Virus record (IMG/VR): IMGVR_UViG_3300009425_000015
Span: 1 to 64,000 of that record
DNA: 64,000 nt
DNA from: a virus
Reading direction: 5' to 3' (one strand)
Below, in pieces: positions 1 through 64,000 of the stretch; the first letter of the stretch is position 1, and each line of letters opens with the position of its first letter. The notes beneath the pieces were generated by a model, which saw nothing but the letters and a program-made list of their open reading frames with translations, made no database searches and was not told the origin of the DNA. A program made the position numbers and the translations under genes.

Positions 1-199
1 CCTCTCCTTTTAACTTATATATATAATTAGTAGCTATTTTAGATATATACTCAAAGATGCGCGCGTACGCGAGATTAAGCCCCGGGGATGCTACGAATGA
101 TATCCTAGCTAGCTATGCGTACGCGTTAACATATTAACGGGGGGACGGGCAATGTTAACGACGCTTTTTTTTGCGCCGAAATTTTTTTAATTAATGAGC
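1..199. other. Intergenic left end with RBS of an off-window gene
   Basis: No gene is visible here. Bases 2-11 read on the minus strand give AAAAGGAGAG, a strong Shine-Dalgarno, so a minus-strand gene probably starts just outside the left edge. Bases 159-178 form a six-pair hairpin with an eight-base A/T loop. The stretch is packed with palindromic tetramers and hexamers (GCGCGC, GTAC, CCCGGG, GATATC, CTAG, GTTAAC). Confidence 0.4.
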
Positions 200-397
200 T
201 TAACTACCGCTATAATCTCCGCGTTCACGCTTCTTTCTGAGTACGTCACGCTTCCTCATAGTGTTAGGGATGGTTTCGACAACCTTGATAACTTCCTTTG
301 AGAAGAAGACAGCTTGTGATTTCTCGCGGCGATCGATAATGCCAGAATTGTCATCTTCCGGAGAGGGATTGCCGTATATAAAGTCTTTAGCTGCCAT
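200..397 (-). CDS. Hypothetical 65-residue charged protein
   Basis: I do not recognise this protein. It is short, rich in Lys, Arg, Glu and Asp, and has no membrane segment or Cys cluster. It overlaps the end of the upstream gene at 387 by 11 bases, in keeping with translational coupling. No clear Shine-Dalgarno precedes the ATG, so the start is only probable. Confidence 0.5.
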   Translation of the reverse strand: MAAKDFIYGNPSPEDDNSGIIDRREKSQAVFFSKEVIKVVETIPNTMRKRDVLRKKRERGDYSGS

Positions 398-1127
398 GGC
401 GCGTACGGCGCGGGCCCATCCCTGAAGTGGCTAGCCGCGTGCGCGCGCCGGCTTCCTGATTAGCTATATACTTTGCATTAATTGCGAATATGTGCTTCGC
501 TTTCTTTCTAGCTTTTTCTGCCGCGGCGATACCGGCCGGTGAAGACTTCTGCAGATAAGGCAGCACGTGCTTGCGCCTATATGTCATATTATATATTTTA
601 GTACTCATTTCCACGTGCTGGAATTGCTTAGCGATATCTGCAGGTACTTCGCCTAATATATTCTGATAGGCTTGATTGTACTCCAATGTCGCTTTATCGC
701 CGCCGCCGGCGACTTTCGCGGCTTCTGATGCGGCTTCGTATACACCTTCAACCATTCCGACGATTTCTAATATCTTTGTATCTACGTCTTGCACCGCGTC
801 ATTGCCGGCCGCGGCATATGCGCCCCTGCCCATGGCGCTGTCTATTTCCTTAAACCCGGCTGTACCGCCGGTACCGACACTCCCTTGCCCCATGGGCCCT
901 AGGGGATCCGCTGCAGCTATCGTTTTTTTCATCATATCAGCAACGGATATGCCTTTCTTTGCTGATGAGCTACCCATGCCAAGCGCGCCCTTAATGCTAT
1001 CTAGAAAGCCTTCGTCGACTGTACTATCTAGTTCTTCTATAAGTATTGCTTTAATCCTAGCTTCATGAATTGAATTGCTATCAGCTGCATTTCGACGTCT
1101 ATAAACTATTTTCTTTCTTTTAATCAT
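387..1127 (-). CDS. Hypothetical Ala/Gly-rich protein, possible structural role
   Basis: A 246-residue protein of unknown function. It starts with a very basic stretch (KRKK, RRR), followed by an acidic helix of the form IKAILIEELDSTVDEGFLD, then a Gly/Ala/Ser-rich central part and a basic C-terminus. The motif EE-D-EGF-D also occurs near the N-terminus of the next upstream gene (1139-1624: EEEIDVILLEGKFIDAL), so the two may share an N-terminal module. The start is supported by AGGA nine bases upstream. Low complexity and Ala content suggest a virion or scaffold-type protein, which is only inference. Confidence 0.6.
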   Translation of the reverse strand: MIKRKKIVYRRRNAADSNSIHEARIKAILIEELDSTVDEGFLDSIKGALGMGSSSAKKGISVADMMKKTIAAADPLGPMGQGSVGTGGTAGFKEIDSAMGRGAYAAAGNDAVQDVDTKILEIVGMVEGVYEAASEAAKVAGGGDKATLEYNQAYQNILGEVPADIAKQFQHVEMSTKIYNMTYRRKHVLPYLQKSSPAGIAAAEKARKKAKHIFAINAKYIANQEAGARTRLATSGMGPRRTRHGS

Positions 1128-1138
1128 GATATTATTTC

Positions 1139-1624
1139 CTATAAATCAGAGCCATCGATTTGAAATAGAGATGTTACGTACTGGTATAACATCAATTGAT
1201 GCCTGTGGGTGTTAAATTTTGGCGCGACTGCACCGTTCTTCATCGCGCCTTGTAATAATGCTAGCGCTTCTTTCTTATTAAGCATGTTGGTGTTTGCTAT
1301 AGCTTTCGGGCTAAAAGTCTTAATTTTTTTGGCGCTACTTTTGCCGCCGGTTTTTTTATGCAGCTCGATTTGCTTTTGGATATCCGGTACTGCGCCGGGC
1401 ACCTTTGCTGCTAGCGCATGCATGCCTTGCGTTGCTAGCGCTTTAACTTCTTTACTTTTGCTATTCGCGACTTGCAGGAGTTGCTTAGCCAGCGCGCTAG
1501 CGCCACCGGCGTCTTTAACTGCGGCTAATTTTTTTTTAAGGGCGTCGATGAATTTTCCTTCTAATAATATTACGTCGATTTCTTCTTCGATAATTTGCGC
1601 TATCTCTTCTGCAGAATATTCCAT
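1139..1624 (-). CDS. Hypothetical helical Lys/Ala-rich protein
   Basis: A 161-residue protein, largely predicted helix, with an acidic N-terminus (residues 1-20) followed by Lys/Ala-rich helices. It has no recognised domain. Its N-terminal pattern resembles that of the downstream neighbour at 387-1127, and the two are 11 bases apart, so they are probably co-transcribed and may function together. GAGG lies upstream of the ATG. Confidence 0.6.
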   Translation of the reverse strand: MEYSAEEIAQIIEEEIDVILLEGKFIDALKKKLAAVKDAGGASALAKQLLQVANSKSKEVKALATQGMHALAAKVPGAVPDIQKQIELHKKTGGKSSAKKIKTFSPKAIANTNMLNKKEALALLQGAMKNGAVAPKFNTHRHQLMLYQYVTSLFQIDGSDL

Positions 1625-1777
1625 TATGCGCGTCCTCTCTATGCTTGATGCTATAATTAGTACCGCGGTATCTTATATCTCCGAAAATTTCCTAGCCGTT
1701 TAACGTACGTATCTGATCATGGTAAAACCCCAATGATATCAAGGACTTACATTCCGGGTACCGGGGGGAGGGGGGGT

Positions 1778-1811
1778 GTCAAGTAAAAAATAAAAAAAGA
1801 ATTTACTTGAC
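1778..1811. repeat. Perfect 10-bp inverted repeat GTCAAGTAAA/TTTACTTGAC
   Basis: The arms at 1778-1787 and 1802-1811 are exact inverted copies around a 14-base A-rich centre. The sequence sits between genes 1139-1624 and 1828-2043. Next to it is a run of G (about 1763-1776). There is no T-run after it on the minus strand, so it is not a classical terminator. A repressor operator is possible. A related sequence, AGTCAAGTAAAAAAGAATTTA, lies near 2120. Confidence 0.55.
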
Positions 1812-1827
1812 AAAAAGATTGGTGCGG

Positions 1828-2043
1828 CTAAGCCTCCACCTTATAGAAGCGCCGCCAGGCGACAGCACGTACTGACTGATCATAGTCGAATCGTACAACT
1901 ACCATTCGTGGATCCGGGTGGCTACGTAGCACCGTGGCGTGAAAGTCTTCGCCGCCATTGAAGTGTGCAACGTGATTAACACGAAAGATTCGCTCGCCCT
2001 GGTTGAGTGAACCGCGTCGAATGACTTTGTTTGACTTGCGCAT
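1828..2043 (-). CDS. Hypothetical small basic beta-rich protein
   Basis: A 71-residue basic protein of unknown function. Alternating hydrophobic residues in the second half suggest a small beta-barrel like the GDLV proteins elsewhere in the window, but the GDLV motif is absent. I start it at the ATG at 2043, which has AAAGGG eight bases upstream. The ATG at 2079 is too close to the predicted transcription start (about 2090) to have a usable ribosome site. Transcribed from the promoter at 2097-2125. Confidence 0.55.
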   Translation of the reverse strand: MRKSNKVIRRGSLNQGERIFRVNHVAHFNGGEDFHATVLRSHPDPRMVVVRFDYDQSVRAVAWRRFYKVEA

Positions 2044-2096
2044 ATGGAAACCCTTTCGAGGCATGGTGTCAAGGTGCATTCCCTAACCACTCCTAG

Positions 2097-2125
2097 ACTA
2101 TAGACGAATGAGCGGGCTAAGTCAA
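2097..2125 (-). promoter_or_regulatory. Sigma70-like promoter TTGACT-17-TATAGT
   Basis: On the minus strand TTGACT (2120-2125) and TATAGT (2097-2102) are 17 bases apart. It faces gene 1828-2043 and belongs to the same promoter family as those at 3179-7299, though the bases after the -10 differ. Confidence 0.6.
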
Positions 2126-2158
2126 GTAAAAAAGAATTTAATTGATAAGGAGAGCGCG

Positions 2159-2476
2159 CTAGAAGCCTAGCGCTTCGAGTAGTGCCGCGTGTGCGTCAAT
2201 CTCTTCAACTGTTGGTACATCGACACCGGGCAGCGGTACAACCTCATCGCGTACCGCGCTGTGCGGTGACACGTTGAGTACCGGATAGGCTAGCCCTTCG
2301 ACTATGACATCGACGCTAGCCGGGGGCGCGGTGAAGAAATCGTCTTGAAACTCACATGGTAAATCGTCATCGTCCATCCAATTGATGTCGACATCATCGA
2401 GCCATGAATTGACTGAACCGTACTTGTCGATGATAGCAGCCTCACGGCGTTGAATGTTTTTAATTTGTTCTAACAT
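2159..2476 (-). CDS. Hypothetical acidic protein
   Basis: A 105-residue acidic protein with a run of Asp (DDVDINWMDDDDLP) near residue 35. Function unknown. The ATG at 2474-2476 shares a base with the TAA stop of the upstream gene (TAATG), so translation is probably coupled. The N-terminus MLEQIKNIQ resembles a 16-codon reading frame near 2790-2845 (MLESIKNIAAQ), a hint of local duplication. Confidence 0.55.
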   Translation of the reverse strand: MLEQIKNIQRREAAIIDKYGSVNSWLDDVDINWMDDDDLPCEFQDDFFTAPPASVDVIVEGLAYPVLNVSPHSAVRDEVVPLPGVDVPTVEEIDAHAALLEALGF

Positions 2477-2700
2477 TAATTCCAACCTTTACCTAAAGTC
2501 GTTAACGTATCTCGGATAGCGCAACCATGGGCGTTCATCGCGATGTCGTATGAATGCTTGGCTAAGTCGTCTGCGCCGATACGGATATATCGCGCGACGT
2601 CTAACAGCGCCCTGCTGCGGTGGCTGCCATCGACGACAAAATGATGTACGCCGTTAATCTCGACGGAGTCGATTGGATAGGTAACGTCGGATTGAATCAT
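2476..2700 (-). CDS. Small ParB-like nuclease-fold protein
   Basis: A 74-residue protein with the motif HHFVVDGSHRSRALLDVAR. This matches the central signature of the ParB/sulfiredoxin fold (DGxHRxxA), in which the Arg and His contribute to nucleotide or phosphate handling. Only the core of the domain fits in this length, so it may be a minimal or degenerate member. Its start codon lies directly after a 12-bp palindrome (2701-2712) that includes the AAGGG ribosome site, which could control translation. Confidence 0.5.
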   Translation of the reverse strand: MIQSDVTYPIDSVEINGVHHFVVDGSHRSRALLDVARYIRIGADDLAKHSYDIAMNAHGCAIRDTLTTLGKGWN

Positions 2701-2712
2701 AGGGTATACCCT
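2701..2712. promoter_or_regulatory. 12-bp palindrome AGGGTATACCCT over a ribosome site
   Basis: A perfect palindrome immediately upstream of the ATG at 2700. It overlaps the Shine-Dalgarno AAGGG. Closely related GGGTATACCC is found at about 3152-3163, just after the predicted start of transcription of the promoter at 3179-3206, and half of it near 3287. A shared operator is a reasonable guess. Confidence 0.45.
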
Positions 2713-2745
2713 TGCTCTATTAATTGTTACAAATTATATAGTTGT

Positions 2746-2790
2746 TATCGCGCCGTGGGCATTACGGTATAGCCCTGAAGTCATCCAATT
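2746..2790. repeat. 45-bp direct repeat, copy 1
   Basis: This stretch is nearly identical (two differences in 45) to 3053-3097. On the minus strand both copies hold a start codon and the codons for MTSGL(Y/H)RNA(H/L)GAI. Copy 1 then stops after a few more codons, while copy 2 continues for 31 codons. It is likely a remnant of a local duplication. Confidence 0.6.
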
Positions 2791-2994
2791 GAGTTGGCTT
2801 GTGCTGCGATGTTCTTGATGGATTCTAGCATTGTTTAACCCTTCCACTTGGTTGGACATGGAGACAATTGGCCGCGAATAGAGGCAGCATGCAATGTGTT
2901 ATTGGCAGTACATGCCTTCTGAAGCTCGGTGTGGAGCGATTGGCGCTCGGCTCGTGTAAGGTTATGATTTACGTCGTAACATGCACAGGGTATC

Positions 2995-3090
2995 TTATTC
3001 ATGCTCTATATCCTTTTTTAAATACTTTTTATTTCTTCTATCGGGACTTTCTATCGCGCCGAGGGCATTACGGTGTAGCCCTGAAGTCAT
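2995..3090 (-). CDS. Possible 31-residue basic microprotein
   Basis: A reading frame of 31 codons starting at the ATG at 3088-3090, with AAAGGAG about 14 bases upstream. The product is basic in its second half (RRNKKYLKK). The first 12 residues are repeated with two changes in copy 1 of the direct repeat. No homologue is recognised, and the long ribosome-site spacing makes it doubtful. Confidence 0.3.
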   Translation of the reverse strand: MTSGLHRNALGAIESPDRRNKKYLKKDIEHE

Positions 3091-3097
3091 CCAATTT
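3053..3097. repeat. 45-bp direct repeat, copy 2
   Basis: Partner of 2746-2790. It lies downstream of the promoter at 3179-3206 and covers the start of the 31-codon frame at 2995-3090. Confidence 0.6.
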
Positions 3098-3178
3098 ATT
3101 TACACTCCTTTCGAGTTAATAGGGTTAGTCATGACTAGCTCCAACTTGTTAAGGGGTATACCCTCAACTTCTGTATAC

Positions 3179-3206
3179 ATTATATCAAACTGAGCGAATA
3201 AGTCAA
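3179..3206 (-). promoter_or_regulatory. Sigma70-like promoter TTGACT-16-TATAAT
   Basis: -35 at 3201-3206, -10 at 3179-3184 on the minus strand. The transcript would begin with ACAGAAGTTGAGGGTATACCCC, which shares AGAAGTTGAG with the other promoter cassettes of this region and contains the GGTATACC palindrome. Confidence 0.65.
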
Positions 3207-3209
3207 GGA

Positions 3210-3450
3210 CTTATTTGCATTTATTTAATTTAATCCTCGCCCTAATTCGATGCTATGAATAAGAGCGTACATGATGCTCCGAGTATACCCCTCAAAGGGT
3301 GTGCATTTATTAACGGTGTAATTAGGTGTTGTCACGTGTTATCCGGTGGTGTATAAGGACACATGGCTAGCAGCACCATCGCCCCTACCATCTAAATACA
3401 TCCTAACAGTCAAACCGCGTAAAGTCTAGAGCAAAACACAACCACAAGCA
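3210..3450. other. Stretch without a convincing gene
   Basis: I see only very short frames here on either strand, none with a good ribosome site. It is AT-rich with one half-site of the GTATACC palindrome near 3287. It could be an untranslated leader or decayed coding sequence. Confidence 0.4.
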
Positions 3451-3507
3451 CTAATCATCATTATTAAAAACAATACAGATTATTAAAACAACCAACACTA
3501 TAAGCAC
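3451..3507 (-). CDS. Possible 18-residue hydrophobic microprotein
   Basis: Starts with GTG and has GGAG eight bases upstream. The product MLIVLVVLIICIVFNNDD is a single membrane-spanning stretch with an acidic tail. It follows two further membrane peptides (3511-3588 and 3591-3674). Such short frames arise by chance, so this remains tentative. Confidence 0.3.
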   Translation of the reverse strand: MLIVLVVLIICIVFNNDD

Positions 3508-3510
3508 ATG

Positions 3511-3588
3511 TCAACTCCGAGTCATTGTTAGGAGCACTAACAAAGCCAACAATACGTTAGTCGTTGCGGGGTGTGTCAGTATGTCCAT
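3511..3588 (-). CDS. Possible 25-residue membrane microprotein
   Basis: Starts two bases after the stop of 3591-3674. Residues 11-22 (TNVLLALLVLLT) would span a membrane. The ribosome site is weak, so expression would depend on coupling to the upstream frame. Confidence 0.33.
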   Translation of the reverse strand: MDILTHPATTNVLLALLVLLTMTRS

Positions 3589-3590
3589 CA

Positions 3591-3674
3591 CTATAAGATA
3601 ACAAAACTGAATAGAGCACCCAAAGAAACGCCGATGATGAATAGCATTAAACCGTCATGCTGTATACGACTCAT
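3591..3674 (-). CDS. 27-residue single-pass membrane peptide
   Basis: The ATG at 3672-3674 overlaps the TAA of gene 3674-3916 (TAATG) and has AAGGGG seven bases upstream. Residues 9-27 form one hydrophobic helix (LMLFIIGVSLGALFSFVIL) after a short polar head. Function unknown. The coupling and ribosome site make it a credible gene despite its size. Confidence 0.55.
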   Translation of the reverse strand: MSRIQHDGLMLFIIGVSLGALFSFVIL

Positions 3675-3916
3675 TATAGCACCCCTTCGATTGATGCATC
3701 ATTTAGGTGATGAATCCTAACTGAGTCTGTCATCGCGGCTAGGTGTGGTTCTCTACTAGGGCAGACTCCTAATGCATCCTTAATCTTTGCAATTGCTGAA
3801 TTGTCCCTCATAGTATAAGCCATATCAAGCGAACGCATTGCATATGCTCGTTGTGGCTTAGTAACGGCGTGAGGTGAATTGCATCCACAATGGACGGTAT
3901 AGAATCGCTTACTCAT
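3674..3916 (-). CDS. Hypothetical small protein with N-terminal Cys/His
   Basis: An 80-residue protein beginning MSKRFYTVHCGCNSPHAV. The CxC near residue 10 with nearby His might bind metal, but no domain is recognised. AAGGGG lies seven bases before the ATG, and the promoter at 3969-3996 is upstream. Confidence 0.55.
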   Translation of the reverse strand: MSKRFYTVHCGCNSPHAVTKPQRAYAMRSLDMAYTMRDNSAIAKIKDALGVCPSREPHLAAMTDSVRIHHLNDASIEGVL

Positions 3917-3968
3917 GTCTTAACCCCTTATAGGTTTTATTTATTGTTCTCTCAACTTCTATCCTTAT

Positions 3969-3996
3969 ACTATCACAACCATATGGAACGTGTCAA
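3969..3996 (-). promoter_or_regulatory. Sigma70-like promoter TTGACA-16-GATAGT
   Basis: -35 at 3991-3996 and -10 at 3969-3974 on the minus strand. The downstream bases include AGAAGTTGAGAGAAC, the conserved initial transcribed sequence of the cassette promoters. It overlaps the 3' end of gene 3973-4155. Confidence 0.5.
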
Positions 3997-4155
3997 GCGA
4001 TTCTTTGTACTATGCATGAAATTTCTTTGTCGGTTGCGCTTGCGCTCGCATGCCTTCCGATTGCTGGCAGGGGGTGGCACTGGTGCCATGGGTACAGTAT
4101 CGGCTGTATCGTCAATTGTTACGATTCGATTAAAGATATTGTTGATTGAACGCAT
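3973..4155 (-). CDS. Hypothetical basic protein
   Basis: A 60-residue protein with a Pro/Ala stretch (VPMAPVPPPAS) and a strongly basic C-terminal half. I start it at the ATG at 4153-4155, which has AGAGGA nine bases upstream. The in-frame ATG at 4185 has no ribosome site and lies inside the preceding small gene. Function unknown. Confidence 0.5.
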   Translation of the reverse strand: MRSINNIFNRIVTIDDTADTVPMAPVPPPASNRKACERKRNRQRNFMHSTKNRLTRSIWL

Positions 4156-4157
4156 GA

Positions 4158-4262
4158 TTATTTTCCTCTTTTTGTCTTTGCCCATGTAGTACGTAAAGTC
4201 TTTGCTTTCTTCGGTTTATTGCTCTTCGTCTTCCCTCGTTTGCCTTTCTTATTGCCTATCAT
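4158..4262 (-). CDS. 34-residue Lys/Arg-rich microprotein
   Basis: Starts at the ATG at 4260-4262, which shares a base with the TAA of gene 4262-4486. Sixteen of the 34 residues are Lys or Arg (GNKKGKRGKTKSNKPKKAK). It may bind nucleic acid. It ends just before the next gene, whose ribosome site AGAGGA lies in its last codons. Confidence 0.5.
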   Translation of the reverse strand: MIGNKKGKRGKTKSNKPKKAKTLRTTWAKTKRGK

Positions 4263-4486
4263 TATGGCGCACCGTCGCTAAAGTGAAAGGCGCTTAAGTC
4301 GCTATGCATATGTGCCAGCATCTTGATGGTGTTCTCAACTGCAATTTGTGCTTCGATACTGCGCCCACTGTGTTGATTATCATGCAATAGCCTTTGCACA
4401 CTGTTTTCAAATTCCATGGACATCACGCCGACTGTATCACCAACTTTAACTTGCGTCCAATACGAATCAATTAATTCACTATTCAT
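4262..4486 (-). CDS. Hypothetical small protein
   Basis: A 74-residue protein of unknown function with the short motif VKVGDTVGV at residues 13-21, recalling the GDLV family, but the remainder is helical. It overlaps the end of 4479-4655 by eight bases (ATGAATAG). Confidence 0.5.
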   Translation of the reverse strand: MNSELIDSYWTQVKVGDTVGVMSMEFENSVQRLLHDNQHSGRSIEAQIAVENTIKMLAHMHSDLSAFHFSDGAP

Positions 4487-4655
4487 CGTCTTCGCTTTCG
4501 TCTTCGCCCTTTGTGACGTCTAACTCTACTAGCTCGCTTACTTCGGCTTCAGGGTTATCATCAACGTCAATTTCTGCATCATCCCGGTATTCATCATCCC
4601 GGTTACGTATACGACTATAATCATTCTCGCTGAATAAGTCAAATAAATCTTTCAT
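4479..4655 (-). CDS. Hypothetical acidic protein
   Basis: A 58-residue protein; nearly half the residues in its second part are Asp or Glu, ending EDESEDDE. The ATG at 4655 has AAGGA seven bases upstream and follows the promoter at 4703-4731; the ATG at 4700 lies at the predicted start of transcription. Highly acidic small phage proteins sometimes act as DNA mimics, but nothing here shows that. Confidence 0.55.
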   Translation of the reverse strand: MKDLFDLFSENDYSRIRNRDDEYRDDAEIDVDDNPEAEVSELVELDVTKGEDESEDDE

Positions 4656-4702
4656 GTTTTTTTCCTTCTTTGTTTTTGTTTGTTCTCTCAACGTCTGCAA
4701 TC

Positions 4703-4731
4703 ATTCTATCTAAGCAGCGCGATAAAGTCAA
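4703..4731 (-). promoter_or_regulatory. Cassette promoter TTGACT-17-TAGAAT
   Basis: -35 at 4726-4731, -10 at 4703-4708. Upstream is the conserved block TTTACGATTAATTGAAA (about 4737-4755), and downstream TTGCAGACGTTGAGAG. Both flanks recur at 5671, 6021 and 6535. Confidence 0.7.
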
Positions 4732-4877
4732 CATGTTTTTCAATTAATCGTAAAAGCTCAATATTATCAACAAGATAAAATGAATGCTAGCCCAACCCCT
4801 CTAGCATTCTGGCATATTGTATGCCCCCACTGGTAACGGCGGGATTAATGTCACCAGAATTATTCACGCCTTATGTC

Positions 4878-5156
4878 TTACGCCTCCGGCTTAGCTAGCT
4901 TGTCAATATTAGCCTTGACAAATTCGGCAACCTTGCCCGACGTGAAAAGCTCGGAAACCTTCGGAAGCTCGGCAGTCTTAAGGGTGATAGGGAATTTACG
5001 AATGCCATAAATTGCCAAGTGTCCGTTCTTGGATACTCCGATACGTACCATCGTTTTCGCTTTCGCTCGCAATTCCTTAAGCTCGTTTTGCTGCGCTTCA
5101 AGCTCGGCAAGTCGTGAAAGAATGGTATCGTTGTTATTTGCAGTCGTCTTGCTCAT
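4878..5156 (-). CDS. Conserved small phage protein with N-terminal coiled coil
   Basis: A 92-residue protein. Residues 10-35 form a coiled coil (LSRLAELEAQQNELKELRAK), followed by a beta-rich segment VRIGVSKNGHLAIYGIRKFP. The latter resembles a short conserved domain that occurs in many large DNA phages and algal viruses (pattern KG-xxxxYGxxRFPxT), whose function is not known. AAAGG precedes the ATG at 5156. Two promoters lie upstream (5246 and 5334). Confidence 0.6.
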   Translation of the reverse strand: MSKTTANNNDTILSRLAELEAQQNELKELRAKAKTMVRIGVSKNGHLAIYGIRKFPITLKTAELPKVSELFTSGKVAEFVKANIDKLAKPEA

Positions 5157-5245
5157 GATTGAGCCTTTCATTCAGTGGCACGCATGCGCCGGTAATTGTT
5201 GATGCGGTAGCTCAGAGTCTACCCGCCTTCCTGTATTGTGTCCCT

Positions 5246-5274
5246 ATAATATCAGGGATAATTTAGTTTGTCAA
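5246..5274 (-). promoter_or_regulatory. Sigma70-like promoter TTGACA-17-TATTAT
   Basis: -35 at 5269-5274 and -10 at 5246-5251 on the minus strand, directed at gene 4878-5156. Confidence 0.55.
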
Positions 5275-5333
5275 GAGAAAAAATTTTCGGTTGAAAAAAA
5301 ACCGGCGATGTCGCTCTCCTAACTTGTGCATAC

Positions 5334-5361
5334 ATTCTATCAAGTATCGTTGAGAAGTCAA
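5334..5361 (-). promoter_or_regulatory. Cassette promoter TTGACT-16-TAGAAT
   Basis: -35 at 5356-5361, -10 at 5334-5339, preceded by the conserved block TTGAGGTTTTACGATT (5378-5393). It is the second promoter in front of gene 4878-5156. Confidence 0.6.
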
Positions 5362-5396
5362 GAAAAAAAACAAACAATCGTAAAACCTCAATTAAT

Positions 5397-5639
5397 TCAA
5401 ATGATTGTAAATGATACTTGACATGGTTTTGGTTTTCCTCCGTTTAACTTCAATTTCTTGATATAGTCCTGCAACCCCTGATACACTGAATCTATCCAAT
5501 ATTCGCCCTCTGCCTCCTCAATTAATTGTGATGCTTCCATGGTAGTCACTCCCATGTCCTCCAAAGAATCGCAGACTCCAGCGGCGATTGACTCGCCAAG
5601 GTACATTGCGCGCAATTGCTTATGCTTATCGTCGTTCAT
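5397..5639 (-). CDS. Hypothetical small acidic protein
   Basis: An 80-residue, mostly helical protein of unknown function. The start at 5637-5639 is chosen because GGAGG lies four bases upstream and because the longer frame would begin upstream of the predicted transcription start (about 5664). It is the sole gene of a promoter cassette. Confidence 0.55.
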   Translation of the reverse strand: MNDDKHKQLRAMYLGESIAAGVCDSLEDMGVTTMEASQLIEEAEGEYWIDSVYQGLQDYIKKLKLNGGKPKPCQVSFTII

Positions 5640-5670
5640 ATTGCCTCCATCGTTCTCAATTTGTGCAACC

Positions 5671-5699
5671 ATTATACGATATGGATTCAAGAAAGTCAA
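5671..5699 (-). promoter_or_regulatory. Cassette promoter TTGACT-17-TATAAT
   Basis: Consensus -35 (5694-5699) and -10 (5671-5676) with 17-base spacing, flanked upstream by ATTGAGGTTTTACGATTAAT (5711-5730) and downstream by TTGCACAAATTGAGAAC. Confidence 0.75.
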
Positions 5700-5764
5700 G
5701 GTTTATTTCAATTAATCGTAAAACCTCAATGATATGATAAACTTAACATGCATTCCCGTTCATG

Positions 5765-5965
5765 CTATTTAATCACCTCCATGTCCTCAATTAAATGTAT
5801 TTCATTTCCCCAAGGCATATATACATCAACGACTTTATATATCTCACAGTCTAAAACGCCGAACAATGAAACATTGTCTTGCGGTGTTGAAGCCCTTGGT
5901 TCCGACAGTAAGACGCCTACAGTACCGGGATGATAGTCACAACAAACAATGTCACCAATATTCAT
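5765..5965 (-). CDS. Small GDIV-type (SH3/KOW-like) protein
   Basis: A 66-residue protein beginning MNIGDIVCCDYHPGTVGVLL, the same layout as the MKVGDLV family at 14.5-20.2 kb: a short GD(L/I)V start followed by alternating beta residues. I infer a small SH3-like barrel; its partner is unknown. The start at 5965 is chosen because earlier codons lie upstream of the promoter start point. The ribosome site is weak (AAAGAAAG). Confidence 0.55.
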   Translation of the reverse strand: MNIGDIVCCDYHPGTVGVLLSEPRASTPQDNVSLFGVLDCEIYKVVDVYMPWGNEIHLIEDMEVIK

Positions 5966-6020
5966 ATAAACAACTTTCTTTCTGCTATCTGGAGCGTTGC
6001 TGCTCTCAACTTCTGCAATC

Positions 6021-6049
6021 ATTATTCGAAACGCCACAAAGAAAGTCAA
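6021..6049 (-). promoter_or_regulatory. Cassette promoter TTGACT-17-AATAAT
   Basis: -35 at 6044-6049, -10 at 6021-6026, with the conserved upstream block (6061-6080) and downstream TTGCAGAAGTTGAGAG. Confidence 0.7.
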
Positions 6050-6092
6050 GGTTTATTTCAATTAATCGTAAAACCTCAATAATAACGCTTGC

Positions 6093-6341
6093 TTAGTCAA
6101 CGACGTCTGCATGCATTCGAGCTTTGCCGACGTGGCAAGATGTTGTCTGTGAATGGTATTCATGCTTGCCTCCTGCTGTATGTTCTCTGAGAATCTTTGT
6201 ACCTGTAGACGGGCATGTATCACCTATACACAATCTATATGAATACAGTCTTTGTCCGTCCGTCCAAAAATTGCCGGTATGACTTTCGGCAGACTGTCCA
6301 ACGCTCCAGGCGCGGGGTATTTCACTGTTCGAGTATTTCAT
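6093..6341 (-). CDS. Conserved small phage protein (GNFWTDGQRLYSY type)
   Basis: An 82-residue protein with the motif GNFWTDGQRLYSYRLCIGDT. This pattern (FWTDGxxLYSYxLxIG) is common among small hypothetical proteins of tailed phages; no function has been assigned that I know of. It overlaps the end of the upstream gene by four bases (ATGA). Confidence 0.6.
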   Translation of the reverse strand: MKYSNSEIPRAWSVGQSAESHTGNFWTDGQRLYSYRLCIGDTCPSTGTKILREHTAGGKHEYHSQTTSCHVGKARMHADVVD

Positions 6342-6496
6342 ACGCTGCCAACTTTCTGCTTAATGTTATTTTCCATCATGCGTTTACGTATTCTTACGAA
6401 CGCTGCTTTGTCTACTTCTAGTGTCCTACCGTTCTTGTCTTCAATTAACCATAGTGGTTTTCTCTTGCTTTCCATTCGCTGCGCCATCATCATCAT
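6338..6496 (-). CDS. Hypothetical small basic protein
   Basis: A 52-residue basic protein. The start lies in a run of four ATG codons at 6485-6496 following AAAGGGG; the second or third ATG has the best spacing. Function unknown. First gene of the cassette driven by the promoter at 6535-6563. Confidence 0.5.
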   Translation of the reverse strand: MMMMAQRMESKRKPLWLIEDKNGRTLEVDKAAFVRIRKRMMENNIKQKVGSV

Positions 6497-6534
6497 TCGC
6501 CCCTTTATGTTTATTCGCCTCGACTTCTGCAACC

Positions 6535-6563
6535 ATTATACGAAACAGAATCGAGAAAGTCAA
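6535..6563 (-). promoter_or_regulatory. Cassette promoter TTGACT-17-TATAAT
   Basis: -35 at 6558-6563, -10 at 6535-6540. The upstream block ATTGAGGTTTTACGATTAAT (6574-6593) and downstream TTGCAGAAGTCGAG are conserved. Confidence 0.75.
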
Positions 6564-6598
6564 CGTGTTTTTCAATTAATCGTAAAACCTCAATGATT

Positions 6599-6838
6599 CT
6601 AGCCGTTTGAATTTCTCTTTCTTTTTGATACCGTACAATCTTTAAGGTATATTAGGCAACTATACAGAGTCTTTATCACGCCAGCGTCCACCACTGCCAA
6701 CTCTATAGTCGGATTTTCTTGAGGATGAGTATCACAGGCGTCGCCGACGGTTACGACAAACGCTGTCTTCTTATTCCACCATACGGAAGGCACCCTCTTA
6801 TCTAAATATATCATATCGCCGACGTTCAGACTATTCAT
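6599..6838 (-). CDS. Small GD-type (SH3/KOW-like) protein
   Basis: A 79-residue protein beginning MNSLNVGDMIYLDKRVPSVW, a member by pattern of the GDLV-like group scattered through the window. The ATG overlaps the final codons of the upstream gene (GATGAATAG). Confidence 0.5.
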   Translation of the reverse strand: MNSLNVGDMIYLDKRVPSVWWNKKTAFVVTVGDACDTHPQENPTIELAVVDAGVIKTLYSCLIYLKDCTVSKRKRNSNG

Positions 6839-6974
6839 CGCTCAATACCTTGTGCTTGATTTTTCGAGTATACTTCGCCTTATCCCTATGAACCTTAACG
6901 CCCCCACCATGCCGCTTTTGCAACGCGCTGGCGAAAGGGTTCCTGGCAGAAATGTATTTTCTTGTACGGCTCAT
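6831..6974 (-). CDS. 47-residue basic conserved phage protein
   Basis: The frame has GAGGA before the ATG (6972-6974) and overlaps both neighbours (ATGA at its start, ATGAATAG at its end). The product is very basic and contains RNPFASALQKRHGGGVKVHR. The pattern RNPxAxAL followed by Lys/Arg is typical of a small protein found in many tailed phages, of unknown function and possibly nucleic-acid binding. Confidence 0.6.
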   Translation of the reverse strand: MSRTRKYISARNPFASALQKRHGGGVKVHRDKAKYTRKIKHKVLSDE

Positions 6975-7156
6975 TTTGTTTCCTCAGTCGTTCGCTCATA
7001 TGGTGCGGTATAAGTGCGCTGTATACCGTCCCGGCATAACGACGCGGCTAGCTGCACTCGAGTTATTCCCTCTTGCGCCTCTTCATGCGTATCGTAAGCA
7101 CCGAATCTTTCTGTGCCGTACTCCTCAGAATAACTGTCAAAATACCATTCTGTCAT
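6971..7156 (-). CDS. Hypothetical small protein
   Basis: A 61-residue protein starting MTEWYFDSYSEEYG, with AAGGG upstream of the ATG. Function unknown. It is the first gene after a long leader that contains a 13-bp inverted repeat (7200-7257). Confidence 0.55.
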   Translation of the reverse strand: MTEWYFDSYSEEYGTERFGAYDTHEEAQEGITRVQLAASLCRDGIQRTYTAPYERTTEETK

Positions 7157-7199
7157 TTTTCTACCCTTGTCGTCATTTTCTTCGTTTTTCCATGAAAGT

Positions 7200-7257
7200 G
7201 GCGAAACGCTGCCACGGCATTAAATACCTAAACACCACGTCTTAGCAGCGTTTCGCC
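7200..7257 (-). promoter_or_regulatory. 13-bp inverted repeat in a 5' leader
   Basis: GGCGAAACGCTGC (7200-7212) and its exact inverted copy (7245-7257) flank a 32-base loop. The structure begins a few bases after the predicted transcription start of the promoter at 7271-7299 and ends about 45 bases before gene 6971-7156. Two very short frames (MEKRRK and MTTRVEK) follow in the leader. It could stabilise the mRNA or regulate translation. Confidence 0.55.
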
Positions 7258-7270
7258 AATTGATAACTAT

Positions 7271-7299
7271 ATTATACGAAACAAAGGATTCAAAGTCAA
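7271..7299 (-). promoter_or_regulatory. Sigma70-like promoter TTGACT-17-TATAAT
   Basis: -35 at 7294-7299 and -10 at 7271-7276 on the minus strand, both consensus-like. Drives the group 6599-7156. The start of transcript differs from the other cassettes. Confidence 0.7.
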
Positions 7300-7314
7300 G
7301 AAGAAAATGAAAAA

Positions 7315-7575
7315 CTAAACAATTTCAATCTCTTTGCCTCCTAGTGAGTAAGACATGTCAAAATCTAAATTTGCCGAAGCTTCATTGTATTTTGCGTTAG
7401 GGACTAGCAAGACTAACTGTTCTAAAGTGTCTTGCATTACTACGACAACAGCACACGCATGATACGACTCTATATCGTCGCCAGAAGAAATTTCTTTCTC
7501 CTTGATTACAAGCCCGGTTCTTCGTACACCTTCCTCATCAAATTTAATCATTTTTCCTAACATGCTTAAGCCCAT
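7315..7575 (-). CDS. Hypothetical small beta-rich protein
   Basis: An 86-residue protein of unknown function. It overlaps the end of 7566-7910. The start at 7573-7575 follows AAGAAGAG; a later ATG (MIKFDEEGV) preceded by AGGA is also possible. Confidence 0.5.
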   Translation of the reverse strand: MGLSMLGKMIKFDEEGVRRTGLVIKEKEISSGDDIESYHACAVVVVMQDTLEQLVLLVPNAKYNEASANLDFDMSYSLGGKEIEIV

Positions 7576-7910
7576 GATACTCTTCTTTCTACATATAAGT
7601 TGAAGCGGCATACGTCACCGACAGTCTCGACATCAGCGTAATCCTCGCCGAGTCTGACATATCCGTACGCCATGTCGGGTAAGCTAGCTAGAAAAGCTGT
7701 CATTGCACCGATCCCGTGATACCCTTCGTACCATTTAACATCAATCCATTCATATACCGTGAATTCATGCTCATCGCCTTGGCAAGAGTGCATGCATGAT
7801 TCATTAAGCAATTCAAGCAAATAATTATCCGAAGATAGAGATATTAAAGCATGCATAGACGCTATAGCGTGACTATCCATCGCAATATAAACTTCTGAAC
7901 GGTATCCCAT
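7566..7910 (-). CDS. Conserved phage protein of the MGYRSEV type
   Basis: A 114-residue protein starting MGYRSEVYIAM. This opening is shared by a widespread family of small phage proteins of unknown function. The sequence has a Trp/Tyr-rich middle (YEWIDVKWYEGYHGIG) and no membrane segment. Confidence 0.6.
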   Translation of the reverse strand: MGYRSEVYIAMDSHAIASMHALISLSSDNYLLELLNESCMHSCQGDEHEFTVYEWIDVKWYEGYHGIGAMTAFLASLPDMAYGYVRLGEDYADVETVGDVCRFNLYVERRVSWA

Positions 7911-7917
7911 AGAATTC

Positions 7918-8019
7918 TCACATGCTTTTAGGTATGATTAGCGGTGCTACGAAAACGGCAGCAACCAAGACAACGCCACCTAGCACGCAGATTGTCGCGA
8001 CTAGGACAGACTTAATCAA
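7918..8019 (-). CDS. 33-residue membrane peptide, TTG start
   Basis: Starts at TTG (8017-8019), with GGAG six bases upstream, overlapping the last codons of 8012-8212. Residues 4-27 are one hydrophobic helix (SVLVATICVLGGVVLVAAVF). Function unknown. Confidence 0.5.
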   Translation of the reverse strand: MIKSVLVATICVLGGVVLVAAVFVAPLIIPKSM

Positions 8020-8212
8020 TCTCTTCTCCGAAAATATCCTCCGATGGTGTCGATACCCACCCATAACTAATTAATGCCTTTGCTGTCCTACCGTAAGAGC
8101 CTTGTAACTTCCAGGCTAGTCCGGTATCCACTAAGTCTTGGAAAAATTCAATAGTTTCATCCTCTGTCATTTCCCCCAATTCATAACGTGCAATACTATT
8201 CATTTGACTCAC
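8012..8212 (-). CDS. Conserved small phage protein (DTGLAWxLQGxYGR type)
   Basis: A 66-residue protein with the motif LVDTGLAWKLQGSYGRTAKA. The pattern is shared by many short phage proteins of unknown role. It starts with GTG, with GGAG seven bases before, and overlaps the end of 8196-8384. Confidence 0.6.
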   Translation of the reverse strand: MSQMNSIARYELGEMTEDETIEFFQDLVDTGLAWKLQGSYGRTAKALISYGWVSTPSEDIFGEEID

Positions 8213-8384
8213 TGGTACTCTCCTTCAATTTTCTCTCAATTCTTATTTCTGTCATTCTCTCAATAACTGCTAGTCTGTAATCAGTTTCTAAAGAATCTAA
8301 CATTTCTCGTCTTTTGCCCTTTGACATGTCCACCCACAGCCTCGCAAGCCTTCGAGCAGATGCCATTGTGTACCGACTGTTCAT
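8196..8384 (-). CDS. Hypothetical helical Arg-rich protein
   Basis: A 62-residue helical protein rich in Arg and Glu. Start at 8382-8384 supported by AAAGG. It follows tRNA-Lys by about 45 bases. Confidence 0.5.
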   Translation of the reverse strand: MNSRYTMASARRLARLWVDMSKGKRREMLDSLETDYRLAVIERMTEIRIERKLKESTSESNE

Positions 8385-8429
8385 TATTCTAGCCTTTCTC
8401 AATATTATAGTTTCTTTCGTTGTAATGTG

Positions 8430-8502
8430 TGGAGCATCCGAGAATCGAACTCGGAACCAGCGGATTAAAAGTCCGATGCGCTACCAATTGCGCCAATGCT
8501 CC
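8430..8502 (-). tRNA. tRNA-Lys (anticodon TTT)
   Basis: On the minus strand the sequence folds as a 73-nt cloverleaf. The acceptor stem is GGAGCAT/ATGCTCC, the anticodon loop CTTTTAA gives anticodon TTT, the T-arm is CCGAGTTCGATTCTCGG, and the discriminator base is A. CCA is not encoded. It reads AAA/AAG, codons used heavily in this AT-leaning region. Confidence 0.93.
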
Positions 8503-8580
8503 AATGTTCTACTAGAATCCTGAACGACATGCCTCATCATGACTCACTGTTTTTTTTCGCCTCCTTCCTTGCTTGCCTAT

Positions 8581-8609
8581 ATATACTATCAAGCTTTTTT
8601 CTAAAAATC
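8581..8609 (-). promoter_or_regulatory. Possible promoter upstream of tRNA-Lys
   Basis: A TTGATT hexamer (8604-8609) with a TA-rich -10 region (8581-8588, GTATAT or similar) 15-17 bases downstream on the minus strand. Weak, but well placed about 80 bases before the tRNA. Confidence 0.35.
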
Positions 8610-8790
8610 AAGTCTTTTTTTGATTTTCTTTAATTCCCCTTTGGATCCAATAGTCTAACAGCCTTTCTCTTGTGCGCGTGATAATACCTTCTTTGTATGG
8701 TATGCCCCCACCAGACGCAGGGGGTATACGAACAATCCCCCACGTAGCATCAAAATCTGTCCAATCTCTATCATCCTCCATCGTTGGCAA
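8608..8790 (-). CDS. Hypothetical small protein
   Basis: A 60-residue protein of unknown function, mostly polar, with a Gly-rich stretch PPASGGGIPY. It overlaps the end of gene 8771-8947. Confidence 0.45.
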   Translation of the reverse strand: MPTMEDDRDWTDFDATWGIVRIPPASGGGIPYKEGIITRTRERLLDYWIQRGIKENQKKT

Positions 8791-8947
8791 CCTTTCTTAG
8801 ATAATTGGTGCTCACCACCCATTCATTTCCTGTATTCGTCCTAACAACTGCGCGGGGGGTGCCAAGATTACAATAAAACCCTACAATAACCCCCTCGATA
8901 TTATTTTTGTGTGTGATTATTACTCTATCATCTTTCCTTAGAATCAC
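8771..8947 (-). CDS. Small SH3/KOW-like protein, GTG start
   Basis: 58 residues. The GTG at 8945-8947 overlaps the TAG of the upstream gene and is preceded by GGGGAGG at ideal distance, so I prefer it to an earlier start. The pattern KDDRVIITHKNNIEGVIVG followed by beta-type residues resembles the GDLV family. Confidence 0.5.
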   Translation of the reverse strand: MILRKDDRVIITHKNNIEGVIVGFYCNLGTPRAVVRTNTGNEWVVSTNYLRKVANDGG

Positions 8948-9156
8948 TAAGTACCTCCCCGTCTTTCGATAACTCGGAATTGACGGGGGGTGTACCCCCA
9001 CCAATGACTATAGTCATACGGTTTTCCACTTTGCCATTTGACGTACACTTTTGAGTGAAAATCCCACCCTAGCTCGTCCTCTATTCTTGCGATAATGCCA
9101 AGAAATATACAATTGTGATGCGCGCAGTGACTCTTAACCAAGTCTCCAACCTTCAC
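8947..9156 (-). CDS. MKVGDLV-family protein
   Basis: A 69-residue protein starting MKVGDLVKSHCAHHNCIFLG, with a GTG start codon. It is an outlying member of the family that forms the tandem array at 14.5-20.2 kb, but its junctions with neighbours lack the ISESR overlap. A small SH3-like barrel is inferred. Confidence 0.55.
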   Translation of the reverse strand: MKVGDLVKSHCAHHNCIFLGIIARIEDELGWDFHSKVYVKWQSGKPYDYSHWWGYTPRQFRVIERRGGT

Positions 9157-9443
9157 TCTTTGCCCTTGGTAAGTGGGAAAGGCACAAGGTTATTAATAGC
9201 TTTCTGGCTTCCCCCTCTGTCAGACAACCTCCACATGACTTTGCCAGTGTCACTATATGCTCCCTTAACACGCCCCTCGCAAACAAGCTGAATCAAAGCT
9301 ATAAACAAGTCATTGCTTTTCTGATCCTCCATGGATCCACTAGCATAGTGCTCCATCAGGGCATGCAGAATTTTGACGCCTTGTCCCAACACATTGCAGC
9401 GCAATTCTTTCTCTGTAGGAGTGTTATCAAAGTGTTTCTCCAT
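9153..9443 (-). CDS. Hypothetical protein
   Basis: A 96-residue, mainly helical protein. A possible winged-helix-like layout (helices, then GKVMWRLSDRG) cannot be confirmed by eye. It overlaps the downstream gene by four bases. Confidence 0.5.
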   Translation of the reverse strand: MEKHFDNTPTEKELRCNVLGQGVKILHALMEHYASGSMEDQKSNDLFIALIQLVCEGRVKGAYSDTGKVMWRLSDRGGSQKAINNLVPFPLTKGKE

Positions 9444-9444
9444 A

Positions 9445-9696
9445 TTACGTACTCTCTCTTTTTTTATTGATAATTATCAGCCATTCGTCACGAGGTTCTG
9501 CGTAGTAGTCTATTTCCTCTATAAATACTAGATGCTTGACTACCCTCGTTCTGCTATTGTAGCTACCTTCCTCCTTATCGACACTATAGGGACGAATGAC
9601 AACTGCCCTCATCCCTTTGGCGTTATTATGAAAAACATCATAATCGTGAGTTATCTCAACAATCATACCTTTTTCTATTACTCTCTCTGACGGCAT
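9445..9696 (-). CDS. Small SH3/KOW-like protein
   Basis: An 83-residue protein with KGMIVEITHDYDVFHNNAKG followed by a beta-rich stretch (MRAVVIRPY). The layout fits the same small-barrel group as the GDLV proteins. Function unknown. Confidence 0.5.
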   Translation of the reverse strand: MPSERVIEKGMIVEITHDYDVFHNNAKGMRAVVIRPYSVDKEEGSYNSRTRVVKHLVFIEEIDYYAEPRDEWLIIINKKREST

Positions 9697-9730
9697 ATGC
9701 TAGCCTCACTCATTAAATTTATGTGATATA

Positions 9731-10972
9731 TCACATGTCTTTATCTGGAATTGCTATTATGCGCTCATTTGTTGAAAAGTACGGACGTTTAGCATATTCC
9801 TCCGTCGTAATCCACATTCTCTGAGGCTTTGACGGTACAGGTTTAGGTGCCATCAAGTCAGTGAGAATGATATGTCCGTCAAAGTTTCTAGCGTTAACCC
9901 ACAAGGAGGGAGCATCGAAGCAAGTGCCGCCGCAACTAACTCGCTCCCATGTGCGGCGTTCGCCTTTCTTCCACACATATACCTTGTCTTCTGCAACCTG
10001 AGTATCGAAAGGAATTACCGTAAAGGTGGCAATGCTGGATAATTTATTCAACTCTGCGAAAAATGATGCCAGCATTCGATTACTCACAGAACCCGACTGA
10101 TCGATAGAAATAGCAACTCTGGCAACCCTATCAGACTTTTTACCAGAGTGAATATACGGATACCTACGGTTAATCCGTCTGATACTGGATTTGCGGTTTG
10201 CTTTCTGTGACGTCTTTATAAAGTATCGGAGTGTCTTTTTCCAATCAATGACACTCCGTAAACCCTTCATTATGTCTTCTCGGACAGATGCAGATACCGT
10301 ACCCCAACTGTTTGCCTTGGCAGCCTCTTCACTCGCCTGACGTACCACGTCCTTGAGTCTTTCTTTGGCTATCTCCTTCGTATCATTTGAAGCGTCTGCC
10401 CACATAGAATGCTCGTCAAGAGAGTCATAGTCTTCTATGGACGGTGATGGCTTCCCCGACGAGTCGCCTTCTTTTCCGTGTTCGGGCTTCGCGGGTGGTG
10501 CTGGCATATTCTTCATATACCATTCTGCACTCTTGCCAGACGGCAATTGCTCGAAGGGACTACCTAATACTCCAGGCTTGCAGCACCCTTCTGGCAAATT
10601 ATGTAAATGAGAGTTGATAGACAAATCTGTAGCAATATTCCACATTTTTGACATTTTTGCGCCTCCATCAACGAACGGCAGCCTGTCAGTTACATGCAGG
10701 AATACAATATGGTAAAATTCGTGTTTAAGTACATCCTTTTTCTCATCATCCGTCAACTGGGCGAAAAAATCTGGGTTATATAGCATCTCGAATTGAGCGC
10801 TCGTTGGGTTGACGCAAACCCCGGCAGTGGGTATGCTTTTACTTGGGCGTTTATCAACGCGCCGGGATATTGCTGCGAAAAATGGCTCATCCATGAGAAG
10901 GCGTGCCATGTGCAGGTTTAAGTCAAAGGCGCGAGGCTTAGAGACTTCCACTTCTTGTTGAATCCGAGACAT
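9731..10972 (-). CDS. VWA-domain protein with N-terminal HExxH metallopeptidase-like domain
   Basis: A 413-residue protein. The N-terminal part carries HEFYH (residues 84-88), a zinc metallopeptidase-type motif. The C-terminal part is a VWA-like domain with a complete MIDAS set: DQSGS near residue 290, then a GGTCF threonine and an ILTDL aspartate. This matches the family in which a putative metallopeptidase domain precedes a CoxE-like VWA domain. Such proteins usually pair with a MoxR-type AAA ATPase, and one is encoded immediately upstream (11143-12207). Together they may remodel or mature a protein complex. The target is unknown. GAGGT lies before the ATG. Confidence 0.8.
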   Translation of the reverse strand: MSRIQQEVEVSKPRAFDLNLHMARLLMDEPFFAAISRRVDKRPSKSIPTAGVCVNPTSAQFEMLYNPDFFAQLTDDEKKDVLKHEFYHIVFLHVTDRLPFVDGGAKMSKMWNIATDLSINSHLHNLPEGCCKPGVLGSPFEQLPSGKSAEWYMKNMPAPPAKPEHGKEGDSSGKPSPSIEDYDSLDEHSMWADASNDTKEIAKERLKDVVRQASEEAAKANSWGTVSASVREDIMKGLRSVIDWKKTLRYFIKTSQKANRKSSIRRINRRYPYIHSGKKSDRVARVAISIDQSGSVSNRMLASFFAELNKLSSIATFTVIPFDTQVAEDKVYVWKKGERRTWERVSCGGTCFDAPSLWVNARNFDGHIILTDLMAPKPVPSKPQRMWITTEEYAKRPYFSTNERIIAIPDKDM

Positions 10973-11150
10973 AGTAACACCTCAATTTTTTCGTTTTAAT
11001 TTTCTCATCTCTTACACAAAGTATATCCTCATTATACAATTGTGTCAATAGAAAAGCGCCGTTATTATTTAATTTCCTGTAAGCAGGAGTACCAACAACG
11101 CAACCAACCAGCGAAGAAACCAAGAGACATACGATGAATAATCTAATCAT
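10938..11150 (-). CDS. Small lipoprotein between MoxR and VWA genes
   Basis: 70 residues starting MIRLFIVCLLVSSLVGCVVG, a typical lipoprotein signal with lipobox LVGC (Cys at residue 16). The remaining 54 residues are polar. It overlaps the end of the MoxR gene and the start of the VWA gene, so it is in the same operon and may anchor or partner them. A role as an outer-membrane spanin component is another possibility. Confidence 0.55.
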   Translation of the reverse strand: MIRLFIVCLLVSSLVGCVVGTPAYRKLNNNGAFLLTQLYNEDILCVRDEKIKTKKLRCYYVSDSTRSGSL

Positions 11151-12207
11151 CAGTATCGCCTGCCAAGATTGTAACGATATAATCACTAACAGAACTACCG
11201 TCTACCTCTGCCTGGTGGAGCTTAATAGTATTATTAATATCACCAGCACCTAACACTGTCCACATTTTCATCGCAACCTCTGAAGGTAATGTTAGAAAAT
11301 ATCTGGCTAGATTGTTAACGTGCTCTTGAGGAAGCTCATCAGCAAAAGTATTTGCTCCAGCGAATTTATCAACGATGGCAGTGTGTTCATTAATTCCGAA
11401 GTTGGCTGTTCTTTCAATTTCACCCTTGATTAAAATATCCTCTACTGACACTTGCCTGTCATAAGTCGCAACAAAATCGTTAAACGATACGGCAGCCTCA
11501 AAGCCTACAAATGCGCTAGCGAGGGGATACAGCGGTGCTGTGGGTACCTCCCCATCCAACAGCTTAGAAGCGGTGAGACAGTCGCTTAAACGCTCCCACG
11601 AACGTCGTGAGGGGTATACCTTGTTTGGCTCAAAGTCATCGGAATGTTCTAGGTGGTTCCTATTGTGGTTAATAAAATCCCAGACTATAGTGTGGACTTT
11701 TCCACTAGCCCAAGTCATCCAGTCCTCTAACGAAGGTTCGATGTCAAAAACAGTCCACCTGTCTAATTCAGCAGGATCCATCTCGCCGACTTGGTATTGA
11801 GCACTGTGTTCTCCACCATTAACAGCAGCGAATACTAGCGTATCCTTATGCAGCGTGTGCCCATTCAACTTGCGACTATCTGTAAGCTCAAATATACCCT
11901 GGCGAACCTCCAGCGTTGCCCTGTCAACTTCGTCAAGAAAGAGAACCACCGGATTATCGCATGCTTGTTTGAACCAATCAGGCGGATTAAACTGTGTGCT
12001 GTTACCTTTCACCGAAGGAAGTCCAACCAGATCGCCTTCAGTCATCTGAGAAGCTCGGCGCTCAACGAGATTCATGCCGATTCGTTCGGCTGTTTGATAT
12101 ACCACTGTAGATTTGCCTATACCATGCCGCCCTCGCAAAAGGACTGGCTTGCGTACCGCAGTCACGTAATCCACAATTTCAGAAAAAGTCTTAAAGTCAA
12201 CTGCCAT
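11143..12207 (-). CDS. MoxR-type AAA+ ATPase
   Basis: A 354-residue ATPase with Walker A GRHGIGKS (near residue 27), Walker B VVLFLDEVD, a sensor-like AAVN and a downstream arginine (ELDRW). The order and spacing fit MoxR/RavA-type chaperone ATPases. These act with VWA proteins in metal insertion, complex assembly or peptidase control, and the VWA/HExxH gene is just downstream. TAGGAG lies seven bases upstream of the ATG. Confidence 0.85.
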   Translation of the reverse strand: MAVDFKTFSEIVDYVTAVRKPVLLRGRHGIGKSTVVYQTAERIGMNLVERRASQMTEGDLVGLPSVKGNSTQFNPPDWFKQACDNPVVLFLDEVDRATLEVRQGIFELTDSRKLNGHTLHKDTLVFAAVNGGEHSAQYQVGEMDPAELDRWTVFDIEPSLEDWMTWASGKVHTIVWDFINHNRNHLEHSDDFEPNKVYPSRRSWERLSDCLTASKLLDGEVPTAPLYPLASAFVGFEAAVSFNDFVATYDRQVSVEDILIKGEIERTANFGINEHTAIVDKFAGANTFADELPQEHVNNLARYFLTLPSEVAMKMWTVLGAGDINNTIKLHQAEVDGSSVSDYIVTILAGDTDD

Positions 12208-12312
12208 GATAAATCTCCTAAAGTAATTAGCAGTTAATGTTTCGTTCGATGTGTAAACATCTTCTCATAAGAAAAATAATTTGTCAAGAAAAAAATGAAA
12301 TATTTAATAGTT

Positions 12313-12921
12313 TTAACTACTTGGAGACTTCTTGCTGCTTAGTCTAACTAGCGCAAGTTTACCGTATTTGGCAGCAGCGAGGACGCTAGATGTGCTCATC
12401 ATAATCGCTAACTTCAATGAACAATTCGGATGATTTGCCAAATGTCGATAACTCCCTTCAGAGTGACGATGAATTCGCGGTTGAGCTGTGTTATCTTCAA
12501 AATCAAAATATGAATGCCAGATGTCCTCTAACACGTCAGGGGGTGTGTTCGTTGGTGCCGACTTGTCATGACACGCCCAATAATTCATTACGAAGGAATT
12601 CTGTACTCTCCAAAACCCTCCATATCTGCCGTGGGCGGTGGTCGTACTTGCTCCGGCAAAATACAACTCCCTTATCACAGCATAGTCTCGCAAAGCGCCG
12701 GTACCAACCATCGACCACTTAGCAAGCAGAGATTTTCCATCCAGTATAGCGTTCATAGCTTCAGTACATATGTCAGGACGTTCGGCTAGGTAGTATCTTG
12801 CCTGTAGGTGGGCATGTTTTGCAATCCATACTTGAATATCTTCATCACAATACTGGTTTTTTGCCAGGTTATTCCACTCAATCTTAGTCATTTTGTGGAT
12901 ATTTCGACGTAGGCTACTCAT
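12313..12921 (-). CDS. Hypothetical 202-residue protein
   Basis: Unrecognised. It is helical with several short repeats of the kind (H/N)-L-A-x-x-P and CSLKLAIMMSTSSVLAAAKYGKLA, which recall variant leucine-rich or HEAT-like helical repeats in bacteria, but the match is loose. Confidence 0.5.
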   Translation of the reverse strand: MSSLRRNIHKMTKIEWNNLAKNQYCDEDIQVWIAKHAHLQARYYLAERPDICTEAMNAILDGKSLLAKWSMVGTGALRDYAVIRELYFAGASTTTAHGRYGGFWRVQNSFVMNYWACHDKSAPTNTPPDVLEDIWHSYFDFEDNTAQPRIHRHSEGSYRHLANHPNCSLKLAIMMSTSSVLAAAKYGKLALVRLSSKKSPSS

Positions 12922-12943
12922 TCTTTAATTCCTCAATGTTGTC

Positions 12944-13063
12944 TTAAATATTTTCAATTGCCTCAATAATATCGTATCGCGTAAACCCCCAAGTAGCTGG
13001 AGGTAGGGACTCAATCTTTTCGATTTCTTTATCTATTATTGCAAATATTTCTTGTTTTGTCAA
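12944..13063 (-). CDS. Possible 39-residue protein, TTG start
   Basis: The frame begins TTG ACA and encodes TKQEIFAIIDKEIEKIESLP followed by a helix of similar type; the composition looks coding. The ribosome site is weak. The first bases also make a good promoter (TTGACA, 17 bases, AATAAT; 13035-13063) facing gene 12313-12921, so the region may serve both purposes or only one. Confidence 0.45.
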   Translation of the reverse strand: MTKQEIFAIIDKEIEKIESLPPATWGFTRYDIIEAIENI

Positions 13064-13091
13064 GGTATTTTTCTTTCATTCAATGTTATTT

Positions 13092-13430
13092 TCACCAACC
13101 GTAATCAGGGTAATCAGGTATGATAGGTTGAGTTTCTTCTTTTGTCTTTGTGCTGAACCTCTCATCATGAGCCTCAACAATGCAGATAGTCTCTATTACG
13201 ACGTCGCCTGAGTATCCCCCCCTATACACTCTCATCTTAGTGCCTCCGTTTAGGGTGATATAAGGATCCCTGTCTTTCACAAACTCAACAAAACTCTTTG
13301 CTGTAAATGTCTTAACGCCTCTTCCCGCGCCGTAGCGGCTGGCCTTTTTTTTCAAAGTAAATTTGCCACCCTCACACACGACACGCTTTCGTTCGTCTTC
13401 AGAGACTAAGTAAGAGATTGAAGCAATCAC
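13092..13430 (-). CDS. Hypothetical protein
   Basis: A 112-residue basic, beta-rich protein of unknown function, ending with a Pro/Tyr tail (PDYPDYGW). It overlaps the upstream gene by four bases (ATGA), so it belongs to the tightly coupled chain running from 14.7 kb downwards. Confidence 0.5.
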   Translation of the reverse strand: MIASISYLVSEDERKRVVCEGGKFTLKKKASRYGAGRGVKTFTAKSFVEFVKDRDPYITLNGGTKMRVYRGGYSGDVVIETICIVEAHDERFSTKTKEETQPIIPDYPDYGW

Positions 13431-14101
13431 TTTCTAATGCTTCGATGCTTTTTGATGTTTGCCTCAAGTATGTAATACTGACGTGCGGATCCGAAGGGGA
13501 GAACCTTGTATACCTTCGATCCCTTCTTCGCATGTCTGACTGGCAAGGCATTAACCTCTAGCACCACCGCAAGGGTGTCTGTTGCTGGGTTAAAATAACA
13601 ATTGTTGTTTTCGATATAAAATTCTTTAAGTGATTTTGCAGTCCTACGAAACTGTACTATATCTCCCTGCTGGAAGACAGGTTTGGAAAAATGAGCCTCT
13701 AAGATTTTCTCTGCATACTTGTTCTCGCATACGCTTCTATACTCTTTTTCGGGGGGGATATAACCGTATGGCGCGGCACTACCGAATTTGGTAGCATGCT
13801 CTGCTACCCGTTGGACAACAGCCGTGTAGTATCCTTCTTTTTTATAATATGACAACATAAGCGAGAAAGACTCCCTAACCTTCTCGTTCGTCATGAAGAA
13901 TCCTCGCCATCGCAACTTTTCTTCAAGTGCCGATGTGTTGTATCTTTTTTCAACCTGAGAAAGCACTTCAAGTTGGCGATCAGAAAGAGTGCCATGGCTG
14001 TTCGTATGGTGAAGTACGCTTTCTAAAAAGCCTCTATCCCACGGTTCCAGCGCGTTGTGCTCGACACCTGACAACAACTCTCTCATTCTTTCAATCTTCA
14101 T
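13427..14101 (-). CDS. Two-part protein with helical domain and GDIV barrel-like domain
   Basis: A 224-residue protein. The N-terminal 55 residues (LEPWDRGFLESVL...LSDRQLEVLSQVEKRY) resemble a short helical module (FLxSVLxx...LSxxQxxVL) common in phage proteins of unknown role. The C-terminal part starts FQQGDIVQFRRTAKS and looks like an enlarged member of the GDLV barrel group. Overlaps of four bases on both sides. Confidence 0.55.
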   Translation of the reverse strand: MKIERMRELLSGVEHNALEPWDRGFLESVLHHTNSHGTLSDRQLEVLSQVEKRYNTSALEEKLRWRGFFMTNEKVRESFSLMLSYYKKEGYYTAVVQRVAEHATKFGSAAPYGYIPPEKEYRSVCENKYAEKILEAHFSKPVFQQGDIVQFRRTAKSLKEFYIENNNCYFNPATDTLAVVLEVNALPVRHAKKGSKVYKVLPFGSARQYYILEANIKKHRSIRK

Positions 14102-14343
14102 TCCATTTTCCCACTAATCCATTGTGACGGGATTCTGACATTCTTTCTATCAATCCACAGTTTCTTTCCGATGCTTGTCTCACGATGGCTTCTTACTATA
14201 AGTACCTGGATTTGGCCAACGAAGAGACCGCCGTAGCCATGTTCATCATACTTTTCCTTGGTTCTCTCTCTGCCTAGACAGACACCCAAAATAACTGTGC
14301 CAACGACGGTATGGAACGCTACTAAATCTCCTTTTTCATACAT
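14098..14343 (-). CDS. GDLV-type small protein
   Basis: An 81-residue protein starting MYEKGDLVAFHTVVGTVILG, with AGGGG seven bases before the ATG. It is a relative of the array proteins by its GDLV motif and beta-rich body, without the ISESR tail. Confidence 0.55.
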   Translation of the reverse strand: MYEKGDLVAFHTVVGTVILGVCLGRERTKEKYDEHGYGGLFVGQIQVLIVRSHRETSIGKKLWIDRKNVRIPSQWISGKME

Positions 14344-14572
14344 CCCCAACCCCTGATACCAGCATAAGCCACTTCCCCCTAATCATGACAATCCTCTCGC
14401 TACCTAACAACTTTACCATACAACTATATTCATCTGGGTGTGTATTTTCCTTAAACGCATAATGTATCCTCTGCAAAACAACACCCGAAGCGTTCGGAAA
14501 ATCAGGGGTGTACTCCTTGCACTGCACTAAGTCTCCCTGCTCAAATGGTTTGTGATCTCTCCTGCTTAACAT
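14336..14572 (-). CDS. GDLV-type small protein
   Basis: A 78-residue protein: an eleven-residue polar lead, then QGDLVQCKEYTPDFPNASGV and a beta-rich body. GGAG lies seven bases before the ATG, within the last codons of the upstream gene, which it overlaps by 32 bases. Confidence 0.55.
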   Translation of the reverse strand: MLSRRDHKPFEQGDLVQCKEYTPDFPNASGVVLQRIHYAFKENTHPDEYSCMVKLLGSERIVMIRGKWLMLVSGVGDV

Positions 14573-14753
14573 ACTTTAACTCCCTCCTATCCATACTTAG
14601 GCTCTTTGCCCCGTCAGAGCACCACATTACCGAAAAGAAATGGTTGTGAATCTTCGCGACAACAATCCCTATATCTTTTCGTCTCCGACGATGATAGCTC
14701 AACCCCTTAGAGTAGGCAGATAGTTGAACCAAATCACCGACTTTCATTTTCAT
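14541..14753 (-). CDS. MKVGDLV cassette gene (downstream end of array)
   Basis: 70 residues starting MKMKVGDLVQLSAYSKG. Its N-terminal codons AAAGTCGGTGATTTGG match the array junction, but its C-terminus (KQERSQTI) is not of the ISESR type. It therefore marks the downstream limit of the regular array. Overlaps the upstream gene by four bases. Confidence 0.6.
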   Translation of the reverse strand: MKMKVGDLVQLSAYSKGLSYHRRRRKDIGIVVAKIHNHFFSVMWCSDGAKSLSMDRRELKYVKQERSQTI

Positions 14754-14911
14754 TCGCTCAACACTTTCAAGGCACTAGATCTGACACTAAGTAACCTGTA
14801 AACTGATGATTGAATATCCACTCTCCATCCACCGTATTCGTTACGATACATTTTTGTCACAATATAAATCGCTTGATCAAGTTTCCTTCTTACCAGGCTA
14901 CCGACTTTCAC
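14750..14911 (-). CDS. MKVGSLV cassette gene
   Basis: 53 residues, GTG start, opening MKVGSLVRRKLDQAIYIVTK. The Asp of the motif is changed to Ser because the junction reads GGTAGC instead of GGTGAC, which also makes the previous gene stop with TAG instead of TGA. The C-terminus ends KVLSE. A small barrel is inferred. Confidence 0.6.
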   Translation of the reverse strand: MKVGSLVRRKLDQAIYIVTKMYRNEYGGWRVDIQSSVYRLLSVRSSALKVLSE

Positions 14912-15074
14912 TGATTAACTCCAAATCTCTTTTGGGAGTTGATGTTCTCACATTGTTGTCCCTGAACCACATAACTTGTTTATATTCCTCTGTACCGGGT
15001 ATCTCTCTGATTATTGTCCCGTACCAATTGTGCCAATTGGGATGATTGTATTTTACTAAATCACCGACTTTCAC
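14898..15074 (-). CDS. MKVGDLV cassette gene
   Basis: 58 residues, GTG start with GGAGG upstream, opening MKVGDLVKYNHPNWHNWYG and ending LELISESR. The last 14 bases are shared with the start of the next gene. The body has the family pattern G-x-I-I-x-E, then a VMWFRDN strand. Confidence 0.65.
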   Translation of the reverse strand: MKVGDLVKYNHPNWHNWYGTIIREIPGTEEYKQVMWFRDNNVRTSTPKRDLELISESR

Positions 15075-15255
15075 TTATCACCTCCAATTTAGAAACCGCT
15101 TCAATTGTTTTCAACCCAGCTAAATGTCCTGATCCTGGGTGGGTATGTGACCAAAGCACATGACAGTGGGCGGGTTGGAGTTGTCTGGTTTCAACAATAA
15201 TACCAGTTCGTAGGGCATCAATAGATTTATGTCTTACCAAGTCACCGACTTTCAC
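15061..15255 (-). CDS. MKVGDLV cassette gene
   Basis: 64 residues ending SKLEVISESR. The middle holds the pattern TGIIVETRQ...CHVLWSHTHPG, i.e. GIxxE followed by VLW, typical of the family. Overlaps both neighbours by 14 bases. Confidence 0.65.
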   Translation of the reverse strand: MKVGDLVRHKSIDALRTGIIVETRQLQPAHCHVLWSHTHPGSGHLAGLKTIEAVSKLEVISESR

Positions 15256-15415
15256 TGATTAACTCCAATTGAATATGATCTGACGGTATACGTCCGGTTC
15301 CTAATCCCGTGAACCACTTAATATCTACTGACGATACTGGAGAGAATGGTATCACTTTTATAACGACTCCTATACCGCTGTCTGACTTCCATCTCACTAA
15401 GTCACCGACTTTCAC
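15242..15415 (-). CDS. MKVGDLV cassette gene
   Basis: 57 residues, GTG start, opening MKVGDLVRWKSDSGIGVVIK and ending LELISESR. Overlaps both neighbours by 14 bases through the shared junction. Confidence 0.65.
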   Translation of the reverse strand: MKVGDLVRWKSDSGIGVVIKVIPFSPVSSVDIKWFTGLGTGRIPSDHIQLELISESR

Positions 15416-15599
15416 TGATTAACTCCAAAACATCTTTAAGCATGTCTAATTCTTCGTACATTTCTTCAGTATTGCTGCCATCGCACCACAGCACAAGGAA
15501 GGTGTGCGATTCGTATTCATCGAATTCTTCTCGAAGAATAATCCCTGGAATAATAGAATGCCAGGAATATGCTCGAACAACCAAATCACCGACTTTCAT
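15402..15599 (-). CDS. MKVGDLV cassette gene
   Basis: 65 residues, ATG start with GGAGG upstream, opening MKVGDLVVRAYSWHSIIPG and ending LELISESR. The central strand FLVLWCDG is the clearest example of the family's V-L-W-x-D-G motif. Confidence 0.65.
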   Translation of the reverse strand: MKVGDLVVRAYSWHSIIPGIILREEFDEYESHTFLVLWCDGSNTEEMYEELDMLKDVLELISESR

Positions 15600-15777
15600 T
15601 TATCACCTCCAGGTTGGTCCTATGACAAAACTCAATCTTGCCGTCAACCAACACATCGTAATAGTCCTCTTTGCCTCGCCATGGCTTATCGGGATCAGTG
15701 TTTATGACGGCAGATACCAATCCAACGCGCTTGGTTTTCCAAGGGTCCAGCCATCTTACCAAGTCACCGACTTTCAC
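15586..15777 (-). CDS. MKVGDLV cassette gene
   Basis: 63 residues, GTG start, opening MKVGDLVRWLDPWKTKRVG and ending NLEVINESR. Here the Ser codon of ISESR is Asn because the next gene uses ATG instead of GTG (ATCAATGAAAG), which shows the two frames changing together. Confidence 0.65.
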   Translation of the reverse strand: MKVGDLVRWLDPWKTKRVGLVSAVINTDPDKPWRGKEDYYDVLVDGKIEFCHRTNLEVINESR

Positions 15778-15931
15778 TGATAACCTCCAGGGAACGCGCT
15801 GTTGTCCAGAAGACCCCGTAATCGCCAGGCCAACATACTTTCACAGCCGTGTTGGGCGATGGGCGGGCGGTTTCAATGACGACGCCGATGACGGTGCCAC
15901 TGTGCTTTTTTACCAAGTCACCGACTTTCAC
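15764..15931 (-). CDS. MKVGDLV cassette gene
   Basis: 55 residues, GTG start, opening MKVGDLVKKHSGTVIGVVIE and ending SLEVISESR. Contains KVCWPGDYG in place of VLWxDG. Confidence 0.65.
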   Translation of the reverse strand: MKVGDLVKKHSGTVIGVVIETARPSPNTAVKVCWPGDYGVFWTTARSLEVISESR

Positions 15932-16094
15932 TTACAATCTCCATTAAGCTTATCGACATAGGGCAATCATATCCGTAAACAAACACCCAATCATTCTCTT
16001 CCTCCAGCCTCCGAACAAGATATATGCCGTTGGCGGCCGGCAGGAAACGGCAGTTTCCCTCGATTTTACACCTGATAATGTCTCCCAACTTCAT
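15918..16094 (-). CDS. MKLGDII cassette gene
   Basis: 58 residues, opening MKLGDIIRCKIEGNCRFLP and ending MEIVSESR. Its own start lies inside the last 29 bases of gene 16066-16329, whose tail YEVGRHYQV is the same DNA in another frame. The junction variant differs from the array consensus. Confidence 0.6.
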   Translation of the reverse strand: MKLGDIIRCKIEGNCRFLPAANGIYLVRRLEEENDWVFVYGYDCPMSISLMEIVSESR

Positions 16095-16329
16095 ATAGAG
16101 TCAATCTCCCTTTGGTTATGCCCTGTATAAACAATGTCTCATCGTCCTCCCTAATGCTTACCATGACGTTTTCTAGTCTTTCGGGGGGTGGGCTTCTCAA
16201 GGCGTATTTCCACAAAATAGCACCATTACGCGCTGCTCTCCTACCCAGAAGCACACCAAGGGCATGATTGGGCTTAAAATAAACACAATCCCCAACTCTC
16301 AGCTCTATCTGCTGGACACTTTTACTCAT
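16066..16329 (-). CDS. Divergent array member (RVGDCVYF)
   Basis: 87 residues: a nine-residue polar lead, then LRVGDCVYFKPNHALGVLLG and a beta-rich body. It does not end in ISESR. It probably represents an older family member bordering the block. Confidence 0.5.
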   Translation of the reverse strand: MSKSVQQIELRVGDCVYFKPNHALGVLLGRRAARNGAILWKYALRSPPPERLENVMVSIREDDETLFIQGITKGRLTLYEVGRHYQV

Positions 16330-16370
16330 TATAGCTTATCTTTTGTTTGAAGTCAAATAATTATTAATTT

Positions 16371-16703
16371 TTATCTTACTCTCGCTTGCGGACAATAATA
16401 GCAAAGTCTGCGGGGGTGGTACGCACAATAATACCCATATTCCTCGTACCTATCTCCGTACCAAACTCCATGTTGCGGATAACACTCTAGCCACTCACCG
16501 TCAACCACTATCTGCTCTGTGGGATGCCTAGACTGGTACATCGGACTCCAACTACAGACGTGTAAACTTCGGCAGTCGCCGTATTCTTCACATACCCATT
16601 CCGTGTGATGGTAGTCTGGATTCTTTGGATCACATGTGTCGTCGTAATGTATGTTACATCCCATGAAGAACAGCATAGACACAAGTATTGTAATTAGTTT
16701 CAT
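16371..16703 (-). CDS. Cys/Tyr-rich lipoprotein
   Basis: 110 residues starting MKLITILVSMLFFMGCNIHY, a lipoprotein signal with lipobox FMGC (Cys 16). The mature part is rich in Cys, Tyr, His and Trp (about eight further Cys) and ends CYYCPQARVR, so disulfides or metal binding are likely. The ATG overlaps the stop of gene 16700-16921 (ATGA). A surface or superinfection-exclusion role is possible but not shown. Confidence 0.6.
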   Translation of the reverse strand: MKLITILVSMLFFMGCNIHYDDTCDPKNPDYHHTEWVCEEYGDCRSLHVCSWSPMYQSRHPTEQIVVDGEWLECYPQHGVWYGDRYEEYGYYCAYHPRRLCYYCPQARVR

Positions 16704-16921
16704 TGATTTACTTTCTTGAGGCTCGACGCCATTATCTTGCGATGTTCCAATTGCGATCCACCTCCCTTCTTGCACCACAACACAGAACAAAGATAATCTG
16801 TTTGACGAAACACTGCTGACTCTACCTTCATAACAAGTCCATGGCGTTCGGAGGTATCACTGAGATTACAAAAACTGTGCTGATGCACTACCAAATCACC
16901 GACTTTCACCAACTTTTTCAT
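16700..16921 (-). CDS. MKVGDLV-type cassette gene
   Basis: 73 residues starting MKKLVKVGDLVVHQHSF, with GGAG six bases upstream. Contains LCSVLWCKKGGG, the family VLW strand. It ends KKVNQ and is coupled to the lipoprotein gene downstream. Confidence 0.6.
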   Translation of the reverse strand: MKKLVKVGDLVVHQHSFCNLSDTSERHGLVMKVESAVFRQTDYLCSVLWCKKGGGSQLEHRKIMASSLKKVNQ

Positions 16922-17001
16922 CTGTTTCTCCAACTGTCTATCAACATCTGGCCGGCCCACAAGCCGATTGCAATAGTTATCACGCTTCCTAGAAATTCCA
17001 T
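16918..17001 (-). CDS. 27-residue membrane peptide
   Basis: The ATG at 16999-17001 has GGAGG eight bases upstream, and the TGA overlaps the next ATG. The product MEFLGSVITIAIGLWAGQML and a basic tail form one membrane helix. First gene after the promoter at 17027-17055. Function unknown. Confidence 0.55.
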   Translation of the reverse strand: MEFLGSVITIAIGLWAGQMLIDSWRNR

Positions 17002-17026
17002 TGTCTTTCCTCCATTTGATATATCA

Positions 17027-17055
17027 ATCATATATCATTTTTTCTCATATGTCAA
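17027..17055 (-). promoter_or_regulatory. Sigma70-like promoter TTGACA-17-TATGAT
   Basis: -35 at 17050-17055, -10 at 17027-17032 on the minus strand. It lies between tRNA-Arg and the 27-residue membrane peptide and restarts transcription of the array. Confidence 0.6.
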
Positions 17056-17083
17056 GCTTATTTTTTATAAGCCTTGTTACATG

Positions 17084-17157
17084 TACCCCGGACAGGACTC
17101 GAACCTGTAACCCTCGGCTTAGAAGGCCGATGCTCTATCCAATTGAGCTACCGGGGC
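17084..17157 (-). tRNA. tRNA-Arg (anticodon TCT)
   Basis: On the minus strand a 74-nt cloverleaf: acceptor GCCCCGG with CCGGGGT (a G-U first pair), D-arm GCTC...GAGC, anticodon loop CTTCTAA giving TCT (AGA/AGG codons), T-arm CAGGTTCGAGTCCTG, discriminator A, no encoded CCA. Its 5' 23 bases are also the last codons of cassette gene 17135-17311. Confidence 0.92.
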
Positions 17158-17311
17158 TTATTGTTTTACATTCGCTTCTTACTCGCCAGAATGTTCTCTC
17201 CCTCTCAAAATCATAAAATTTTATTGTCCCACCCTCTATGTTGTCATAAAGCATGATGCCAATCTGTGTGTCATAGGTGCTCCGCCAAAGAATCAAATCA
17301 CCGACTTTCAC
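17135..17311 (-). CDS. MKVGDLI cassette gene running into tRNA-Arg
   Basis: 58 residues, GTG start, opening MKVGDLILWRSTYDTQIGIM. The normal ISESR end is missing: the frame continues into the tRNA gene and stops at a TAG in its D-loop, so the last seven residues (PGSSIG preceded by S) come from tRNA sequence. The cassette tail was probably lost when the tRNA gene was inserted. Confidence 0.55.
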   Translation of the reverse strand: MKVGDLILWRSTYDTQIGIMLYDNIEGGTIKFYDFERERTFWRVRSECKTISPGSSIG

Positions 17312-17501
17312 CTGTCACCACCTTTAAATCATAATCCCACACGTTGTTCCCTATGGTACCGTTGTTCCACAATACCTTGAACGTCTTGTTGGTGCAACCC
17401 ATGCCCTTGTTGTGTCCGACATTTTTAATAAGCACACCGAACCGATCAGTGTGAAATATCCGGTTTGGATGGTTGTCTTTTACTAAATCACCGACTTTCA
17501 C
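17298..17501 (-). CDS. MKVGDLV cassette gene
   Basis: 67 residues ending LKVVTGESR. Its second half FKVLWNNGTIGNNVWDYDLK closely matches gene 19798-19986 (FKVSWQDGTIGNRVWDYDLK), a recent duplicate within the array. Overlaps both neighbours by 14 bases. Confidence 0.65.
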   Translation of the reverse strand: MKVGDLVKDNHPNRIFHTDRFGVLIKNVGHNKGMGCTNKTFKVLWNNGTIGNNVWDYDLKVVTGESR

Positions 17502-17664
17502 TGATTACCTCCAAGTAATTTTTAGACCAGTCATTCCGGCTGTGGTTGTCATCGAGCCACTGTACAGATACTTGGCCGGAGCAGATTTTAACCACGATAC
17601 CCATAGACTTCCTGTATTTCTTCCAGCCTTTATCTCGTGGTAGCACTAAATCACCGACTTTCAC
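17488..17664 (-). CDS. MKVGDLV cassette gene
   Basis: 58 residues, GTG start, opening MKVGDLVLPRDKGWKKYRKS and ending YLEVISESR. Contains VSVQWLDDN as the VLWxDG equivalent. Confidence 0.65.
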   Translation of the reverse strand: MKVGDLVLPRDKGWKKYRKSMGIVVKICSGQVSVQWLDDNHSRNDWSKNYLEVISESR

Positions 17665-17839
17665 TTAACACCTCCATGGCATGATAGCTCCACACACAGT
17701 GACCTATTGCAGTTATAACATGAATATCTGGATTCTCAAAGGGGCATTTCTCGTAACTCGGACATACGCCGCACCAGCCGACTCCCGTTACGATACCGGT
17801 ACGCCCTTGCCCATTTTGTACTAAGTCACCGACTTTCAC
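17651..17839 (-). CDS. MKVGDLV cassette gene with Cys cluster
   Basis: 62 residues ending MEVLSESR. The central part CGVCPSYEKCPFENPD adds three Cys to the usual fold, perhaps a small metal site. Its start uses the junction that cut off the truncated gene at 17843-17944. Confidence 0.65.
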   Translation of the reverse strand: MKVGDLVQNGQGRTGIVTGVGWCGVCPSYEKCPFENPDIHVITAIGHCVWSYHAMEVLSESR

Positions 17840-17842
17840 TGA

Positions 17843-17944
17843 TTAACTCCAAGAATCTTGTGTCACAATCATCTTCACAACATGCTTGTCGCATGCCATC
17901 GAAGCGGCGATGTTTGGATTTTCGTCTAATACAAAAATATTCAT
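17843..17944 (-). pseudogene. Truncated gene (MNIFVLDENP...HVVKMI family)
   Basis: Starts at an ATG with GAGG upstream and encodes MNIFVLDENPNIAAS and CDKHVVKMIV. This is the conserved N-terminus of a phage family of full-size proteins, often compared with pyrimidine-dimer glycosylases (pattern HVVKMILE). After about 28 residues the frame enters the array junction (TTGGAGTTAATCAG) and stops. The rest of the gene is missing, so recombination at the junction is the likely cause. Confidence 0.55.
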
Positions 17945-17947
17945 TTG

Positions 17948-18187
17948 TTACCTCAATCCTTCGAGTCGCTCACTTTCGTAAGCACCACTCAAGTCAATCG
18001 AGTGGGTAGGATCCTCTTGGTTGATGTCTGCCCACACTCGCAGGGTGTATTTACCCTCATAGAATTCGATATACGCTATCGCACCGAATTCTTCTGCGCA
18101 ACTCCCCATACCCGTGATATATATATCACATGAGGTGTCGACACTGCCATTGTTGATCGAGTTCCCAATTCTAGTACTAACACTCAT
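17948..18187 (-). CDS. Hypothetical small beta-rich phage protein
   Basis: 79 residues starting MSVSTRIGNSINNG, with GGAGGG four bases upstream. The segment YTLRVWADINQEDPTHSIDL is of a type seen in short conserved phage proteins. Function unknown. Its ATG overlaps the stop of the zinc-ribbon gene (TAATG). Confidence 0.5.
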   Translation of the reverse strand: MSVSTRIGNSINNGSVDTSCDIYITGMGSCAEEFGAIAYIEFYEGKYTLRVWADINQEDPTHSIDLSGAYESERLEGLR

Positions 18188-18309
18188 TATACCCTCCATC
18201 CACATTTATTGCAATAGGTTGTCCAACTGAATATCCATGTATATCCGCAATTTCCACAAGGACTACCGGAATTATTGATAAAAACTGATGACTTCAAAAT
18301 ATTTTGCAC
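18187..18309 (-). CDS. Small zinc-ribbon protein
   Basis: About 40 residues with CGNCGYTWIFSWTTYCNKCG, two CxxC knuckles 13 residues apart that form a zinc ribbon. The start is uncertain; I choose the GTG at 18307-18309 because GGAG lies six bases upstream. It overlaps the end of the array gene 18272-18439. Confidence 0.45.
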   Translation of the reverse strand: MQNILKSSVFINNSGSPCGNCGYTWIFSWTTYCNKCGWRV

Positions 18310-18439
18310 GATTTGCTCCACTAAGTAACGTATAATGTTTTCCCCATAGACGGATCCAACCACCGTCCCCATGGTTAATCCAAGCGACAACACCGTATAT
18401 CTGTGTACGGCGGCTCCACACTAAATCACCGACTTTCAC
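18272..18439 (-). CDS. MKVGDLV cassette gene with replaced tail
   Basis: 55 residues, GTG start, opening MKVGDLVWSRRTQIYGVV. It ends FEVISFYQ: the family tail EVIS is kept, but the sequence changes exactly after ATCAGT, where other members read GAAAGTCGG. This places a recombination edge at the junction, followed by the zinc-ribbon gene. Confidence 0.6.
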   Translation of the reverse strand: MKVGDLVWSRRTQIYGVVAWINHGDGGWIRLWGKHYTLLSGANRAKYFEVISFYQ

Positions 18440-18581
18440 TGAGCGACTCATATTGGGGGTTCCCAACCCAGAAGTCCTGCCTAATCCCACAACTCCACAG
18501 TACTGTTCTGCGACCGAATCCATGGGTCAGGATCACGAGTCCAACATTATCGAGCTTTCTTACCAAGTCACCGACTTTCAC
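18426..18581 (-). CDS. MKVGDLV cassette gene
   Basis: 51 residues, GTG start, opening MKVGDLVRKLDNVGLVILTH and ending YESLSESR. One of the shortest members. Contains TVLWSCG as the VLWxDG strand. Confidence 0.65.
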   Translation of the reverse strand: MKVGDLVRKLDNVGLVILTHGFGRRTVLWSCGIRQDFWVGNPQYESLSESR

Positions 18582-18768
18582 TGATTACCTCCGAAGACTG
18601 TTCTATTTGTCTGCCCAACTGGATGATCCTGCCAGCAACAAGTAATTCCCAGTCATAGTTTAGCCAGTCGGCACGAGGGAGTTTCCTGATCAGCAGGGCG
18701 ATGCCCGTTGGCAATCCCCAGTGTCTACAACAGCCGGGTGGTAAGTTTATTATGTCACCGACTTTCAT
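18568..18768 (-). CDS. MKVGDII cassette gene (duplicate pair)
   Basis: 66 residues starting MKVGDIINLPPGCCRHWG, with GGAG seven bases before the ATG; the earlier ATG at 18789 is too near the promoter. Aligned by eye with 19973-20173, 47 of 66 residues are identical. Ends SSEVISESR. First gene after the promoter at 18796-18824. Confidence 0.65.
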   Translation of the reverse strand: MKVGDIINLPPGCCRHWGLPTGIALLIRKLPRADWLNYDWELLVAGRIIQLGRQIEQSSEVISESR

Positions 18769-18795
18769 TTGACTTCTCCAAATCTTCATATTAAC

Positions 18796-18824
18796 ACAAT
18801 ATCAGTTGTTTTCTTAAAAGTCAA
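18796..18824 (-). promoter_or_regulatory. Sigma70-like promoter TTGACT-17-TATTGT
   Basis: -35 at 18819-18824, -10 at 18796-18801 on the minus strand. It overlaps the last codon of cassette gene 18821-18973 and serves the array block below. Confidence 0.55.
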
Positions 18825-18973
18825 GCATTATTTTTACTAATTATCTCCAACTCTGCGGCGATGGCCCAATACCACTTACCGGATGGATAAAGCACGCGAT
18901 AGTTGTTGAACATAATCTCTACTAGTAACCCTACGCCGAAATCGTAAGTCTCAACTAAATCACCGACTTTCAT
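18821..18973 (-). CDS. MKVGDLV cassette gene with replaced tail
   Basis: 50 residues, ATG start, opening MKVGDLVETYDFGVGLLVE and ending ELEIISKNNA. As in 18272-18439, the family tail (EIIS) is retained and sequence diverges right after the ATTAGT that corresponds to ATCAGT in the consensus junction. A promoter replaces the next gene start. Confidence 0.6.
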   Translation of the reverse strand: MKVGDLVETYDFGVGLLVEIMFNNYRVLYPSGKWYWAIAAELEIISKNNA

Positions 18974-18987
18974 TTTCTCTTGCCTTG

Positions 18988-19431
18988 TCAAGTAGTTTCT
19001 ATTACTTTTCGGAGTCTCGCCCTCATCCTATCCTCATCCCAGTCGAGAGTCTCGCTATGACACTCGGTGATGATCTCTTTGATGAGCCTGTCGTATAATC
19101 GCTTATCTTCGTCGTCGAGGATGTCCTCTTCTCTCCATGTAATAACCTTTTCCAGCCGCTCAATCTGCTCTTCAACTCTTTCTGGTGTATTGCCGCCACA
19201 AATATGACAAGCATCATCTTTACAAGAGGAGTCGCAGTAACAATCTGGGCATCCCATTCCGCCTTCTTGATAGGCAACACAGTCTTCTTTTAGATGCTTA
19301 TAAGGATATGGATTGTCCGCCAACTTTTGTAATGTTTCTTTGTGATCGTCAATAACTTGTTCTGCTGCTTTTCGGCATAGTGATCGCAGTTTGATGTTTT
19401 CTTTTTTTAGTTTTCGGTTTTCGTCAGTCAT
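18988..19431 (-). CDS. Coiled-coil protein with Cys-rich centre
   Basis: 147 residues: a Lys/Glu coiled coil (residues 3-45), a Cys-rich centre with CPDCYCDSSCKDDACHICGG (residues about 61-80), and an acidic helical C-terminus. The centre may bind zinc. It is an insert between array blocks with no family resemblance. GAGGAG lies upstream of the ATG. Confidence 0.55.
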   Translation of the reverse strand: MTDENRKLKKENIKLRSLCRKAAEQVIDDHKETLQKLADNPYPYKHLKEDCVAYQEGGMGCPDCYCDSSCKDDACHICGGNTPERVEEQIERLEKVITWREEDILDDEDKRLYDRLIKEIITECHSETLDWDEDRMRARLRKVIETT

Positions 19432-19477
19432 TTTATTTCTCCTCGCAACTGTCCATAAGTATCAAACTCTTGTTCGC

Positions 19478-19500
19478 AAGTTAACACAGTGTGTTAACTT
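19478..19500. promoter_or_regulatory. Perfect palindrome AAGTTAACAC-AGT-GTGTTAACTT
   Basis: Two exact 10-base arms around AGT, covering the stop codon of gene 19494-19811 and the start of the spacer to 18988-19431. No T-run follows on the minus strand. It could be an operator or a 3' end structure. Confidence 0.55.
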
Positions 19501-19811
19501 TCGCAACCATTCTTGATTGCAGCGTTTGGCCCTGATCTCCTTGCTTTTGGGAATAGGGTGTTTTCTTTTTTTAGATCTCGTACCAAACTATCCTCAATTG
19601 GCTCTGGATGGATACCTTTTGTCTCTTTGTTTGGTAAGCGTTCTATTTCGCTGAATATTCCCTTTATTGCGACGTTTGCAAAGTGCTCACAACTGTCTTC
19701 CAATGTAGTATCCCTGTCATAGACAGTGCAAAAACCAGTCTCAGCTGTGCAGGTTGATCTAAGATAAACACAGTTTCTACAATGGCGCTTGACCAAATCA
19801 CCGATTTTCAT
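19494..19811 (-). CDS. MKIGDLV start fused to a Cys-rich body
   Basis: 105 residues. The first seven residues MKIGDLV come from the array junction, but the body is unlike the family: KRHCRNCVYLRSTC...FCTVYDRDTTLEDSCEHF, five Cys in a pattern like short phage zinc-binding proteins, then a polar helical tail. It looks like a chimera made by joining the cassette start to another gene. Confidence 0.55.
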   Translation of the reverse strand: MKIGDLVKRHCRNCVYLRSTCTAETGFCTVYDRDTTLEDSCEHFANVAIKGIFSEIERLPNKETKGIHPEPIEDSLVRDLKKENTLFPKARRSGPNAAIKNGCES

Positions 19812-19986
19812 TTACAACCTTCAAATCGTAATCCCATACGCGATTGCCAATGGTGCCGTCTTGCCACGAGACTTTGAAACTCTTGTTTAGGGCTGTAGGC
19901 ACGTTGAGATACATTTCGGTTAGAAGCACACCAATTTTCTTTGCTCGCCCAGGATAGTTATAGTAAACTAGATCACCGACTTTCAT
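19798..19986 (-). CDS. MKVGDLV cassette gene (duplicate pair)
   Basis: 62 residues ending DLKVVNENR. Its second half matches gene 17298-17501. The Asn residues in NENR reflect the ATGAAAATCGG start of the next gene read in the other frame. Confidence 0.65.
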   Translation of the reverse strand: MKVGDLVYYNYPGRAKKIGVLLTEMYLNVPTALNKSFKVSWQDGTIGNRVWDYDLKVVNENR

Positions 19987-20173
19987 TGATTACCTCCGAA
20001 GATTGCTCTAGCTGTCTACCGAGTTCAATATATCTGCCATCAACGAAGACTCTCCAGTCATACTCCAACCCGTCATTGCGTGGTAGCTTCTCAACCAAGA
20101 GCGCGATGCCCGTTGGCAGTTCCCAATGGCGACAGGCACCTCTTTGCAACCTTATTAAGTCACCGACTTTCAT
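19973..20173 (-). CDS. MKVGDLI cassette gene (upstream end of array)
   Basis: 66 residues opening MKVGDLIRLQRGACRHWE and ending SSEVINESR; close duplicate of 18568-18768. First member of the array in the direction of transcription, placed behind the promoter at 20214-20241. Confidence 0.65.
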   Translation of the reverse strand: MKVGDLIRLQRGACRHWELPTGIALLVEKLPRNDGLEYDWRVFVDGRYIELGRQLEQSSEVINESR

Positions 20174-20213
20174 TTGGATAATCCTTTTTTAAGAATTTCT
20201 GACTTACCTATTT

Positions 20214-20241
20214 AGTATATCATATATTTTCCAATTGTCAA
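20214..20241 (-). promoter_or_regulatory. Sigma70-like promoter TTGACA-16-TATACT
   Basis: -35 at 20236-20241, -10 at 20214-20219 on the minus strand. It reads into the cassette array and overlaps the stop codon of gene 20238-20381. Confidence 0.6.
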
Positions 20242-20381
20242 GCGATTTCGATTCTAGAAAACTTAATTTTTTTACCATGCTCCGCGATAAGATTCTTCCT
20301 TTTCTTCTCACAGATTTGCTTGGTGGCATATATATGCTGTCTTTTGCCATCACCTACTCTATAAGCCAAGTGGTATATCAT
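20238..20381 (-). CDS. Hypothetical 47-residue basic protein
   Basis: Frame with GGGAG seven bases before the ATG (20379-20381). The product MIYHLAYRVGDGKRQHIYAT followed by a Lys-rich helix is strongly basic. Function unknown. Confidence 0.5.
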   Translation of the reverse strand: MIYHLAYRVGDGKRQHIYATKQICEKKRKNLIAEHGKKIKFSRIEIA

Positions 20382-20419
20382 TCAATATCTCCCGATACTT
20401 GATTAAAGCTAGTTCTTTT

Positions 20420-20602
20420 TTATACTTTATCTACGAAAGTGTCGCGGGGGCGAAACAACTGCTTCACTCTTGCTAAAGCTTTTTGTGGTAGCGTCAATGC
20501 CCTGTAAACATCGTAACATGTAGTGGACATCAACATATCCGCTGGACTGACTGTCCTCTTAATATCCTCTCGTGGCTCCAAGTGTACATCTGTATTCTTC
20601 AT
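20420..20602 (-). CDS. Hypothetical small protein
   Basis: 60 residues, helical, of unknown function. GGAGG lies upstream of the ATG. No membrane segment or Cys motif. Confidence 0.5.
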   Translation of the reverse strand: MKNTDVHLEPREDIKRTVSPADMLMSTTCYDVYRALTLPQKALARVKQLFRPRDTFVDKV

Positions 20603-20715
20603 GAATTCTTTTTCCTCCTTTTTTGTTTTTATTTGTAAGAAGAATATATTATATACCCAATTCAGCCAAGATTAAAGCGAATAAACAATATTGTAGCAGG
20701 AATTCAGTAGGTTGC

Positions 20716-20793
20716 CTAGCTAAGAATTAGGGACACACCCAATATGAAAACGCCCAATACCAGCAATTTCAAAAGGACTAACCAAGTTAACAT
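20716..20793 (-). CDS. 25-residue membrane peptide
   Basis: The product MLTWLVLLKLLVLGVFILGV plus five residues is almost wholly hydrophobic. It follows the promoter at 20815-20843 by about 20 bases; the ribosome site is weak (AAAAGAAA). Confidence 0.4.
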   Translation of the reverse strand: MLTWLVLLKLLVLGVFILGVSLILS

Positions 20794-20814
20794 ATTTCTT
20801 TTTTCAACTTTCCT

Positions 20815-20843
20815 ATAATATAGGATTTAATCGTGTAAGTCAA
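20815..20843 (-). promoter_or_regulatory. Sigma70-like promoter TTGACT-17-TATTAT
   Basis: -35 at 20838-20843, -10 at 20815-20820 on the minus strand, directed at the 25-residue membrane peptide and gene 20420-20602. Confidence 0.55.
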
Positions 20844-20861
20844 GCCAAAAGACAATAATAA

Positions 20862-21068
20862 TTAAATTCTCTTTCTCTTACTGATTATCTTCCACCTTTG
20901 GGTACCCCACCACCGAGAATCACCAGAGTTATCCAACACTAGTATATCTTTTAGCGTGGAATTGACGTCTAGAATTATCCCATGTTGCAAGACTTCCGGC
21001 TCAGGGAGAGAAGTGTTGAAGATATAACTAACTACTAGATCACCTATTTCATATTCGTCTTCGTTCAT
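20862..21068 (-). CDS. GDLV-type small protein
   Basis: 68 residues with YEIGDLVVSYIFNTSLPEPE near the start and RWWGTQRWKIISKRKRI at the end. A relative of the array proteins located upstream of it, without the overlapping junction. Confidence 0.55.
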   Translation of the reverse strand: MNEDEYEIGDLVVSYIFNTSLPEPEVLQHGIILDVNSTLKDILVLDNSGDSRWWGTQRWKIISKRKRI

Positions 21069-21072
21069 ACAC

Positions 21073-21651
21073 TTAAATAGTACCTAGTATGTGTATGGAC
21101 GACGCTAAAAGCACAATTACGTGCCATATCGTGTGATAATACCTCTTCTCATCATTAATATAGAAGTATATCCCCACCAAGTAAACAAGACAACCAATCA
21201 AGAAAAAAGCTATCTCTCCAACGCTGCCAGAAACACAAGCTACAACGCACAGGTTGGCGATGCCGATTGTAATAGGAACAAAAAGAGAATTTCTCTCAAA
21301 GGAAGGCTTGCCATAATATATAGCGATGTATTGACAACCCGAAGCTGCCAATACAATAGGGAGCGCAGAAAACAAAAACGAAGAACCAAGTATCAAACAA
21401 TATGCGACGGACGTGCCGCCGATGGCTAACTGTATTGAAATCATATCCAACATTCTGAGAATGTCTTTCTTTTTTGCTTCTCTCTCGTAGTGGTAAAGTG
21501 TCGAAAGAGCATACACAATGCACATGCTGATACACACTATCTTTGTCTCTATTCTTGGTAGCGACAAGGCTAGCGGCAAAGATACTGCGATACCGAGCGC
21601 ATGCGTTCCAGAGTTCCACAACTCTTCTAATCGTGCTCTGTCTTTCGCCAC
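21073..21651 (-). CDS. Haemolysin III / AdipoR-like membrane protein
   Basis: 192 residues with about seven hydrophobic segments. Diagnostic motifs of the HlyIII family are present: EELWNSGTHALG at the start, STLYH near residue 51, a DMISIQ segment, and a C-terminal YHTIWHVIVLLASSIH. The family's His and Asp residues bind zinc in AdipoR relatives. Bacterial members sit in the inner membrane with unclear function. A phage copy is unusual. It starts with GTG just after the methyltransferase gene, whose last codons hold its ribosome site. Confidence 0.8.
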   Translation of the reverse strand: MAKDRARLEELWNSGTHALGIAVSLPLALSLPRIETKIVCISMCIVYALSTLYHYEREAKKKDILRMLDMISIQLAIGGTSVAYCLILGSSFLFSALPIVLAASGCQYIAIYYGKPSFERNSLFVPITIGIANLCVVACVSGSVGEIAFFLIGCLVYLVGIYFYINDEKRYYHTIWHVIVLLASSIHILGTI

Positions 21652-21654
21652 TAA

Positions 21655-22920
21655 TTATTTTACCTTCTTGGCAGAAACTAGCTCGTCTTGCCACTCAAGC
21701 ATAGTCTCTATCATTTGCTTCTTGTTCATGGAGCTTATCTCTTTGTGAGACAACTTCCCATTGCTTGTTATCGTCTGCTGACTACTGGTAATTATCTCCC
21801 TCTTGTATCCTTCTTTTTTAATTTTTTCTGCAATCCTCATCCTCTCTATAGCAAGATTTGCATATTTGTGTGAGATGTCAATGCCAATCCAATTTCTTTC
21901 ATTAATATGCGCCATCTTCGTGGTTGTGCCAGAACCAACAAATGGATCTAAAACAACATCTCCGGGGGAAGTCCATGTTAATACATGATCCTCTACCAGC
22001 CTTTCAGGGTAAATCGCTGGATGATCGAAAGCTATGGCATCCTTTGTTGAAAAGTTTTTTCCTGTATTGTATTTCCATATATTATTTCTCGGTGAAAATT
22101 CTGGTACAGGCTTCTGTACACGACTCTTTAGCTTTCCATCCTTACCTCTCATCGAAGATATTCCAAGCCCCAACTTGGAATAGTTAACTCTCGTAAAATC
22201 AAACCCAGAGTCATCAATTGTGACACCCTCTTGAGTCTCTTTGTATCCCATTGACTTCAGTGCTTTCCTGATGAGTTCAAACAATTCTTGCTTTTCCGTC
22301 TCGGTGTGACTTCCCCCAATGGAATCAAAGTTAAATTTATCATTAAAGCTACCCCACCCAGTCCACTTATTGGGCTTGTCGCACACAAGATTGTGAGTTT
22401 TGGGCTTTCCCTTAGAAAACACAAACATGTATTCAAAAATCTGAGAGTATCGGTTGCCATCGCGACGGGCAGGAAAGGATGTGCCGTTCTTTTCATATAT
22501 CATCGTGTCATGAATGTTAAACCCTATTTCCTTGAAGTACAGCGCTTGGCGGAATGAGCTTCCAGATTCGCTACCCTTGTCGACGGCATCTCCAACAACC
22601 CATACAACCACCCCACCTGGCTTAGTTACCCTATGAAGCTCGTCTGCAATGCTCTCAAACGGGAATGAGTAACCGTTGTTTTCTGTGAGTTTTTCTGCAA
22701 TCTTCTTTTTCTTGAATGCTGACAATTGTCTCTTGTATTCATTCTCATCTGAGAAGTCGACAGCAGATAGATTGAAGGTTTCAGTAAACTCGTCGGAATA
22801 AAATCTAATGTCATCGTACGGTGGCGAAGTCACCGTTAAATCAACACTGCTATCGGGTAAATTTTTAAGCTTCTCTACAGAGTCGCCACACAATATTCTG
22901 TTAAGCGGCAATTGTGACAT
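21655..22920 (-). CDS. Site-specific DNA methyltransferase (beta type)
   Basis: 421 residues. Catalytic motif TSPPY at residues 31-35 precedes the SAM-binding motif DPFVGSGTT near residue 350, the order of beta-class amino-methyltransferases; (S)PPY is usual for N4-cytosine enzymes but does not prove it. The start at 22920 has AAAGGG eight bases upstream. It overlaps the PD-(D/E)XK gene (22901-23659) by 20 bases, which suggests a restriction-modification pair. Alternatively it guards phage DNA against host enzymes. Confidence 0.85.
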   Translation of the reverse strand: MSQLPLNRILCGDSVEKLKNLPDSSVDLTVTSPPYDDIRFYSDEFTETFNLSAVDFSDENEYKRQLSAFKKKKIAEKLTENNGYSFPFESIADELHRVTKPGGVVVWVVGDAVDKGSESGSSFRQALYFKEIGFNIHDTMIYEKNGTSFPARRDGNRYSQIFEYMFVFSKGKPKTHNLVCDKPNKWTGWGSFNDKFNFDSIGGSHTETEKQELFELIRKALKSMGYKETQEGVTIDDSGFDFTRVNYSKLGLGISSMRGKDGKLKSRVQKPVPEFSPRNNIWKYNTGKNFSTKDAIAFDHPAIYPERLVEDHVLTWTSPGDVVLDPFVGSGTTTKMAHINERNWIGIDISHKYANLAIERMRIAEKIKKEGYKREIITSSQQTITSNGKLSHKEISSMNKKQMIETMLEWQDELVSAKKVK

Positions 22921-23659
22921 TGGATATCCCTTTCCCTGCCGGAGCAGCACTAGCTAGTGTGTTGTTACTATCTCGGTATGAGCACAGTGATTCCTTGAGA
23001 ATTTTACACCATTTCCTCTGGGGCGCAACAGAACCTAGAGCAATGTACTCCGAATAACGTGATGCTACCGAATTGTGAATTTTAGCCTTAGTGAAACTGC
23101 TTTTATCAGTGGCTTTGCCTGCCCAACCCATGTCAAACCCGTCAACTACTGAAAAGTGCGCGGACTTAAACATGCCAGCTATCGCAGATGTCGAGAATGG
23201 TGGCAACTGAATGTCTTTATCTAACTCGTAGTTGATAAGGACATAGTTGTCAATCTTTCCGCTGCCCTCCGAATGAGATGAGCCAGTCCAGCCATTATCG
23301 CTCTGACTAGTCTTTACTTCAAAGTATACTACAGACTCTTTATCTAAAACTTTCACGCCAAAGTCGTTTTTTTGTTTCTTTGCGTTGTGAAGTTTAGATA
23401 CTGTAACGAAGCCACTATCGGATAAGACTTTCTTAATAGCATACTCAAACTCATATGCAGCCCTAACAGTCAAGAAAACAGTCTGCTGCCCCTTGTCTTC
23501 CTCGACATGCTGCACGTAGTCGTTAAGCGTTCGGATCGAAGGCTCAAGTCTACGAAGAGATTTAAAATTATCTCCGACAACATTCTCCACCAAGGCGAGC
23601 ACGCTAATAGCAAATTTCTTCGTCCTCATGAAAGATACTAAATCATCGTATGTCTTCAT
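22901..23659 (-). CDS. Putative restriction endonuclease, PD-(D/E)XK type
   Basis: 252 residues. A PD-(D/E)XK-like core is visible: KKQKNDFGV (Asp 99) and VVYFEVKTSQ (Glu 114, Lys 116). The protein is encoded directly upstream of, and overlaps, the DNA methyltransferase. Type II endonucleases commonly show this arrangement. I start it at the ATG 23657-23659, with GGAG eight bases before. Whether it cuts DNA cannot be told from sequence. Confidence 0.65.
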   Translation of the reverse strand: MKTYDDLVSFMRTKKFAISVLALVENVVGDNFKSLRRLEPSIRTLNDYVQHVEEDKGQQTVFLTVRAAYEFEYAIKKVLSDSGFVTVSKLHNAKKQKNDFGVKVLDKESVVYFEVKTSQSDNGWTGSSHSEGSGKIDNYVLINYELDKDIQLPPFSTSAIAGMFKSAHFSVVDGFDMGWAGKATDKSSFTKAKIHNSVASRYSEYIALGSVAPQRKWCKILKESLCSYRDSNNTLASAAPAGKGISNVTIAA

Positions 23660-23888
23660 CTCTAACACTCCCTTTTTTAATTAATTTTGTTATGACGTAA
23701 GTCAATACTAGTCTATCATTTTCGCAAGACAAGTCAATCTCTCTGAATTCCTTAAGCAGTTGTTCGATATCTCTGAACAGTAACTCTTCTTCACAATGAG
23801 AAGTAATTGGCACTGGCGTCACATGTGGTGATGGCCAGGAAACTTCCCTATCGGATCCGTATTGTCCTTTACATTTTTGTATAGGCAT
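23643..23888 (-). CDS. Hypothetical protein next to R-M genes
   Basis: 81 residues starting MPIQKCKGQYGSDREVSW; the second half is helical (EELLFRDIEQLLKEFREIDL). GGAG lies nine bases upstream. Function unknown; its overlap with the endonuclease gene puts it in the same operon. Confidence 0.5.
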   Translation of the reverse strand: MPIQKCKGQYGSDREVSWPSPHVTPVPITSHCEEELLFRDIEQLLKEFREIDLSCENDRLVLTYVITKLIKKGSVRDEDIR

Positions 23889-23889
23889 C

Positions 23890-24096
23890 TTATTCTTCTC
23901 CAGTGTGAGAGCTAATTTCATTGGCTATCATTGTCAGCGCGTCGGCGATGTCAAATGCATCGTCAGGGCTGACATTTATACTAAAATTTGCCCCGATAGC
24001 GATGCTCATCATACCGTGGTGCTCTAAAATTTCAACCCTTACCACATCACCTTCCTCTGCTGTCACATAGAACGATCTAGAATTGACTTCAAACAA
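23890..24096 (-). CDS. Hypothetical small protein, TTG start
   Basis: 68 residues, TTG start with GGAG seven bases upstream. The pattern FSINVSPDDAFDIADALTMIA (strand, then helix starting SPDDA) is seen in small bacterial and phage proteins of unknown function. Confidence 0.5.
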   Translation of the reverse strand: MFEVNSRSFYVTAEEGDVVRVEILEHHGMMSIAIGANFSINVSPDDAFDIADALTMIANEISSHTGEE

Positions 24097-24118
24097 TTAT
24101 TTTCTCCTACTTTCTTTC

Positions 24119-24682
24119 TCACAAGTGATTGTGTAAACTACTTTCAGACATTCCCTTAAGGGGTATGTATACGTATTCTATTTCTATATATATTATACCT
24201 TCGTCTGAGAAGAGAGAAGCCTCAATCTCAAAATGTGGTATCTTCCAAGTTGTATTGATTTCAGCTACACCTACCCCTATTGCGTAACACTCTGAAGCGA
24301 ATACAAGTTCCTCCATGATTGACTCTCGTATAATCTCTCGGAAGCGGGGGGGTCCATACTTCTTTGACATAGCTGACACTATATCTTTATATCTTACTTT
24401 GCAATTGAACTCATTAATACCTACTGGGCCGATGACTAACCATGCTTTGCTTATCTTTGATTTAAAAAATTTAATTATTAATTCAGTTTCATATATCTGC
24501 TCGATCTGCCCTCGGAATCGCATTTCTCCGTATTCCAAGTCTCCCATGATGTATCGATAATTTTTATATTTTTGAAAATTATAATTCAGCTCTTTTGCCC
24601 AAGGAAGATCCAAAGGAGTAGCTACCACGTTTATCTGTGGGGCTAACATTGATAACAAACATAGGAGCGGAATATATATCAA
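24119..24682 (-). CDS. Secreted protein of unknown function
   Basis: 187 residues with an N-terminal signal peptide (IYIPLLCLLSMLA, likely cleavage near residue 20) and a mixed alpha/beta body. Export to the periplasm is likely. No known domain recognised. Confidence 0.55.
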   Translation of the reverse strand: MIYIPLLCLLSMLAPQINVVATPLDLPWAKELNYNFQKYKNYRYIMGDLEYGEMRFRGQIEQIYETELIIKFFKSKISKAWLVIGPVGINEFNCKVRYKDIVSAMSKKYGPPRFREIIRESIMEELVFASECYAIGVGVAEINTTWKIPHFEIEASLFSDEGIIYIEIEYVYIPLKGMSESSLHNHL

Positions 24683-24740
24683 ACCCTTTCACCAACTGTT
24701 TATATATAGTAACATATAAAAATCAGACTTGCAAGTTAAT

Positions 24741-24974
24741 TTAAATTTTTTGTCTGGTTTCATAACTCTTCCTATAAGTGTTCATCGCCATCACTAACCT
24801 AGCTTGCAAGTCCGCTATCTCTGGGCGGTGGGGGATATTATTAGGAGACGTCAAATCGATAAAGGATTCTAGCACAGTTTCAATGCCGTACCTCCCAATA
24901 ATCTTAGACATTTCCTGAGAAACCATATCTTTCTGGCTCTCAGGCTTCTGTTCTTCTTCATTTTCGTTACTCAT
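24741..24974 (-). CDS. Hypothetical helical protein
   Basis: 77 residues, acidic N-terminus, then helices (ARLVMAMNTYRKSYETRQK). Function unknown. Confidence 0.5.
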   Translation of the reverse strand: MSNENEEEQKPESQKDMVSQEMSKIIGRYGIETVLESFIDLTSPNNIPHRPEIADLQARLVMAMNTYRKSYETRQKI

Positions 24975-25013
24975 GTGTTTCCTCCTTCCAGCACTGATAT
25001 ATATATAAATAGT

Positions 25014-25268
25014 TTACTTTTTCCCTATTGTATCTCTTAAAATCCCAACCTCTTTCTGTAGGTTTCTCATTTCAAGTGTCATCATGCGCATTTCCATTAC
25101 CACTTTCGACTCCTTTTCCGATTGATATTTTGCAACATCCACCGTTATAGAATTCGACTCCGCAGTTTGACTCATTATCATGAAAGTCACACATGCGAGG
25201 CACCCCAATAACAAGAAAGCCAGGATGTTTATCCCCTTTGATAATTTAACTGCAACTTCTCTCTTCAC
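25014..25268 (-). CDS. Membrane-anchored coiled-coil protein, spanin-like layout
   Basis: 84 residues: a short cytoplasmic start, one membrane helix (NILAFLLLGCLACVTFMIM), then a coiled coil of about 45 residues (EKESKVVMEMRMMTLEMRN). It starts at a GTG overlapping the stop of the lipoprotein gene upstream (GTGA). An inner-membrane coiled-coil protein next to a small lipoprotein is the layout of i-spanin/o-spanin pairs, but sequence alone does not establish it. Confidence 0.5.
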   Translation of the reverse strand: MKREVAVKLSKGINILAFLLLGCLACVTFMIMSQTAESNSITVDVAKYQSEKESKVVMEMRMMTLEMRNLQKEVGILRDTIGKK

Positions 25269-25489
25269 AGCCCATAATCCAAATCTGATAGCCAACAAAA
25301 GGCATGTTGGTTTCCGGCTTCCAAGCAATCTTCTGTGCACCTCAAGCCGTGTAATTCTGATTCAGGATTGTGACATAGCCACAGGCTTGGCGTTGCATCG
25401 TTTGTCGAAGAGTCTGTCGTCTCTGAATACAGTACATTCTGCTCTTCACAAGAAACTAACATAAACGCAAACAACCACAAGTATCTCAT
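25265..25489 (-). CDS. Small lipoprotein
   Basis: 74 residues starting MRYLWLFAFMLVSCEEQN, lipobox LVSC with Cys at residue 14. The mature protein is polar with four further Cys. It overlaps both neighbours by four bases and may partner the coiled-coil membrane protein downstream. Confidence 0.55.
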   Translation of the reverse strand: MRYLWLFAFMLVSCEEQNVLYSETTDSSTNDATPSLWLCHNPESELHGLRCTEDCLEAGNQHAFCWLSDLDYGL

Positions 25490-26088
25490 ATATTCTCCTT
25501 ATGCTGAACCACAAAAATAGTCCTATTCGGCATGCCGTTCTTGTCCAGCACTTTAAAAGAATCTATTACTCTGTTTCTCTCGTTCAACAAATTTTCTAAT
25601 TCTTCTTTTTCGATACTCAGACAGTCTGCTGAGTTTAATGCAAAATACGCGTCTGTGCACCCATACGACCACTCAATAAAGCATGCGCCGCCTTTTTTTA
25701 AAGTACGCATCCACTGATTCAGGCAATATCTAAAATCATAACTGTGATCTATCGAATTAGAATAAATAAAATCAAACTTTCCTACCCACCCTTCTTTAAT
25801 ATCATGAAAGTCCCACTGAAGTACGTTTGCAAACCTACTTGCAGTTTCAGAAATTTCCGTACCTATTATGTCAGCTTCAAGTAAATTTCGAAACCTCTCA
25901 ACTTCAAATCCGTTTCTGACGCCATGGCACACTCCACTTTCAACTTCCATATCGGAATTCTTAATCCATTCAACTATCGAATCTATCTCCCTTTCGGATA
26001 TCCAAACTCTTTCTAGTTTTCTTTTATTCGTATTTGTCTGTGCGTCAACATATTCATCATAATTTTCCCATGGACGATTATATTTCAT
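25486..26088 (-). CDS. SAM-dependent methyltransferase (class I fold)
   Basis: 200 residues. GVCHGVRNGFEVERF with DIIGTEIS forms a divergent SAM-binding beginning. VLQWDFHD, KFDFIYSNSIDHSYD and MRTLKKGGACFIEWS match motifs II-IV of small-molecule or protein methyltransferases (Methyltransf_11 type). The substrate is unknown. Similar proteins in marine phages and capsule clusters act on sugars or lipids. Confidence 0.65.
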   Translation of the reverse strand: MKYNRPWENYDEYVDAQTNTNKRKLERVWISEREIDSIVEWIKNSDMEVESGVCHGVRNGFEVERFRNLLEADIIGTEISETASRFANVLQWDFHDIKEGWVGKFDFIYSNSIDHSYDFRYCLNQWMRTLKKGGACFIEWSYGCTDAYFALNSADCLSIEKEELENLLNERNRVIDSFKVLDKNGMPNRTIFVVQHKENI

Positions 26089-26102
26089 TGCTATTCCTTC
26101 CT

Positions 26103-26339
26103 TTATTCAAAGTCTGTCGGAGATGGATCCACCACTAACAGACTTCCACTGTTGTATGCGCTCTCATTATAGCACGAGTACCCATACTTCTTCACAACTT
26201 CCTCGGTTATTTGCTTCATTTTTTTAGAATTGCCAGTTATAATACGGCAAGGCAATTCTGCCCAGTTTAAAAAACAGCTGATTTTCTCTACCGCAGCAGA
26301 GTGTCGTATGTTATGTAAATCCAAAATCTGAAGAGCCAC
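26103..26339 (-). CDS. Small Smr-like domain protein
   Basis: 78 residues with ILDLHNIRHSAAVEKISCFL at the start and RIITGNSKKM in the middle. The pattern LDLHxxxxxxA followed by ITGxS fits a minimal Smr domain (the usual motif is LDLHG and GxG), which in other proteins nicks or binds nucleic acid. The match is partial. Confidence 0.45.
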   Translation of the reverse strand: MALQILDLHNIRHSAAVEKISCFLNWAELPCRIITGNSKKMKQITEEVVKKYGYSCYNESAYNSGSLLVVDPSPTDFE

Positions 26340-26351
26340 GTGACACCTACT

Positions 26352-26993
26352 TTAACATACTTCTCTGGCTAAATCTAACTCTTCAAGCAGAGTGTACGTG
26401 AAAGAGTTACCCCATACGTCGGCGGCACGATTACAAGTGTCCATGAACTCATAAAAGTCTTTACTACTTTGGAATACTTGACAGCCTGCAGATACCCCAC
26501 CTGTATACTCCCTTTCGTCAGATCCCCATTGACGATGAATATTGATGCCGTACCATCCCTCGTCCTCTGCGCCGACATAGTCAGGGGTAGAATCTCTATT
26601 ATTGTCCCTCCAAACCTTAACCTTCGAACCTCTCTGCACAAGGGCTGTGTACTTCCGCTTGCCGCCGTGAGTTCCTATTCTATATGTCGAACGATACTGA
26701 TCAGGTACTAATATCGCAGTACCCTTGCTCTGAACGCTGGCTAGCGGTTTTCTCAGGATACTGATACCTGGTTCAGTTGTCGCAGGATAAATATCACAAA
26801 CCCAGGAATCATCCACCTTGTACAGAATGTTAATAAAGTCGTCGAAGCGTGATGCACTCCCCGACTTATTTCTCACGCCGACGATATTCAAGTTATAATC
26901 CCCATTCTTAAAGAATGAATAACCCTTGCTCTCCATAGCTGCCGCATAACTTTTCGCCAGAAGCTTCGCTTGTAATCCGATTATCTTTGCCAT
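26352..26993 (-). CDS. Putative cell-wall protein with YkuD-like signature
   Basis: 213 residues. The segment GINIHRQWGSDEREYTGG followed by SAGCQVFQ has a His and a Ser-Ala-Gly-Cys arranged like the L,D-transpeptidase (YkuD) active site, where the Cys attacks the peptide. Preceding blocks (YPATTEPG, GTAILVPDQYR) occur in a family of phage proteins sometimes annotated as peptidoglycan-related. AGGAG lies nine bases before the ATG. It may be the lysis or wall-entry enzyme, unproven. Confidence 0.45.
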   Translation of the reverse strand: MAKIIGLQAKLLAKSYAAAMESKGYSFFKNGDYNLNIVGVRNKSGSASRFDDFINILYKVDDSWVCDIYPATTEPGISILRKPLASVQSKGTAILVPDQYRSTYRIGTHGGKRKYTALVQRGSKVKVWRDNNRDSTPDYVGAEDEGWYGINIHRQWGSDEREYTGGVSAGCQVFQSSKDFYEFMDTCNRAADVWGNSFTYTLLEELDLAREVC

Positions 26994-27016
26994 TTCTCAA
27001 TGCTCCTATTTGTCGA

Positions 27017-28897
27017 CTATGCTTCTTCAAACTCTGCATCAATGATATCGTCATCTTGCGAGTCTTGAGTTTGTTCTTCTGCTGGCTCTGCTTGTTGTGC
27101 TGCCTCATACATTTTCTGGGTTGTCGACTGAACTAAGGCAGTAAGAGAGTCAAACTCCGAATTAATTTCAGACGGGTTATCTGAACCCTGAAGTGCAGCC
27201 TTCGCAGAAGCTATCGCTGTTTCCATTTTTTCGATGGAGCCAGCTTCAAGCTTTTCAGAATTTTCATCCATGAGTTTGCGGGTTTGAAATACTAGGGACT
27301 CCAGAGAATTCCTCTTTTCTACGTTCTCTCTTTTTTGTTTGTCTTCCTCCGCGTAGCGCTTGGCGTCCTCTACCATGCGCTCGATGTCTTCTGCGGACAT
27401 CGATCCTGATCCCTGTATCTTTATCGACTGCTCTTTGGAAGTTGCCTTGTCCTTAGCAGAAACGCTAACAATGCCATTTGCATCGATATCGAAAGTTACT
27501 TCTATCTGAGGCACTCCGCGGGGTGCGGGTGGAATTCCATCCAGTTTAAAGACACCGAGCCTCTTGTTGTCTGCCGAAAACTCCCTCTCCCCTTGCAAAA
27601 CCTTAATGTCGACTGCTGGTTGGTTGTTCTCCGCAGTAGTGAATACCTGAGACTTCGAGCATGGAATAGTGGAATTCCTCTCTATCAGTCTTGTCATGAC
27701 GCCGCCCATGGTTTCTAAGCCTAGGGATAGGGGGGTGACGTCCAATAAGAGAATGTCTTTCACCTCTCCCGAAAAAACTCCTCCCTGTACCGCTGCGCCT
27801 AGGGCAACAACTTCGTCTGGATTCACCGATGAACTGGCGCTTTTTTCAAATAATTTCTCAACCGCCTGACGGACTAAAGGTATCCTAGTTGAACCTCCGA
27901 CGAGCAAGACTTCATCAATATCCTTGATAGAAGCTGACGCATCCTTCATTGCTTTTCGCACTGGATCTAGAGTCTTTTCTACCAGCTCATCTATCATTTG
28001 TTCAAACGTCGATCGAGTGAGAGAAACGTTCATATGCTTAGGGCCCGACGCATCAGCTGTCAGAAATGGCAGATTTATATCTGTCTGTTGCGCGCTTGAT
28101 AGTTCAATCTTTGCCTTCTCTGAAGCCTCTTTAAGCCTTTGCAACACCATCGGATCTCCAGATATGTCAACTCCCGTCTCCTTCTTGAATTCGCTCACAA
28201 GCCAATCAATTAAAATTTTATCAATATCGTCGCCGCCCAAATGAGTATCCCCGTTTGTACTCAACACTTCCACAACTCCGTCTGCGATGTCTAATATAGA
28301 AACATCGAACGTTCCTCCACCGAGATCATACACGGCTATCTTGCGCTCTTTTCCCTTGTCAAAGCCGCATGCCAGAGCTGCTGCAGTAGGTTCGTTGATA
28401 ATTCTCCTGACTTCCAGGCCTGCTATCTTTCCAGCATCCCTAGTTGCCTGACGCTGAGAGTCGCTGAAGTATGCCGGGACTGTTATAACAGCCTCTCTGA
28501 CTTCTTCCCCCAAGAAACTTTCCGCTGCTGCTTTGAGTTTTAAGAGCACTTGTGCGCTGATTTCCTGAGGGGCGTGCAACTTCTCGCTAGCTAGAACTTC
28601 ACACATTCCAGAAGAAGACTTCTTCACCGAGTAGGGCATGGACTCTGCTTCGGCTGATATGTCATCGTACTTCATACCCATAAATCTCTTTACTGAAAAA
28701 ATGGTATTTTGCGGGTTCGTGACTGCCTGCCTTCTGGCTGGACTGCCCACTAGCCTATCTCCTAATTTCGTATATGCAACCACTGACGGGGTTGTCCTCG
28801 CCCCCTCTTCGTTTGTAATTATCTGGGGAGTTCCAGACTCCATGACTGAAACGACACTGTTCGTTGTTCCTAAATCTATTCCTATAACCTTTGACAT
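27017..28897 (-). CDS. dnaK: Chaperone DnaK (Hsp70), full length
   Basis: 626 residues, close to bacterial DnaK (about 638). ATPase motifs are intact: DLGTTNS at residues 8-14, [12 protein letters not shown], and VGGSTRIP. The substrate-binding beta domain (from about residue 385) and the helical lid follow, ending in an acidic tail. Hsp70 binds exposed hydrophobic segments and folds or disassembles proteins using ATP. No DnaJ or GrpE gene is visible in the window, so it probably works with host co-chaperones. It has its own promoter at 28958-28985 and a strong ribosome site (AAGGAG). Rare in phages. Confidence 0.97.
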
Positions 28898-28957
28898 GAA
28901 ATTCTCCTTTTCACCTTAGTCCTCTTAAATATAAACACATTTTTTACCTATGCAACC

Positions 28958-28985
28958 ATTATAGCATAAATAATTGCAAAATCAA
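28958..28985 (-). promoter_or_regulatory. dnaK promoter TTGATT-16-TATAAT
   Basis: -35 at 28980-28985, -10 at 28958-28963 on the minus strand, about 60 bases before the dnaK start. No CIRCE-type inverted repeat is visible, so heat-shock control by HrcA is unlikely. Confidence 0.65.
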
Positions 28986-29004
28986 GACAATTTTTTAATT
29001 ATTT

Positions 29005-29274
29005 TTAATCCAAGGCAACAAACTTTATCAACCAGTTAACCGACACCCACCCTTTATACGGGCCCGTTTGCTTCGAGAACGCCTTCTCGAAGTGAGAAGA
29101 ATATTCTGTTCCCGGCATCATATGCACGAGCGCTGCATGCTTGCCACTACTTAAGCCTTTATCATTCTTTTTCACTTCCAGAACAACACCCACCCACTCC
29201 TTACCATACAATATATGATACACTAAGTCACCTGGCTGAAACTCCTCTTCCTTTTTCCACATTCTCTGCAGCAT
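29005..29274 (-). CDS. GDLV-type small protein
   Basis: 89 residues with EEFQPGDLVYHILYGKEWVG and a second half GWVSVNWLIKFVALD. A larger relative of the array family. The start could also be the ATG at 29262. It overlaps the 54-residue membrane protein gene upstream. Confidence 0.55.
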   Translation of the reverse strand: MLQRMWKKEEEFQPGDLVYHILYGKEWVGVVLEVKKNDKGLSSGKHAALVHMMPGTEYSSHFEKAFSKQTGPYKGWVSVNWLIKFVALD

Positions 29275-29392
29275 CCGTTGGTATCTCAGTCTGGAGTGTA
29301 TTTAATCCGTCGTCAAACCAAACCAAATAACACAAACATATCCAAGCGGCGAGCCAAAGCACTAGTACCGCCTTCATAAACTTATCATTCAC
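29228..29392 (-). CDS. 54-residue single-pass membrane protein
   Basis: Starts with GTG overlapping the TGA of the upstream lipoprotein-like gene. Residues 7-26 (KAVLVLWLAAWICLCYLVWF) form a membrane helix, followed by an acidic tail of about 28 residues. Together with 29385-29516 it has the layout of a spanin pair. The ribosome site is weak. Confidence 0.45.
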   Translation of the reverse strand: MNDKFMKAVLVLWLAAWICLCYLVWFDDGLNTLQTEIPTDAAENVEKGRGVSAR

Positions 29393-29516
29393 AACTAATT
29401 ATGCTCCAGCTACGAGAATCTTTCCCATTTTGAATATCGAACTTTTCTTTTGCGCAAAACATTACTATAGTCAACAATACGGCGAGGGCCCCCAGTTTAA
29501 TATTATAACTTTTCAT
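29385..29516 (-). CDS. 43-residue lipoprotein-like peptide
   Basis: Starts at the ATG inside the last codons of 29503-30114. MKSYNIKLGALAVLLTIVMF is followed by Cys 21, so it resembles a lipoprotein signal (VMFC) with a 22-residue mature part. No clear ribosome site, so translation would be coupled. Confidence 0.42.
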   Translation of the reverse strand: MKSYNIKLGALAVLLTIVMFCAKEKFDIQNGKDSRSWSIISCE

Positions 29517-30114
29517 CTACGTCATATGGTATGATATTAACTATCTGAACTAGCCTTGAGATATATGAAGACGCAATGTCTTCTCTGTTTCTGTCTCGAG
29601 CCTCTGATATTCGCCACCTAATAGCTTCGAATGTCATGCCACAATTTATATAAAATTGGTATGCCTCAAAAACAACCCTCGCCATTGAAGCATTTATAGA
29701 TCTGCCATATGCCCTAAACGTCATGGCGCTACCGTTACTACTGCACGTCTCTAAGATGACTAAAGCTTTAGCATCAGCCCCTGATGGCGTCTTTCTTGTG
29801 CCAACATCAGCCTTAACTGAAAACCCTGAGAATGTCAGATTCCTTAAAAGGGGAAACTCCTCCACGTATTCTGACATAAGTGCCCCAAACAGTGAATTCA
29901 CTGCCCCTTCTGACGTGTTTCTGATTTTTTTTTCTTTCTTTTTGTGCACGCCGCGCCTTTCTTCATATGAGCATGCAACCTCCGTCACGCCGGAATATTC
30001 TTTGATACTGATACCTTTAAACGAAAAATCTATTAGATTTTTATCAGATATGTCTGATATTATCTTTTCAACATGGTGCCTTCTTGTTTCCTCTGGACGC
30101 AAGATGTCTCCCAT
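29503..30114 (-). CDS. Stand-alone LeuA regulatory-domain-like protein
   Basis: 203 residues. The stretch from about residue 60 to 155 reads like the allosteric/dimerisation domain of 2-isopropylmalate synthase: AVNSLFGALMSEY, then SGADAKALVILETCSSNG, then FRAYGRSINASMARVVFEAYQF. In LeuA this is AVDAL..., GTDAxxxVxVE... and GVSxNIxxASxxALxxA. The catalytic TIM barrel is absent. A free-standing copy in a phage could bind leucine or serve another role. The call rests on pattern memory and needs a profile search. Confidence 0.45.
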   Translation of the reverse strand: MGDILRPEETRRHHVEKIISDISDKNLIDFSFKGISIKEYSGVTEVACSYEERRGVHKKKEKKIRNTSEGAVNSLFGALMSEYVEEFPLLRNLTFSGFSVKADVGTRKTPSGADAKALVILETCSSNGSAMTFRAYGRSINASMARVVFEAYQFYINCGMTFEAIRWRISEARDRNREDIASSYISRLVQIVNIIPYDVDEKL

Positions 30115-30495
30115 CTATTCTACTCTTTCTAACGAAGTTGAAACCTTAAAGATGTTGCTTACGCCTTTAAGCCTCTGGACGTCCCTCAGTATCCTTTTCT
30201 TGACATCCTCTGGTGCTCGAAACTCGCCTGGCACACTAGGTATAAATTTAATACTTACGCCCGCTACGTACCTCATCTCCCCTAAACGCTGGTTAGCTAT
30301 AACCACGGTGACAATAGTGACATTCGCTAGCGCTCGCAAGTCGGCAAGTATGTCATCTAGCCCTCTCTGAGTGGTGCTGTCGGACTCAATAGTGTAACCC
30401 AACATGCAGTAAAACTTGTATATACCCCTTTGGCGAGATCTACCTTTCTCTTCAGATATCTCTGAAAAATAATTCTGTATTTCTTTGCGCAACAT
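30115..30495 (-). CDS. Hypothetical ferredoxin-like-fold protein
   Basis: 126 residues. The order of strands and helices (DILADLRALANVTIVTVVIA, then GVSIKFIPSVPGEFRAPEDV, then ILRDVQRLKGVSNIFKV) suggests a beta-alpha-beta sandwich. The segment KFIPSxPGEFRxPEDVKxRI is of a type conserved in T4-like marine phages. Role unknown. Confidence 0.5.
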   Translation of the reverse strand: MLRKEIQNYFSEISEEKGRSRQRGIYKFYCMLGYTIESDSTTQRGLDDILADLRALANVTIVTVVIANQRLGEMRYVAGVSIKFIPSVPGEFRAPEDVKKRILRDVQRLKGVSNIFKVSTSLERVE

Positions 30496-30585
30496 ATAGT
30501 GCTCCTATTCTATACTAATTAGTAAAACAAAAACAAAAGGCTGCACGTTTGTGTCACCTTTTTCTGAGGTGTCATTCTAACATAA

Positions 30586-30939
30586 TCACGTAAATATCTG
30601 AATAACAACAATCAGCAAAGATAATGCTACACACGATAAAGTTTTAGCTGTCATCATACTCTCTTTTAGGAATACGCTAGTAAGTATCGGGAACGTAACA
30701 TAGGAAAGCCCGAAGCTCATAAACCTCGCCGACCAAACAGATTTACCGAGCCCCTCTGCAGTGAACCTCCATGCATACCAAAATGATAAGCCGCATGGAA
30801 TGCCCAACAGAACCACAGTTAGCAAGCCCTTGTCTTTCCACCAGTCATTAATGAACTGAAGATTCAGCTGAAACCAGCTTACTGTCTGAGCCAATAAGAA
30901 CAGTCCTGCTCCAATTATTATCTTTTCCTGCGACGTCAT
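30586..30939 (-). CDS. Four-helix membrane protein, DMT-like
   Basis: 117 residues with four hydrophobic helices. The last two (FGLSYVTFPILTSVFLKESM and a further helix) resemble half of a drug/metabolite-transporter fold. The same type of small membrane protein occurs in many marine T4-like phages. Function unknown. It overlaps the upstream stop by one base. Confidence 0.6.
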   Translation of the reverse strand: MTSQEKIIIGAGLFLLAQTVSWFQLNLQFINDWWKDKGLLTVVLLGIPCGLSFWYAWRFTAEGLGKSVWSARFMSFGLSYVTFPILTSVFLKESMMTAKTLSCVALSLLIVVIQIFT

Positions 30940-31292
30940 TATTGAGTCTCCAGGCTTATACCAGCCTTAAGTAGTTCCGATCGGTTGACATTTAGCATCG
31001 CTGTTATTTTAGATAGCCCCAACACAACTTCTACATCAACTTCGTAGTGGGTCTTCCCTGGTTCTGGAACAAAGTGTATCTCCAGCATCTCTCTGAAGGC
31101 GTGAGCCTCTAGCAGGATTTCGTGTACTCGGCTTGACACCTCTCTGCTGTGCAAGACGTTTCTAGTTGTGTAGTGATCAGCCAGTAGGGCATCGGCTCGT
31201 AAGGATAAGCTCTGTGCTTCTACAAAGAACCTCCTTACCTCAGTGGCTGTAAATGCTAGTCTTTTTTTAGGCTTTGGTTTATCTTCCGACAT
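30939..31292 (-). CDS. Hypothetical helical protein
   Basis: 117 residues, Lys/Pro-rich start, then helices. Function unknown. Spaced two bases from 31295-31690. Confidence 0.5.
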   Translation of the reverse strand: MSEDKPKPKKRLAFTATEVRRFFVEAQSLSLRADALLADHYTTRNVLHSREVSSRVHEILLEAHAFREMLEIHFVPEPGKTHYEVDVEVVLGLSKITAMLNVNRSELLKAGISLETQ

Positions 31293-31294
31293 GC

Positions 31295-31690
31295 TTAAAT
31301 CCTCTTCCCTTTGCCCCAGAAGAAAGCGCTCTTCCTTGCCCGTGTGATAAGAAGGGCAGATATATATTTCTTACCGCGGGACTCCATTAAGCTAGCCTTG
31401 TGCAGCTCAAAGAGCCCATACTTTGGATATCTTTGCCTTTTGCCATACTTTTGCCTGGGCGGCGGTTTATTTAAGTAAGCCACGCAAGCTGCAGCCAACT
31501 CTTCGATGGTTGCGTCTACCATGTCTCCGTCGTTGACGCGTATCTTTACTGCAACAACCCACTTTTTGGCGCCATACCCTGAGATTTCCCAGAAATTGCT
31601 GCCGTGGTATCTTCCGAATCTGACAGGGGACAACTTTGACGATGTTGAATATTCCCTTACTGGCTGTAAGTCACACTCCACCTCATACAT
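31295..31690 (-). CDS. Hypothetical protein
   Basis: 131 residues with a basic, Pro-containing segment (KPPPRQKYGKRQRYPKYG). Function unknown. Its start overlaps the end of the glutaredoxin gene by eight bases. Confidence 0.5.
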   Translation of the reverse strand: MYEVECDLQPVREYSTSSKLSPVRFGRYHGSNFWEISGYGAKKWVVAVKIRVNDGDMVDATIEELAAACVAYLNKPPPRQKYGKRQRYPKYGLFELHKASLMESRGKKYISALLITRARKSAFFWGKGKRI

Positions 31691-31943
31691 TTTGTTCTCC
31701 TATTTCTTTTTCCACGTCCGAGAAGCCTCCGACTAGTCGTGTGGCCCCGGTTAAAAGGTTGTTCTCCAGTATGATAGGTATTGTTCCCCAGCTATAATAC
31801 CTTTTTGCCTCCTCTATACCTTCAACATCTTCCTCCATGTTCAAGAATACATATTTTATATCCAGCGACGTGAGCAAGTCTTCCGCTTTTCTGCAATAAT
31901 TGCATGATGGTGTGCCATAAATTATGTATCTTGAATTACCCAT
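31683..31943 (-). CDS. Glutaredoxin
   Basis: 86 residues, usual length for a phage glutaredoxin. The redox motif is CNYC (residues 14-17, in TPSCNYCRKAEDLL), and a TIP turn (cis-Pro) occurs in SWGTIPIIL. It reduces disulfides and is a plausible electron donor for the class II ribonucleotide reductase at 52204-54072. Confidence 0.85.
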   Translation of the reverse strand: MGNSRYIIYGTPSCNYCRKAEDLLTSLDIKYVFLNMEEDVEGIEEAKRYYSWGTIPIILENNLLTGATRLVGGFSDVEKEIGEQNV

Positions 31944-32244
31944 GTAGAATCACCTTCTTCGAAGAGAGGGAGAGACTCTCGCTCACCTCGTTCAGAGATC
32001 CAACGACTGTAATCTCTGTATGATAATTGGAGTGACTACTGGTGAACATAATTGTACAAAAAGCTCGGTTCTCTCCTATCGTCGATGTGCTCTCAAATAT
32101 CGCCGTATTCAGCTTCTTGTTCTCTCGAAGAAACGCAACATGCTCTGAGTTGACAAGTATCTCCCTTGTTCTATACAACATTTTCGATGCCGGATTCTCT
32201 AAACTAGTAGATTCCCTGTATACTTCTTTTAACTTAACTATCAT
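31936..32244 (-). CDS. Conserved phage protein of unknown function
   Basis: 102 residues. The pattern REILVNSEHVAFLREN followed by HTEITVVGS is like that of a small family in marine phages (VNxxxVxxLRE, then VVGS). Role unknown. Overlaps glutaredoxin by eight bases. Confidence 0.5.
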   Translation of the reverse strand: MIVKLKEVYRESTSLENPASKMLYRTREILVNSEHVAFLRENKKLNTAIFESTSTIGENRAFCTIMFTSSHSNYHTEITVVGSLNEVSESLSLSSKKVILHG

Positions 32245-32462
32245 TTCCTATCTCCTTCGATTAAGAAAGCATTGCTTTTCATAACTAACCACGGGACACC
32301 GTCACAGAGAACTTTGTATATATCTCCAAAATCCCCCAACACCAACACCACTCGCGGTGTATGCAATTTCTTATACGCTGATGGGGAATTCTCATGATTC
32401 TGCATCAGCGTTTCCGATGGTAGGTATACCAAGCTATTCTTCAATGCTTTCCTGGTTTTCAT
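32241..32462 (-). CDS. Hypothetical small protein
   Basis: 73 residues; the second half VVLVLGDFGDIYKVLCDG with following beta residues resembles the barrel group. Overlaps neighbours on both sides. Confidence 0.48.
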   Translation of the reverse strand: MKTRKALKNSLVYLPSETLMQNHENSPSAYKKLHTPRVVLVLGDFGDIYKVLCDGVPWLVMKSNAFLIEGDRK

Positions 32463-32745
32463 GATTATTTATCTTTTCGACAAGACTGTTAGCTAGCGCC
32501 GAGTTGTAGCTGGCAACAATTGCTAAACAATCGCTGATCAGCAAGTCTGCATGCACCATCTTGTCTCTAGCTTCGCTAAGCTTAATGTAGAATTCTTCTG
32601 GCGTTTGTTTATTCTCGAATTCTGACGCGGCGTCTGCTAAATCCTTAGAAGAAAGTCTCGAATACGAAACTGCCTTATCTAAAAGTCTCGCTACTTCTTC
32701 TGGGATATCATCCATATCTACTGTATATTGTAATTTTACTTTCAA
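32434..32745 (-). CDS. Hypothetical helical protein
   Basis: 103 residues, mainly helical and acidic (YSRLSSKDLADAASEFENKQ). Function unknown. Overlaps the downstream gene by 29 bases and the upstream one by four. Confidence 0.5.
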   Translation of the reverse strand: MKVKLQYTVDMDDIPEEVARLLDKAVSYSRLSSKDLADAASEFENKQTPEEFYIKLSEARDKMVHADLLISDCLAIVASYNSALANSLVEKINNHENQESIEE

Positions 32746-33095
32746 GCTCCCTCTCTTTCCAAATATCTCTTATATTTTTTTATTGAAATCCGAGACTCCT
32801 CGTCGTACGACTCTGGCAAAGGTATCCCAAGAGATAAAGCCAGCAGCTTACCGTACTCCCATGCTGATAATTCCATATTCAAGACATCATCCTCAGTGCC
32901 CGAAGCATGTCCTAAGATTGCATGCGATGCCTCGTGCAATAGTCCGCATAAGCATGACTCTGCGGTTTGGCTAGAATTCATCTCTATTAGACATGAGTCG
33001 TGATAGTAGCTATCTTCGTATGCTGAGTCGTAATCAACAACGATGTCGTACTCTTCGAGTAAAAGATGCTCGATTCTTCTAAGTAACTCTTCCAA
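32742..33095 (-). CDS. Small HExxH metalloprotein
   Basis: 117 residues with CGLLHEASHAILGH, a zinc-metallopeptidase motif (HEASH) plus a third His four residues later. Downstream, ELSAWEYGKLLALSLGIP has the E-x-A-W pattern seen in ImmA/IrrE-like peptidases. It lacks a DNA-binding partner domain. It may cleave a regulator or simply bind zinc. The promoter at 33122-33150 lies directly upstream. Confidence 0.6.
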   Translation of the reverse strand: MEELLRRIEHLLLEEYDIVVDYDSAYEDSYYHDSCLIEMNSSQTAESCLCGLLHEASHAILGHASGTEDDVLNMELSAWEYGKLLALSLGIPLPESYDEESRISIKKYKRYLEREGA

Positions 33096-33121
33096 AACTC
33101 AAATCCCCTAACTATTAACTA

Positions 33122-33150
33122 ATTCTACCAGATCTAAGATAGAATGTCAA
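33122..33150 (-). promoter_or_regulatory. Sigma70-like promoter TTGACA-17-TAGAAT
   Basis: -35 at 33145-33150, -10 at 33122-33127 on the minus strand. It overlaps the stop of 33147-33434 and drives the 29.0-33.1 kb group. Confidence 0.65.
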
Positions 33151-33434
33151 GAGCCAGAAGATATTTTATTCAGAACTAGTGCCCCGATGACACCAACAAA
33201 ACTGGTGAACAATATCCACATCATCTTCGTGGAGGTGGATTTCCATGTTTCAAGATTCTTAATCCTAGCATACAATCCGTCATCGGGATTATAAACCGCT
33301 TCTTTTATTTTTGCTATATCTTGAGACATCTCTTCCTGCTTCTCTCTCATAACAGAGATATCATTCATCATCTGACTCATCTTCAAGTCTATCTTCATCA
33401 TGCACTGTTCTGCGTTGGGATTCTCATTACTCAT
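33147..33434 (-). CDS. Coiled coil with C-terminal membrane helix
   Basis: 95 residues: a coiled coil (about residues 15-45), the motif DDGLYARIKNLETWK, and a C-terminal membrane helix (MMWILFTSFVGVIGALVL). This layout is like small phage proteins related to haemolysin XhlA. It could be tail-anchored in the inner membrane. Confidence 0.6.
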   Translation of the reverse strand: MSNENPNAEQCMMKIDLKMSQMMNDISVMREKQEEMSQDIAKIKEAVYNPDDGLYARIKNLETWKSTSTKMMWILFTSFVGVIGALVLNKISSGS

Positions 33435-33470
33435 AGCTCACCCTCCAAAGTAGGTTAGAATACACCGTAA

Positions 33471-35045
33471 TTAGTCATCGCAGTCGACAATTGCGTGATT
33501 AGTTGTCAATAATGTACCAGAAACGGATACTGCATTCACTAGGGCGCAGCGGGCAACCTTAACAGGATCAATAACCCCGACAAGATACATATCAACCATG
33601 TCTCCTGTTGAGAAATTCATGCCAGTATCACCTGATTCATTCAGAATACTGTTGATTACAACGTCCTCGGACATTCCGCAGTTTAAAGCCATTTGTCTAA
33701 CCGGTGCCTGTAGCGCTTCCTTCACCACGGAAACCCCGATTGCTTGCTCTTCAGTGTCCGTTTCAACTGTCAGGTTCTCACTAATTCTCAACAAGGCGAT
33801 GCCGCCGCCGGGGATGACACCCTCTTGCTGCGCCGATCTCACCGCCTCAAGTGCGTCTTCAATTCTATGCTTCTTTTCTATCATTTCAATTTCTGTTGCG
33901 GCGCCAACCTTTATAACTGCGATACCACTAGCTAGCCTTGTAATCCTCTCCTGTACCCTCTCTGCGGCGAGGAGCGAGTCAGTCGTCTCCACCTCCCCCT
34001 TCAACATATCTATACGCTCCTCTGCCTTGTCAGCGTCACCGCGGCCTCCGACGATGGTGGTAAACCCTTTCGAGATCTCGATTGACTGAGCCGATCCGAA
34101 TTGTTGCATTTCAACGTTCTTAACATCGTCTCCTCGTGATTTCTCAAAATAATGCCCACCTGTGGCGATAGCTAAGTCGCTCATGATACCGCGGCGCTCC
34201 TCTCCATACCGAGGGGCTTTAATAGCTGCCACTTTCATAGTGCCTCTCATGGAATTCATGATTAACGCAGCAAGTGCTTGGCCAGAAATATCATCTGCGA
34301 CAATGACAAAAGGCTTGTTCTCCCGCGCAGCTATCTCTAGCGATGGAAGTATTTGCTCTACGTTTTCTATTTTCTCATTCACAATTAAGAACATCGGGTT
34401 TTCGTAATTCACAGTGCCGCGTCTTTCGTCTGTAACAAAAGCCCCGGCTGCGTAGCCTGCATCCATGCGAAAGCCCTCTTTTAATTCTAGCGTAGTTTCT
34501 ACTGAGCGTGCTTCTTCGATTGTTATAGCGCCATCTTTCCCGACTCTATCGACAGCCAGAGCAATAAGATTTCCTATCTCCAAATCCCCATTCGCGGATA
34601 TCGTCGCAATGTGTGACACGTCCTGTTGACTCTGTATGGGGCGCGAGGATTCCTTGAGCCTCTCAGACACCTTCGCTACGGCTTTGTCCATCCCTCTCTT
34701 TATTTCGATTGGCGAGGCGCCAGAAACCAAGTGTGCCATGGCAGACTTAAGTATTGCGCGAGCGAGCACAGTCGAAGTTGTCGTACCATCACCAGCATCA
34801 ACGTTTGTTTTCGCTGCTGCCTGCTTTACAATCTGCGCTCCCAAGTTTTCAAACTCATCCTCAAACGAAATGAACTTAGCAACAGTCACTCCGTCTTTAG
34901 TTATGTACGGCCTGCGGTTTTTCTCTTTAATGATAACGTTCCTTCCGCGTGGGCCCATCGTCGATGCCACGTTATCGGCTAAAGCATTAACACCTTTCAT
35001 TAGCTTCTCTCTTAAAGAAATTTTCGAATCATACTTTTTAGACAT
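33471..35045 (-). CDS. groL: Chaperonin GroEL
   Basis: 524 residues. Key GroEL motifs are seen: GPRGRNVII, DGVTVAKFI, DAGDGTTTSTVLARAIL (ATP site, near residue 85) and EGVIPGGGIALLR. The C-terminus ends just after the LLTTNHAIVD segment, so the flexible GGM tail of bacterial GroEL is absent. It folds proteins inside a double ring with a GroES cap. The phage encodes a GroES/gp31-like protein at 50042-50371, so both halves are present. Its promoter lies at 35079-35106. Confidence 0.97.
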   Translation of the reverse strand: MSKKYDSKISLREKLMKGVNALADNVASTMGPRGRNVIIKEKNRRPYITKDGVTVAKFISFEDEFENLGAQIVKQAAAKTNVDAGDGTTTSTVLARAILKSAMAHLVSGASPIEIKRGMDKAVAKVSERLKESSRPIQSQQDVSHIATISANGDLEIGNLIALAVDRVGKDGAITIEEARSVETTLELKEGFRMDAGYAAGAFVTDERRGTVNYENPMFLIVNEKIENVEQILPSLEIAARENKPFVIVADDISGQALAALIMNSMRGTMKVAAIKAPRYGEERRGIMSDLAIATGGHYFEKSRGDDVKNVEMQQFGSAQSIEISKGFTTIVGGRGDADKAEERIDMLKGEVETTDSLLAAERVQERITRLASGIAVIKVGAATEIEMIEKKHRIEDALEAVRSAQQEGVIPGGGIALLRISENLTVETDTEEQAIGVSVVKEALQAPVRQMALNCGMSEDVVINSILNESGDTGMNFSTGDMVDMYLVGVIDPVKVARCALVNAVSVSGTLLTTNHAIVDCDD

Positions 35046-35078
35046 TATTACCCCTTTGTAAAATCAAGTACCCTATAT

Positions 35079-35106
35079 ATTATAATCATTTTATCAGATT
35101 TGTCAA
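35079..35106 (-). promoter_or_regulatory. groEL promoter TTGACA-16-TATAAT
   Basis: -35 at 35101-35106, -10 at 35079-35084 on the minus strand. The spacer contains TCTGATAAA, also found in the spacer of the promoter at 37787-37814. Confidence 0.7.
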
Positions 35107-35117
35107 GTGTTTTAAAA

Positions 35118-36320
35118 TTAAATACGGCCGGCGGATTTAGAGACAGCGTCGGCTGAACTCTTCACTTTTCCTGCTTTTTCTTTCGTATTTGCTGATGGGG
35201 CATAAAGTAGCTCCGTTGATTTTTTACTAAGATCTTGCAGGGTTGATAGTAAGCCTTTAAATTTCTCGTCCAGATCAGACAGTATCTGCTCTGTGCGCGC
35301 CTCTACATTTTCGAACTCTATCGTTCCAAGATGCTGATATGCTGCCTGATTTAAGAGCCAGGAGCTGTCCACCTTCATTCCTTCTGGCTCCCTTGGCGAA
35401 TCCACGCCTAGGTGCCTCTTTATCGTCGGAACACTTTTCGCAAATTGACTTTTAGAAGATACTCTAGACATAAGCGGATCTCCGGGAACATATTTGTCAG
35501 ATTTCTTTTTCCTACCCTTCCTCTGTTTCTTAATATATTTCCTTGGGGCTCTCTCTCGAAATGCGTCGATGACTTCCTCAGAGATATGGAAAGCTTCAAA
35601 AGATAAAGTATTCTTACCCTTATCCGCAACAATGTAAGTAAACCCTTCAGGGTATTTCTCTAGCGACATTTTTATCGAAGCTTCGCTGAATTTTACTTTT
35701 GTTGCCCCTGAGGATATTAATTTTATTGATGTCGCAAGACTGGGGAAATCGACATCAACCACGCCGGAATCTTTCGTCTTCTTGTTGTCCGGACGTATAC
35801 GCTCTCCACCAAACACTAAAGCCATTAGAACTTCAAACAAAAATCCGGCAGATGATGCATCCGGTGTTTTTTGCAAATTATAAAATATTCTCAAAACCTG
35901 TATTGTTGATAGCGCAGCTGCATGATCATTGACGCTCACAGAACTATTCAAGAATGAATTCATCTCATTTATGAAGCTCCCCAAGTCTCTGATGTCTCTT
36001 GTCACCCTAAGACTTTCCAACGCTGACTTTAGCTTTTCTTTTTCGTGCGGAAAGGACGCGCCCTCAGCATTGATGCTCAGCCAGCTGGGATCAAGCTGAA
36101 AGTCTGGTATCAGCAATTTCACCTCTTTGCTCGTCCCTTTCGCACTAGCTGATTCTAATATCTCCGGATTTTGCTCAACCTCAGTGGCGGCTTCAACCTT
36201 CTTATCGAAGGGTGATGAGCCTTCAACCTGCTCCACCAGCTCAACTAGGTTCTTAAAATTTAGAACGTTCTGGGCTTTGCGGGGTAAAAATTTCTCTACT
36301 ATATCCTCGAACGACGGCAT
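35118..36320 (-). CDS. Large phage protein of unknown function, possible nuclease-like core
   Basis: 400 residues. The central part (AGFLFEVLMALVFGG, then DVDFPSLATSIKLIS at about residues 175-215) has Glu, Asp and Lys spaced as in PD-(D/E)XK folds. The N- and C-terminal parts are helical and Ser/Lys-rich. It sits between ClpP and GroEL, so a role in virion maturation is possible. Confidence 0.5.
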   Translation of the reverse strand: MPSFEDIVEKFLPRKAQNVLNFKNLVELVEQVEGSSPFDKKVEAATEVEQNPEILESASAKGTSKEVKLLIPDFQLDPSWLSINAEGASFPHEKEKLKSALESLRVTRDIRDLGSFINEMNSFLNSSVSVNDHAAALSTIQVLRIFYNLQKTPDASSAGFLFEVLMALVFGGERIRPDNKKTKDSGVVDVDFPSLATSIKLISSGATKVKFSEASIKMSLEKYPEGFTYIVADKGKNTLSFEAFHISEEVIDAFRERAPRKYIKKQRKGRKKKSDKYVPGDPLMSRVSSKSQFAKSVPTIKRHLGVDSPREPEGMKVDSSWLLNQAAYQHLGTIEFENVEARTEQILSDLDEKFKGLLSTLQDLSKKSTELLYAPSANTKEKAGKVKSSADAVSKSAGRI

Positions 36321-36354
36321 TGGGTATCCTCCATCTTAATTAGTTACGTGCAAG

Positions 36355-37122
36355 TTAAATTACCACATCTGCAATGCCATGCTCGATAGCTTCTTCTGCA
36401 GACAGGTATACGTCAACATTCTTTTTCAAAAATTTACGAATTCTCTTCTCAGAAAGGTTTGTCTCAGCTGCTAAACACTTAACATACTGGCTTTGGATCC
36501 ACCTAACTTCTGATATTTCATTCTCCATATTTAGGAAGCTTCCGTGATAGCCGCCGTTAACACTGTGTATCATTACTCGACAATTGGCGCCGATTTCCCT
36601 TTTGCCTTTGGTGCCAGCTGCTAGCAAAAGTACTCCGGCAGACATTACCTTCCCCATCCCAACGGTGTTTACATCGCAGGTTTCCTTAACCAGGTTTATA
36701 GTGTCGTATATCGCAAACATCTCCGAGGCAGTGCCGCCGTTTGTTGAAATTAAAAAACTCATCGACTTTCTTGATTTGGACTCTTCTAAAGTCTCCTCTT
36801 CAATTTCATCGCTTGACTCGTCATTATCTCGGGCAGGGTGTGCGTGATCTTTAAGGAACATGAGAGACTGAACAATTTCGGATCCTTTTTCTTCAGTTAA
36901 ATCCCCGTAGAGAGTCATACTTCTCAGTAGCGATGGTTCTGAGCTTGGCTGCTCTATGTTGTTGATTATTACAAACCGTTCTTCGTCAATTGACGAAGCT
37001 TCGTCAAATTTGAAGTCGTCATCAATAATGATATCTTCCACCTTCCCTTCTTTCGATGATGGCTTCCCCTTGCTCTTCCTATCCTTCGATTTTTTATCAC
37101 TACTTTTATCTTTTTCTTTCAT
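36355..37122 (-). CDS. ClpP-like serine protease
   Basis: 255 residues. The catalytic triad is visible: Ser 161 in VMSAGVLL, His 186 in RVMIHSVNGG, Asp 237 in NVDVYLSAEEA. The N-terminal 60 residues are an added, highly charged Lys/Ser extension, and residues about 100-118 form an acidic insert absent from ordinary ClpP. No ATPase partner (ClpX/ClpA) is seen in the window. It may use host ClpX, or act alone as a head maturation protease, a role ClpP-fold proteases have in several phages. Confidence 0.85.
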   Translation of the reverse strand: MKEKDKSSDKKSKDRKSKGKPSSKEGKVEDIIIDDDFKFDEASSIDEERFVIINNIEQPSSEPSLLRSMTLYGDLTEEKGSEIVQSLMFLKDHAHPARDNDESSDEIEEETLEESKSRKSMSFLISTNGGTASEMFAIYDTINLVKETCDVNTVGMGKVMSAGVLLLAAGTKGKREIGANCRVMIHSVNGGYHGSFLNMENEISEVRWIQSQYVKCLAAETNLSEKRIRKFLKKNVDVYLSAEEAIEHGIADVVI

Positions 37123-37399
37123 TAAATGTCCTTTTCTTTTCCCGTTTATCTGATAGTTCTACTATTTGGAAGGATAAGCCTTTTGCGAAGGCTACCCATT
37201 CCACCCTTGTACTAAATTCTCTTTCCAACAACACAATGCTCTTCTTAGTTAACGCGTTATATCCCTGCCCCACATTCTTACCTCCGATTTCCGCTGATGC
37301 CTGCTTAAGCAATGTCGGCATTGCAGTTACCTGGAAGATATATAAGAAACCACTTTTTTCTTCCTTTCTCCAAGCGTATGCTTCTATACCACCTTTCAT
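37106..37399 (-). CDS. Hypothetical protein
   Basis: 97 residues, basic at the C-terminus. The ATG at 37397-37399 overlaps the TGA of the upstream gene and has GGAGG ten bases before. Function unknown. Confidence 0.5.
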   Translation of the reverse strand: MKGGIEAYAWRKEEKSGFLYIFQVTAMPTLLKQASAEIGGKNVGQGYNALTKKSIVLLEREFSTRVEWVAFAKGLSFQIVELSDKREKKRTFNERKR

Positions 37400-37779
37400 C
37401 GTTTTTTGTCCTCCATTCTTTGCCTTAAAACCCGTTGGGCTTCGTCCCAATTAGTATACTGAACAAACTTATGAAAATATCTTGGCATAGAGCCTATTAA
37501 GTTAATTATAACTCCGTCGCGCCACAGTGCTAAAGTTGCTGCGTCTTTCTTGCGGAGAAGCTTCAATGCCTCTTTGCTAGCGCCCTCGGCTTTCAGCTGC
37601 TTATACTTGATTTTGAAAGACATTTCAATGTCCGTACTTGCCGCACGTAACATATTAAGTGTCAGTGTGTCTAGGCGTGTGAACAGAATATATCCGTTCC
37701 CTAACGCTAGCACATAGGTTATCACCTTGTAAAAAAGTGCCCCTCCAAAAAACCACATCAATGATTCGTAAAAATCCAT
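37396..37779 (-). CDS. Membrane-anchored protein of unknown function
   Basis: 127 residues with an N-terminal membrane helix (residues 6-32, LMWFFGGALFYKVITYVLAL) followed by basic amphipathic helices. Similar small proteins occur in T4-like marine phages. Function unknown. Confidence 0.52.
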   Translation of the reverse strand: MDFYESLMWFFGGALFYKVITYVLALGNGYILFTRLDTLTLNMLRAASTDIEMSFKIKYKQLKAEGASKEALKLLRKKDAATLALWRDGVIINLIGSMPRYFHKFVQYTNWDEAQRVLRQRMEDKKR

Positions 37780-37786
37780 ATTACTT

Positions 37787-37814
37787 ATTATACCAAATTT
37801 ATCAGATATGTCAA
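37787..37814 (-). promoter_or_regulatory. Sigma70-like promoter TTGACA-16-TATAAT
   Basis: -35 at 37809-37814, -10 at 37787-37792 on the minus strand. It begins right after the terminator at 37816-37852, so one unit ends and another begins here. The -10 is only a few bases before the start codon of 37396-37779, so that gene would be leaderless from it, and the main target may be the genes after it. Confidence 0.6.
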
Positions 37815-37815
37815 C

Positions 37816-37852
37816 AAAAAAGTCCCCATTATAAATTTATAATGGGGACTTT
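37816..37852 (-). terminator. Strong intrinsic terminator
   Basis: A perfect palindrome (37819-37852, arms of 17 with AGTCCCCATTATAAA) followed on the minus strand by a run of T. It ends the transcript of gene 37880-38428. Since the palindrome is flanked by only a short T-run on the other strand, it is mainly one-directional. Confidence 0.85.
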
Positions 37853-37879
37853 GACATAAGCAAGAAAATGTCTAATTCG

Positions 37880-38428
37880 CTATTTCTTCATTCGCTCACG
37901 AACGATTCTAGAAGTAACTCTTTTCATGACTTCGTTAACTAAATTATCAAAGCCTTCCTCTTCCATAAGCTCGTCTTCTGGTTCTTCGCCGGGTAGAGCC
38001 TCAGGAGCCTCAGGAGCCTCAGCCTCGGGCCCGGGCTCAAATTCTTCTTCTTCGTCTTCTGGCGCTTCTTCGCCTTCTGGTGCTTCTTCGCCTTCTGGCG
38101 CTTCGACTCCAGCTGCCTGCAATTTCTTACCCAAGCTCACTAGTATCGCTGCTTCTTCATCAGTAAGCTCCATGTCTCCTTCTTCGTCAGGACCACCTGG
38201 ATCTTCAACTGGAACATCGTCCATCGGATCCTCTTCCTCTTCCTCTCCTGCCGGATCACCTTGCATAGGTTCTTCGCCTGGCGGAGGGGCGCCCATGGGG
38301 TCTTCTCGCTCTTCCTCCTCCTCTTCTGTCACAAAATTTTCTTTTATAAAAGAATTGCTAGGAGCGCCTATCGAGGCTAACTTCATAAAACGTCTTATTG
38401 TGTTTTCTTGTAAAATTTTCTTGCTCAT
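37880..38428 (-). CDS. Glu/Pro-rich acidic protein, possible scaffold
   Basis: 182 residues. The N-terminus ENTIRRFMKLASIGAPSNSF is of a type conserved in marine T4-like phages. Residues 35-160 are repeats of Glu, Pro, Gly and Asp (EEAPEGEEAPEDEEEE). The C-terminus is helical and basic (VMKRVTSRIVRERMKK). Such acidic low-complexity proteins often act as prohead core or scaffold parts; here that is inference. It is followed by the strong terminator. Confidence 0.6.
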   Translation of the reverse strand: MSKKILQENTIRRFMKLASIGAPSNSFIKENFVTEEEEEEREDPMGAPPPGEEPMQGDPAGEEEEEDPMDDVPVEDPGGPDEEGDMELTDEEAAILVSLGKKLQAAGVEAPEGEEAPEGEEAPEDEEEEFEPGPEAEAPEAPEALPGEEPEDELMEEEGFDNLVNEVMKRVTSRIVRERMKK

Positions 38429-38496
38429 TTGATTTCTCCCTTGTAAGTTTAAACTCTATCAAAGCTATTAGCATGCTATGTCTCTACTAAATAGTT

Positions 38497-38754
38497 CTAA
38501 TTTTCATAAAAACCTTCTTTATTTTTCCAAGATTTTCTCTTCCTCAACTTCTCTAAGGCTTGCTGTTCTATCTGCCTAACTCTGACAAAACTAACCCCGA
38601 TTCTTTCACCTACCTGCTCAAGCGTCATATTACCATGCCTGTAAACAGATATTAACGAACAGTTGAAATCTTCTGCGAAATCCATCCAGTGGCGACACTC
38701 TGATTTATCGCACACATAATCCTTGTCTATACACTCTTTTGAACATTGTTTCAC
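38497..38754 (-). CDS. Sigma-70 region 4 protein
   Basis: 85 residues. The C-terminal part NMTLEQVGERIGVSFVRVRQ followed by IEQQALEKLRKR is a canonical sigma region 4.2 helix-turn-helix, which recognises -35 elements. The N-terminus has four Cys (CSKECIDKDYVC, SEC) that could bind zinc, then CRHWMDF. This compact family is common in phages and may redirect host RNA polymerase to later promoters. Confidence 0.8.
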   Translation of the reverse strand: MKQCSKECIDKDYVCDKSECRHWMDFAEDFNCSLISVYRHGNMTLEQVGERIGVSFVRVRQIEQQALEKLRKRKSWKNKEGFYEN

Positions 38755-39101
38755 TCAATCATCTCCTTTGCTATCATATCAAACAGTCCTTGCTTTTCTT
38801 CTGGAGAGAGATCGAAAATACCAAATAATTCCTCTCCCTCTCTTATTGCCCTTCTGGATTTTGCAATCCTTCTCTTACCATGCCTCCCCAACTCATACTT
38901 ATACTCTGTTAAGTAGTCAATTATCCTCTCATCGTTATTTAGGTATCCAGTTATCATCCTCTGAAAAAACTGAATTTGCGTAATGCCATCATGTCTAAGT
39001 CTTATTCTTAAATCGCCATGGCGCTTATCATCGTCGACGAACGTTATCGTTTTTCCCTCTTTCCCATATCGATATTCTTTCTTCTCCTTGTTATCTGACA
39101 T
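38751..39101 (-). CDS. Hypothetical basic protein
   Basis: 116 residues, basic and helical (RHGDLRIRLRHDGITQIQFF). It overlaps the sigma region-4 gene by four bases. A small regulator or structural part is possible; no domain is recognised. Confidence 0.5.
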   Translation of the reverse strand: MSDNKEKKEYRYGKEGKTITFVDDDKRHGDLRIRLRHDGITQIQFFQRMITGYLNNDERIIDYLTEYKYELGRHGKRRIAKSRRAIREGEELFGIFDLSPEEKQGLFDMIAKEMIE

Positions 39102-40155
39102 TTAAAATATGTGTTCCACTCTCCAGCTGAGATGCCGAAGTCTGCAAGATAAACTGGGAATTTTCCCTTAGCTCTTCCACATCCCTTGCGCCACTATAAG
39201 AAAATCCGCTTCGTACGTTGTTCGCGATGTCTTCTAGTATAAAAGATGCCGAGCCTTTATAGGGTATCGTAGTAGAAACACCCTCTAGAGAGCTAGCAAA
39301 GCCCCTCCAGTCCTCTTGAGCTTCGCGGCTTGCCATTCCCCTGTACGCCTTGTAAGACTTGCCTGAGGACTCAGTAAACACCTCTCCTGGGGCTTCTAGC
39401 GTTCCCGCTAGCATCGAACCCAACATAACGAAATCTGCACCGGCGGCGATGGCCTTAACAATATCCCCTGACGACTTGATTCCCCCATCAGCGATAATAG
39501 GCTTTGGAGTAAAATTATATTTTTCGCCCGAATGAAAGTGATTCAGCGCAGCCATTCGTGCCATGCGACATGCGAGTATCGACTGGAAGGTACTCATGCC
39601 GTGGCCTGTTTGAATTCTTGTGGAACATATGCTCCCTCCGCCGATGCCGACGCGGACGGCATCGGCGCCCCACCGGCACAAATCGACATATCCGGTGTCG
39701 GTTGCTATGTTTCCAGCTATAATCGAGACGTCTTCACCGAAAATGTCTTTGAGAGTCTTTATCGCTCTCTCGACATTTGTGTGATGGCCGTGGGCAACAT
39801 CAATGCAAATAATATCTGCACCACTTGCTACAAGTTCTTGTGCTCGAACTTTATAATTATCTGTCACGCCCACTGCTGCAGCAACATTCTCCACCCCAGC
39901 TGCCTTGGCAGCGTTAACGATTTTAGCTTGAGCTTGAATATAGTTATAACGATGAAGTATTCCAAACCCTCCTGCCTTTCCTAAAGCGGATATCATCTCC
40001 AGCTCCGTTACAGTATCCATGGGACTAGAAACAATAGGCAGACTAAACTTTACGCCATTCAACTCTGATCCTATGTCTATTTCCTTTCGGCTTTCAATGT
40101 CGCTCTTTTTTGGGACTAATAGCACATCGTCGAACGATAAGGTGTCACTAAACAT
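39091..40155 (-). CDS. IMP dehydrogenase / GMP reductase family enzyme
   Basis: 354 residues, a TIM barrel without the CBS domains of typical GuaB. Motifs: [10 protein letters not shown] at the start, SSPMDTVTE, the catalytic loop [17 protein letters not shown], then [10 protein letters not shown], and a flap-like [18 protein letters not shown] makes XMP from IMP; GMP reductase converts GMP to IMP with the same fold. Length (about 350) and lack of CBS favour GMP reductase, but the choice is open. It would adjust guanine nucleotides during infection. Rare in phages. Confidence 0.85.
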
Positions 40156-40423
40156 TTCCCGCCTCCACGTCTTTTTGAATTTCCATTAGCATCTCAGTTG
40201 CTCGCGTCCAGCACTCTGGACAATACAAATTTACCTTATTTTGCTTTTCTCTCACAACAACCCTCCATGAAGAAACCTGCTCCTTGTCAGACTTATCAAA
40301 TTTGGCGGAGCAGGACAAACACTCTTCAGACAGTTTACCCATTAAGGAAACTTTCTCTTCCAAATCTTTCCCTGCCACCTTCTTCTTATTTCTATTAATT
40401 TTTCTTATTGCCGAAGACATCAA
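40148..40423 (-). CDS. Zinc-ribbon phage protein
   Basis: 91 residues with CLSCSAKF and LYCPECW, two CxxC knuckles 31 residues apart. The intervening SSWRVVVREKQNKVNLYC is like small proteins of T4-like marine phages. Role unknown; it overlaps the nucleotide enzymes on both sides. Confidence 0.6.
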   Translation of the reverse strand: MMSSAIRKINRNKKKVAGKDLEEKVSLMGKLSEECLSCSAKFDKSDKEQVSSWRVVVREKQNKVNLYCPECWTRATEMLMEIQKDVEAGNV

Positions 40424-40869
40424 AAGTCCCCCGTCGAGCCGAGTGCTCCGGATCCGCGAGTGGTGCTGGACTCATACACACTATCCTCCTGTATCTCTTC
40501 AAACTCTGCTGCAGCGATAGGAACAAGGACGGCTTGTGCAACCTTCTCGCCGGGAAGAATAGTTTGTCTGAGCGCCCCGATGTTATGCAGGTTCACAAAC
40601 ACTTCACCATTGTAGCCGCTGTCGACAACACAGGCACCGACAACCAAAGATCTCTTGAATGCCACTCCTGACTTGTTTTTGATTTCGAGCATATATCCGG
40701 CTGGTACGCCAATCTTCAACCCAGTTGGGATTAGTTCACTTTCGTTCTCATAAACGACAAGCGGATCCTCCGCCTCTGGACAATAAAAGATGTCTGCTCC
40801 TGCATCTGTCGGGTGTGCCCTGACGGGCAGTTTCGCATTTTCTCTAACCTTGAATACTTTGAGTTTCAT
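40420..40869 (-). CDS. dut: dUTPase (dUTP diphosphatase)
   Basis: 149 residues, normal for a trimeric dUTPase. The five motifs are present: DAGADI, NKSGVA, VVDSGYNGEV, GEKVAQ, and TTRGSGALGSTG at the C-terminus. It converts dUTP to dUMP, preventing uracil in DNA and supplying ThyX (49342-50052) with substrate. Confidence 0.95.
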   Translation of the reverse strand: MKLKVFKVRENAKLPVRAHPTDAGADIFYCPEAEDPLVVYENESELIPTGLKIGVPAGYMLEIKNKSGVAFKRSLVVGACVVDSGYNGEVFVNLHNIGALRQTILPGEKVAQAVLVPIAAAEFEEIQEDSVYESSTTRGSGALGSTGDF

Positions 40870-40872
40870 TTT

Positions 40873-41691
40873 CTATCTCCTTTTTCCCATAAATACACAC
40901 CCATCTACAATCTTTCTAGAATGATATATGTCGTCCTGACTACTCAACACTTCGCGAACACAGTCAACGGTGGAATGTATGACGGATGATGCTTCGAAAT
41001 CAAACTTTCCAAAGTAATCAGACAAGAACAAGCTAGCAATATTATCCCTGACTCTAGAAGATTTCATCACCCTTCTCATTTCCTTATCCACTTCAGGCTC
41101 CCGGTGTACTAACCTCAGTGCTTCGCCTTGAAGTATATTGTTTGGAGCACTCACCTGCTCAAGACGCTGTCGGCGAGCGTCGGCCACGATGACATTTTTT
41201 GCCAAATTAAAAACTTTCATAAAATCTAAGATTTTCTCAGTTATATGGCCCTGCATGCTACCATCGTCTAGAGATGCTATAGCCGAATTGAAAACTTCTC
41301 GATGCATCGAACACCGGAAGTTATCGAAGAAATCAGCAACCTCAGACACAACCATCCTCTCCTCGGCAGCTGCAAATCTTTGTGCAGCGGACAAAGGAAT
41401 ATCTCCATTTTTTATCAGATACTTTACCTCTCTTGCTAGCCTCATAGTGCCGGAATGGCCATAAAATTTATCCCAATTCTCGAAAATCTCTTGAAAGTTC
41501 TCCTCCGTCAACTCAACTTCAGGACTCAAGTAACTCAAGCGCCCACTTGAATATTCTTCTTTAAATTTATTCTTGGCAGCATTTTCAATTTGCTCGTCCG
41601 TTGCAACACTGCACCATTTCAAATATTTGCTTGTATAAACTTCAACTTTCCCATTGAGCTTCTTGCTCACCTTCGACTGTTTTATTTTCAT
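40873..41691 (-). CDS. Hypothetical 272-residue protein
   Basis: Largely helical, without recognised domains. The start at 41691 has GGAG seven bases upstream and overlaps the upstream stop by one base. It lies between dUTPase and DnaE, so a link to DNA metabolism is possible. Confidence 0.55.
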   Translation of the reverse strand: MKIKQSKVSKKLNGKVEVYTSKYLKWCSVATDEQIENAAKNKFKEEYSSGRLSYLSPEVELTEENFQEIFENWDKFYGHSGTMRLAREVKYLIKNGDIPLSAAQRFAAAEERMVVSEVADFFDNFRCSMHREVFNSAIASLDDGSMQGHITEKILDFMKVFNLAKNVIVADARRQRLEQVSAPNNILQGEALRLVHREPEVDKEMRRVMKSSRVRDNIASLFLSDYFGKFDFEASSVIHSTVDCVREVLSSQDDIYHSRKIVDGCVFMGKRR

Positions 41692-41927
41692 TAGCTGTCT
41701 CCTTTTTGACAAATTATCTCTGATTCTGTTTCTATCCACACCTTCGCACCACAAGAGAGTGGCTTATCCGGTGAGTAAACGACCTTGCAAGGGCCGTCTA
41801 TGTAAACCTCATAACAGTATGTGTTGCTCTTGTATGTCTTCACAGTTATCACCGGCTCTCTCGCATTGTCGGGCAACTTAGAGTTCGCCCTTATCTTATG
41901 TTGATTTACGTGGATTCTCTTTTTCAT
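41691..41927 (-). CDS. Conserved phage protein (MKKRIHVNQHKI type)
   Basis: 78 residues. The sequence MKKRIHVNQHKIRANSKL, then TVKTYKS, then GPCKVVYSPDKPLSCGAKVW is a well-conserved block in many tailed phages and some bacteria, with no assigned function that I know. The ATG overlaps the TGA of dnaE. Confidence 0.65.
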   Translation of the reverse strand: MKKRIHVNQHKIRANSKLPDNAREPVITVKTYKSNTYCYEVYIDGPCKVVYSPDKPLSCGAKVWIETESEIICQKGDS

Positions 41928-44900
41928 GCTAACATCCGAAATGCCCTTCCAATGCTTCTCGTTGAGAAGCCCCATTGAGCGTCCCATTCAAGCTTTGCCA
42001 TGTACGGACGATTGACTCTAACAATATCCTTATCTGGACGAACACCCCAACACTTAATCGTGTTTGCCTCGTTGTTGCTATCGATAACCCGAATTAAATA
42101 ATAGTCCTTGCCATTTCGTGTCTTCTTTTTTATTACTTCTCGTGGTACAAACCAAACAACTCCGGCAGATAGCTGGGCATCATACTCAGAAATAGGTGGA
42201 ATGTAATTCTTTTCCAGACTACTCCTAATGTGATCTGATAACACCAAACCAAAAGGAAATACTCCGGTTAAATCTACAAGGTACTGTATCTCTTCCTCTT
42301 CTGAAAAGTTTCCCTCTGGTGCATACTTTACAATGTTTTCTAGCAAGTTTTTCTCCTTGCGAGGCCTATCGACGGCGATAGCACTCCAAAAATGCTTTGT
42401 ACCCTTAAACCTAGCGTCCATGAGCGGGGTAAGTGCCCCGGAGCGTGCCAGCACATCCAACGCTTTCTTGTTCAACTTTGAGTATACAATACCCTCGTTA
42501 AAGAGGAAGTCCTCTATCTTATGAAACGGGCGATTTTCAATAATCTGCTCAATAGCCTTCTCTCCCAAGCCCTTAATCGAAGTTAGCGGCTGTATCAAAG
42601 TCTTGCCGTCTTCCGATATCTCCCATACAGAACCAGAGGTGTTAATGTTTAGAGGTTCAATGCTGAAGCCGTGAGCTTTCGCAACATTGATTGCCTTTTC
42701 CTTCCTTGTTTCTGGCTCTTTATCTAAGAATGCAGCCATCCATTCGGCGGGATAGTAATTCATTAACCAGGCACACTGGAAAGACAGTACGCAATATGAC
42801 ACGGCATGAGATTTGTTAAACCCATAGCCTGAAAAATACTCAAAAGTGTCCCAAAGCTCTTTCGCTTGCCGCTTCTCAAGCCCCTTCTCCAGGCAGCCGT
42901 CTAGAAACTTGGAATATATCTTGTCCTTTTGCTCCTGTACTTCTCCTGTACCTTTTTTTGTCAAAAGCTTTCTGAGCTTATTTCCCTCATCTAGAGATAA
43001 ATCCTTCCCCAGGCGATGCGCTAGCATAGCAATCTGCTCTTGAAAAATGAGGAACCCAAAAGTTTCCTCCGTCACCTCCCTAACGATATCACTAACGTAT
43101 TCCACCTCTTCTGGCGTGTTTTTCGCAGCTATGAATTTCTTATCCACGCCGGCGCCGAGAGGGCCGGGGCGGTATATCGAGGTGATTGCTGCCAATTCGA
43201 TAATGTTATTCGGGGTAGCTCTCTTACAAAAAGACTGGGCTCCGCTTTCAGTAAACTGAAATATACCTGCCCACTTACCTCCATGAAAAATATTATCCCA
43301 CACCTGCTTATCGTTTAAATCGATTGCTTCTGGGTGCAGGAATTTATTATAAAAAGCCTTGACGTCTTCGAAAGTTGGGCTCTCAACTCCCTTATGCCTC
43401 TTTAGTACATGCCTCACCGCACCTTCTATCATCCGAAGAGAAGCAAGTCCCAGTATATCAAATTTAATAAAACCCATTGGTTCCAAATGTCGTACATTTT
43501 GTCCCTCACTCCATGGCGTCTGGCGGACGCCTCCGCTGTTTATCATTGGCATCCATTCGTCTAAGTTCTCACCGATAACAACTCCGCCAGCGTGTCGGCT
43601 TGCCGATCTAACCTGCCCGTATAAAGCCTCGACGTGGGTTTTAATTTTCGGATATTTTACTAAGAAATTTTTTAAAGTATCCGAAAACTCCATCACCTCT
43701 TCAAACGTTGGAGCGTATACCCCCGCTGTGATGCCATGCTTTTTTTTCGCCAAAGGAGTTGCTTCAAAAAGCATCTTCCCAGTGACATTGTTAACCTCAG
43801 AGAACGGCACTTCATAAAATTTTGAAATATCCTTAATCAAAGATCGCAATTGCAAAGTATTCCAATTAGTAATTGGGACTACAGTATCATCCCCCCACTC
43901 GTTAATCAACTCTTCTTTCAAGTCCATCGGAGAGCTTACATCATAATCGATGTCTGGATATCCCGTACCGCCCTTTGTCAAGAACCGTTCGAACTGGAGT
44001 CCGTACTTGATCGGATCCACTTGTGTTATTCCTAAAGCGTAAGAGACTAACGCACCCGCTGCAGAGCCTCTGCCAGCGCCGACGAGCTGGTTCTTTGTAG
44101 CCCTATCCGCAATTGCTTTCATCGTTAGAAAGTACTTACTGAACCCTCTACTATCTATAACTTCTATCTCCATGTCTAACCGATTAATATACTCTTCCTT
44201 TTCTCCAAACCCTAGGAGCCTTGCACCCTCCATACACAACTTAGCTAGAGCATCAGTTGCGCTAAGACCTTCTGGTACCACAAAGTCAGGGAGGCGCACT
44301 GTATTGTCAGGGAAAAAGGATTCAATTCTTTCATGCGCAATTCGATGAGACTCCGTGATAGAGTCCATAACTACACTGTCGTCGTACTCGACGTCGCATG
44401 ACTTAGAGTATTTCTTGTAAGATTCCCACATCTCGTCACCGTTTTTTGGATACAGCTCGTAACCTACGTCGGCGACGTCTAGTGGTAATTCCATGTTCAT
44501 CCATTCGGGAGTGCTTCTGCCTAGCCATGCCAGACGTTTGTATAATTCTCTGTCTTTCCAAACATCCGAATTCGGATAATGGCTATCTGCAGTTGAGAGC
44601 AAGGGTACCCCAAACTCGTGATGCATCTGAACAATATACTGGTTCAAAGTGTGCTGTTCCGGTACGTTGTTCCACTGCAGTTCTCCGTACCATCTATCAC
44701 CAAAAATTGACTGCATCTTTTGAGTGGTTGCTCTCATCGAATCAAGAACTGAGTCAGCGCCGTCATCTCGGTTCTCCCAATAATTCCCGGCATAAACACC
44801 ACCGAGACAAGCAGAAGATGCAATTACTCCTGTATTGTACCTCTTAAGCATTGCATAATCCACTCGTGGGTATCTGAAGAAATGATCACCTCGATAGGAT

Positions 44901-45367
44901 GTAGATATCATCTTGAAGATATTCTTGAGGCCCTCTGGGTTCTGCGCCAGCAAGATGAGATGGCGTCGGCGGTTCAAAGTAGAACTAATTTTCTTTTTAG
45001 ATTCTTCATTTTCGACTGTAGTACCACTCTGTACAGCCTCCTTCTTTCCTCTTTTCTTTTCCTTCTTGGCTGCCTCGTATTCCTCTTTCCAATTAGCGAT
45101 GGATGGGATGAAGTACACCTCACAACCATAAATAGGCTTGAAGCTCTTCCCCTCTGACTGCATCTTCTTAGCATGCAAAACCTGATATGCCAATCCGTTG
45201 GCGTTCCCATGATCTGTCAAAGCAAGAGCATCCATTCCGTTTTGATAAGCGAAATCCATATGCTCCTGCGGATACCCCAAAGCGTCAAAGATGCTTCCCG
45301 CTACCGAGTGGGCATGTAAGCCTACAAAAGGAATGCTGGGCTTCTTTCTAGTTTCTAATTTCTGCAA
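41924..45367 (-). CDS. dnaE: DNA polymerase III alpha subunit (DnaE type)
   Basis: 1147 residues, full DnaE length. N-terminal PHP domain with GLHAHS (residues about 17-22) and LTDHGNANG. The catalytic region has YPDIDYD (near residue 470), whose two Asp bind the metal ions. The downstream fingers and helix-hairpin-helix areas follow (KGLGEKAIEQI), then an OB-like domain near the end. It starts with TTG, with GGAG seven bases before. A replicative polymerase of bacterial type, in addition to the small family A enzyme at 59992-61188. No clamp or clamp loader is in the window. Confidence 0.95.
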   Translation of the reverse strand: MQKLETRKKPSIPFVGLHAHSVAGSIFDALGYPQEHMDFAYQNGMDALALTDHGNANGLAYQVLHAKKMQSEGKSFKPIYGCEVYFIPSIANWKEEYEAAKKEKKRGKKEAVQSGTTVENEESKKKISSTLNRRRHLILLAQNPEGLKNIFKMISTSYRGDHFFRYPRVDYAMLKRYNTGVIASSACLGGVYAGNYWENRDDGADSVLDSMRATTQKMQSIFGDRWYGELQWNNVPEQHTLNQYIVQMHHEFGVPLLSTADSHYPNSDVWKDRELYKRLAWLGRSTPEWMNMELPLDVADVGYELYPKNGDEMWESYKKYSKSCDVEYDDSVVMDSITESHRIAHERIESFFPDNTVRLPDFVVPEGLSATDALAKLCMEGARLLGFGEKEEYINRLDMEIEVIDSRGFSKYFLTMKAIADRATKNQLVGAGRGSAAGALVSYALGITQVDPIKYGLQFERFLTKGGTGYPDIDYDVSSPMDLKEELINEWGDDTVVPITNWNTLQLRSLIKDISKFYEVPFSEVNNVTGKMLFEATPLAKKKHGITAGVYAPTFEEVMEFSDTLKNFLVKYPKIKTHVEALYGQVRSASRHAGGVVIGENLDEWMPMINSGGVRQTPWSEGQNVRHLEPMGFIKFDILGLASLRMIEGAVRHVLKRHKGVESPTFEDVKAFYNKFLHPEAIDLNDKQVWDNIFHGGKWAGIFQFTESGAQSFCKRATPNNIIELAAITSIYRPGPLGAGVDKKFIAAKNTPEEVEYVSDIVREVTEETFGFLIFQEQIAMLAHRLGKDLSLDEGNKLRKLLTKKGTGEVQEQKDKIYSKFLDGCLEKGLEKRQAKELWDTFEYFSGYGFNKSHAVSYCVLSFQCAWLMNYYPAEWMAAFLDKEPETRKEKAINVAKAHGFSIEPLNINTSGSVWEISEDGKTLIQPLTSIKGLGEKAIEQIIENRPFHKIEDFLFNEGIVYSKLNKKALDVLARSGALTPLMDARFKGTKHFWSAIAVDRPRKEKNLLENIVKYAPEGNFSEEEEIQYLVDLTGVFPFGLVLSDHIRSSLEKNYIPPISEYDAQLSAGVVWFVPREVIKKKTRNGKDYYLIRVIDSNNEANTIKCWGVRPDKDIVRVNRPYMAKLEWDAQWGFSTRSIGRAFRMLA

Positions 45368-45572
45368 TTACATTCTCCAATTCTTCTACGATTGTATTTA
45401 GTTCTTCTACTAATTCTTCTCTCACTGGAGTTGCAGTCTTGTATCCAGCCTCATACACATGGTACAAGAGGCTCTGCTCGTCATGAGTTAACTTATGAAA
45501 TGCATATGGCATTTTAGCAAACTCCTTGATATGGCATGGAATTTCATTGTACAAATCTCTAACTTCTTTCAT
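45348..45572 (-). CDS. Hypothetical acidic helical protein
   Basis: 74 residues, with a Glu-rich C-terminal coiled coil (ELVEELNTIVEELENVIAEI). It overlaps dnaE by 20 bases and could be coupled to it. Function unknown. Confidence 0.5.
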   Translation of the reverse strand: MKEVRDLYNEIPCHIKEFAKMPYAFHKLTHDEQSLLYHVYEAGYKTATPVREELVEELNTIVEELENVIAEIRN

Positions 45573-46450
45573 CTCTTTTCCCTTTCAAACAATACTTTAC
45601 TATATTCATGGTAACTAAACATTTTAGAATGCGGCTTTTTGATAGTCTGACTATGCGGGGAAGAAAGGAAGTTAACATATCTTTCCCACCCATCTATCGG
45701 ATAATACCAATCCAAGTCTTTCACACTTGATTCATTTATTATAGCACAATCAAATATTTCGTCAAGCAAAAAATGCTTAGAACTCCATCTTTTTTTTCTG
45801 TCCAAGGCACTTGAGCCTCCGGTGCACTTATCTTTTACATTCCACAAATATTTGTTATATTCTTGCGCATCCATAGTAAACCCTAAATATTCCCCATCCC
45901 GGATAGTCTTGCCGTTGTGAGACAAGAAAAAAGGCTTGGGGGAAGATATTCGTTTTCGCTCCCCCTTCACGCATGCCGGATCATACACCCCATATGGGAA
46001 AGAGATATAATATCTGTTTGGAGTGAGCCACTTACTTATCTTGCCGGAAACAATAAATGCAGTTAAAGCTCCATGTAGAACGCCCCAGCCATAACTATCT
46101 CTGCGCTCTCTGTCTTTCGGGTGTATCGGTGTATAGAATATTGGTATTTGTCTCCTGTGTTCGGAGGGAAACTTGACAAAATTGTGTTTAGCTAAAAAGT
46201 ACGGATCCTCGATGAAATCACCCATCCTCTTTTTTATTAGGCGCTGCATGTTGTCGTTGCATACAACCCAAATAGTTTCGCATCCGGCATATGCACATTC
46301 AACGACTGAGCGTTCTACTGCTAGATAATCCAAAGCTATTGGCTGAAGGGAGTCGTGCCAAGGAAATCCAAAGTCTAGCGGTGGGCCTGCCGTGGGGATG
46401 ACACCTGCCAAGTGATAATTCCGAGCGCTAATTCCTGCATGCTCATCCAT
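45569..46450 (-). CDS. Nucleotidyltransferase-like phage protein
   Basis: 293 residues. The start (HLAGVIPTAGPPLDFGFPWH, then LQPIALDYLAVERSVVECAY and CETIWVVCND) has the layout of the GT-A nucleotidyltransferase fold that binds a nucleotide at its N-terminus. The later part (IHPKDRERRDSYGWGVLHGA) matches a conserved protein of T4-like marine phages. Substrate unknown. It overlaps 45348-45572 by four bases and lies beside another protein of that set. Confidence 0.6.
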   Translation of the reverse strand: MDEHAGISARNYHLAGVIPTAGPPLDFGFPWHDSLQPIALDYLAVERSVVECAYAGCETIWVVCNDNMQRLIKKRMGDFIEDPYFLAKHNFVKFPSEHRRQIPIFYTPIHPKDRERRDSYGWGVLHGALTAFIVSGKISKWLTPNRYYISFPYGVYDPACVKGERKRISSPKPFFLSHNGKTIRDGEYLGFTMDAQEYNKYLWNVKDKCTGGSSALDRKKRWSSKHFLLDEIFDCAIINESSVKDLDWYYPIDGWERYVNFLSSPHSQTIKKPHSKMFSYHEYSKVLFEREKR

Positions 46451-46471
46451 CACTGACTAGTCCCCCACATG

Positions 46472-47257
46472 CTAGTGGCGCACTTCAGAGGACTTCATAT
46501 ACCTAACACAGTCAGTATCCTCATAGCGCGTACGAGTTAATAACTCTACGACTCTTCTTTTGGGCTCGAGCTTTATATTTGATATCCTCTGTCTGTCCTT
46601 GGCATCAAACCCCTTCTTTGCGCCTGTGATGCCGGCGGCTACCATCATCTTCTGTACCTTAAACTTCACCATAGTGTCTGAATATTCAAATTGATTAATT
46701 TCCTCTTCTCCCATATAGGAGACTGATACACAGTCTTTCTTATTGTGGTTCCCATCAACTCTTGAAGATGGATAAAAATAAACCGTCTTAACAAAGTCGT
46801 CATCTCCGTCGAGTTCGTCAACATGGTGGTTGCTTCCAACTCTAACGTCTATCCAGTCAATTACTCTAAACTTGGCTTCTCTATCATCCAAAACAACATT
46901 ATTTTCCGAAGTCACAAAGTCATCTTCGAATATAAAACATTTCTTAAATTCGACACCAACCAAGAACGAATCACGTACAGAGACAAGCATTCTATTTCCC
47001 GTAATGTTTACTTTCGCATCCCCAGAGCCGAAAGGCACTAGACCCTTCATACCATGACTAAAGAGCATCGCAGACCACAGCTCCTCAGCACGGGAAAGAC
47101 TCTCAGTGTTGTCGACAACCTCCGTTACCATGTCAAAAGCGAATGGGGCTCTGTCTGAATTCAATATAATCGGATACTCGTTATGGTAGGCGTACTGTAC
47201 AGCGCTAAGACTATAGCCAATCACCACGTTCTCAAATCCATAAACGTGTTTATTCAT
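46472..47257 (-). CDS. Conserved T4-like phage protein of unknown function
   Basis: 261 residues. Blocks such as VVIGYSLSAVQYAYHNEYPI, VIDWIDVRVG and VKTVYFYPSSRVDGNHNKKD recur in marine T4-like phages, usually beside the nucleotidyltransferase-like gene (here 45569-46450). The first block resembles a nucleotide-binding start. Function unknown. The start overlaps the stop of the MopE/VWA gene. Confidence 0.55.
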   Translation of the reverse strand: MNKHVYGFENVVIGYSLSAVQYAYHNEYPIILNSDRAPFAFDMVTEVVDNTESLSRAEELWSAMLFSHGMKGLVPFGSGDAKVNITGNRMLVSVRDSFLVGVEFKKCFIFEDDFVTSENNVVLDDREAKFRVIDWIDVRVGSNHHVDELDGDDDFVKTVYFYPSSRVDGNHNKKDCVSVSYMGEEEINQFEYSDTMVKFKVQKMMVAAGITGAKKGFDAKDRQRISNIKLEPKRRVVELLTRTRYEDTDCVRYMKSSEVRH

Positions 47258-49322
47258 AGGAGGCTCTCATATACCCATGACTAAGCCCTCTAATATATCG
47301 GGGAGTGGTAGTGTTATCAGGCATATGCATAGGCTCATAGCATGCCAATATTGTAAAATCTTGAGACTTCCCTAGGTTAGCTGCCTCCTCTTCCTGTCGC
47401 GAATTGATACAGGCAGCCTCCTCTATCACCTCTTCGATGGCATCTGCAATCCGTTGTTCGCTATTCACGCCGACGCCACCGAGTTCATCTGTGTGTACTG
47501 CGCCGACATCTATCAACTGTTGGTAGCTATGCCTATTGCCCCTGTTACCAATAATAAAAACCATCCCGCCAGAGTGAGCCATGGCTCTTGCCGCATCGTG
47601 TGCAGTCCACTCATCACCTTGGGCAGGCTCGTCACCTAAGACGAAGATGATACGATGAGTGTGTTGACTTAAATCCACCTCCCAGGAATCTTGGACTCCC
47701 TGAATTTGGGCGAAGGGGCGGTTCGTACTCCAGAGAATATTATCTGGGACACCATCTTGATCCCAGTCAATCAAATCGTCTGTCAAGAATCTACCAATTG
47801 CGTCCAAAGTATTCTCTGAAGAGCCTCCCTGGTTGACAGTCCCAGCTAGTAAGTTTAATCGCAAAGTGTTCACGGCGTTCGACATGTCTTCGATGGGTAC
47901 CACTGGAGGATCTTCCACACCTGGTACGCAGTTGTCACCAGGGTTAAACAAATGGGGATCTGCCTCGTCGTCGTTACCAACCACAGCCAACATATAACAT
48001 ATGCCGTCGACGCCATTGTTGAAAAGTCTATTTACAGAATCTCTTGTAGCGTTAAACGCAGCACTGAGTTCATCTTCATTCATAGAGCCCGATACGTCGA
48101 CAATCATCATGACTGCCACGCTCCCTTGTTCAAAGTCCTCGTCGATGATTCCGTCGCAGTCGTCGTCGAATTCGTTGCAGCGCTCAATTCTTGGCTGTAT
48201 CTCCTGGACACACGTGTAATACCCAGTTTGCCTTGCTCCATCTTCCGCGTTACCTAGTTCGCAAAAAGATATTCCCAGGCGACAATTACCGCCGGCATAC
48301 TGGGGCCCGTCAGCTCGAGCGTCATAAAGAAACACTTCCCCGGTTAGAGCATCAGTAGAGCAGAGCTTTGTCAGTGGGCCTCCTAGGGGTCCTTCGTCGA
48401 TGAAGCCATCACAATCATCGTCGGCGCCGTTACAAACTTCCGGCTGAGGTACGTAATCTGGGTGATCACAAACGCAATCGCCATCGTCGAAATCCTCATC
48501 GATAATGCCATCGCAGTCATTATCAACAAAGTCACATAGCTCTCGAGGTGTAGCGCCGCATGCTCCACAGTCGTTGAGAAGCAGCTCATCGATTTGATCA
48601 TCGCAGTCATTGTCTTCACCGTCGCAGATTTCCACCGGGACGTCACCACATAGACTGCATGCATTAAGAACCCCCTCATCGACTGAATTATCACAATCGT
48701 TGTCTAAATTATCACACTGTTCCATAGTTGGCACTACTTGATTTTCACATTCCCCGTACCCGTAATACACTTCAATTCCAGCGTCTGTGGCTCTCGAAAG
48801 CTCTTGACATAGTGATATCCCAGGAGCGCAAACTCCGTTCTTAGAGCTTCCTAGCGTGCCAGTATAGCAACTTCTAAATAAAACCCCCGAAGGAGGTTCT
48901 CCTGCATCTGGAAGTTCAAACCTTGGAGACTCATTCAATTCGCCGTCGCAGTCGTTGTCAAGTCCATCGCAGATTTCGATACGAGAAAACATAACTGGAA
49001 CACAATCAGACCATCCGAGGGTGTTACACATCTCTATTCCATTGGCACAATTGCCTAATAAGCCAGGTACGTTGCATGGTTGGCGAGCACCAAGGGGCAG
49101 ACAGGGCGGGGGCGGAGGGGCTGCGTCGATGATGGCGTCCTGGATTGGCATCGCATCAAGGATGTGCACAGACTCATCCGGATCTACAAACGAATCTTTA
49201 ACATCTGGAATTTGCGTGTCTGGTACGCTAATTCCCGGCAAGATATCCGGCTCTACAGCAATCGTGTTATCTTTACACGATACAAAGCACAACGTCACCA
49301 GCAAATATATAATACTTTTCAT
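47250..49322 (-). CDS. VWA lipoprotein with six MopE-type metal-binding repeats
   Basis: 690 residues starting MKSIIYLLVTLCFVSC, a lipoprotein signal with lipobox FVSC. Between about residues 115 and 400 are six repeats of the form E-x-C-(D/N)-x-x-D-(N/D)-D-C-D (for example EICDGLDNDCDGELNE), the putative metal-binding motif of MopE-like proteins. The C-terminal third is a VWA domain with DVSGSMNEDE and a long loop, ending in a Cys-containing tail. Such proteins are common in Myxococcota and related bacteria. The protein is probably displayed on the cell surface or is host-derived cargo; its role in infection is unknown. Confidence 0.85.
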   Translation of the reverse strand: MKSIIYLLVTLCFVSCKDNTIAVEPDILPGISVPDTQIPDVKDSFVDPDESVHILDAMPIQDAIIDAAPPPPPCLPLGARQPCNVPGLLGNCANGIEMCNTLGWSDCVPVMFSRIEICDGLDNDCDGELNESPRFELPDAGEPPSGVLFRSCYTGTLGSSKNGVCAPGISLCQELSRATDAGIEVYYGYGECENQVVPTMEQCDNLDNDCDNSVDEGVLNACSLCGDVPVEICDGEDNDCDDQIDELLLNDCGACGATPRELCDFVDNDCDGIIDEDFDDGDCVCDHPDYVPQPEVCNGADDDCDGFIDEGPLGGPLTKLCSTDALTGEVFLYDARADGPQYAGGNCRLGISFCELGNAEDGARQTGYYTCVQEIQPRIERCNEFDDDCDGIIDEDFEQGSVAVMMIVDVSGSMNEDELSAAFNATRDSVNRLFNNGVDGICYMLAVVGNDDEADPHLFNPGDNCVPGVEDPPVVPIEDMSNAVNTLRLNLLAGTVNQGGSSENTLDAIGRFLTDDLIDWDQDGVPDNILWSTNRPFAQIQGVQDSWEVDLSQHTHRIIFVLGDEPAQGDEWTAHDAARAMAHSGGMVFIIGNRGNRHSYQQLIDVGAVHTDELGGVGVNSEQRIADAIEEVIEEAACINSRQEEEAANLGKSQDFTILACYEPMHMPDNTTTPRYIRGLSHGYMRASYE

Positions 49323-49341
49323 CTTCAACCTCTCCTAACTT

Positions 49342-50052
49342 CTATTTAAACTTCTCTTTATATGCTTTCACCGACTCTGGGAATAACTTTTCCGCTATTT
49401 CCATGCATGCGTACGCAACCTTTTGTATTTCCCATTGCGCGCCTTCGTGGACACGGAGAGTTATAAATTTCAATAAATTATGTAAGTTCACCGTGCCATA
49501 GTACTGAGTATACAGGCTTTGCGGCAATACTCCCCTAGCTTGCTCTCTGCATATGCCGCTATCAATCAAAGAGTTGTATAATTCAAGGCTTTTCCTGTTA
49601 TGAGCCGATACGGCAGTCGAGGCAAGATACGAAGGGGTTGGGCACAACTTTAGATCAGAGTTATGCTTGGCTATATCAGGATTTATAAGCTCCTCAGTGC
49701 TAGCCTGCCTATTCGACTTATGTTGGCTTCTAAACTCGCATGGCTCGTAAAACGACATGTCGATGCTTGTATATCTGCGACTAATTTCATTGTAAGCCCA
49801 AGTACGGTGTCGGTGATGCTGGCTCCGAATAAATAAGGGTACGGTAAACCGCATCGTGACAGTGCAATGCTCGAAGGGGCTGGTATGATTGTGTTCCATA
49901 AGATACTTGATAAGCTTTACATCTTTCGGCTTTAACTCATCTCGTGACGCCCCGAACGAAACGCGGGCTGCGTTGACAACTGATAAATCATCTCCCATGT
50001 GGGAGATATATTCCACAGCACCAATATCGTCGCCGTACAGTTCAACCCTCAT
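49342..50052 (-). CDS. thyX: Flavin-dependent thymidylate synthase ThyX
   Basis: 236 residues. The ThyX motif RHRTWAYNEISRRY (pattern RHRxxxxNExSxRY) is intact, preceded by SPFEHCTVTMRFTVP. It makes dTMP from dUMP using FAD, NADPH and methylene-tetrahydrofolate, downstream of dUTPase. The start at 50052 has GAGG upstream; the track of an earlier TTG has no ribosome site. Confidence 0.95.
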   Translation of the reverse strand: MRVELYGDDIGAVEYISHMGDDLSVVNAARVSFGASRDELKPKDVKLIKYLMEHNHTSPFEHCTVTMRFTVPLFIRSQHHRHRTWAYNEISRRYTSIDMSFYEPCEFRSQHKSNRQASTEELINPDIAKHNSDLKLCPTPSYLASTAVSAHNRKSLELYNSLIDSGICREQARGVLPQSLYTQYYGTVNLHNLLKFITLRVHEGAQWEIQKVAYACMEIAEKLFPESVKAYKEKFK

Positions 50053-50371
50053 TAATGCCTCGAAGTATCCCAACTACATAATTTTCTAATATGAGGTAAT
50101 TTGTTTTGTTATCAACATTTATCTCTTCAATCATGTTTCTGTCCACAATTACTAGCTTTTCGGCAAAAGTGCCGCGACGTAATTTTCTAAAGTGCTCTGA
50201 ACAATCGGGTGCGACATCAACCACCGTCGCGACAATGTGTCGCGACTTAGGGGGCTCATAACCCTCAGGCAGTAGTACAGCACTAGACGACTCTTCCAAC
50301 TTAGGTTCATAATGAGGCACAATCAGAAAATGACGATTGACTGGCTTAAGTGATTTAGGTATTTTAGCCAT
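50042..50371 (-). CDS. GroES/gp31-like co-chaperonin
   Basis: 109 residues. SLKPVNRHFLIVPHYE at the start, VLLPEGYEP (mobile-loop region), VVDVAPDCSEHF, and the C-terminal NYLILENYVVGIL follow the GroES/T4 gp31 pattern. It caps GroEL rings and allows folding of large capsid proteins. The phage GroEL lies 15 kb away. The start overlaps the upstream gene by eight bases. Confidence 0.75.
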   Translation of the reverse strand: MAKIPKSLKPVNRHFLIVPHYEPKLEESSSAVLLPEGYEPPKSRHIVATVVDVAPDCSEHFRKLRRGTFAEKLVIVDRNMIEEINVDNKTNYLILENYVVGILRGINEG

Positions 50372-50657
50372 TTTTGCCAACCGTCTTCTTCACGTGCTCT
50401 ACGAAATCTAATAATTGCTCGATGTCCGTGTCGCTCTTCATCAAGCGGTATGCTTTGACAGCCATAGAAATCTCCTCCTTCGTAAGCCATCCGTTCTCTA
50501 CGTAGTTTGCCTTGAGATCTCTCTTTGACTCTTTGTATGGTTCCATAGCGTCCTCGAGGGACACCATCATTTTAATATATTCTGTGATATACCCTTCTTT
50601 CTGTTCCACACTCATGGTGGTAGTCTCGTCCCTAACAACTGATAAATTCGCAGCCAT
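50364..50657 (-). CDS. Conserved helical phage protein
   Basis: 97 residues, helical, with LEDAMEPYKESKRDLKANYV and WLTKEEISMAVKAYRLMKSD. This pattern (PYKExKRDLKxxYxExxxLTKEEI) is shared by a family of small phage proteins. A strong AAAGGAG precedes the start. Role unknown. Confidence 0.58.
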   Translation of the reverse strand: MAANLSVVRDETTTMSVEQKEGYITEYIKMMVSLEDAMEPYKESKRDLKANYVENGWLTKEEISMAVKAYRLMKSDTDIEQLLDFVEHVKKTVGKNG

Positions 50658-50689
50658 TTTCTCTCTCCTTTTGTGTTATTTCTTTATAT

Positions 50690-50718
50690 ATATTAGCACT
50701 AATTTATGAAAATATCAA
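50690..50718 (-). promoter_or_regulatory. Sigma70-like promoter TTGATA-17-TAATAT
   Basis: -35 at 50713-50718, -10 at 50690-50695 on the minus strand; moderate match. It overlaps the stop of 50715-51341 and faces 50364-50657. Confidence 0.5.
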
Positions 50719-51341
50719 GTATTTTTTAATACTTTTTTGGCAATTGCTTTAACTGCCATCCTTTCGTTCTTCGAAAGCTTCTTATATGTCTCGAGCCCTT
50801 CGCCAAAAGTGAAGGGGCGGTTTTTAATTTTTGTCATGAACTCTTTCTCTCTACCGAAATCGCGTCGGCCGACTGCTACCTTCTTACCATACCCTGGAAA
50901 CTCAGAATTGTTGGTACCATACAAATAAGCTCCTTCTCCGCCTTGTGGGATCACCAACACTGAGTCTTGGCAATATTTTTCACCCAAAGTTGTTATGGAA
51001 TGCACAAAGCTAGGATCATCGTTGAGGTTAACCACGAAATAGCTATCTTCGCTTACTTCGAATGCTTCGGGCGTATCATAGTCCTCGATGTAGGAGCCAT
51101 TCGCTTTCGTAACTCCGTATCCCAGAGATAAGAGTGTTGCCTTCAAGTCACGATTCCTTGTGAGGTTAGTGTCTTCCTCCGAAGGGTAATCTGTGCCATC
51201 TGCGCACTTGCTAGCATCTGAAATATCTCCCCTGAAAGCTGTTATTGTTGCAGTTTCATGCTTTTCCATATGTGAGTGTACACGTGTTAAAGAAGACTCA
51301 GACAAAAACTTCCTCCAGACTCCCAATACTGTTGACATCAT
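50715..51341 (-). CDS. Conserved T4-like phage protein of unknown function
   Basis: 208 residues. Blocks SHMEKHETATITAFRGDISD, GYGVTKANGSYIEDY, PGYGKKVAVGRRDFG and FMTKIKNRPF recur in marine T4-like phages. Function unknown. GGAG lies eight bases before the ATG, which overlaps the upstream stop (ATGA). Confidence 0.58.
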   Translation of the reverse strand: MMSTVLGVWRKFLSESSLTRVHSHMEKHETATITAFRGDISDASKCADGTDYPSEEDTNLTRNRDLKATLLSLGYGVTKANGSYIEDYDTPEAFEVSEDSYFVVNLNDDPSFVHSITTLGEKYCQDSVLVIPQGGEGAYLYGTNNSEFPGYGKKVAVGRRDFGREKEFMTKIKNRPFTFGEGLETYKKLSKNERMAVKAIAKKVLKNT

Positions 51342-51631
51342 GACTGCAGCTCCGCAAAACGCTTAATTTCTAAAAGTGTCGACACTTCTTTTTCTAAATT
51401 AATTTGCACCAACTTGTCGACACGATACTCATATAAGCCGCAATCTGTACCATCGTTTCGTAACTTATTTGTATTTTTTATGACACTTTCGTAGGCTGTG
51501 TCGTTGAACCATCTTACTTTTGCATATGTCCACGGCACGGATAATCCCTCATCTTTTTCTCGAAGGGACAGTACGATACCATACCTCCGAATACTATGCC
51601 ATTCATTGAATATAACTTGTCCTACCTTCAT
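51338..51631 (-). CDS. MKVG-type small protein
   Basis: 97 residues opening MKVGQVIFNEWHSIRRYGIV, then WTYAKVRWFND. A distant, longer member of the array family, with Asp-Leu of the motif changed. It overlaps both neighbours by four bases. Confidence 0.52.
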   Translation of the reverse strand: MKVGQVIFNEWHSIRRYGIVLSLREKDEGLSVPWTYAKVRWFNDTAYESVIKNTNKLRNDGTDCGLYEYRVDKLVQINLEKEVSTLLEIKRFAELQS

Positions 51632-52191
51632 ACTTCCCCTCTTTCGCCTTCTGGCAATTCTTTATAAACCTCAATATGCTCAAACCACGCAACCACCGGA
51701 ATTGAACCGTGGCTTATTGCGTAGTGTATTCCTTTGTATATTTTTGACGAACTATCTCTTATCGGTACAAAATGCTCTTCGTATCCGGGTGTTGCCTTGT
51801 CTTTTCCAGCTAAAGCTTTTAAGACTTTGTGTATGTCAGGGACAACTTGGCCAGTTGCCTTTTTCGACTTTTTAAGCAAGTCTTCAACATCAACCCTTAT
51901 GTCGTAAATATCACTAGCTGGTACTTCTGCAGTGAATAGCGTGCCGCTGGCGATATTTCTCTCTGTTTTTTCCTTATCTAGATAAAAGAAAACTCTTGGA
52001 AAGGTAGAAGCATTATACTCATTCTTACTATAACTGTTTCTGTTGGTGACGAACCTGTTCGGGTCTAACACCAAACTATCAGCAGATCGTACCCTGGAGT
52101 AGTGAAACAACTTTACCATATCGGAATGGACATAGTCCTTAAATTGTTCTTTTAAAATATACTTGTTCCAGTTTTCAAAGACTTCATCCAT
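51628..52191 (-). CDS. Phage protein with LFHYSRV motif
   Basis: 187 residues. VKLFHYSRVRSADSLVLDP at about residue 27 and ASTFPRVFFYLD are typical of a phage protein family. The Tyr/His/Arg pattern near the start recalls ADP-ribosyltransferase-like folds, but the catalytic set is not clear. The start at 52191 has AAGGGG eight bases upstream, located at the end of the RNR gene. Confidence 0.5.
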   Translation of the reverse strand: MDEVFENWNKYILKEQFKDYVHSDMVKLFHYSRVRSADSLVLDPNRFVTNRNSYSKNEYNASTFPRVFFYLDKEKTERNIASGTLFTAEVPASDIYDIRVDVEDLLKKSKKATGQVVPDIHKVLKALAGKDKATPGYEEHFVPIRDSSSKIYKGIHYAISHGSIPVVAWFEHIEVYKELPEGERGEV

Positions 52192-52203
52192 AACCATTAC
52201 CCC

Positions 52204-54072
52204 TTATAAAAATTTAATTTCGCAGCTGCCGCCTGCGCAGGCTGCCTCCGCGGTTAACTGTGTATTATCATCGGACTCTACAACCCTAGTCAAATCGACA
52301 CGCGATAAAGACTTCATAAGCGCTGCATACCTCTCCACAGAACAGTCCTCAAACGGAGCTTGCTTATACGTTCCCCCGTTGAACGGAAGTACTGAAAGTC
52401 CGGTATAAGACTCCCTGTTTTCCCACATCCATTCTCCGACGTCTGTCCATTCAGAATCCTTGAGAGATATCGTTGCCGAAACATTGTGATTGTTCGGGCC
52501 TTTTCCTCCGCCAGGGAATACCCACTTTTGTGTAACCTCTTTAACACGTTTGAGCAATTGCAACGCTGATTCTGTCCTAAGTATTGCGCCAGATGGTGCT
52601 TTTTGAGGGACAGAAATAACCGCTGTATCATGAGGGCGGAAATACTCGTCCTCAACCAACTCTGGGTGATTTTTAAGCAAGAATGAGTAAATTGGTTCAT
52701 TCTTGCCTACACGAATTCTCCTAATATAGTAGTCGTTGTGCCATGCGTGAATGCCACTCGATGTGCCAAGGACTAATGACGTGGTGCCGGCTGGCTTAAC
52801 ACAGGTAGCTCTTGCTGCAGGAGAGATGCCTATAAGCTTTGCCACTAGAGCGTTTTCTTTCCTCACTACTGCTGCAGCGGCTTTCATATCTAAATCTAGA
52901 ACTTTTCCTGATGCAATACCAGTCATACTAACACCCAGCAAAGCATCCTTGTCAGTGTTCACTTGCCACACAGGACGTAGATAATGAAAATCTGTATATC
53001 CTGCCTGTAATGTCCCGATAAAGGATGCAATACGTGCGCGCTCTTCTAAGTCCTTCTGGTTTTCTACATCGCTGACGTTTATCTCCGTCAAATTACAAAA
53101 TTGACATGATCTCAGAGATATCTCATGACATGGGTTAAATCCTCGCTCTTTGTCATTGGTGAAAGAAAATCCTGGTTCCCCTGCCCCGCTAGCCTGAATC
53201 CTTTCCCATAATCCTAGGAACATCTCTTTAGTTATTCTATGCCGAAGAATAACAACCGAATTGTTAGCGCGGCCGCGTTGGGGGTTCTTCTCCCACCACG
53301 CTCCAGTCTTCGAAGATATCATGTCCTGATCGTCTGCGGAAAACAAAGATATCATTGCGGCGCGGCGGATGCCACCTGCTAATACTGCGTCTGCGACGTG
53401 GCACATAATATCATGAGCCTCTACGGATTCTAAGCGCTGTCCGTTTTCTTTGCCTTCGAGTATCCCTTTAATTTTCAACAAGCACTCTTTAAGGGGTTGT
53501 GGGCCGGGCGCTTTGCCACCAGAAGTGACGAGCCTTTCGCCCTTTTGTCGGATGTCGCCATAATCAAATCGAACATGGCTGCTCCTATACCCATAATAGG
53601 TTTCCATCAAAACCTTAACTGCGTCTGCCCAACCCTCAATGCTATCCTGTATGAGATATCGGTATGTCCTATTCGATGTTGGTTTTCTAACCTCTGGCAG
53701 CTTCTCGATATGGTGCTTTTGTACTGAAAAGCCTACACCTGTGCCGCCCAGCAACAAAAACATGGACTCGCTAAACGCCCTATAATCGTCCAATGCCACG
53801 AAGGCACAGTTAAATATCCTCGATGGGTTTATTTCAATTGGCTTTCCGCCGAACTGCATTGATCTCATCGAAGGGAGCACTTTTCTGTCATGAACCATCT
53901 TATACGCTTTTCTTATCCTAAGCTCCACTTCAGGAAACTTCTTAATGTGCATATTCATGTTTCTAGTTACCAATTCTTCCCAAGTCTCTCTTCTGTTCTC
54001 TGCAGGTAAGAATCTTGCGTACTTCATATGCACCGTGATATCAGATAATATTTCGTTAGACAATTCATTCAT
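52204..54072 (-). CDS. nrdJ: Class II (adenosylcobalamin) ribonucleotide reductase
   Basis: 622 residues. The layout matches the monomeric B12-dependent enzyme: an N-terminal substrate region (FLLLGGTGVGFSVQK), active-site NPCHEISLRSCQFCNLTEI around residue 315, RATCVKPAGTTSLVLGTSSG, and a C-terminal CAGGSC pair that would shuttle electrons. It makes deoxynucleotides from ribonucleotides without oxygen dependence. Glutaredoxin (31683-31943) or host thioredoxin could reduce it. Its start overlaps the helicase stop by four bases. Confidence 0.92.
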   Translation of the reverse strand: MNELSNEILSDITVHMKYARFLPAENRRETWEELVTRNMNMHIKKFPEVELRIRKAYKMVHDRKVLPSMRSMQFGGKPIEINPSRIFNCAFVALDDYRAFSESMFLLLGGTGVGFSVQKHHIEKLPEVRKPTSNRTYRYLIQDSIEGWADAVKVLMETYYGYRSSHVRFDYGDIRQKGERLVTSGGKAPGPQPLKECLLKIKGILEGKENGQRLESVEAHDIMCHVADAVLAGGIRRAAMISLFSADDQDMISSKTGAWWEKNPQRGRANNSVVILRHRITKEMFLGLWERIQASGAGEPGFSFTNDKERGFNPCHEISLRSCQFCNLTEINVSDVENQKDLEERARIASFIGTLQAGYTDFHYLRPVWQVNTDKDALLGVSMTGIASGKVLDLDMKAAAAVVRKENALVAKLIGISPAARATCVKPAGTTSLVLGTSSGIHAWHNDYYIRRIRVGKNEPIYSFLLKNHPELVEDEYFRPHDTAVISVPQKAPSGAILRTESALQLLKRVKEVTQKWVFPGGGKGPNNHNVSATISLKDSEWTDVGEWMWENRESYTGLSVLPFNGGTYKQAPFEDCSVERYAALMKSLSRVDLTRVVESDDNTQLTAEAACAGGSCEIKFL

Positions 54073-55445
54073 GTTTTTTTCTCCTTCTTGTAAGTGTTGT
54101 ATTTTTCCTTTAATAATTCCCTTTGGTGTTTTGCTGCGTTTTCTATTACATCACCCACAGTCTCACTTGTCGGTGGCAGTACTTTGATTTTGACATTACT
54201 AGTGTCCATGAAGATAGGAAAAATTAAACCGTCGGGCCCGTTCCTATTCTTAGCTACGAATATTCTACCCCCGTTTACACCCTTGTCTTTGATGGTTCTA
54301 GAGATTGTGAATATAAAATCTGCTACAAAACATTTGTTAAAAGCTTCCGATATGGACTCCATTGTTATAACTTCTGCATTTAATCCTGAGCGGTTAGTTT
54401 GTGACGCTGTCCACACAGGGCAACGATTTATTTGGGCTAATCCTCTCAACTCTTCATAAATAGTTTCTAGTTGATGTCTTTTCTCATCTTTTCGTGAACC
54501 TGCAGGTTTTATTAAATCTCCGTAGTCTACAATTATTATATCGGGGTCGAAGCCGCGCATTTTCATCTTTTCTAAATGATTCTTAATTGTCTGAATACTT
54601 GCCGATCTTGTTGGGTATTCCTTAACAATTAGCTTGCCCTCTATGCCTTGAATCTCTTCATATATCTTTTCCTTGAATGCCTTCAAGTCTGACAATCCTA
54701 CGCCGGTTATCGCGCTGTCATATCTACTAGCGACGATAGTGTCCGCTAACTCGAGCGTGTAATGAACAACGTTCTTTCCGTCTTTTAGAGCTTGAGCACC
54801 GAGGTGCACCAGCGCCATACTCTTTCCGGCGCCAGTGGGGGCTATTACTACCCCAAGTTCTCCAGAGCCCAAGCCACCGGTGCACAGAGAATCTATCTCT
54901 TTCCACCCTGTAGTAACTGGACTTCTTTCTTTTATTTCGAATCTTCTCTCAAAGTCAATATGATAATCATACCCAAAGTCGTTATCACTACCAAGTTTAA
55001 TAGCCTCATTAATAATCTCGCTAACCTCGTCAAATGACGACTTCTTTATTAAATCCACAGACTTAATAAGCGCCTCCTTGAGCTTCTGCTTTCGACAAAA
55101 ATCAAGCGCGACGTCCTTAATGTAATCAGAACCTTCAACTTCTAATTTAGTCGAAATTGTATGTGCGAAGTAATCGCGGATACGAACTTTTATCGCGTCT
55201 GTCTCTTCTCTTAATTCAGTCCTTACAACTGATAACATAATCTTTTGAGTTGGGTGTACGTTATATTTCTCTCTGTAATTCTTTATAAGTCCTACAAAAA
55301 CTCTCAAATATTTCAATTCTAAAAACTCGATGTCAAGAACCTCAAATATCTGATCAGCGAATGGTCTGTCTACCAGTATAAGCTGACATAAACTTTCTTG
55401 AAAAGATTTTCCATACTTGGAAAAATTTTCTTGTTCTTTGCTCAT
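54069..55445 (-). CDS. Replicative DNA helicase (DnaB/gp41 type)
   Basis: 458 residues. An N-terminal helical domain (residues 1-170) precedes a RecA-like ATPase with Walker A VIAPTGAGKS (near residue 207), Walker B DIIIVDYGDL and an ASQTNRSG motif (H4). This fits the hexameric DnaB/T4 gp41 family, which unwinds DNA ahead of the polymerase. No primase is seen nearby. It has a promoter at 55470-55498. Confidence 0.92.
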   Translation of the reverse strand: MSKEQENFSKYGKSFQESLCQLILVDRPFADQIFEVLDIEFLELKYLRVFVGLIKNYREKYNVHPTQKIMLSVVRTELREETDAIKVRIRDYFAHTISTKLEVEGSDYIKDVALDFCRKQKLKEALIKSVDLIKKSSFDEVSEIINEAIKLGSDNDFGYDYHIDFERRFEIKERSPVTTGWKEIDSLCTGGLGSGELGVVIAPTGAGKSMALVHLGAQALKDGKNVVHYTLELADTIVASRYDSAITGVGLSDLKAFKEKIYEEIQGIEGKLIVKEYPTRSASIQTIKNHLEKMKMRGFDPDIIIVDYGDLIKPAGSRKDEKRHQLETIYEELRGLAQINRCPVWTASQTNRSGLNAEVITMESISEAFNKCFVADFIFTISRTIKDKGVNGGRIFVAKNRNGPDGLIFPIFMDTSNVKIKVLPPTSETVGDVIENAAKHQRELLKEKYNTYKKEKKT

Positions 55446-55469
55446 TAAGTGCCTTTCTTTGTAAGATTA

Positions 55470-55498
55470 ATTATAGCTCAATAGTAGCTAAAATGCAA
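55470..55498 (-). promoter_or_regulatory. Promoter TTGCAT-17-TATAAT for the helicase gene
   Basis: -10 at 55470-55475 is consensus; -35 at 55493-55498 is weak. It lies right after the exonuclease stop and 25 bases before the helicase start. Confidence 0.55.
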
Positions 55499-55499
55499 G

Positions 55500-56480
55500 C
55501 TATTTGTTCGAATCTGAAACAATTCTATTAAAAGTTGTAAACAAGTCGAACAGCGAAACTTCCCCAAGTCCGTCTTTCATCATTTCAGTGCGGAGCCCAC
55601 TTTTGTTGAATTCTGGATGAAATTCTGTCATGCATTCTCGTACTTTAGCGTGTGTCTGAGCGGATAAAGACGGTACGTACAGCTGCATCATCTTATAGTT
55701 TTCCCTGACGATGCTTTGGTTCTCAACGACAGTGTGGTGCACCTTAAGCGGGGCATCTTGAGAAAGACAGTCTTTCACAATATCGTCTAAGAAATAGCTC
55801 TTCTCTTCAGATAAAAAAGGAAACCTCTTGGCGACGGTACCCATTCCCACGCCCATTAAGCCAGGCAAGTTATCGCTAGTGTCTCCAACCATCGCTTTCG
55901 CTAAGGCAAAGTTGCTTGGGTGTACACCGTATTTTTTAATGAGAGTTTTCTTATTCAATATCTCTTTCTGAGTTGGGCGGTATATCAAAGTTTTATCATC
56001 CAACAACTGAAAGAAGTCCTTATCCGATGATACTATTACCTTTTCCCAGTCTTCGTGTGATGGATGCTGGACAACTGCTGCAATGATGTCATCTGCCTCT
56101 ACGCCGTCTTCCAAAAGCTGAATTACAGGGGTACAATTCAAGTATTCCAATACTCTCGATAGTTGCCACAACTTATTTGTCGCTTCTTGTTCCTCTGTCA
56201 TAGTCCTTACATCTCTATTTAGCCTTACCCTGGCGGCGCGTGGGACAGGGGGAGAGCGCCCTGCTTTATAATTTTTGTTAATGGACTTTCTTTTTTTTGA
56301 TCCACCCTCACCGTCCCAGACAACAACCACCTTGTCAGGCTTAATTTTTCTAACTAGCGTATTCAAGATTTTAAGAAATCCCTTGCATCCGCCTACGGGC
56401 TGGCCATTCGCTGACATGCTAGGATCTACAATGTAAGATCTTGAGAATTGGTTCAATGCGTCTACTACCATCAGTCTCAT
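55500..56480 (-). CDS. 5'-3' exonuclease (FEN/RNase H type)
   Basis: 326 residues. MRLMVVDALNQFSRSY at the start, VVVVWDGEGG near residue 55, GVEADDIIAAV and VIVSSDKDFFQLL give the acidic metal-binding residues, and the H3TH region is GDTSDNLPGLMGVGMGT. It removes RNA primers or 5' flaps. AAGGAG precedes the ATG. In the window it stands between the helicase and the recombinase. Confidence 0.9.
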   Translation of the reverse strand: MRLMVVDALNQFSRSYIVDPSMSANGQPVGGCKGFLKILNTLVRKIKPDKVVVVWDGEGGSKKRKSINKNYKAGRSPPVPRAARVRLNRDVRTMTEEQEATNKLWQLSRVLEYLNCTPVIQLLEDGVEADDIIAAVVQHPSHEDWEKVIVSSDKDFFQLLDDKTLIYRPTQKEILNKKTLIKKYGVHPSNFALAKAMVGDTSDNLPGLMGVGMGTVAKRFPFLSEEKSYFLDDIVKDCLSQDAPLKVHHTVVENQSIVRENYKMMQLYVPSLSAQTHAKVRECMTEFHPEFNKSGLRTEMMKDGLGEVSLFDLFTTFNRIVSDSNK

Positions 56481-56503
56481 TACTTTCTCCTTTTTAAAAA
56501 AAT

Positions 56504-56525
56504 AAGCCGCCTGTTAGGGCGGCTT
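56504..56525 (-). terminator. Intrinsic terminator after uvsX
   Basis: On the minus strand AAGCCGCC and GGCGGCTT form an 8-bp stem with a six-base loop, followed by A and seven T. It ends the uvsX unit; the exonuclease start lies 24 bases further on, so some read-through or a separate signal is needed. Confidence 0.8.
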
Positions 56526-56544
56526 TTATAGTTAGGGGCACTAA

Positions 56545-57672
56545 CTATTCTTCTGTAGTTCCAGTCTCAAGATCATAAAAATCTGAAGCCTTCCCTGTCC
56601 TTTCGGAAAACTTTTTAATAACATCGTTATCCATCAAGTGCAGTACTCTTGCTCTAAACTTTTCGTTTTCCAGCTTCTCAACCCAACCCTTGCGTTGGAA
56701 CTTTTCCTCCGAGCCGTCCTCATAAACAATCGAAAACCAAGCTCCAGTCTGTTTTAGGCTTTCAGAAATCTGAATTGCATCAAACCAACTTTCCCTATCT
56801 TGGACACCGATTTCTCCACTGTCTCCCCAAAGTATCTTAAAGTTGCAAGTCCTACCTGCCGTGCCGAACCTAGATTTCTCTATCTTCGCCTTAACTTCTG
56901 ATCCAATCCTGAAGCCGTTAACGTCCGTCACATACGATGCTTTCGCTTTTCTCCCAGTAAGCCAAATCCTCAAAGAGTAAGAGTAAGGCAAGGACTTGCC
57001 TCCCGGTGTCATATATGGGGTTGTCATCGCTTCAGACGGAGAACGAGTTATATTGGTTTTTAGCTGATTCAATACCAGCAATGTTGCATCAGCATTAGCG
57101 ATAGGAACAACCAACTTGGACATACCCTTCGACAAGATTCTAGCCTTCTTCCCGACTTCCGAATTCGGGTTAAAATCTCCGGCAATGTCTGAAACCGAAG
57201 GAGTCAAAGCGAGAGAGTCCCAAATAAACAAAAGCCTATTACCAGTCGCTAGCAAGTCTTCTATTGTCTCCAGTACAAATTCTACAGATTGTGCCTGAGT
57301 GTACAACAACCTCTCTAAATCGCAGCCTGCTCTCTCCAGGAAGTTAGGATCGATTGCAGACTCAGAATCGAAATATACGACGTCGATGCCCATCTTTTGG
57401 GCATTTGCAGCAACCTGAGCTGCCATAAAGCTCTTGCCCGTAGATTCCAGGCCTGCAATCTCAGATATTTTGCCCACTGGGACACCTGCCAACTTGCCCT
57501 TGCAAGTGATGGAGTCCAGCCACCTAGATCCTGTCGGAATCCAATCCTTTACCTCAGTGGGGTTGTCCTCCTTGAGACTATAGGCAACAGTAGAGCCTGC
57601 CCTCTTGTTAACCAAGGACTTCATTTGCTCGAATGAAACCTTGCCTGTTTTAATTTTGCTAATTTTAGCCAT
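56545..57672 (-). CDS. uvsX: UvsX/RecA-like recombinase
   Basis: 375 residues. Walker A GLESTGKS at residues 74-81, then VVYFDSESAIDPNF, Walker B RLLFIWDSLAL, and the loop-containing VLNQLKTNITRSP. It forms filaments on ssDNA and promotes strand exchange for recombination-dependent replication. I start it at 57672, with AGGGGG six bases upstream, instead of an earlier codon. The terminator at 56504-56525 follows. Confidence 0.92.
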   Translation of the reverse strand: MAKISKIKTGKVSFEQMKSLVNKRAGSTVAYSLKEDNPTEVKDWIPTGSRWLDSITCKGKLAGVPVGKISEIAGLESTGKSFMAAQVAANAQKMGIDVVYFDSESAIDPNFLERAGCDLERLLYTQAQSVEFVLETIEDLLATGNRLLFIWDSLALTPSVSDIAGDFNPNSEVGKKARILSKGMSKLVVPIANADATLLVLNQLKTNITRSPSEAMTTPYMTPGGKSLPYSYSLRIWLTGRKAKASYVTDVNGFRIGSEVKAKIEKSRFGTAGRTCNFKILWGDSGEIGVQDRESWFDAIQISESLKQTGAWFSIVYEDGSEEKFQRKGWVEKLENEKFRARVLHLMDNDVIKKFSERTGKASDFYDLETGTTEE

Positions 57673-57703
57673 CTTATACCCCCTGTCGTACGATTGTGAA
57701 TCT

Positions 57704-58171
57704 CTAATTATTAGTGTCCTCTGCCACGTCAACTAATTCAATTTCAAAATTTAAAGTTTTGCCTGCCATTGGATGATTAAAATTCAACAATACAGTACCC
57801 GAATCACGAATCTCCGCAATGGTTGCCTGTACCGGAGCATCCTGCGGGCCCGTGCCATGCACAATATTGCCGACATTAAATTCGAAGTCATCTGGAAACT
57901 CTTCTTTTGGAATTTCCTTAAAAAGTTCCGGATTTTCCACCCCATATGCCTCGGTTGGCTTAAGTGTGATATTCTTAGTCTCACCAATTGCCATATCGCG
58001 GACTGCAGTGTCAAAGCCCTCAATTAAAACACCAGAGCCCACCTCGAAGGTAAGTGGCTCGTCTCTAGTCCTAGAGCTGTCGAATTCCGTTCCGTCCGCG
58101 AGAGTGCCCACATAATGGACGCTCACAGTCTTGCCTTCTGTCAATTGCTTATTCTTATTTTTTTTAGACAT
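57704..58171 (-). CDS. FKBP-type peptidyl-prolyl isomerase (SlyD-like)
   Basis: 155 residues. KTVSVHYVGTLADGTEFDSS is the FKBP start, EVGSGVLIEGFDTAV and NFNHPMAGKTLNFEIELVDV are conserved SlyD blocks. An insert-in-flap domain lies between about residues 80 and 130. It speeds proline isomerisation and can act as a chaperone. Encoded between gp32 and UvsX; rare in phages. Confidence 0.92.
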   Translation of the reverse strand: MSKKNKNKQLTEGKTVSVHYVGTLADGTEFDSSRTRDEPLTFEVGSGVLIEGFDTAVRDMAIGETKNITLKPTEAYGVENPELFKEIPKEEFPDDFEFNVGNIVHGTGPQDAPVQATIAEIRDSGTVLLNFNHPMAGKTLNFEIELVDVAEDTNN

Positions 58172-58206
58172 TTGATATTACTCCTTTTTTTTATTATTGT
58201 ACATGT

Positions 58207-58260
58207 GAGGCACCTCTTCCCCGTGCCTCCCTGCGGGTATCTTTCCCCAAGAGGAAGATA
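58207..58260 (-). promoter_or_regulatory. Tandem hairpins between gp32 and FKBP genes
   Basis: GAGGCAC/GTGCCTC (58207-58213 with 58223-58229) forms a 7-bp stem with a nine-base loop. A second imperfect stem covers about 58238-58260 (TATCTTTCC with GGAAGATA). No T-run follows, so they may protect or attenuate the transcript instead of ending it. Confidence 0.45.
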
Positions 58261-58291
58261 TCTAATAGGCGTCTACTCTACTAGCCATAGA

Positions 58292-59050
58292 TTAGCCATT
58301 TAGCAAATCATTAAATGCCGCTTCGACAGAATCTTGATTTTGATTAGCTGCTTGGGTAGTGCCAAACTTTTCTACCTGGTTGGTTGAGCCGCCATCATTA
58401 GATAGAAAGGTGTCCAACAAGCCAGAAACTTCGTCTGTAGTCTTTCTCTCAAAAATCGTCTCAAAATCTGGGACTGTGTCCAACAACTCTGCACATCGTT
58501 CATCGCCGCCGACGGAATCATTACACAATACGCTCTTTCGAGGCCTCGGGCGGATATCAGTAGTCGGAAAGGACGCACCTGGGGCTTTACCATAAAGCAC
58601 TTTCAAGTCGTTGCCCTCTTCAACGTCCGTGATATCACCATAGTCCGGATCCAAAACAATATTGAGCAGCTTTTGGTATGCCTGCTTTCCGTATCCCCAG
58701 ACTCGAATTCCTTCCGTCTCCTCTCCCCTCACCAGGACAGGTGAGAAAAATCGTTGCTTAGCGAACATATCCTTTGCAAGCCTCTTACTCTCTTCAGTCC
58801 CCTCATTCCACAGCTTGCTTCCAAAGTCACAAACCGGACATGAGTCTCCAAAATTTCTCTTAGGACACAGAAACCCACCCTTTGCAACGTTGTAGTGAAA
58901 CCAACGCTCCTTGAAGGGATCTCCGTCCGAAGTGGTAACAATTCGAACGTTATTCTCTCCGTCTTGCGGCCGCCAGAACATCTTCCTAGCGCCATCCTTG
59001 CCTTGAAGGGCGCTCAACTTTGCCCTCATTCTGTCAATATCAATAGCCAT
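58292..59050 (-). CDS. Single-stranded DNA-binding protein (gp32 type)
   Basis: 252 residues. The zinc-binding signature FLCPKRNFGDSCPVCDFG (three Cys plus a nearby His) sits in an OB-like core (VRIVTTSDGD, ERWFHYNV), and the C-terminus is acidic-polar. This matches T4 gp32, which coats ssDNA in replication and works with UvsX. AAGGAG lies seven bases before the ATG at 59050. A consensus promoter (59122-59150) drives it, in keeping with need for high levels. Confidence 0.88.
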   Translation of the reverse strand: MAIDIDRMRAKLSALQGKDGARKMFWRPQDGENNVRIVTTSDGDPFKERWFHYNVAKGGFLCPKRNFGDSCPVCDFGSKLWNEGTEESKRLAKDMFAKQRFFSPVLVRGEETEGIRVWGYGKQAYQKLLNIVLDPDYGDITDVEEGNDLKVLYGKAPGASFPTTDIRPRPRKSVLCNDSVGGDERCAELLDTVPDFETIFERKTTDEVSGLLDTFLSNDGGSTNQVEKFGTTQAANQNQDSVEAAFNDLLNG

Positions 59051-59121
59051 AATAAATCTCCTTATTGTTTTTTTGCTCACCGGCTAAAGTAAGTCGGCAA
59101 ATTTCCCGACTCACTAACAAC

Positions 59122-59150
59122 ATTATATTACTATTTTGTCATCTTGTCAA
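59122..59150 (-). promoter_or_regulatory. gp32 promoter TTGACA-17-TATAAT
   Basis: Consensus -35 (59145-59150) and -10 (59122-59127) with 17-base spacing on the minus strand, the best-looking promoter in the replication region. Confidence 0.78.
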
Positions 59151-60001
59151 GTGTTTTTTTCTAATTTCTGAATATTTGAACTGTTAGCCATAACATATAC
59201 GTAATCGTGCTCATAATCCGTTGAATATATCCCATAACTAACTTTTGTACTTTCAGTTAACTTAGATTTAACCTGGTTAACTATCTGCCTGAATAAATGC
59301 TTCTCTGTTTCCAACTTATGTTGGGAGATTGCATAATAATACCTCTTTTCCCGCGGGTTGTCAAGAGAAAAGAAAAATTTCTCTTCACCGCTTTCAAAAC
59401 CAACGAACCCGAAAGTATAGATTCTTGCCGTATTGCCAGGGGGAGAGAATGTATCAGATACTGATTGTGTGTTATTGAAAACATTTACCATATGTATCGT
59501 AGAAACCAAAAAATCGTTTATTGTCTCATGATAATTCATTATAGTAAGATTTTCCACCAAAGGTTCCATATGAACGTTTGACGCCAAATATAATTTGTCG
59601 AATACGCCAGATCTGGTATATTCCTGCAGAACGTTCCTGACTACCCTCTCTTGCTTTGTTTTTATTTCTCCTAACAATTCTACCTCAGGCACTATACAAA
59701 GTATACTAATTTTACAATTGTTTTTTTTCAACTGTTCAAGCGCTATTAAAGAAACGCTGGCAACTGAACTGGCGCCGCATACAACAAAAAGCACCGAAGT
59801 ATCTTTAACTTCTTCAAAGAATACCGATAAGTCAGGAGGGTTGTTCTCATAATCTTCTGGAATTTCAAACGATGGCAGCAAAAAACACCTTTCCCCCTCC
59901 TGCTCTTCAACGTCGATTTTGTACGTACCATATTGTGCATACTTCTCAAATTTTCTGGTAACATTGCAGCCTGCAGTACCTAAACCTACTACTATTTCCA
60001 C
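59147..60001 (-). CDS. Tubulin/FtsZ-like protein
   Basis: 284 residues. The start MEIVVGLGTAGCNVTRKF resembles the glycine-rich nucleotide loop of FtsZ/tubulin (GxGxxGxN). VLFVVCGASSVASVSLIAL fits the second glycine motif region, with GAS in place of GGGTG. Blocks FSPPGNTARIYTFGFVGFE and SYGIYSTDYEHDYVYVMANS are conserved in T4-like marine phages. It may form filaments or be a non-polymerising relative. It overlaps the polymerase gene by ten bases. Confidence 0.55.
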   Translation of the reverse strand: MEIVVGLGTAGCNVTRKFEKYAQYGTYKIDVEEQEGERCFLLPSFEIPEDYENNPPDLSVFFEEVKDTSVLFVVCGASSVASVSLIALEQLKKNNCKISILCIVPEVELLGEIKTKQERVVRNVLQEYTRSGVFDKLYLASNVHMEPLVENLTIMNYHETINDFLVSTIHMVNVFNNTQSVSDTFSPPGNTARIYTFGFVGFESGEEKFFFSLDNPREKRYYYAISQHKLETEKHLFRQIVNQVKSKLTESTKVSYGIYSTDYEHDYVYVMANSSNIQKLEKNT

Positions 60002-61188
60002 GTTATCTCCTTAAGATTTCCATAATTCTTGCCAGCGCTCACATTAACATTGAAATTTCCAAACCTTGTATCTCGCAAGGTGTTGACGATGCTAGTTAAA
60101 GATGCCCTGTCCTCCATAGAATAGTCAATTACTATTGAATCGTGCACGGTAAAACATATTTTTGATTTCTTGTCAGACAAGACGTCATGTGCCTCTATCG
60201 CCTTTTCCAAAACCAAATCACTGGTTGTTGATTGTACCAGATAATTCAATGCATGATGTCTGTCTGACGCTATGACTCTTCCGTACGGGGTTTTTACTTC
60301 CTCACCATTCCAATATTCTAAAGATACATTCTTGTCATAATATTTTTCTAGCATGTAATCACTAGCAGTTGGATTATATAGCCATGCAAAAAACCTCACC
60401 TTCATTTCGCTCCGCGTTGTAAGCGATCGGGCACAATTTGTCAAATTCCACTCATGGATATCTTCGTTTGGTTGTGGCTTCCCAGACAGCGCCAACAAAG
60501 TCCTTATCTCTGCGCCGTTATAATCAAGCTCCACAAATAAATCATTTTTAGGCTTAAGTACACAGCGATGATCCCTGTCTAAAGTCAATGCAGGAAAAGT
60601 GTTCTTTAAAGTTGTCAATCTTCCAGTTTTTGTTCCATATAGATTATACCTCACATTTGGCTTCATCTTCAAAAGTTTCTTATAAAAATTTCTAGTCTTA
60701 ACTTGGTGAAAATTGGCTTTAAGCTCGGCAGGTGCAATGTTTAAATCCTGTGCCGAAATGTCTTCAAGCATTTCGTGCACGGACGATAAGAACTTGTAAT
60801 TCCTTGGCTTTTCATAGCTATTTAAAATATGATAACATATTTCATTCCGGATATTGTAATAATCTTTAAGAAATTTCTCAGGTACCAACTCAAAAAAGCA
60901 ATTCTCATCGAGAGAGACTTTGGAAGCTTGAAGTGCTCGAAAGAATGCCCTCATCTTTCCCTCTGCTGCAGCAAACTCTACAGTAAGGTTTCCAGGGCAA
61001 GAATCCCTTAAAGTGGCACCCGAACTAGCGACATAAGCGTAGTCCAAGACACCCTTACATGCTTGCAGGGAAGGAGAATACCTCCACGTGGCACTGAGGG
61101 CTTCCCAATTTATATCTTCCAGTTGAATGTTACCATCGGCATATATACCCAAACACTCTGCTTTTGAATCTAGAGCTTGAAATATCAT
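59992..61188 (-). CDS. Small family A DNA polymerase
   Basis: 398 residues, far shorter than PolI (about 900), so it is essentially the polymerase domain. GTKTGRLTTLKNTFPAL, then DLFVELDYNGAEIRTLLAL (motif A, catalytic Asp), RSEMKVRFFAWLYNPTASDY (motif B, with YN instead of YG), and FTVHDSIVIDYS (motif C, Asp) are present. No 3'-5' exonuclease domain is seen. It may do repair or primer replacement while DnaE replicates, or the reverse. Confidence 0.85.
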   Translation of the reverse strand: MIFQALDSKAECLGIYADGNIQLEDINWEALSATWRYSPSLQACKGVLDYAYVASSGATLRDSCPGNLTVEFAAAEGKMRAFFRALQASKVSLDENCFFELVPEKFLKDYYNIRNEICYHILNSYEKPRNYKFLSSVHEMLEDISAQDLNIAPAELKANFHQVKTRNFYKKLLKMKPNVRYNLYGTKTGRLTTLKNTFPALTLDRDHRCVLKPKNDLFVELDYNGAEIRTLLALSGKPQPNEDIHEWNLTNCARSLTTRSEMKVRFFAWLYNPTASDYMLEKYYDKNVSLEYWNGEEVKTPYGRVIASDRHHALNYLVQSTTSDLVLEKAIEAHDVLSDKKSKICFTVHDSIVIDYSMEDRASLTSIVNTLRDTRFGNFNVNVSAGKNYGNLKEITWK

Positions 61189-61214
61189 CTTTTCTTTCTT
61201 TCGTTAATGATTGC

Positions 61215-62471
61215 TTAAGTTTCTTTACCCATTGGGGTAACTCTATCTAATGATTCTATCACAATCTTTGTGCCATTGTCAAGCCTTTTTGCAATCATTA
61301 TTTGGTTGCCTCCGTTGGCATATGCCAAGCTTCTTCCCTTTACTGCCTGATTGATTACGTTCAAGGCTCTTTCAAGGTTGTAATATCGATATGCGATCTT
61401 TGCGCGGGTGATTATTTTCTGAAATTGTCTAACAGATATTGAACTTTCCGATGGTGATTCTTCTAACCTCACCCTCAACAATAGCCTAAGCCAATAAACA
61501 ACGTTATACTTCTTTTCTGTCTCGTCGATGGGCTTCCTGTGACTCAAACGCGAAACAGTCTTTCCCGAACAAACTGCTGTCCTTTTGACTGAGGGGTTTG
61601 ATGCCACAAAACTCTGATACGTAGAGGTGAGGAAGCCCCTCAAATCGTCCATATCATGCATGTGGGTTTTCATGCAATATTCTTCAAAATAATCACTGGC
61701 AGATCCTGGCATCCTTCTCACGCCGGCGCGCACCATATATCTTAGCATTTTTGTCGACGATAGGTTTGCTACAAGCCGCCATGGAGCATTTTTATCTACC
61801 AAGAACCCAAACTGTTCTGCCTTAGCAACATATGTCGTGAAATATTCTGATTCCACCATCGGTGTCTTCACTGAATCGTCAGATATATCATTCTCGCTTA
61901 GATTAATTGCCAGGCCTGAAACTTCGGTTGGCGTGTTGTTAAGCAAGACTATCCCAGTTCTAGTTATCGGGAACTGCACCCCCATGGGCTCCATGTGCTC
62001 TTTTATAAAAACTCTCACAAAGTCATCAAAATTTTGTATGTCTTTTTCATTCCTTTTTAATAAAAAACTAACAAAGTACTTTTTCATTTCAGAAATATGA
62101 TTCTCCCGCAGAAGATCGAAACTGTGCCAGCATGACGTCGGGAGTAGGGGCATTATTCCAGGCGGAGGCTGTGTCGAGTTGCTAGCTAAAAGCTCAATAT
62201 AGCTTCTCCGGAAATCCTCAAAAGCTCTGACTACGAAATTCACCCCAAACACACCTGATGTACCTTCAAAGTATTCTAGGGCGCCCTTCGAGTCTTCAGT
62301 CATTAGATAACAGGCATCGCCCCTCCTGTCGACTTTACCATAAAGCCTATTTTCGTTGGCTGTGTCAATATATGGAATATCCGAGGGGAAGCTGAGGTGC
62401 TTATAGATGCTCCTAAGCTTATAAGATGCCTCAGCGCCATGATTGTTGTTTCCTATGTACTTAGATGGCAT
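61215..62471 (-). CDS. Large phage protein, probably structural
   Basis: 418 residues without known enzyme motifs. Blocks such as GVFGVNFVVRAFEDFRRSYI, WRLVANLSSTKMLRYM and YNVVYWLRLLLRVRLEES are of the kind found in conserved T4-like marine phage proteins next to structural genes. Its place beside 62482-64000 suggests a virion role, which remains inference. Confidence 0.55.
   Translation of the reverse strand: MPSKYIGNNNHGAEASYKLRSIYKHLSFPSDIPYIDTANENRLYGKVDRRGDACYLMTEDSKGALEYFEGTSGVFGVNFVVRAFEDFRRSYIELLASNSTQPPPGIMPLLPTSCWHSFDLLRENHISEMKKYFVSFLLKRNEKDIQNFDDFVRVFIKEHMEPMGVQFPITRTGIVLLNNTPTEVSGLAINLSENDISDDSVKTPMVESEYFTTYVAKAEQFGFLVDKNAPWRLVANLSSTKMLRYMVRAGVRRMPGSASDYFEEYCMKTHMHDMDDLRGFLTSTYQSFVASNPSVKRTAVCSGKTVSRLSHRKPIDETEKKYNVVYWLRLLLRVRLEESPSESSISVRQFQKIITRAKIAYRYYNLERALNVINQAVKGRSLAYANGGNQIMIAKRLDNGTKIVIESLDRVTPMGKET
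61253..61282 (-). promoter_or_regulatory. Possible promoter inside the 3' end of 61215-62471
   Basis: TTGACA (61277-61282), 18 bases, TAGAAT (61253-61258) on the minus strand, in front of the family A polymerase gene. It lies in coding sequence, so it may be chance. Confidence 0.35.
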
Positions 62472-62481
62472 TTTTTACCTC

Positions 62482-64000
62482 CTACTTTGTATTCTTTAGA
62501 ACATCTTTCGTATCCATGTACTCTTCTTTTTTGCCGCTATCTTCATGGGCAATCTTAGCTCTCTTGTGTTTTCGGACTTCGTCGGCGATAGACTGGTATT
62601 CTCCGAATAGATCAGACTCGGGATTAACAAACTGGTATATACCTTTTGGCGTGGCGACTTTAACTATGATGGGATAATATGTATCGCCAGTGGCGTCGCT
62701 ATCGCTCGAATAGACGTCACCCTTGCTCATCTTGCCTTCGTTGCCGAGATTTAAGGGATTGAAGCTGTATTTTACCTCGCTGAATTTTAACCTGGGGGAT
62801 AGGGTATCGAGTGCGCCTCGCATTTTGGCGTTGATCAACATGTACTCAGAGTTATCCGCTGTCTGGAGGCTTGGAAGCAATGTCGACATATCTGTCGCTG
62901 ATTCAAAGATTGCCTTCGCAACTTTGCTCCATCCATCGTTGACAGCCTCGGCGGCGTTAAACTGTTTCGCCTTTTTGTACAAGTCCCTCACCTCGCGATC
63001 TAGCCTTTTGGTGTTTTCGCGGACTCGATGGATATTCCCCGCTGCGATGAGAGCTTCGGCCTTCAAAGTGCCCATGCCTGGATCGAACAATGTCTTTGCC
63101 TCGAGCAATTTCTCCTGGACTCTTTCCATATCAGTCATGGGCTTCTCCGAGATATCGAATACGATCTCCGCCGGCGCCGTTGGGGCTTCAAACGGAACGC
63201 TCTTGCTCTTTCTGGCGGCAAAGGATTCGGGCATTCGAGAGCCCTGAAATCCATAACTAGTGAATTGTGCTCTCAAAGTATTTTCAAATGTACCACCTTC
63301 GATTTTCATCGTGGATCCCAAAACAACATAATAGCCGCCCAGGCCCAACTTTGAAACTACAGAATTTTTGTTTTTTGGATCGCCCATGCCAGTCAATGAA
63401 GGGTTCAAATAAAGCTGCATGCCTGGGCGGAAATAAGTGTTGCCAATCAACCTTATGTCTGCATTATACGGGTGTTTTATCCTGTCTATCTCGCTCTCCA
63501 TCGCCAGGCGTGATTCGAAAAAGTATGGCATATCATTTCTAGAGAACTTTATCTCCTTCACTAAGCCCCTATCCCTGCCAAGGGTGAGGTGGAATATTCC
63601 CTCGGATTCGTCATCTCTTTTATTTCCTTTGCGGTGGGATGGTTTAGTAAATGTAGATCTCAATAATATATACTCGTGCAAGCCGCTTGCCTTAAGATTT
63701 GCTGACCAAGCCCTATTCATAGTCTTGAATGCCCCTGCCATGGCGTTAATGTGAACCCGGGGTTCCTTTTTCAATATGTCTCTGGGAACAGAGAAGACAT
63801 CCATAGACAGCTTTTTAGAACTCATTGCTATGTTTGGGGCAGCCTCATAACAAACTCCCCCCAAAGCTGGAAATATCATAGTTGTTGCAATCTTTCTCAA
63901 AAATCTGCCCAGTGGCCACTTCGTTAAGCCCTGTTCTACCACCGATTTTGTATACCAATCTAAAAACAAATTCAAAGAAATTGGTATATCTGCCAAATTA
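62482..64000 (-). CDS. Probable structural protein, 5' end outside the window
   Basis: At least 504 residues; the frame stays open to the right edge, so the true start lies beyond 64000. The protein has beta-rich segments (RPGMQLYLNPSLTGMGDP, LGGYYVVLGSTMKIEGGTFE) and a coiled coil before residue 370. The pattern MQLYLNP followed by GGYYVVxxxxxxIE is seen in large phage tail or baseplate proteins of uncertain function. Confidence 0.6.
   Translation of the reverse strand, partial: NLADIPISLNLFLDWYTKSVVEQGLTKWPLGRFLRKIATTMIFPALGGVCYEAAPNIAMSSKKLSMDVFSVPRDILKKEPRVHINAMAGAFKTMNRAWSANLKASGLHEYILLRSTFTKPSHRKGNKRDDESEGIFHLTLGRDRGLVKEIKFSRNDMPYFFESRLAMESEIDRIKHPYNADIRLIGNTYFRPGMQLYLNPSLTGMGDPKNKNSVVSKLGLGGYYVVLGSTMKIEGGTFENTLRAQFTSYGFQGSRMPESFAARKSKSVPFEAPTAPAEIVFDISEKPMTDMERVQEKLLEAKTLFDPGMGTLKAEALIAAGNIHRVRENTKRLDREVRDLYKKAKQFNAAEAVNDGWSKVAKAIFESATDMSTLLPSLQTADNSEYMLINAKMRGALDTLSPRLKFSEVKYSFNPLNLGNEGKMSKGDVYSSDSDATGDTYYPIIVKVATPKGIYQFVNPESDLFGEYQSIADEVRKHKRAKIAHEDSGKKEEYMDTKDVLKNTK

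Follow-up and report, generated by a model that had tools for sequence, protein, structure and literature searches.

A lineage-specific upstream block in repeated sigma70-type promoter cassettes of a myovirus tiny-gene cluster

Results

The analysis of the window, which covers the opening 64 kb of an IMG/VR virus record of 80,307 bases, identified a series of strong sigma70-type promoters in front of tiny genes, five of which carry a 24-nt block upstream of the −35 hexamer. We favour, with moderate confidence, the interpretation that these promoters are probably early, that the block is a lineage-specific upstream activating site, and that the promoters have spread alongside new small genes. 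Nearly all of the genes and every promoter treated here lie on the minus strand.

The Virus

The record encodes a DnaE-type polymerase, a DnaB helicase, a class II ribonucleotide reductase, Hsp70 and GroEL, as well as a T4-gp32-like protein and a small sigma-70 region-4 protein. As T4-type baseplate, tail-tube and sheath proteins are also encoded, the virus is a myovirus. These structural proteins and the sigma-70 region-4 protein fit the presence of later genes with promoters of their own. The polymerase is ~30% identical to that of any cultured phage, and no DNA-level match to the first 12 kb was found in the phage collection. The Hsp70 is 56–61% identical to sequences of many phyla and is uninformative on the host. 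The near relatives in IMG/VR are G001 and G002, with a polymerase 90% identical, and G005 (78%).

Promoter Core and Downstream Genes

The original prediction placed promoters at seven positions, and all seven were found to be real (Table 1). The −35 hexamer is TTGACT in six of the seven and TTGACA at P3969, and the spacers are 16–17 nt. With hexamers near TTGACA and TATAAT and spacers within 16–18 bp, the promoters themselves are, by their core, of the ordinary sigma70 kind; P3969 conforms weakly, with a weak −10 (GATAGT or TAGTAT). The suggested one to three tiny genes behind each promoter proved roughly right, except that P5334 runs into the promoter P5274 and P4703 precedes four small ORFs. 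No homologue was found for the 52-aa ORF behind P6535. An eighth strong promoter, P7271, was also identified; its transcript would open with a very stable hairpin (within 7190–7264).

Table 1. Promoters of the window and the reading frames behind them. Each promoter is named by the last base of its −10 hexamer.
Feature	Position	Strand	Elements	Downstream
Cassette P6535	6517..6594	−	block 6571–6594; −35 TTGACT 6558–6563; −10 TATAAT 6535–6540; discriminator/early transcribed part 6517–6534	52-aa ORF 6338–6496, then 82-aa ORF 6093–6341
Cassette P6021	6003..6080	−	block 6057–6080; −35 6044–6049; −10 AATAAT 6021–6026; early transcribed part 6003–6020, exact TTGCAGAAGTTGAGAG	66-aa ORF 5765–5965
Cassette P5671	5653..5730	−	block 5707–5730; −35 5694–5699; −10 TATAAT 5671–5676	80-aa ORF 5397–5639
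Cassette P5334	5316..5392	−	block 5369–5392, right end diverged; −35 5356–5361; 16-nt spacer; −10 TAGAAT 5334–5339	
P5274	5246..5274	−	second of a tandem pair, 87 nt downstream of P5334; preceded by terminator-like hairpin 5288–5304	92-aa ORF 4878–5156
Cassette P4703	4685..4762	−	block 4739–4762; −35 4726–4731; −10 TAGAAT 4703–4708	ORFs 4479–4655, 4262–4486, 4158–4262, 3973–4149
P3969	3945..3996	−	−35 TTGACA 3991–3996; early transcribed AGAAGTTGAGAG; without block	ORF 3674–3916
P3179	3161..3206	−	−35 TTGACT; 16-nt spacer; −10 TATAAT; early transcribed CAGAAGTTGAGGG; without block	
P7271, eighth strong promoter	7271..7299	−	neither block nor conserved start region	

Upstream Block

The presence of a shared upstream block, ATTGAGGTTTTACGATTAATTGAAA, was confirmed in five promoters (6535, 6021, 5671, 5334 and 4703), at a fixed distance before TTGACT. 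The block TTGAGGTTTTACGATTAAT has five copies, all on the minus strand, with 0, 0, 0, 1 and 2 mismatches, compared to 0.01 expected from dinucleotide shuffles. No further copies were found in the whole 80.3-kb record, and the full block is confined to these five copies in one genome. The block comprises 24 nt, roughly from −66 to −43, and begins 31 nt ahead of the −35, with its TTGAGG 30 nt ahead. As this 31-nt distance is constant although the spacer is 16 nt in one promoter and 17 nt in four, the block is anchored to the −35.

The block is asymmetric and not palindromic. A hairpin within it (AGGTTT...AAACCT) was considered and discarded, as it is present at 5671 and 6021 only. UP elements consist of tracts rich in A/T between roughly −40 and −60; the block is A/T-rich but contains an invariant ACG and GAG. 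It is A/T-rich enough that it may be a plain UP element. Two ancestral promoters, 3969 and 7271, have no block.

Unequal Conservation and Copying

An alignment of the five block-bearing promoters showed that identity differs sharply by segment. It is 0.37 before the block, 0.92 within it, 0.46 in the 7-nt gap and 1.00 at the −35, followed by 0.39 in the spacer, 0.83 at the −10, 0.73 in the 18 nt after the −10 and 0.24 beyond. Conservation of the genes behind the cassettes is at chance level. None of 100,000 permutations reached the observed excess of block conservation over the gap and spacer, and the start region was likewise conserved above them (p = 0.00014). Since both are conserved far above the spacer and the downstream genes, the block and the start region look selected. 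The five block copies are not fully independent, as three are recent copies.

The description of the cassettes as copied is supported for at least three of them by a 42-nt repeat, by residual spacer similarity and by their coincidence with lineage-specific genes. P6021 and P5671 have a perfect 42-nt repeat in common, and spacer similarity is clear only within the trio 6535/6021/5671 (0.59–0.71). Each promoter of this trio is missing, together with its gene, at the corresponding place in G001 and G002, where the orthologous neighbours are present without P6535 and the 52-aa gene between them. Homologues of the P5671 gene (80 aa) and the P6021 gene were found elsewhere, in the early region of G005 and in G009, respectively.

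The P4703 gene has an orthologue in G001 and G002 without a comparable promoter. P5334 is an old promoter with an orthologue there that lacks the block; only here does the left half of the promoter include it, and the tandem arrangement with P5274 is the same in both relatives. P3969 and the gene behind it are both represented by orthologues in G001 and G002. A candidate block-like sequence in reverse orientation was seen before the 3969 orthologue in these genomes (TTAATCGTGAAA / CAATCGTGAAA).

Recent duplications of a promoter with its gene were also seen in relatives, at 6056/6487 in L231 (single in L230) and at 2043/2979 in L228. The copying, the lineage-specific genes and these duplications thus show a region with a rapid turnover of small genes, with cassettes moving together with the genes. 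The perfect repeat and the duplicated units would also be accounted for by passive copies, in which a recombination unit duplicates with its genes, the block has no function and the likeness reflects the youth of the copies. We regard this as unlikely, since young copies should match equally in spacer and block, whereas 0.39 and 0.92 were observed, and other phages have the core of the block at an identical offset, before other genes.

Conserved Start Region

The original prediction that all seven promoters share the same early transcribed bases held for five (near TTGCAGAAGTTGAGAG), with a weaker match at 5334 and 3969. The 16-mer is exact at 6021 only, with one mismatch at 4703 and three at 3179, 5671 and 6535; six sites have at most three mismatches, compared to 0.9 expected. 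Visual inspection showed partial matches at 5334 and 3969, the latter retaining AGAAGTTGAGAG. No match was found by an exact search for the start region. The start region occurs without the block at 3179 and 3969, and G005 has either one without the other; the block and the start region are, on this distribution, separable modules.

Similar TTGAG starts are present in G001, G002 and G005. Across the family, 185 de-duplicated promoters have A at position 7 after the −10 (63%) and A at positions 9–10. A Shine–Dalgarno sequence follows, with AAGGA in 62 of the 185 promoters (4.6 expected). Given this family-wide A start, A-rich stretch and Shine–Dalgarno sequence, the GAAGTTGAGAG of the window appears to be the version that this lineage has of a short A/G-rich leader, and its TTGAG form seems to be a variant, in the close clade, of the family-wide arrangement. 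A second, proper ribosome site lies nearer the ATG in most of these genes.

The conservation of the start region above the spacer, its presence at the block-less 3179 and 3969, and the TTGAG-like starts in relatives could be consistent with an RNA-level signal, such as a regulatory leader, a stability element or an antitermination site. This part of the original prediction was not favoured, as the family-wide composition of the zone already describes it, the leaders have no common RNA fold, and tRNA was the sole Rfam match. Such a signal appears distinctly unlikely, and a separate one would not be needed. A coding origin of the repeat, in which the ATG overlapping TATAATG starts a peptide family M(V/I)AEVE, is scarcely credible: at 5671 and 6021 the frame does open into the gene behind, but the frames differ, and at 4703, 5334 and 6535 the frame does not match or meets a stop. 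Furthermore, this ATG has no Shine–Dalgarno sequence, is located ahead of where transcription is expected to begin and is absent from 7271 and 3969.

Wider Family and Other Upstream Sites

A total of 55 early regions were gathered by a search that used an alignment of the conserved 82-aa early protein, which had no homologue in phage records; the 92-aa early gene, used as a single-protein query, gave no match. Cassette matches in known phages were not beyond noise. In the closest clade, the block core TTTYACG is present exactly 24 nt before the −35 in three promoters (once in L227 and twice in L230), compared to 0.03 expected, and none of 2000 simulations reached three. In L239 it lies at 23 nt, in a promoter orthologous to that of L227. 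Single cases at 34 nt (L239) and, for the related TTCACGATT, at 14 nt (L222) are about one helical turn off and suggestive only. A pattern search of IMG/VR for the block returned L131 and L136, which are relatives, with the exact spacing; the other matches were copies of one unrelated sequence and were discarded.

The same zone in a more distant clade is occupied by an 11-bp direct repeat, TTGACA-N5-TTGACA, unrelated to the block, with TGACA-N6-TGACA at 25 and 14 nt before the −35. Across 16 genomes, 56 TGACA pairs are spaced at 11 bp; the near group has no such peak, and one exact form of the repeat is present in 66 stretches of IMG/VR. Similarity of the upstream zone within genomes was 0.44 compared to 0.32 for permuted labels (permuted maximum 0.35). 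Promoters nearly identical to others of their genome had been set aside beforehand, and shared descent within a genome is controlled only in part. A different repeat in the same zone of another clade is the trace that would be expected from a change of trans-acting partner.

Proposed Mechanism

A hypervariable cluster of tiny genes would be read from a series of promoters suited to the host housekeeping (sigma70-type) RNA polymerase. These promoters are most likely active early in infection. Immediate-early use, as originally suggested, is plausible, given host-type promoters close to the consensus in front of tiny accessory genes. The block would be an upstream activating site that recruits polymerase and thereby affects promoter strength, bound by a sequence-specific activator of the host or the phage or contacted by the alpha subunit in a specialised UP-like manner. 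That the block is anchored at a fixed distance to the −35, has invariant G/C positions and recurs at a single offset suggests a protein–DNA contact upstream of the polymerase. The proposed common regulator is thus supported indirectly, at the level of DNA, by the fixed distance of the block and the same offset of its core elsewhere. The discriminator and the first ~12 transcribed bases would set open-complex stability, promoter escape and the A-rich leader. A new small gene arriving with a copy of the cassette would be co-regulated at once; selection would then keep the block, the hexamers and the start region while the spacer and coding sequence drift.

In the reading that ranks second, with a low probability, a phage repressor would bind the block as its operator, for early-gene shut-off instead of activation. 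A lineage-specific site is to be expected for a phage-encoded regulator, and in SIRV2 the repressor Aca8 has been proposed to bind the virus-specific early motif (PMC11065993). However, repressor sites commonly overlap the −35, the −10 or the start, while the block is wholly upstream, and its fixed spacing to the −35 favours polymerase contact. There was also no candidate helix-turn-helix gene in the early region by Pfam analysis of 59 ORFs, from which small or novel folds would escape.

Within the activating-site interpretation, it is conceivable, though doubtful, that a standard core is combined with an exchangeable docking site upstream, which is TTGAGGTTTYACGATTAAT in one clade and TTGACA-N5-TTGACA in another and would link accessory genes to different activators, possibly host-encoded. 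If so, the state of the host would set the early programme. An 11-bp direct repeat is the geometry typical of sites for OmpR/PhoB-family regulators, and a regulator of this type is only a lead.

If the activating-site interpretation is correct, the block offers a way to catalogue co-regulated early genes, which probably have host-takeover or anti-defence roles, in an uncultured myovirus group, in parallel to what was done for archaeal viruses. It would also make testable how newly gained phage genes come under immediate regulation, and whether the exchange of a single upstream site lets phages redirect an entire early regulon.

Comparison with Known Systems

The early promoters of T4-like phages are near-consensus, of the host-polymerase type and conserved beyond the hexamers, and many precede novel ORFs (PMC2988021, PMC1524935). 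Those of the window are similar in being near-consensus and conserved past the hexamers, with a consensus that varies between phages. In T4-like phages, however, an A-rich UP region adjoins the −35, whereas the block has G/C positions (GAG, ACG) and lies further upstream; the consensus of the UP element, which is contacted by the alpha-CTD, is A/T-rich tracts at ~−40 to −60 (PMC2988021). Kayvirus has dozens of strong sigma70-type promoters (TTGACW, 17-bp spacer), small host-takeover genes and a separate late class (PMC7698491). Strong sigma70-type promoters in front of small genes are a shared feature; the passages covered describe preferences for an extended −10 and an up-element, but not such a fixed block (PMC7698491). 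The ESAS/SAS of cluster K mycobacteriophages are repeated non-coding sites, likely protein-binding, with a consensus that varies by subcluster (PMC3203893). They are similar in standing ahead of many genes; however, ESAS are 17-bp imperfect inverted repeats by translation starts, whereas the block is asymmetric, tied to the −35 and well ahead of the start codons.

PeSLs, cassettes of T4-type phages reportedly described by Arbiol in 2010 and Comeau in 2014, are composite promoter–terminator motifs (PMC4503421, PMC3950731). The likeness lies in early-type promoter cassettes repeated in a gene-shuffling region, with gain and loss of cassette and gene, as was found here. The conserved extra part is different, being the upstream block, and no terminator adjoins the promoter in the block cassettes. 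A promoter-abutting stem-loop is present only between 5334 and 5274, the latter without a block, and among the block cassettes only 4703 has a terminator-like hairpin, ~50 nt upstream. As the stem-loop does not accompany the block cassettes, they were not classed as PeSLs.

SIRV2-like archaeal rudiviruses have a virus-specific early regulatory sequence on many small accessory genes, and in SIRV2 early timing was measured and the repressor Aca8 proposed (PMC11065993). Both systems have a long conserved sequence around a strong core on many small genes of one virus, with virus-specific flanks, although the core is an archaeal TATA/BRE there and a bacterial −35/−10 here. A regulator encoded among the early genes did not appear here in the Pfam analysis, with its stated limit. 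A long motif common to the small genes of one genome and differing between viruses was found here as well. In behaviour, the virus-specific early motif of SIRV2 and, in part, the PeSLs of T4 are the nearest known systems.

Tandem Promoters and Predicted RNAs of the Early Region

The minus-strand promoters 5334 and 5274 (numbered by the last base of the -10) lie in tandem, with a terminator-like hairpin and T-run between them. An equal layout, tandem promoters around such a hairpin and T-run, precedes the orthologous gene in the related genomes G001 and G002, which suggests that a short RNA, about 50-60 nt long, is conserved.

The hairpin predicted at the 5' start of the promoter 7271 transcript is very stable in the computed fold (-33 kcal/mol, z -5.2), and the gene 3' of it encodes 61 amino acids without homologues. 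Could this hairpin be a 5' protection element, or a small RNA? Just 3' of the cassette region, two tiny ORFs contain a direct repeat in their coding ends.

Features of the window and of related phages
Feature	Location	Strand	Detail
Tandem promoters 5334/5274, intervening hairpin	5246-5361	minus
Locus listed with this arrangement	L120 10394-10482
Hairpin, promoter 7271	7190-7264	minus	GGCGAAACGCTGC...GCAGCGTTTCGCC
50-nt direct repeat	2746-2795, 3052-3101		92% identical
Sigma-70 region 4 protein	38497-38754	minus	85 aa; Pfam E 1e-10
S-adenosylmethionine lyase family protein	50715-51341	minus	Pfam E 7e-11
Full-length Hsp70; GroEL-type chaperonin	27017-28897; 33471-35045	minus
MoxR-type AAA ATPase, adjoining DUF2201/VWA protein	9731-12207	minus
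Promoter + gene duplications	L228:2043, 2979; L231:6056, 6487		near-identical copies
Hairpin-abutting promoters	L126 10784, 11816 (G009); L226 8273
TTGACA-N5-TTGACA carriers	L238, L240, L245, L252-L268, L124

Other Phage Proteins

The region 4 protein is possibly a phage sigma or sigma-like factor serving later promoters, and the lyase family protein is a candidate anti-restriction enzyme. This single phage encodes both Hsp70 (56-61% identity to many bacterial phyla) and a GroEL-type chaperonin. The MoxR/DUF2201/VWA pair shows 46-80% identity in related phages.

Promoter Composites in Related Phages

The duplications in L228 and L231 are live instances of cassette copying in relatives. Several promoters in another relative directly adjoin a hairpin with a T-run (e.g., GCGATTTTTTTTCAATTCGCGGTATTTTTTTC-TTGAC), and these hairpin-abutting promoters are truly like PeSL, the promoter-terminator composite of T4-type phages. 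Many early promoters of distant relatives are preceded by TTGACA-N5-TTGACA, an 11-bp direct repeat at two fixed offsets relative to the -35, with a geometry similar to that of OmpR/PhoB-type sites.
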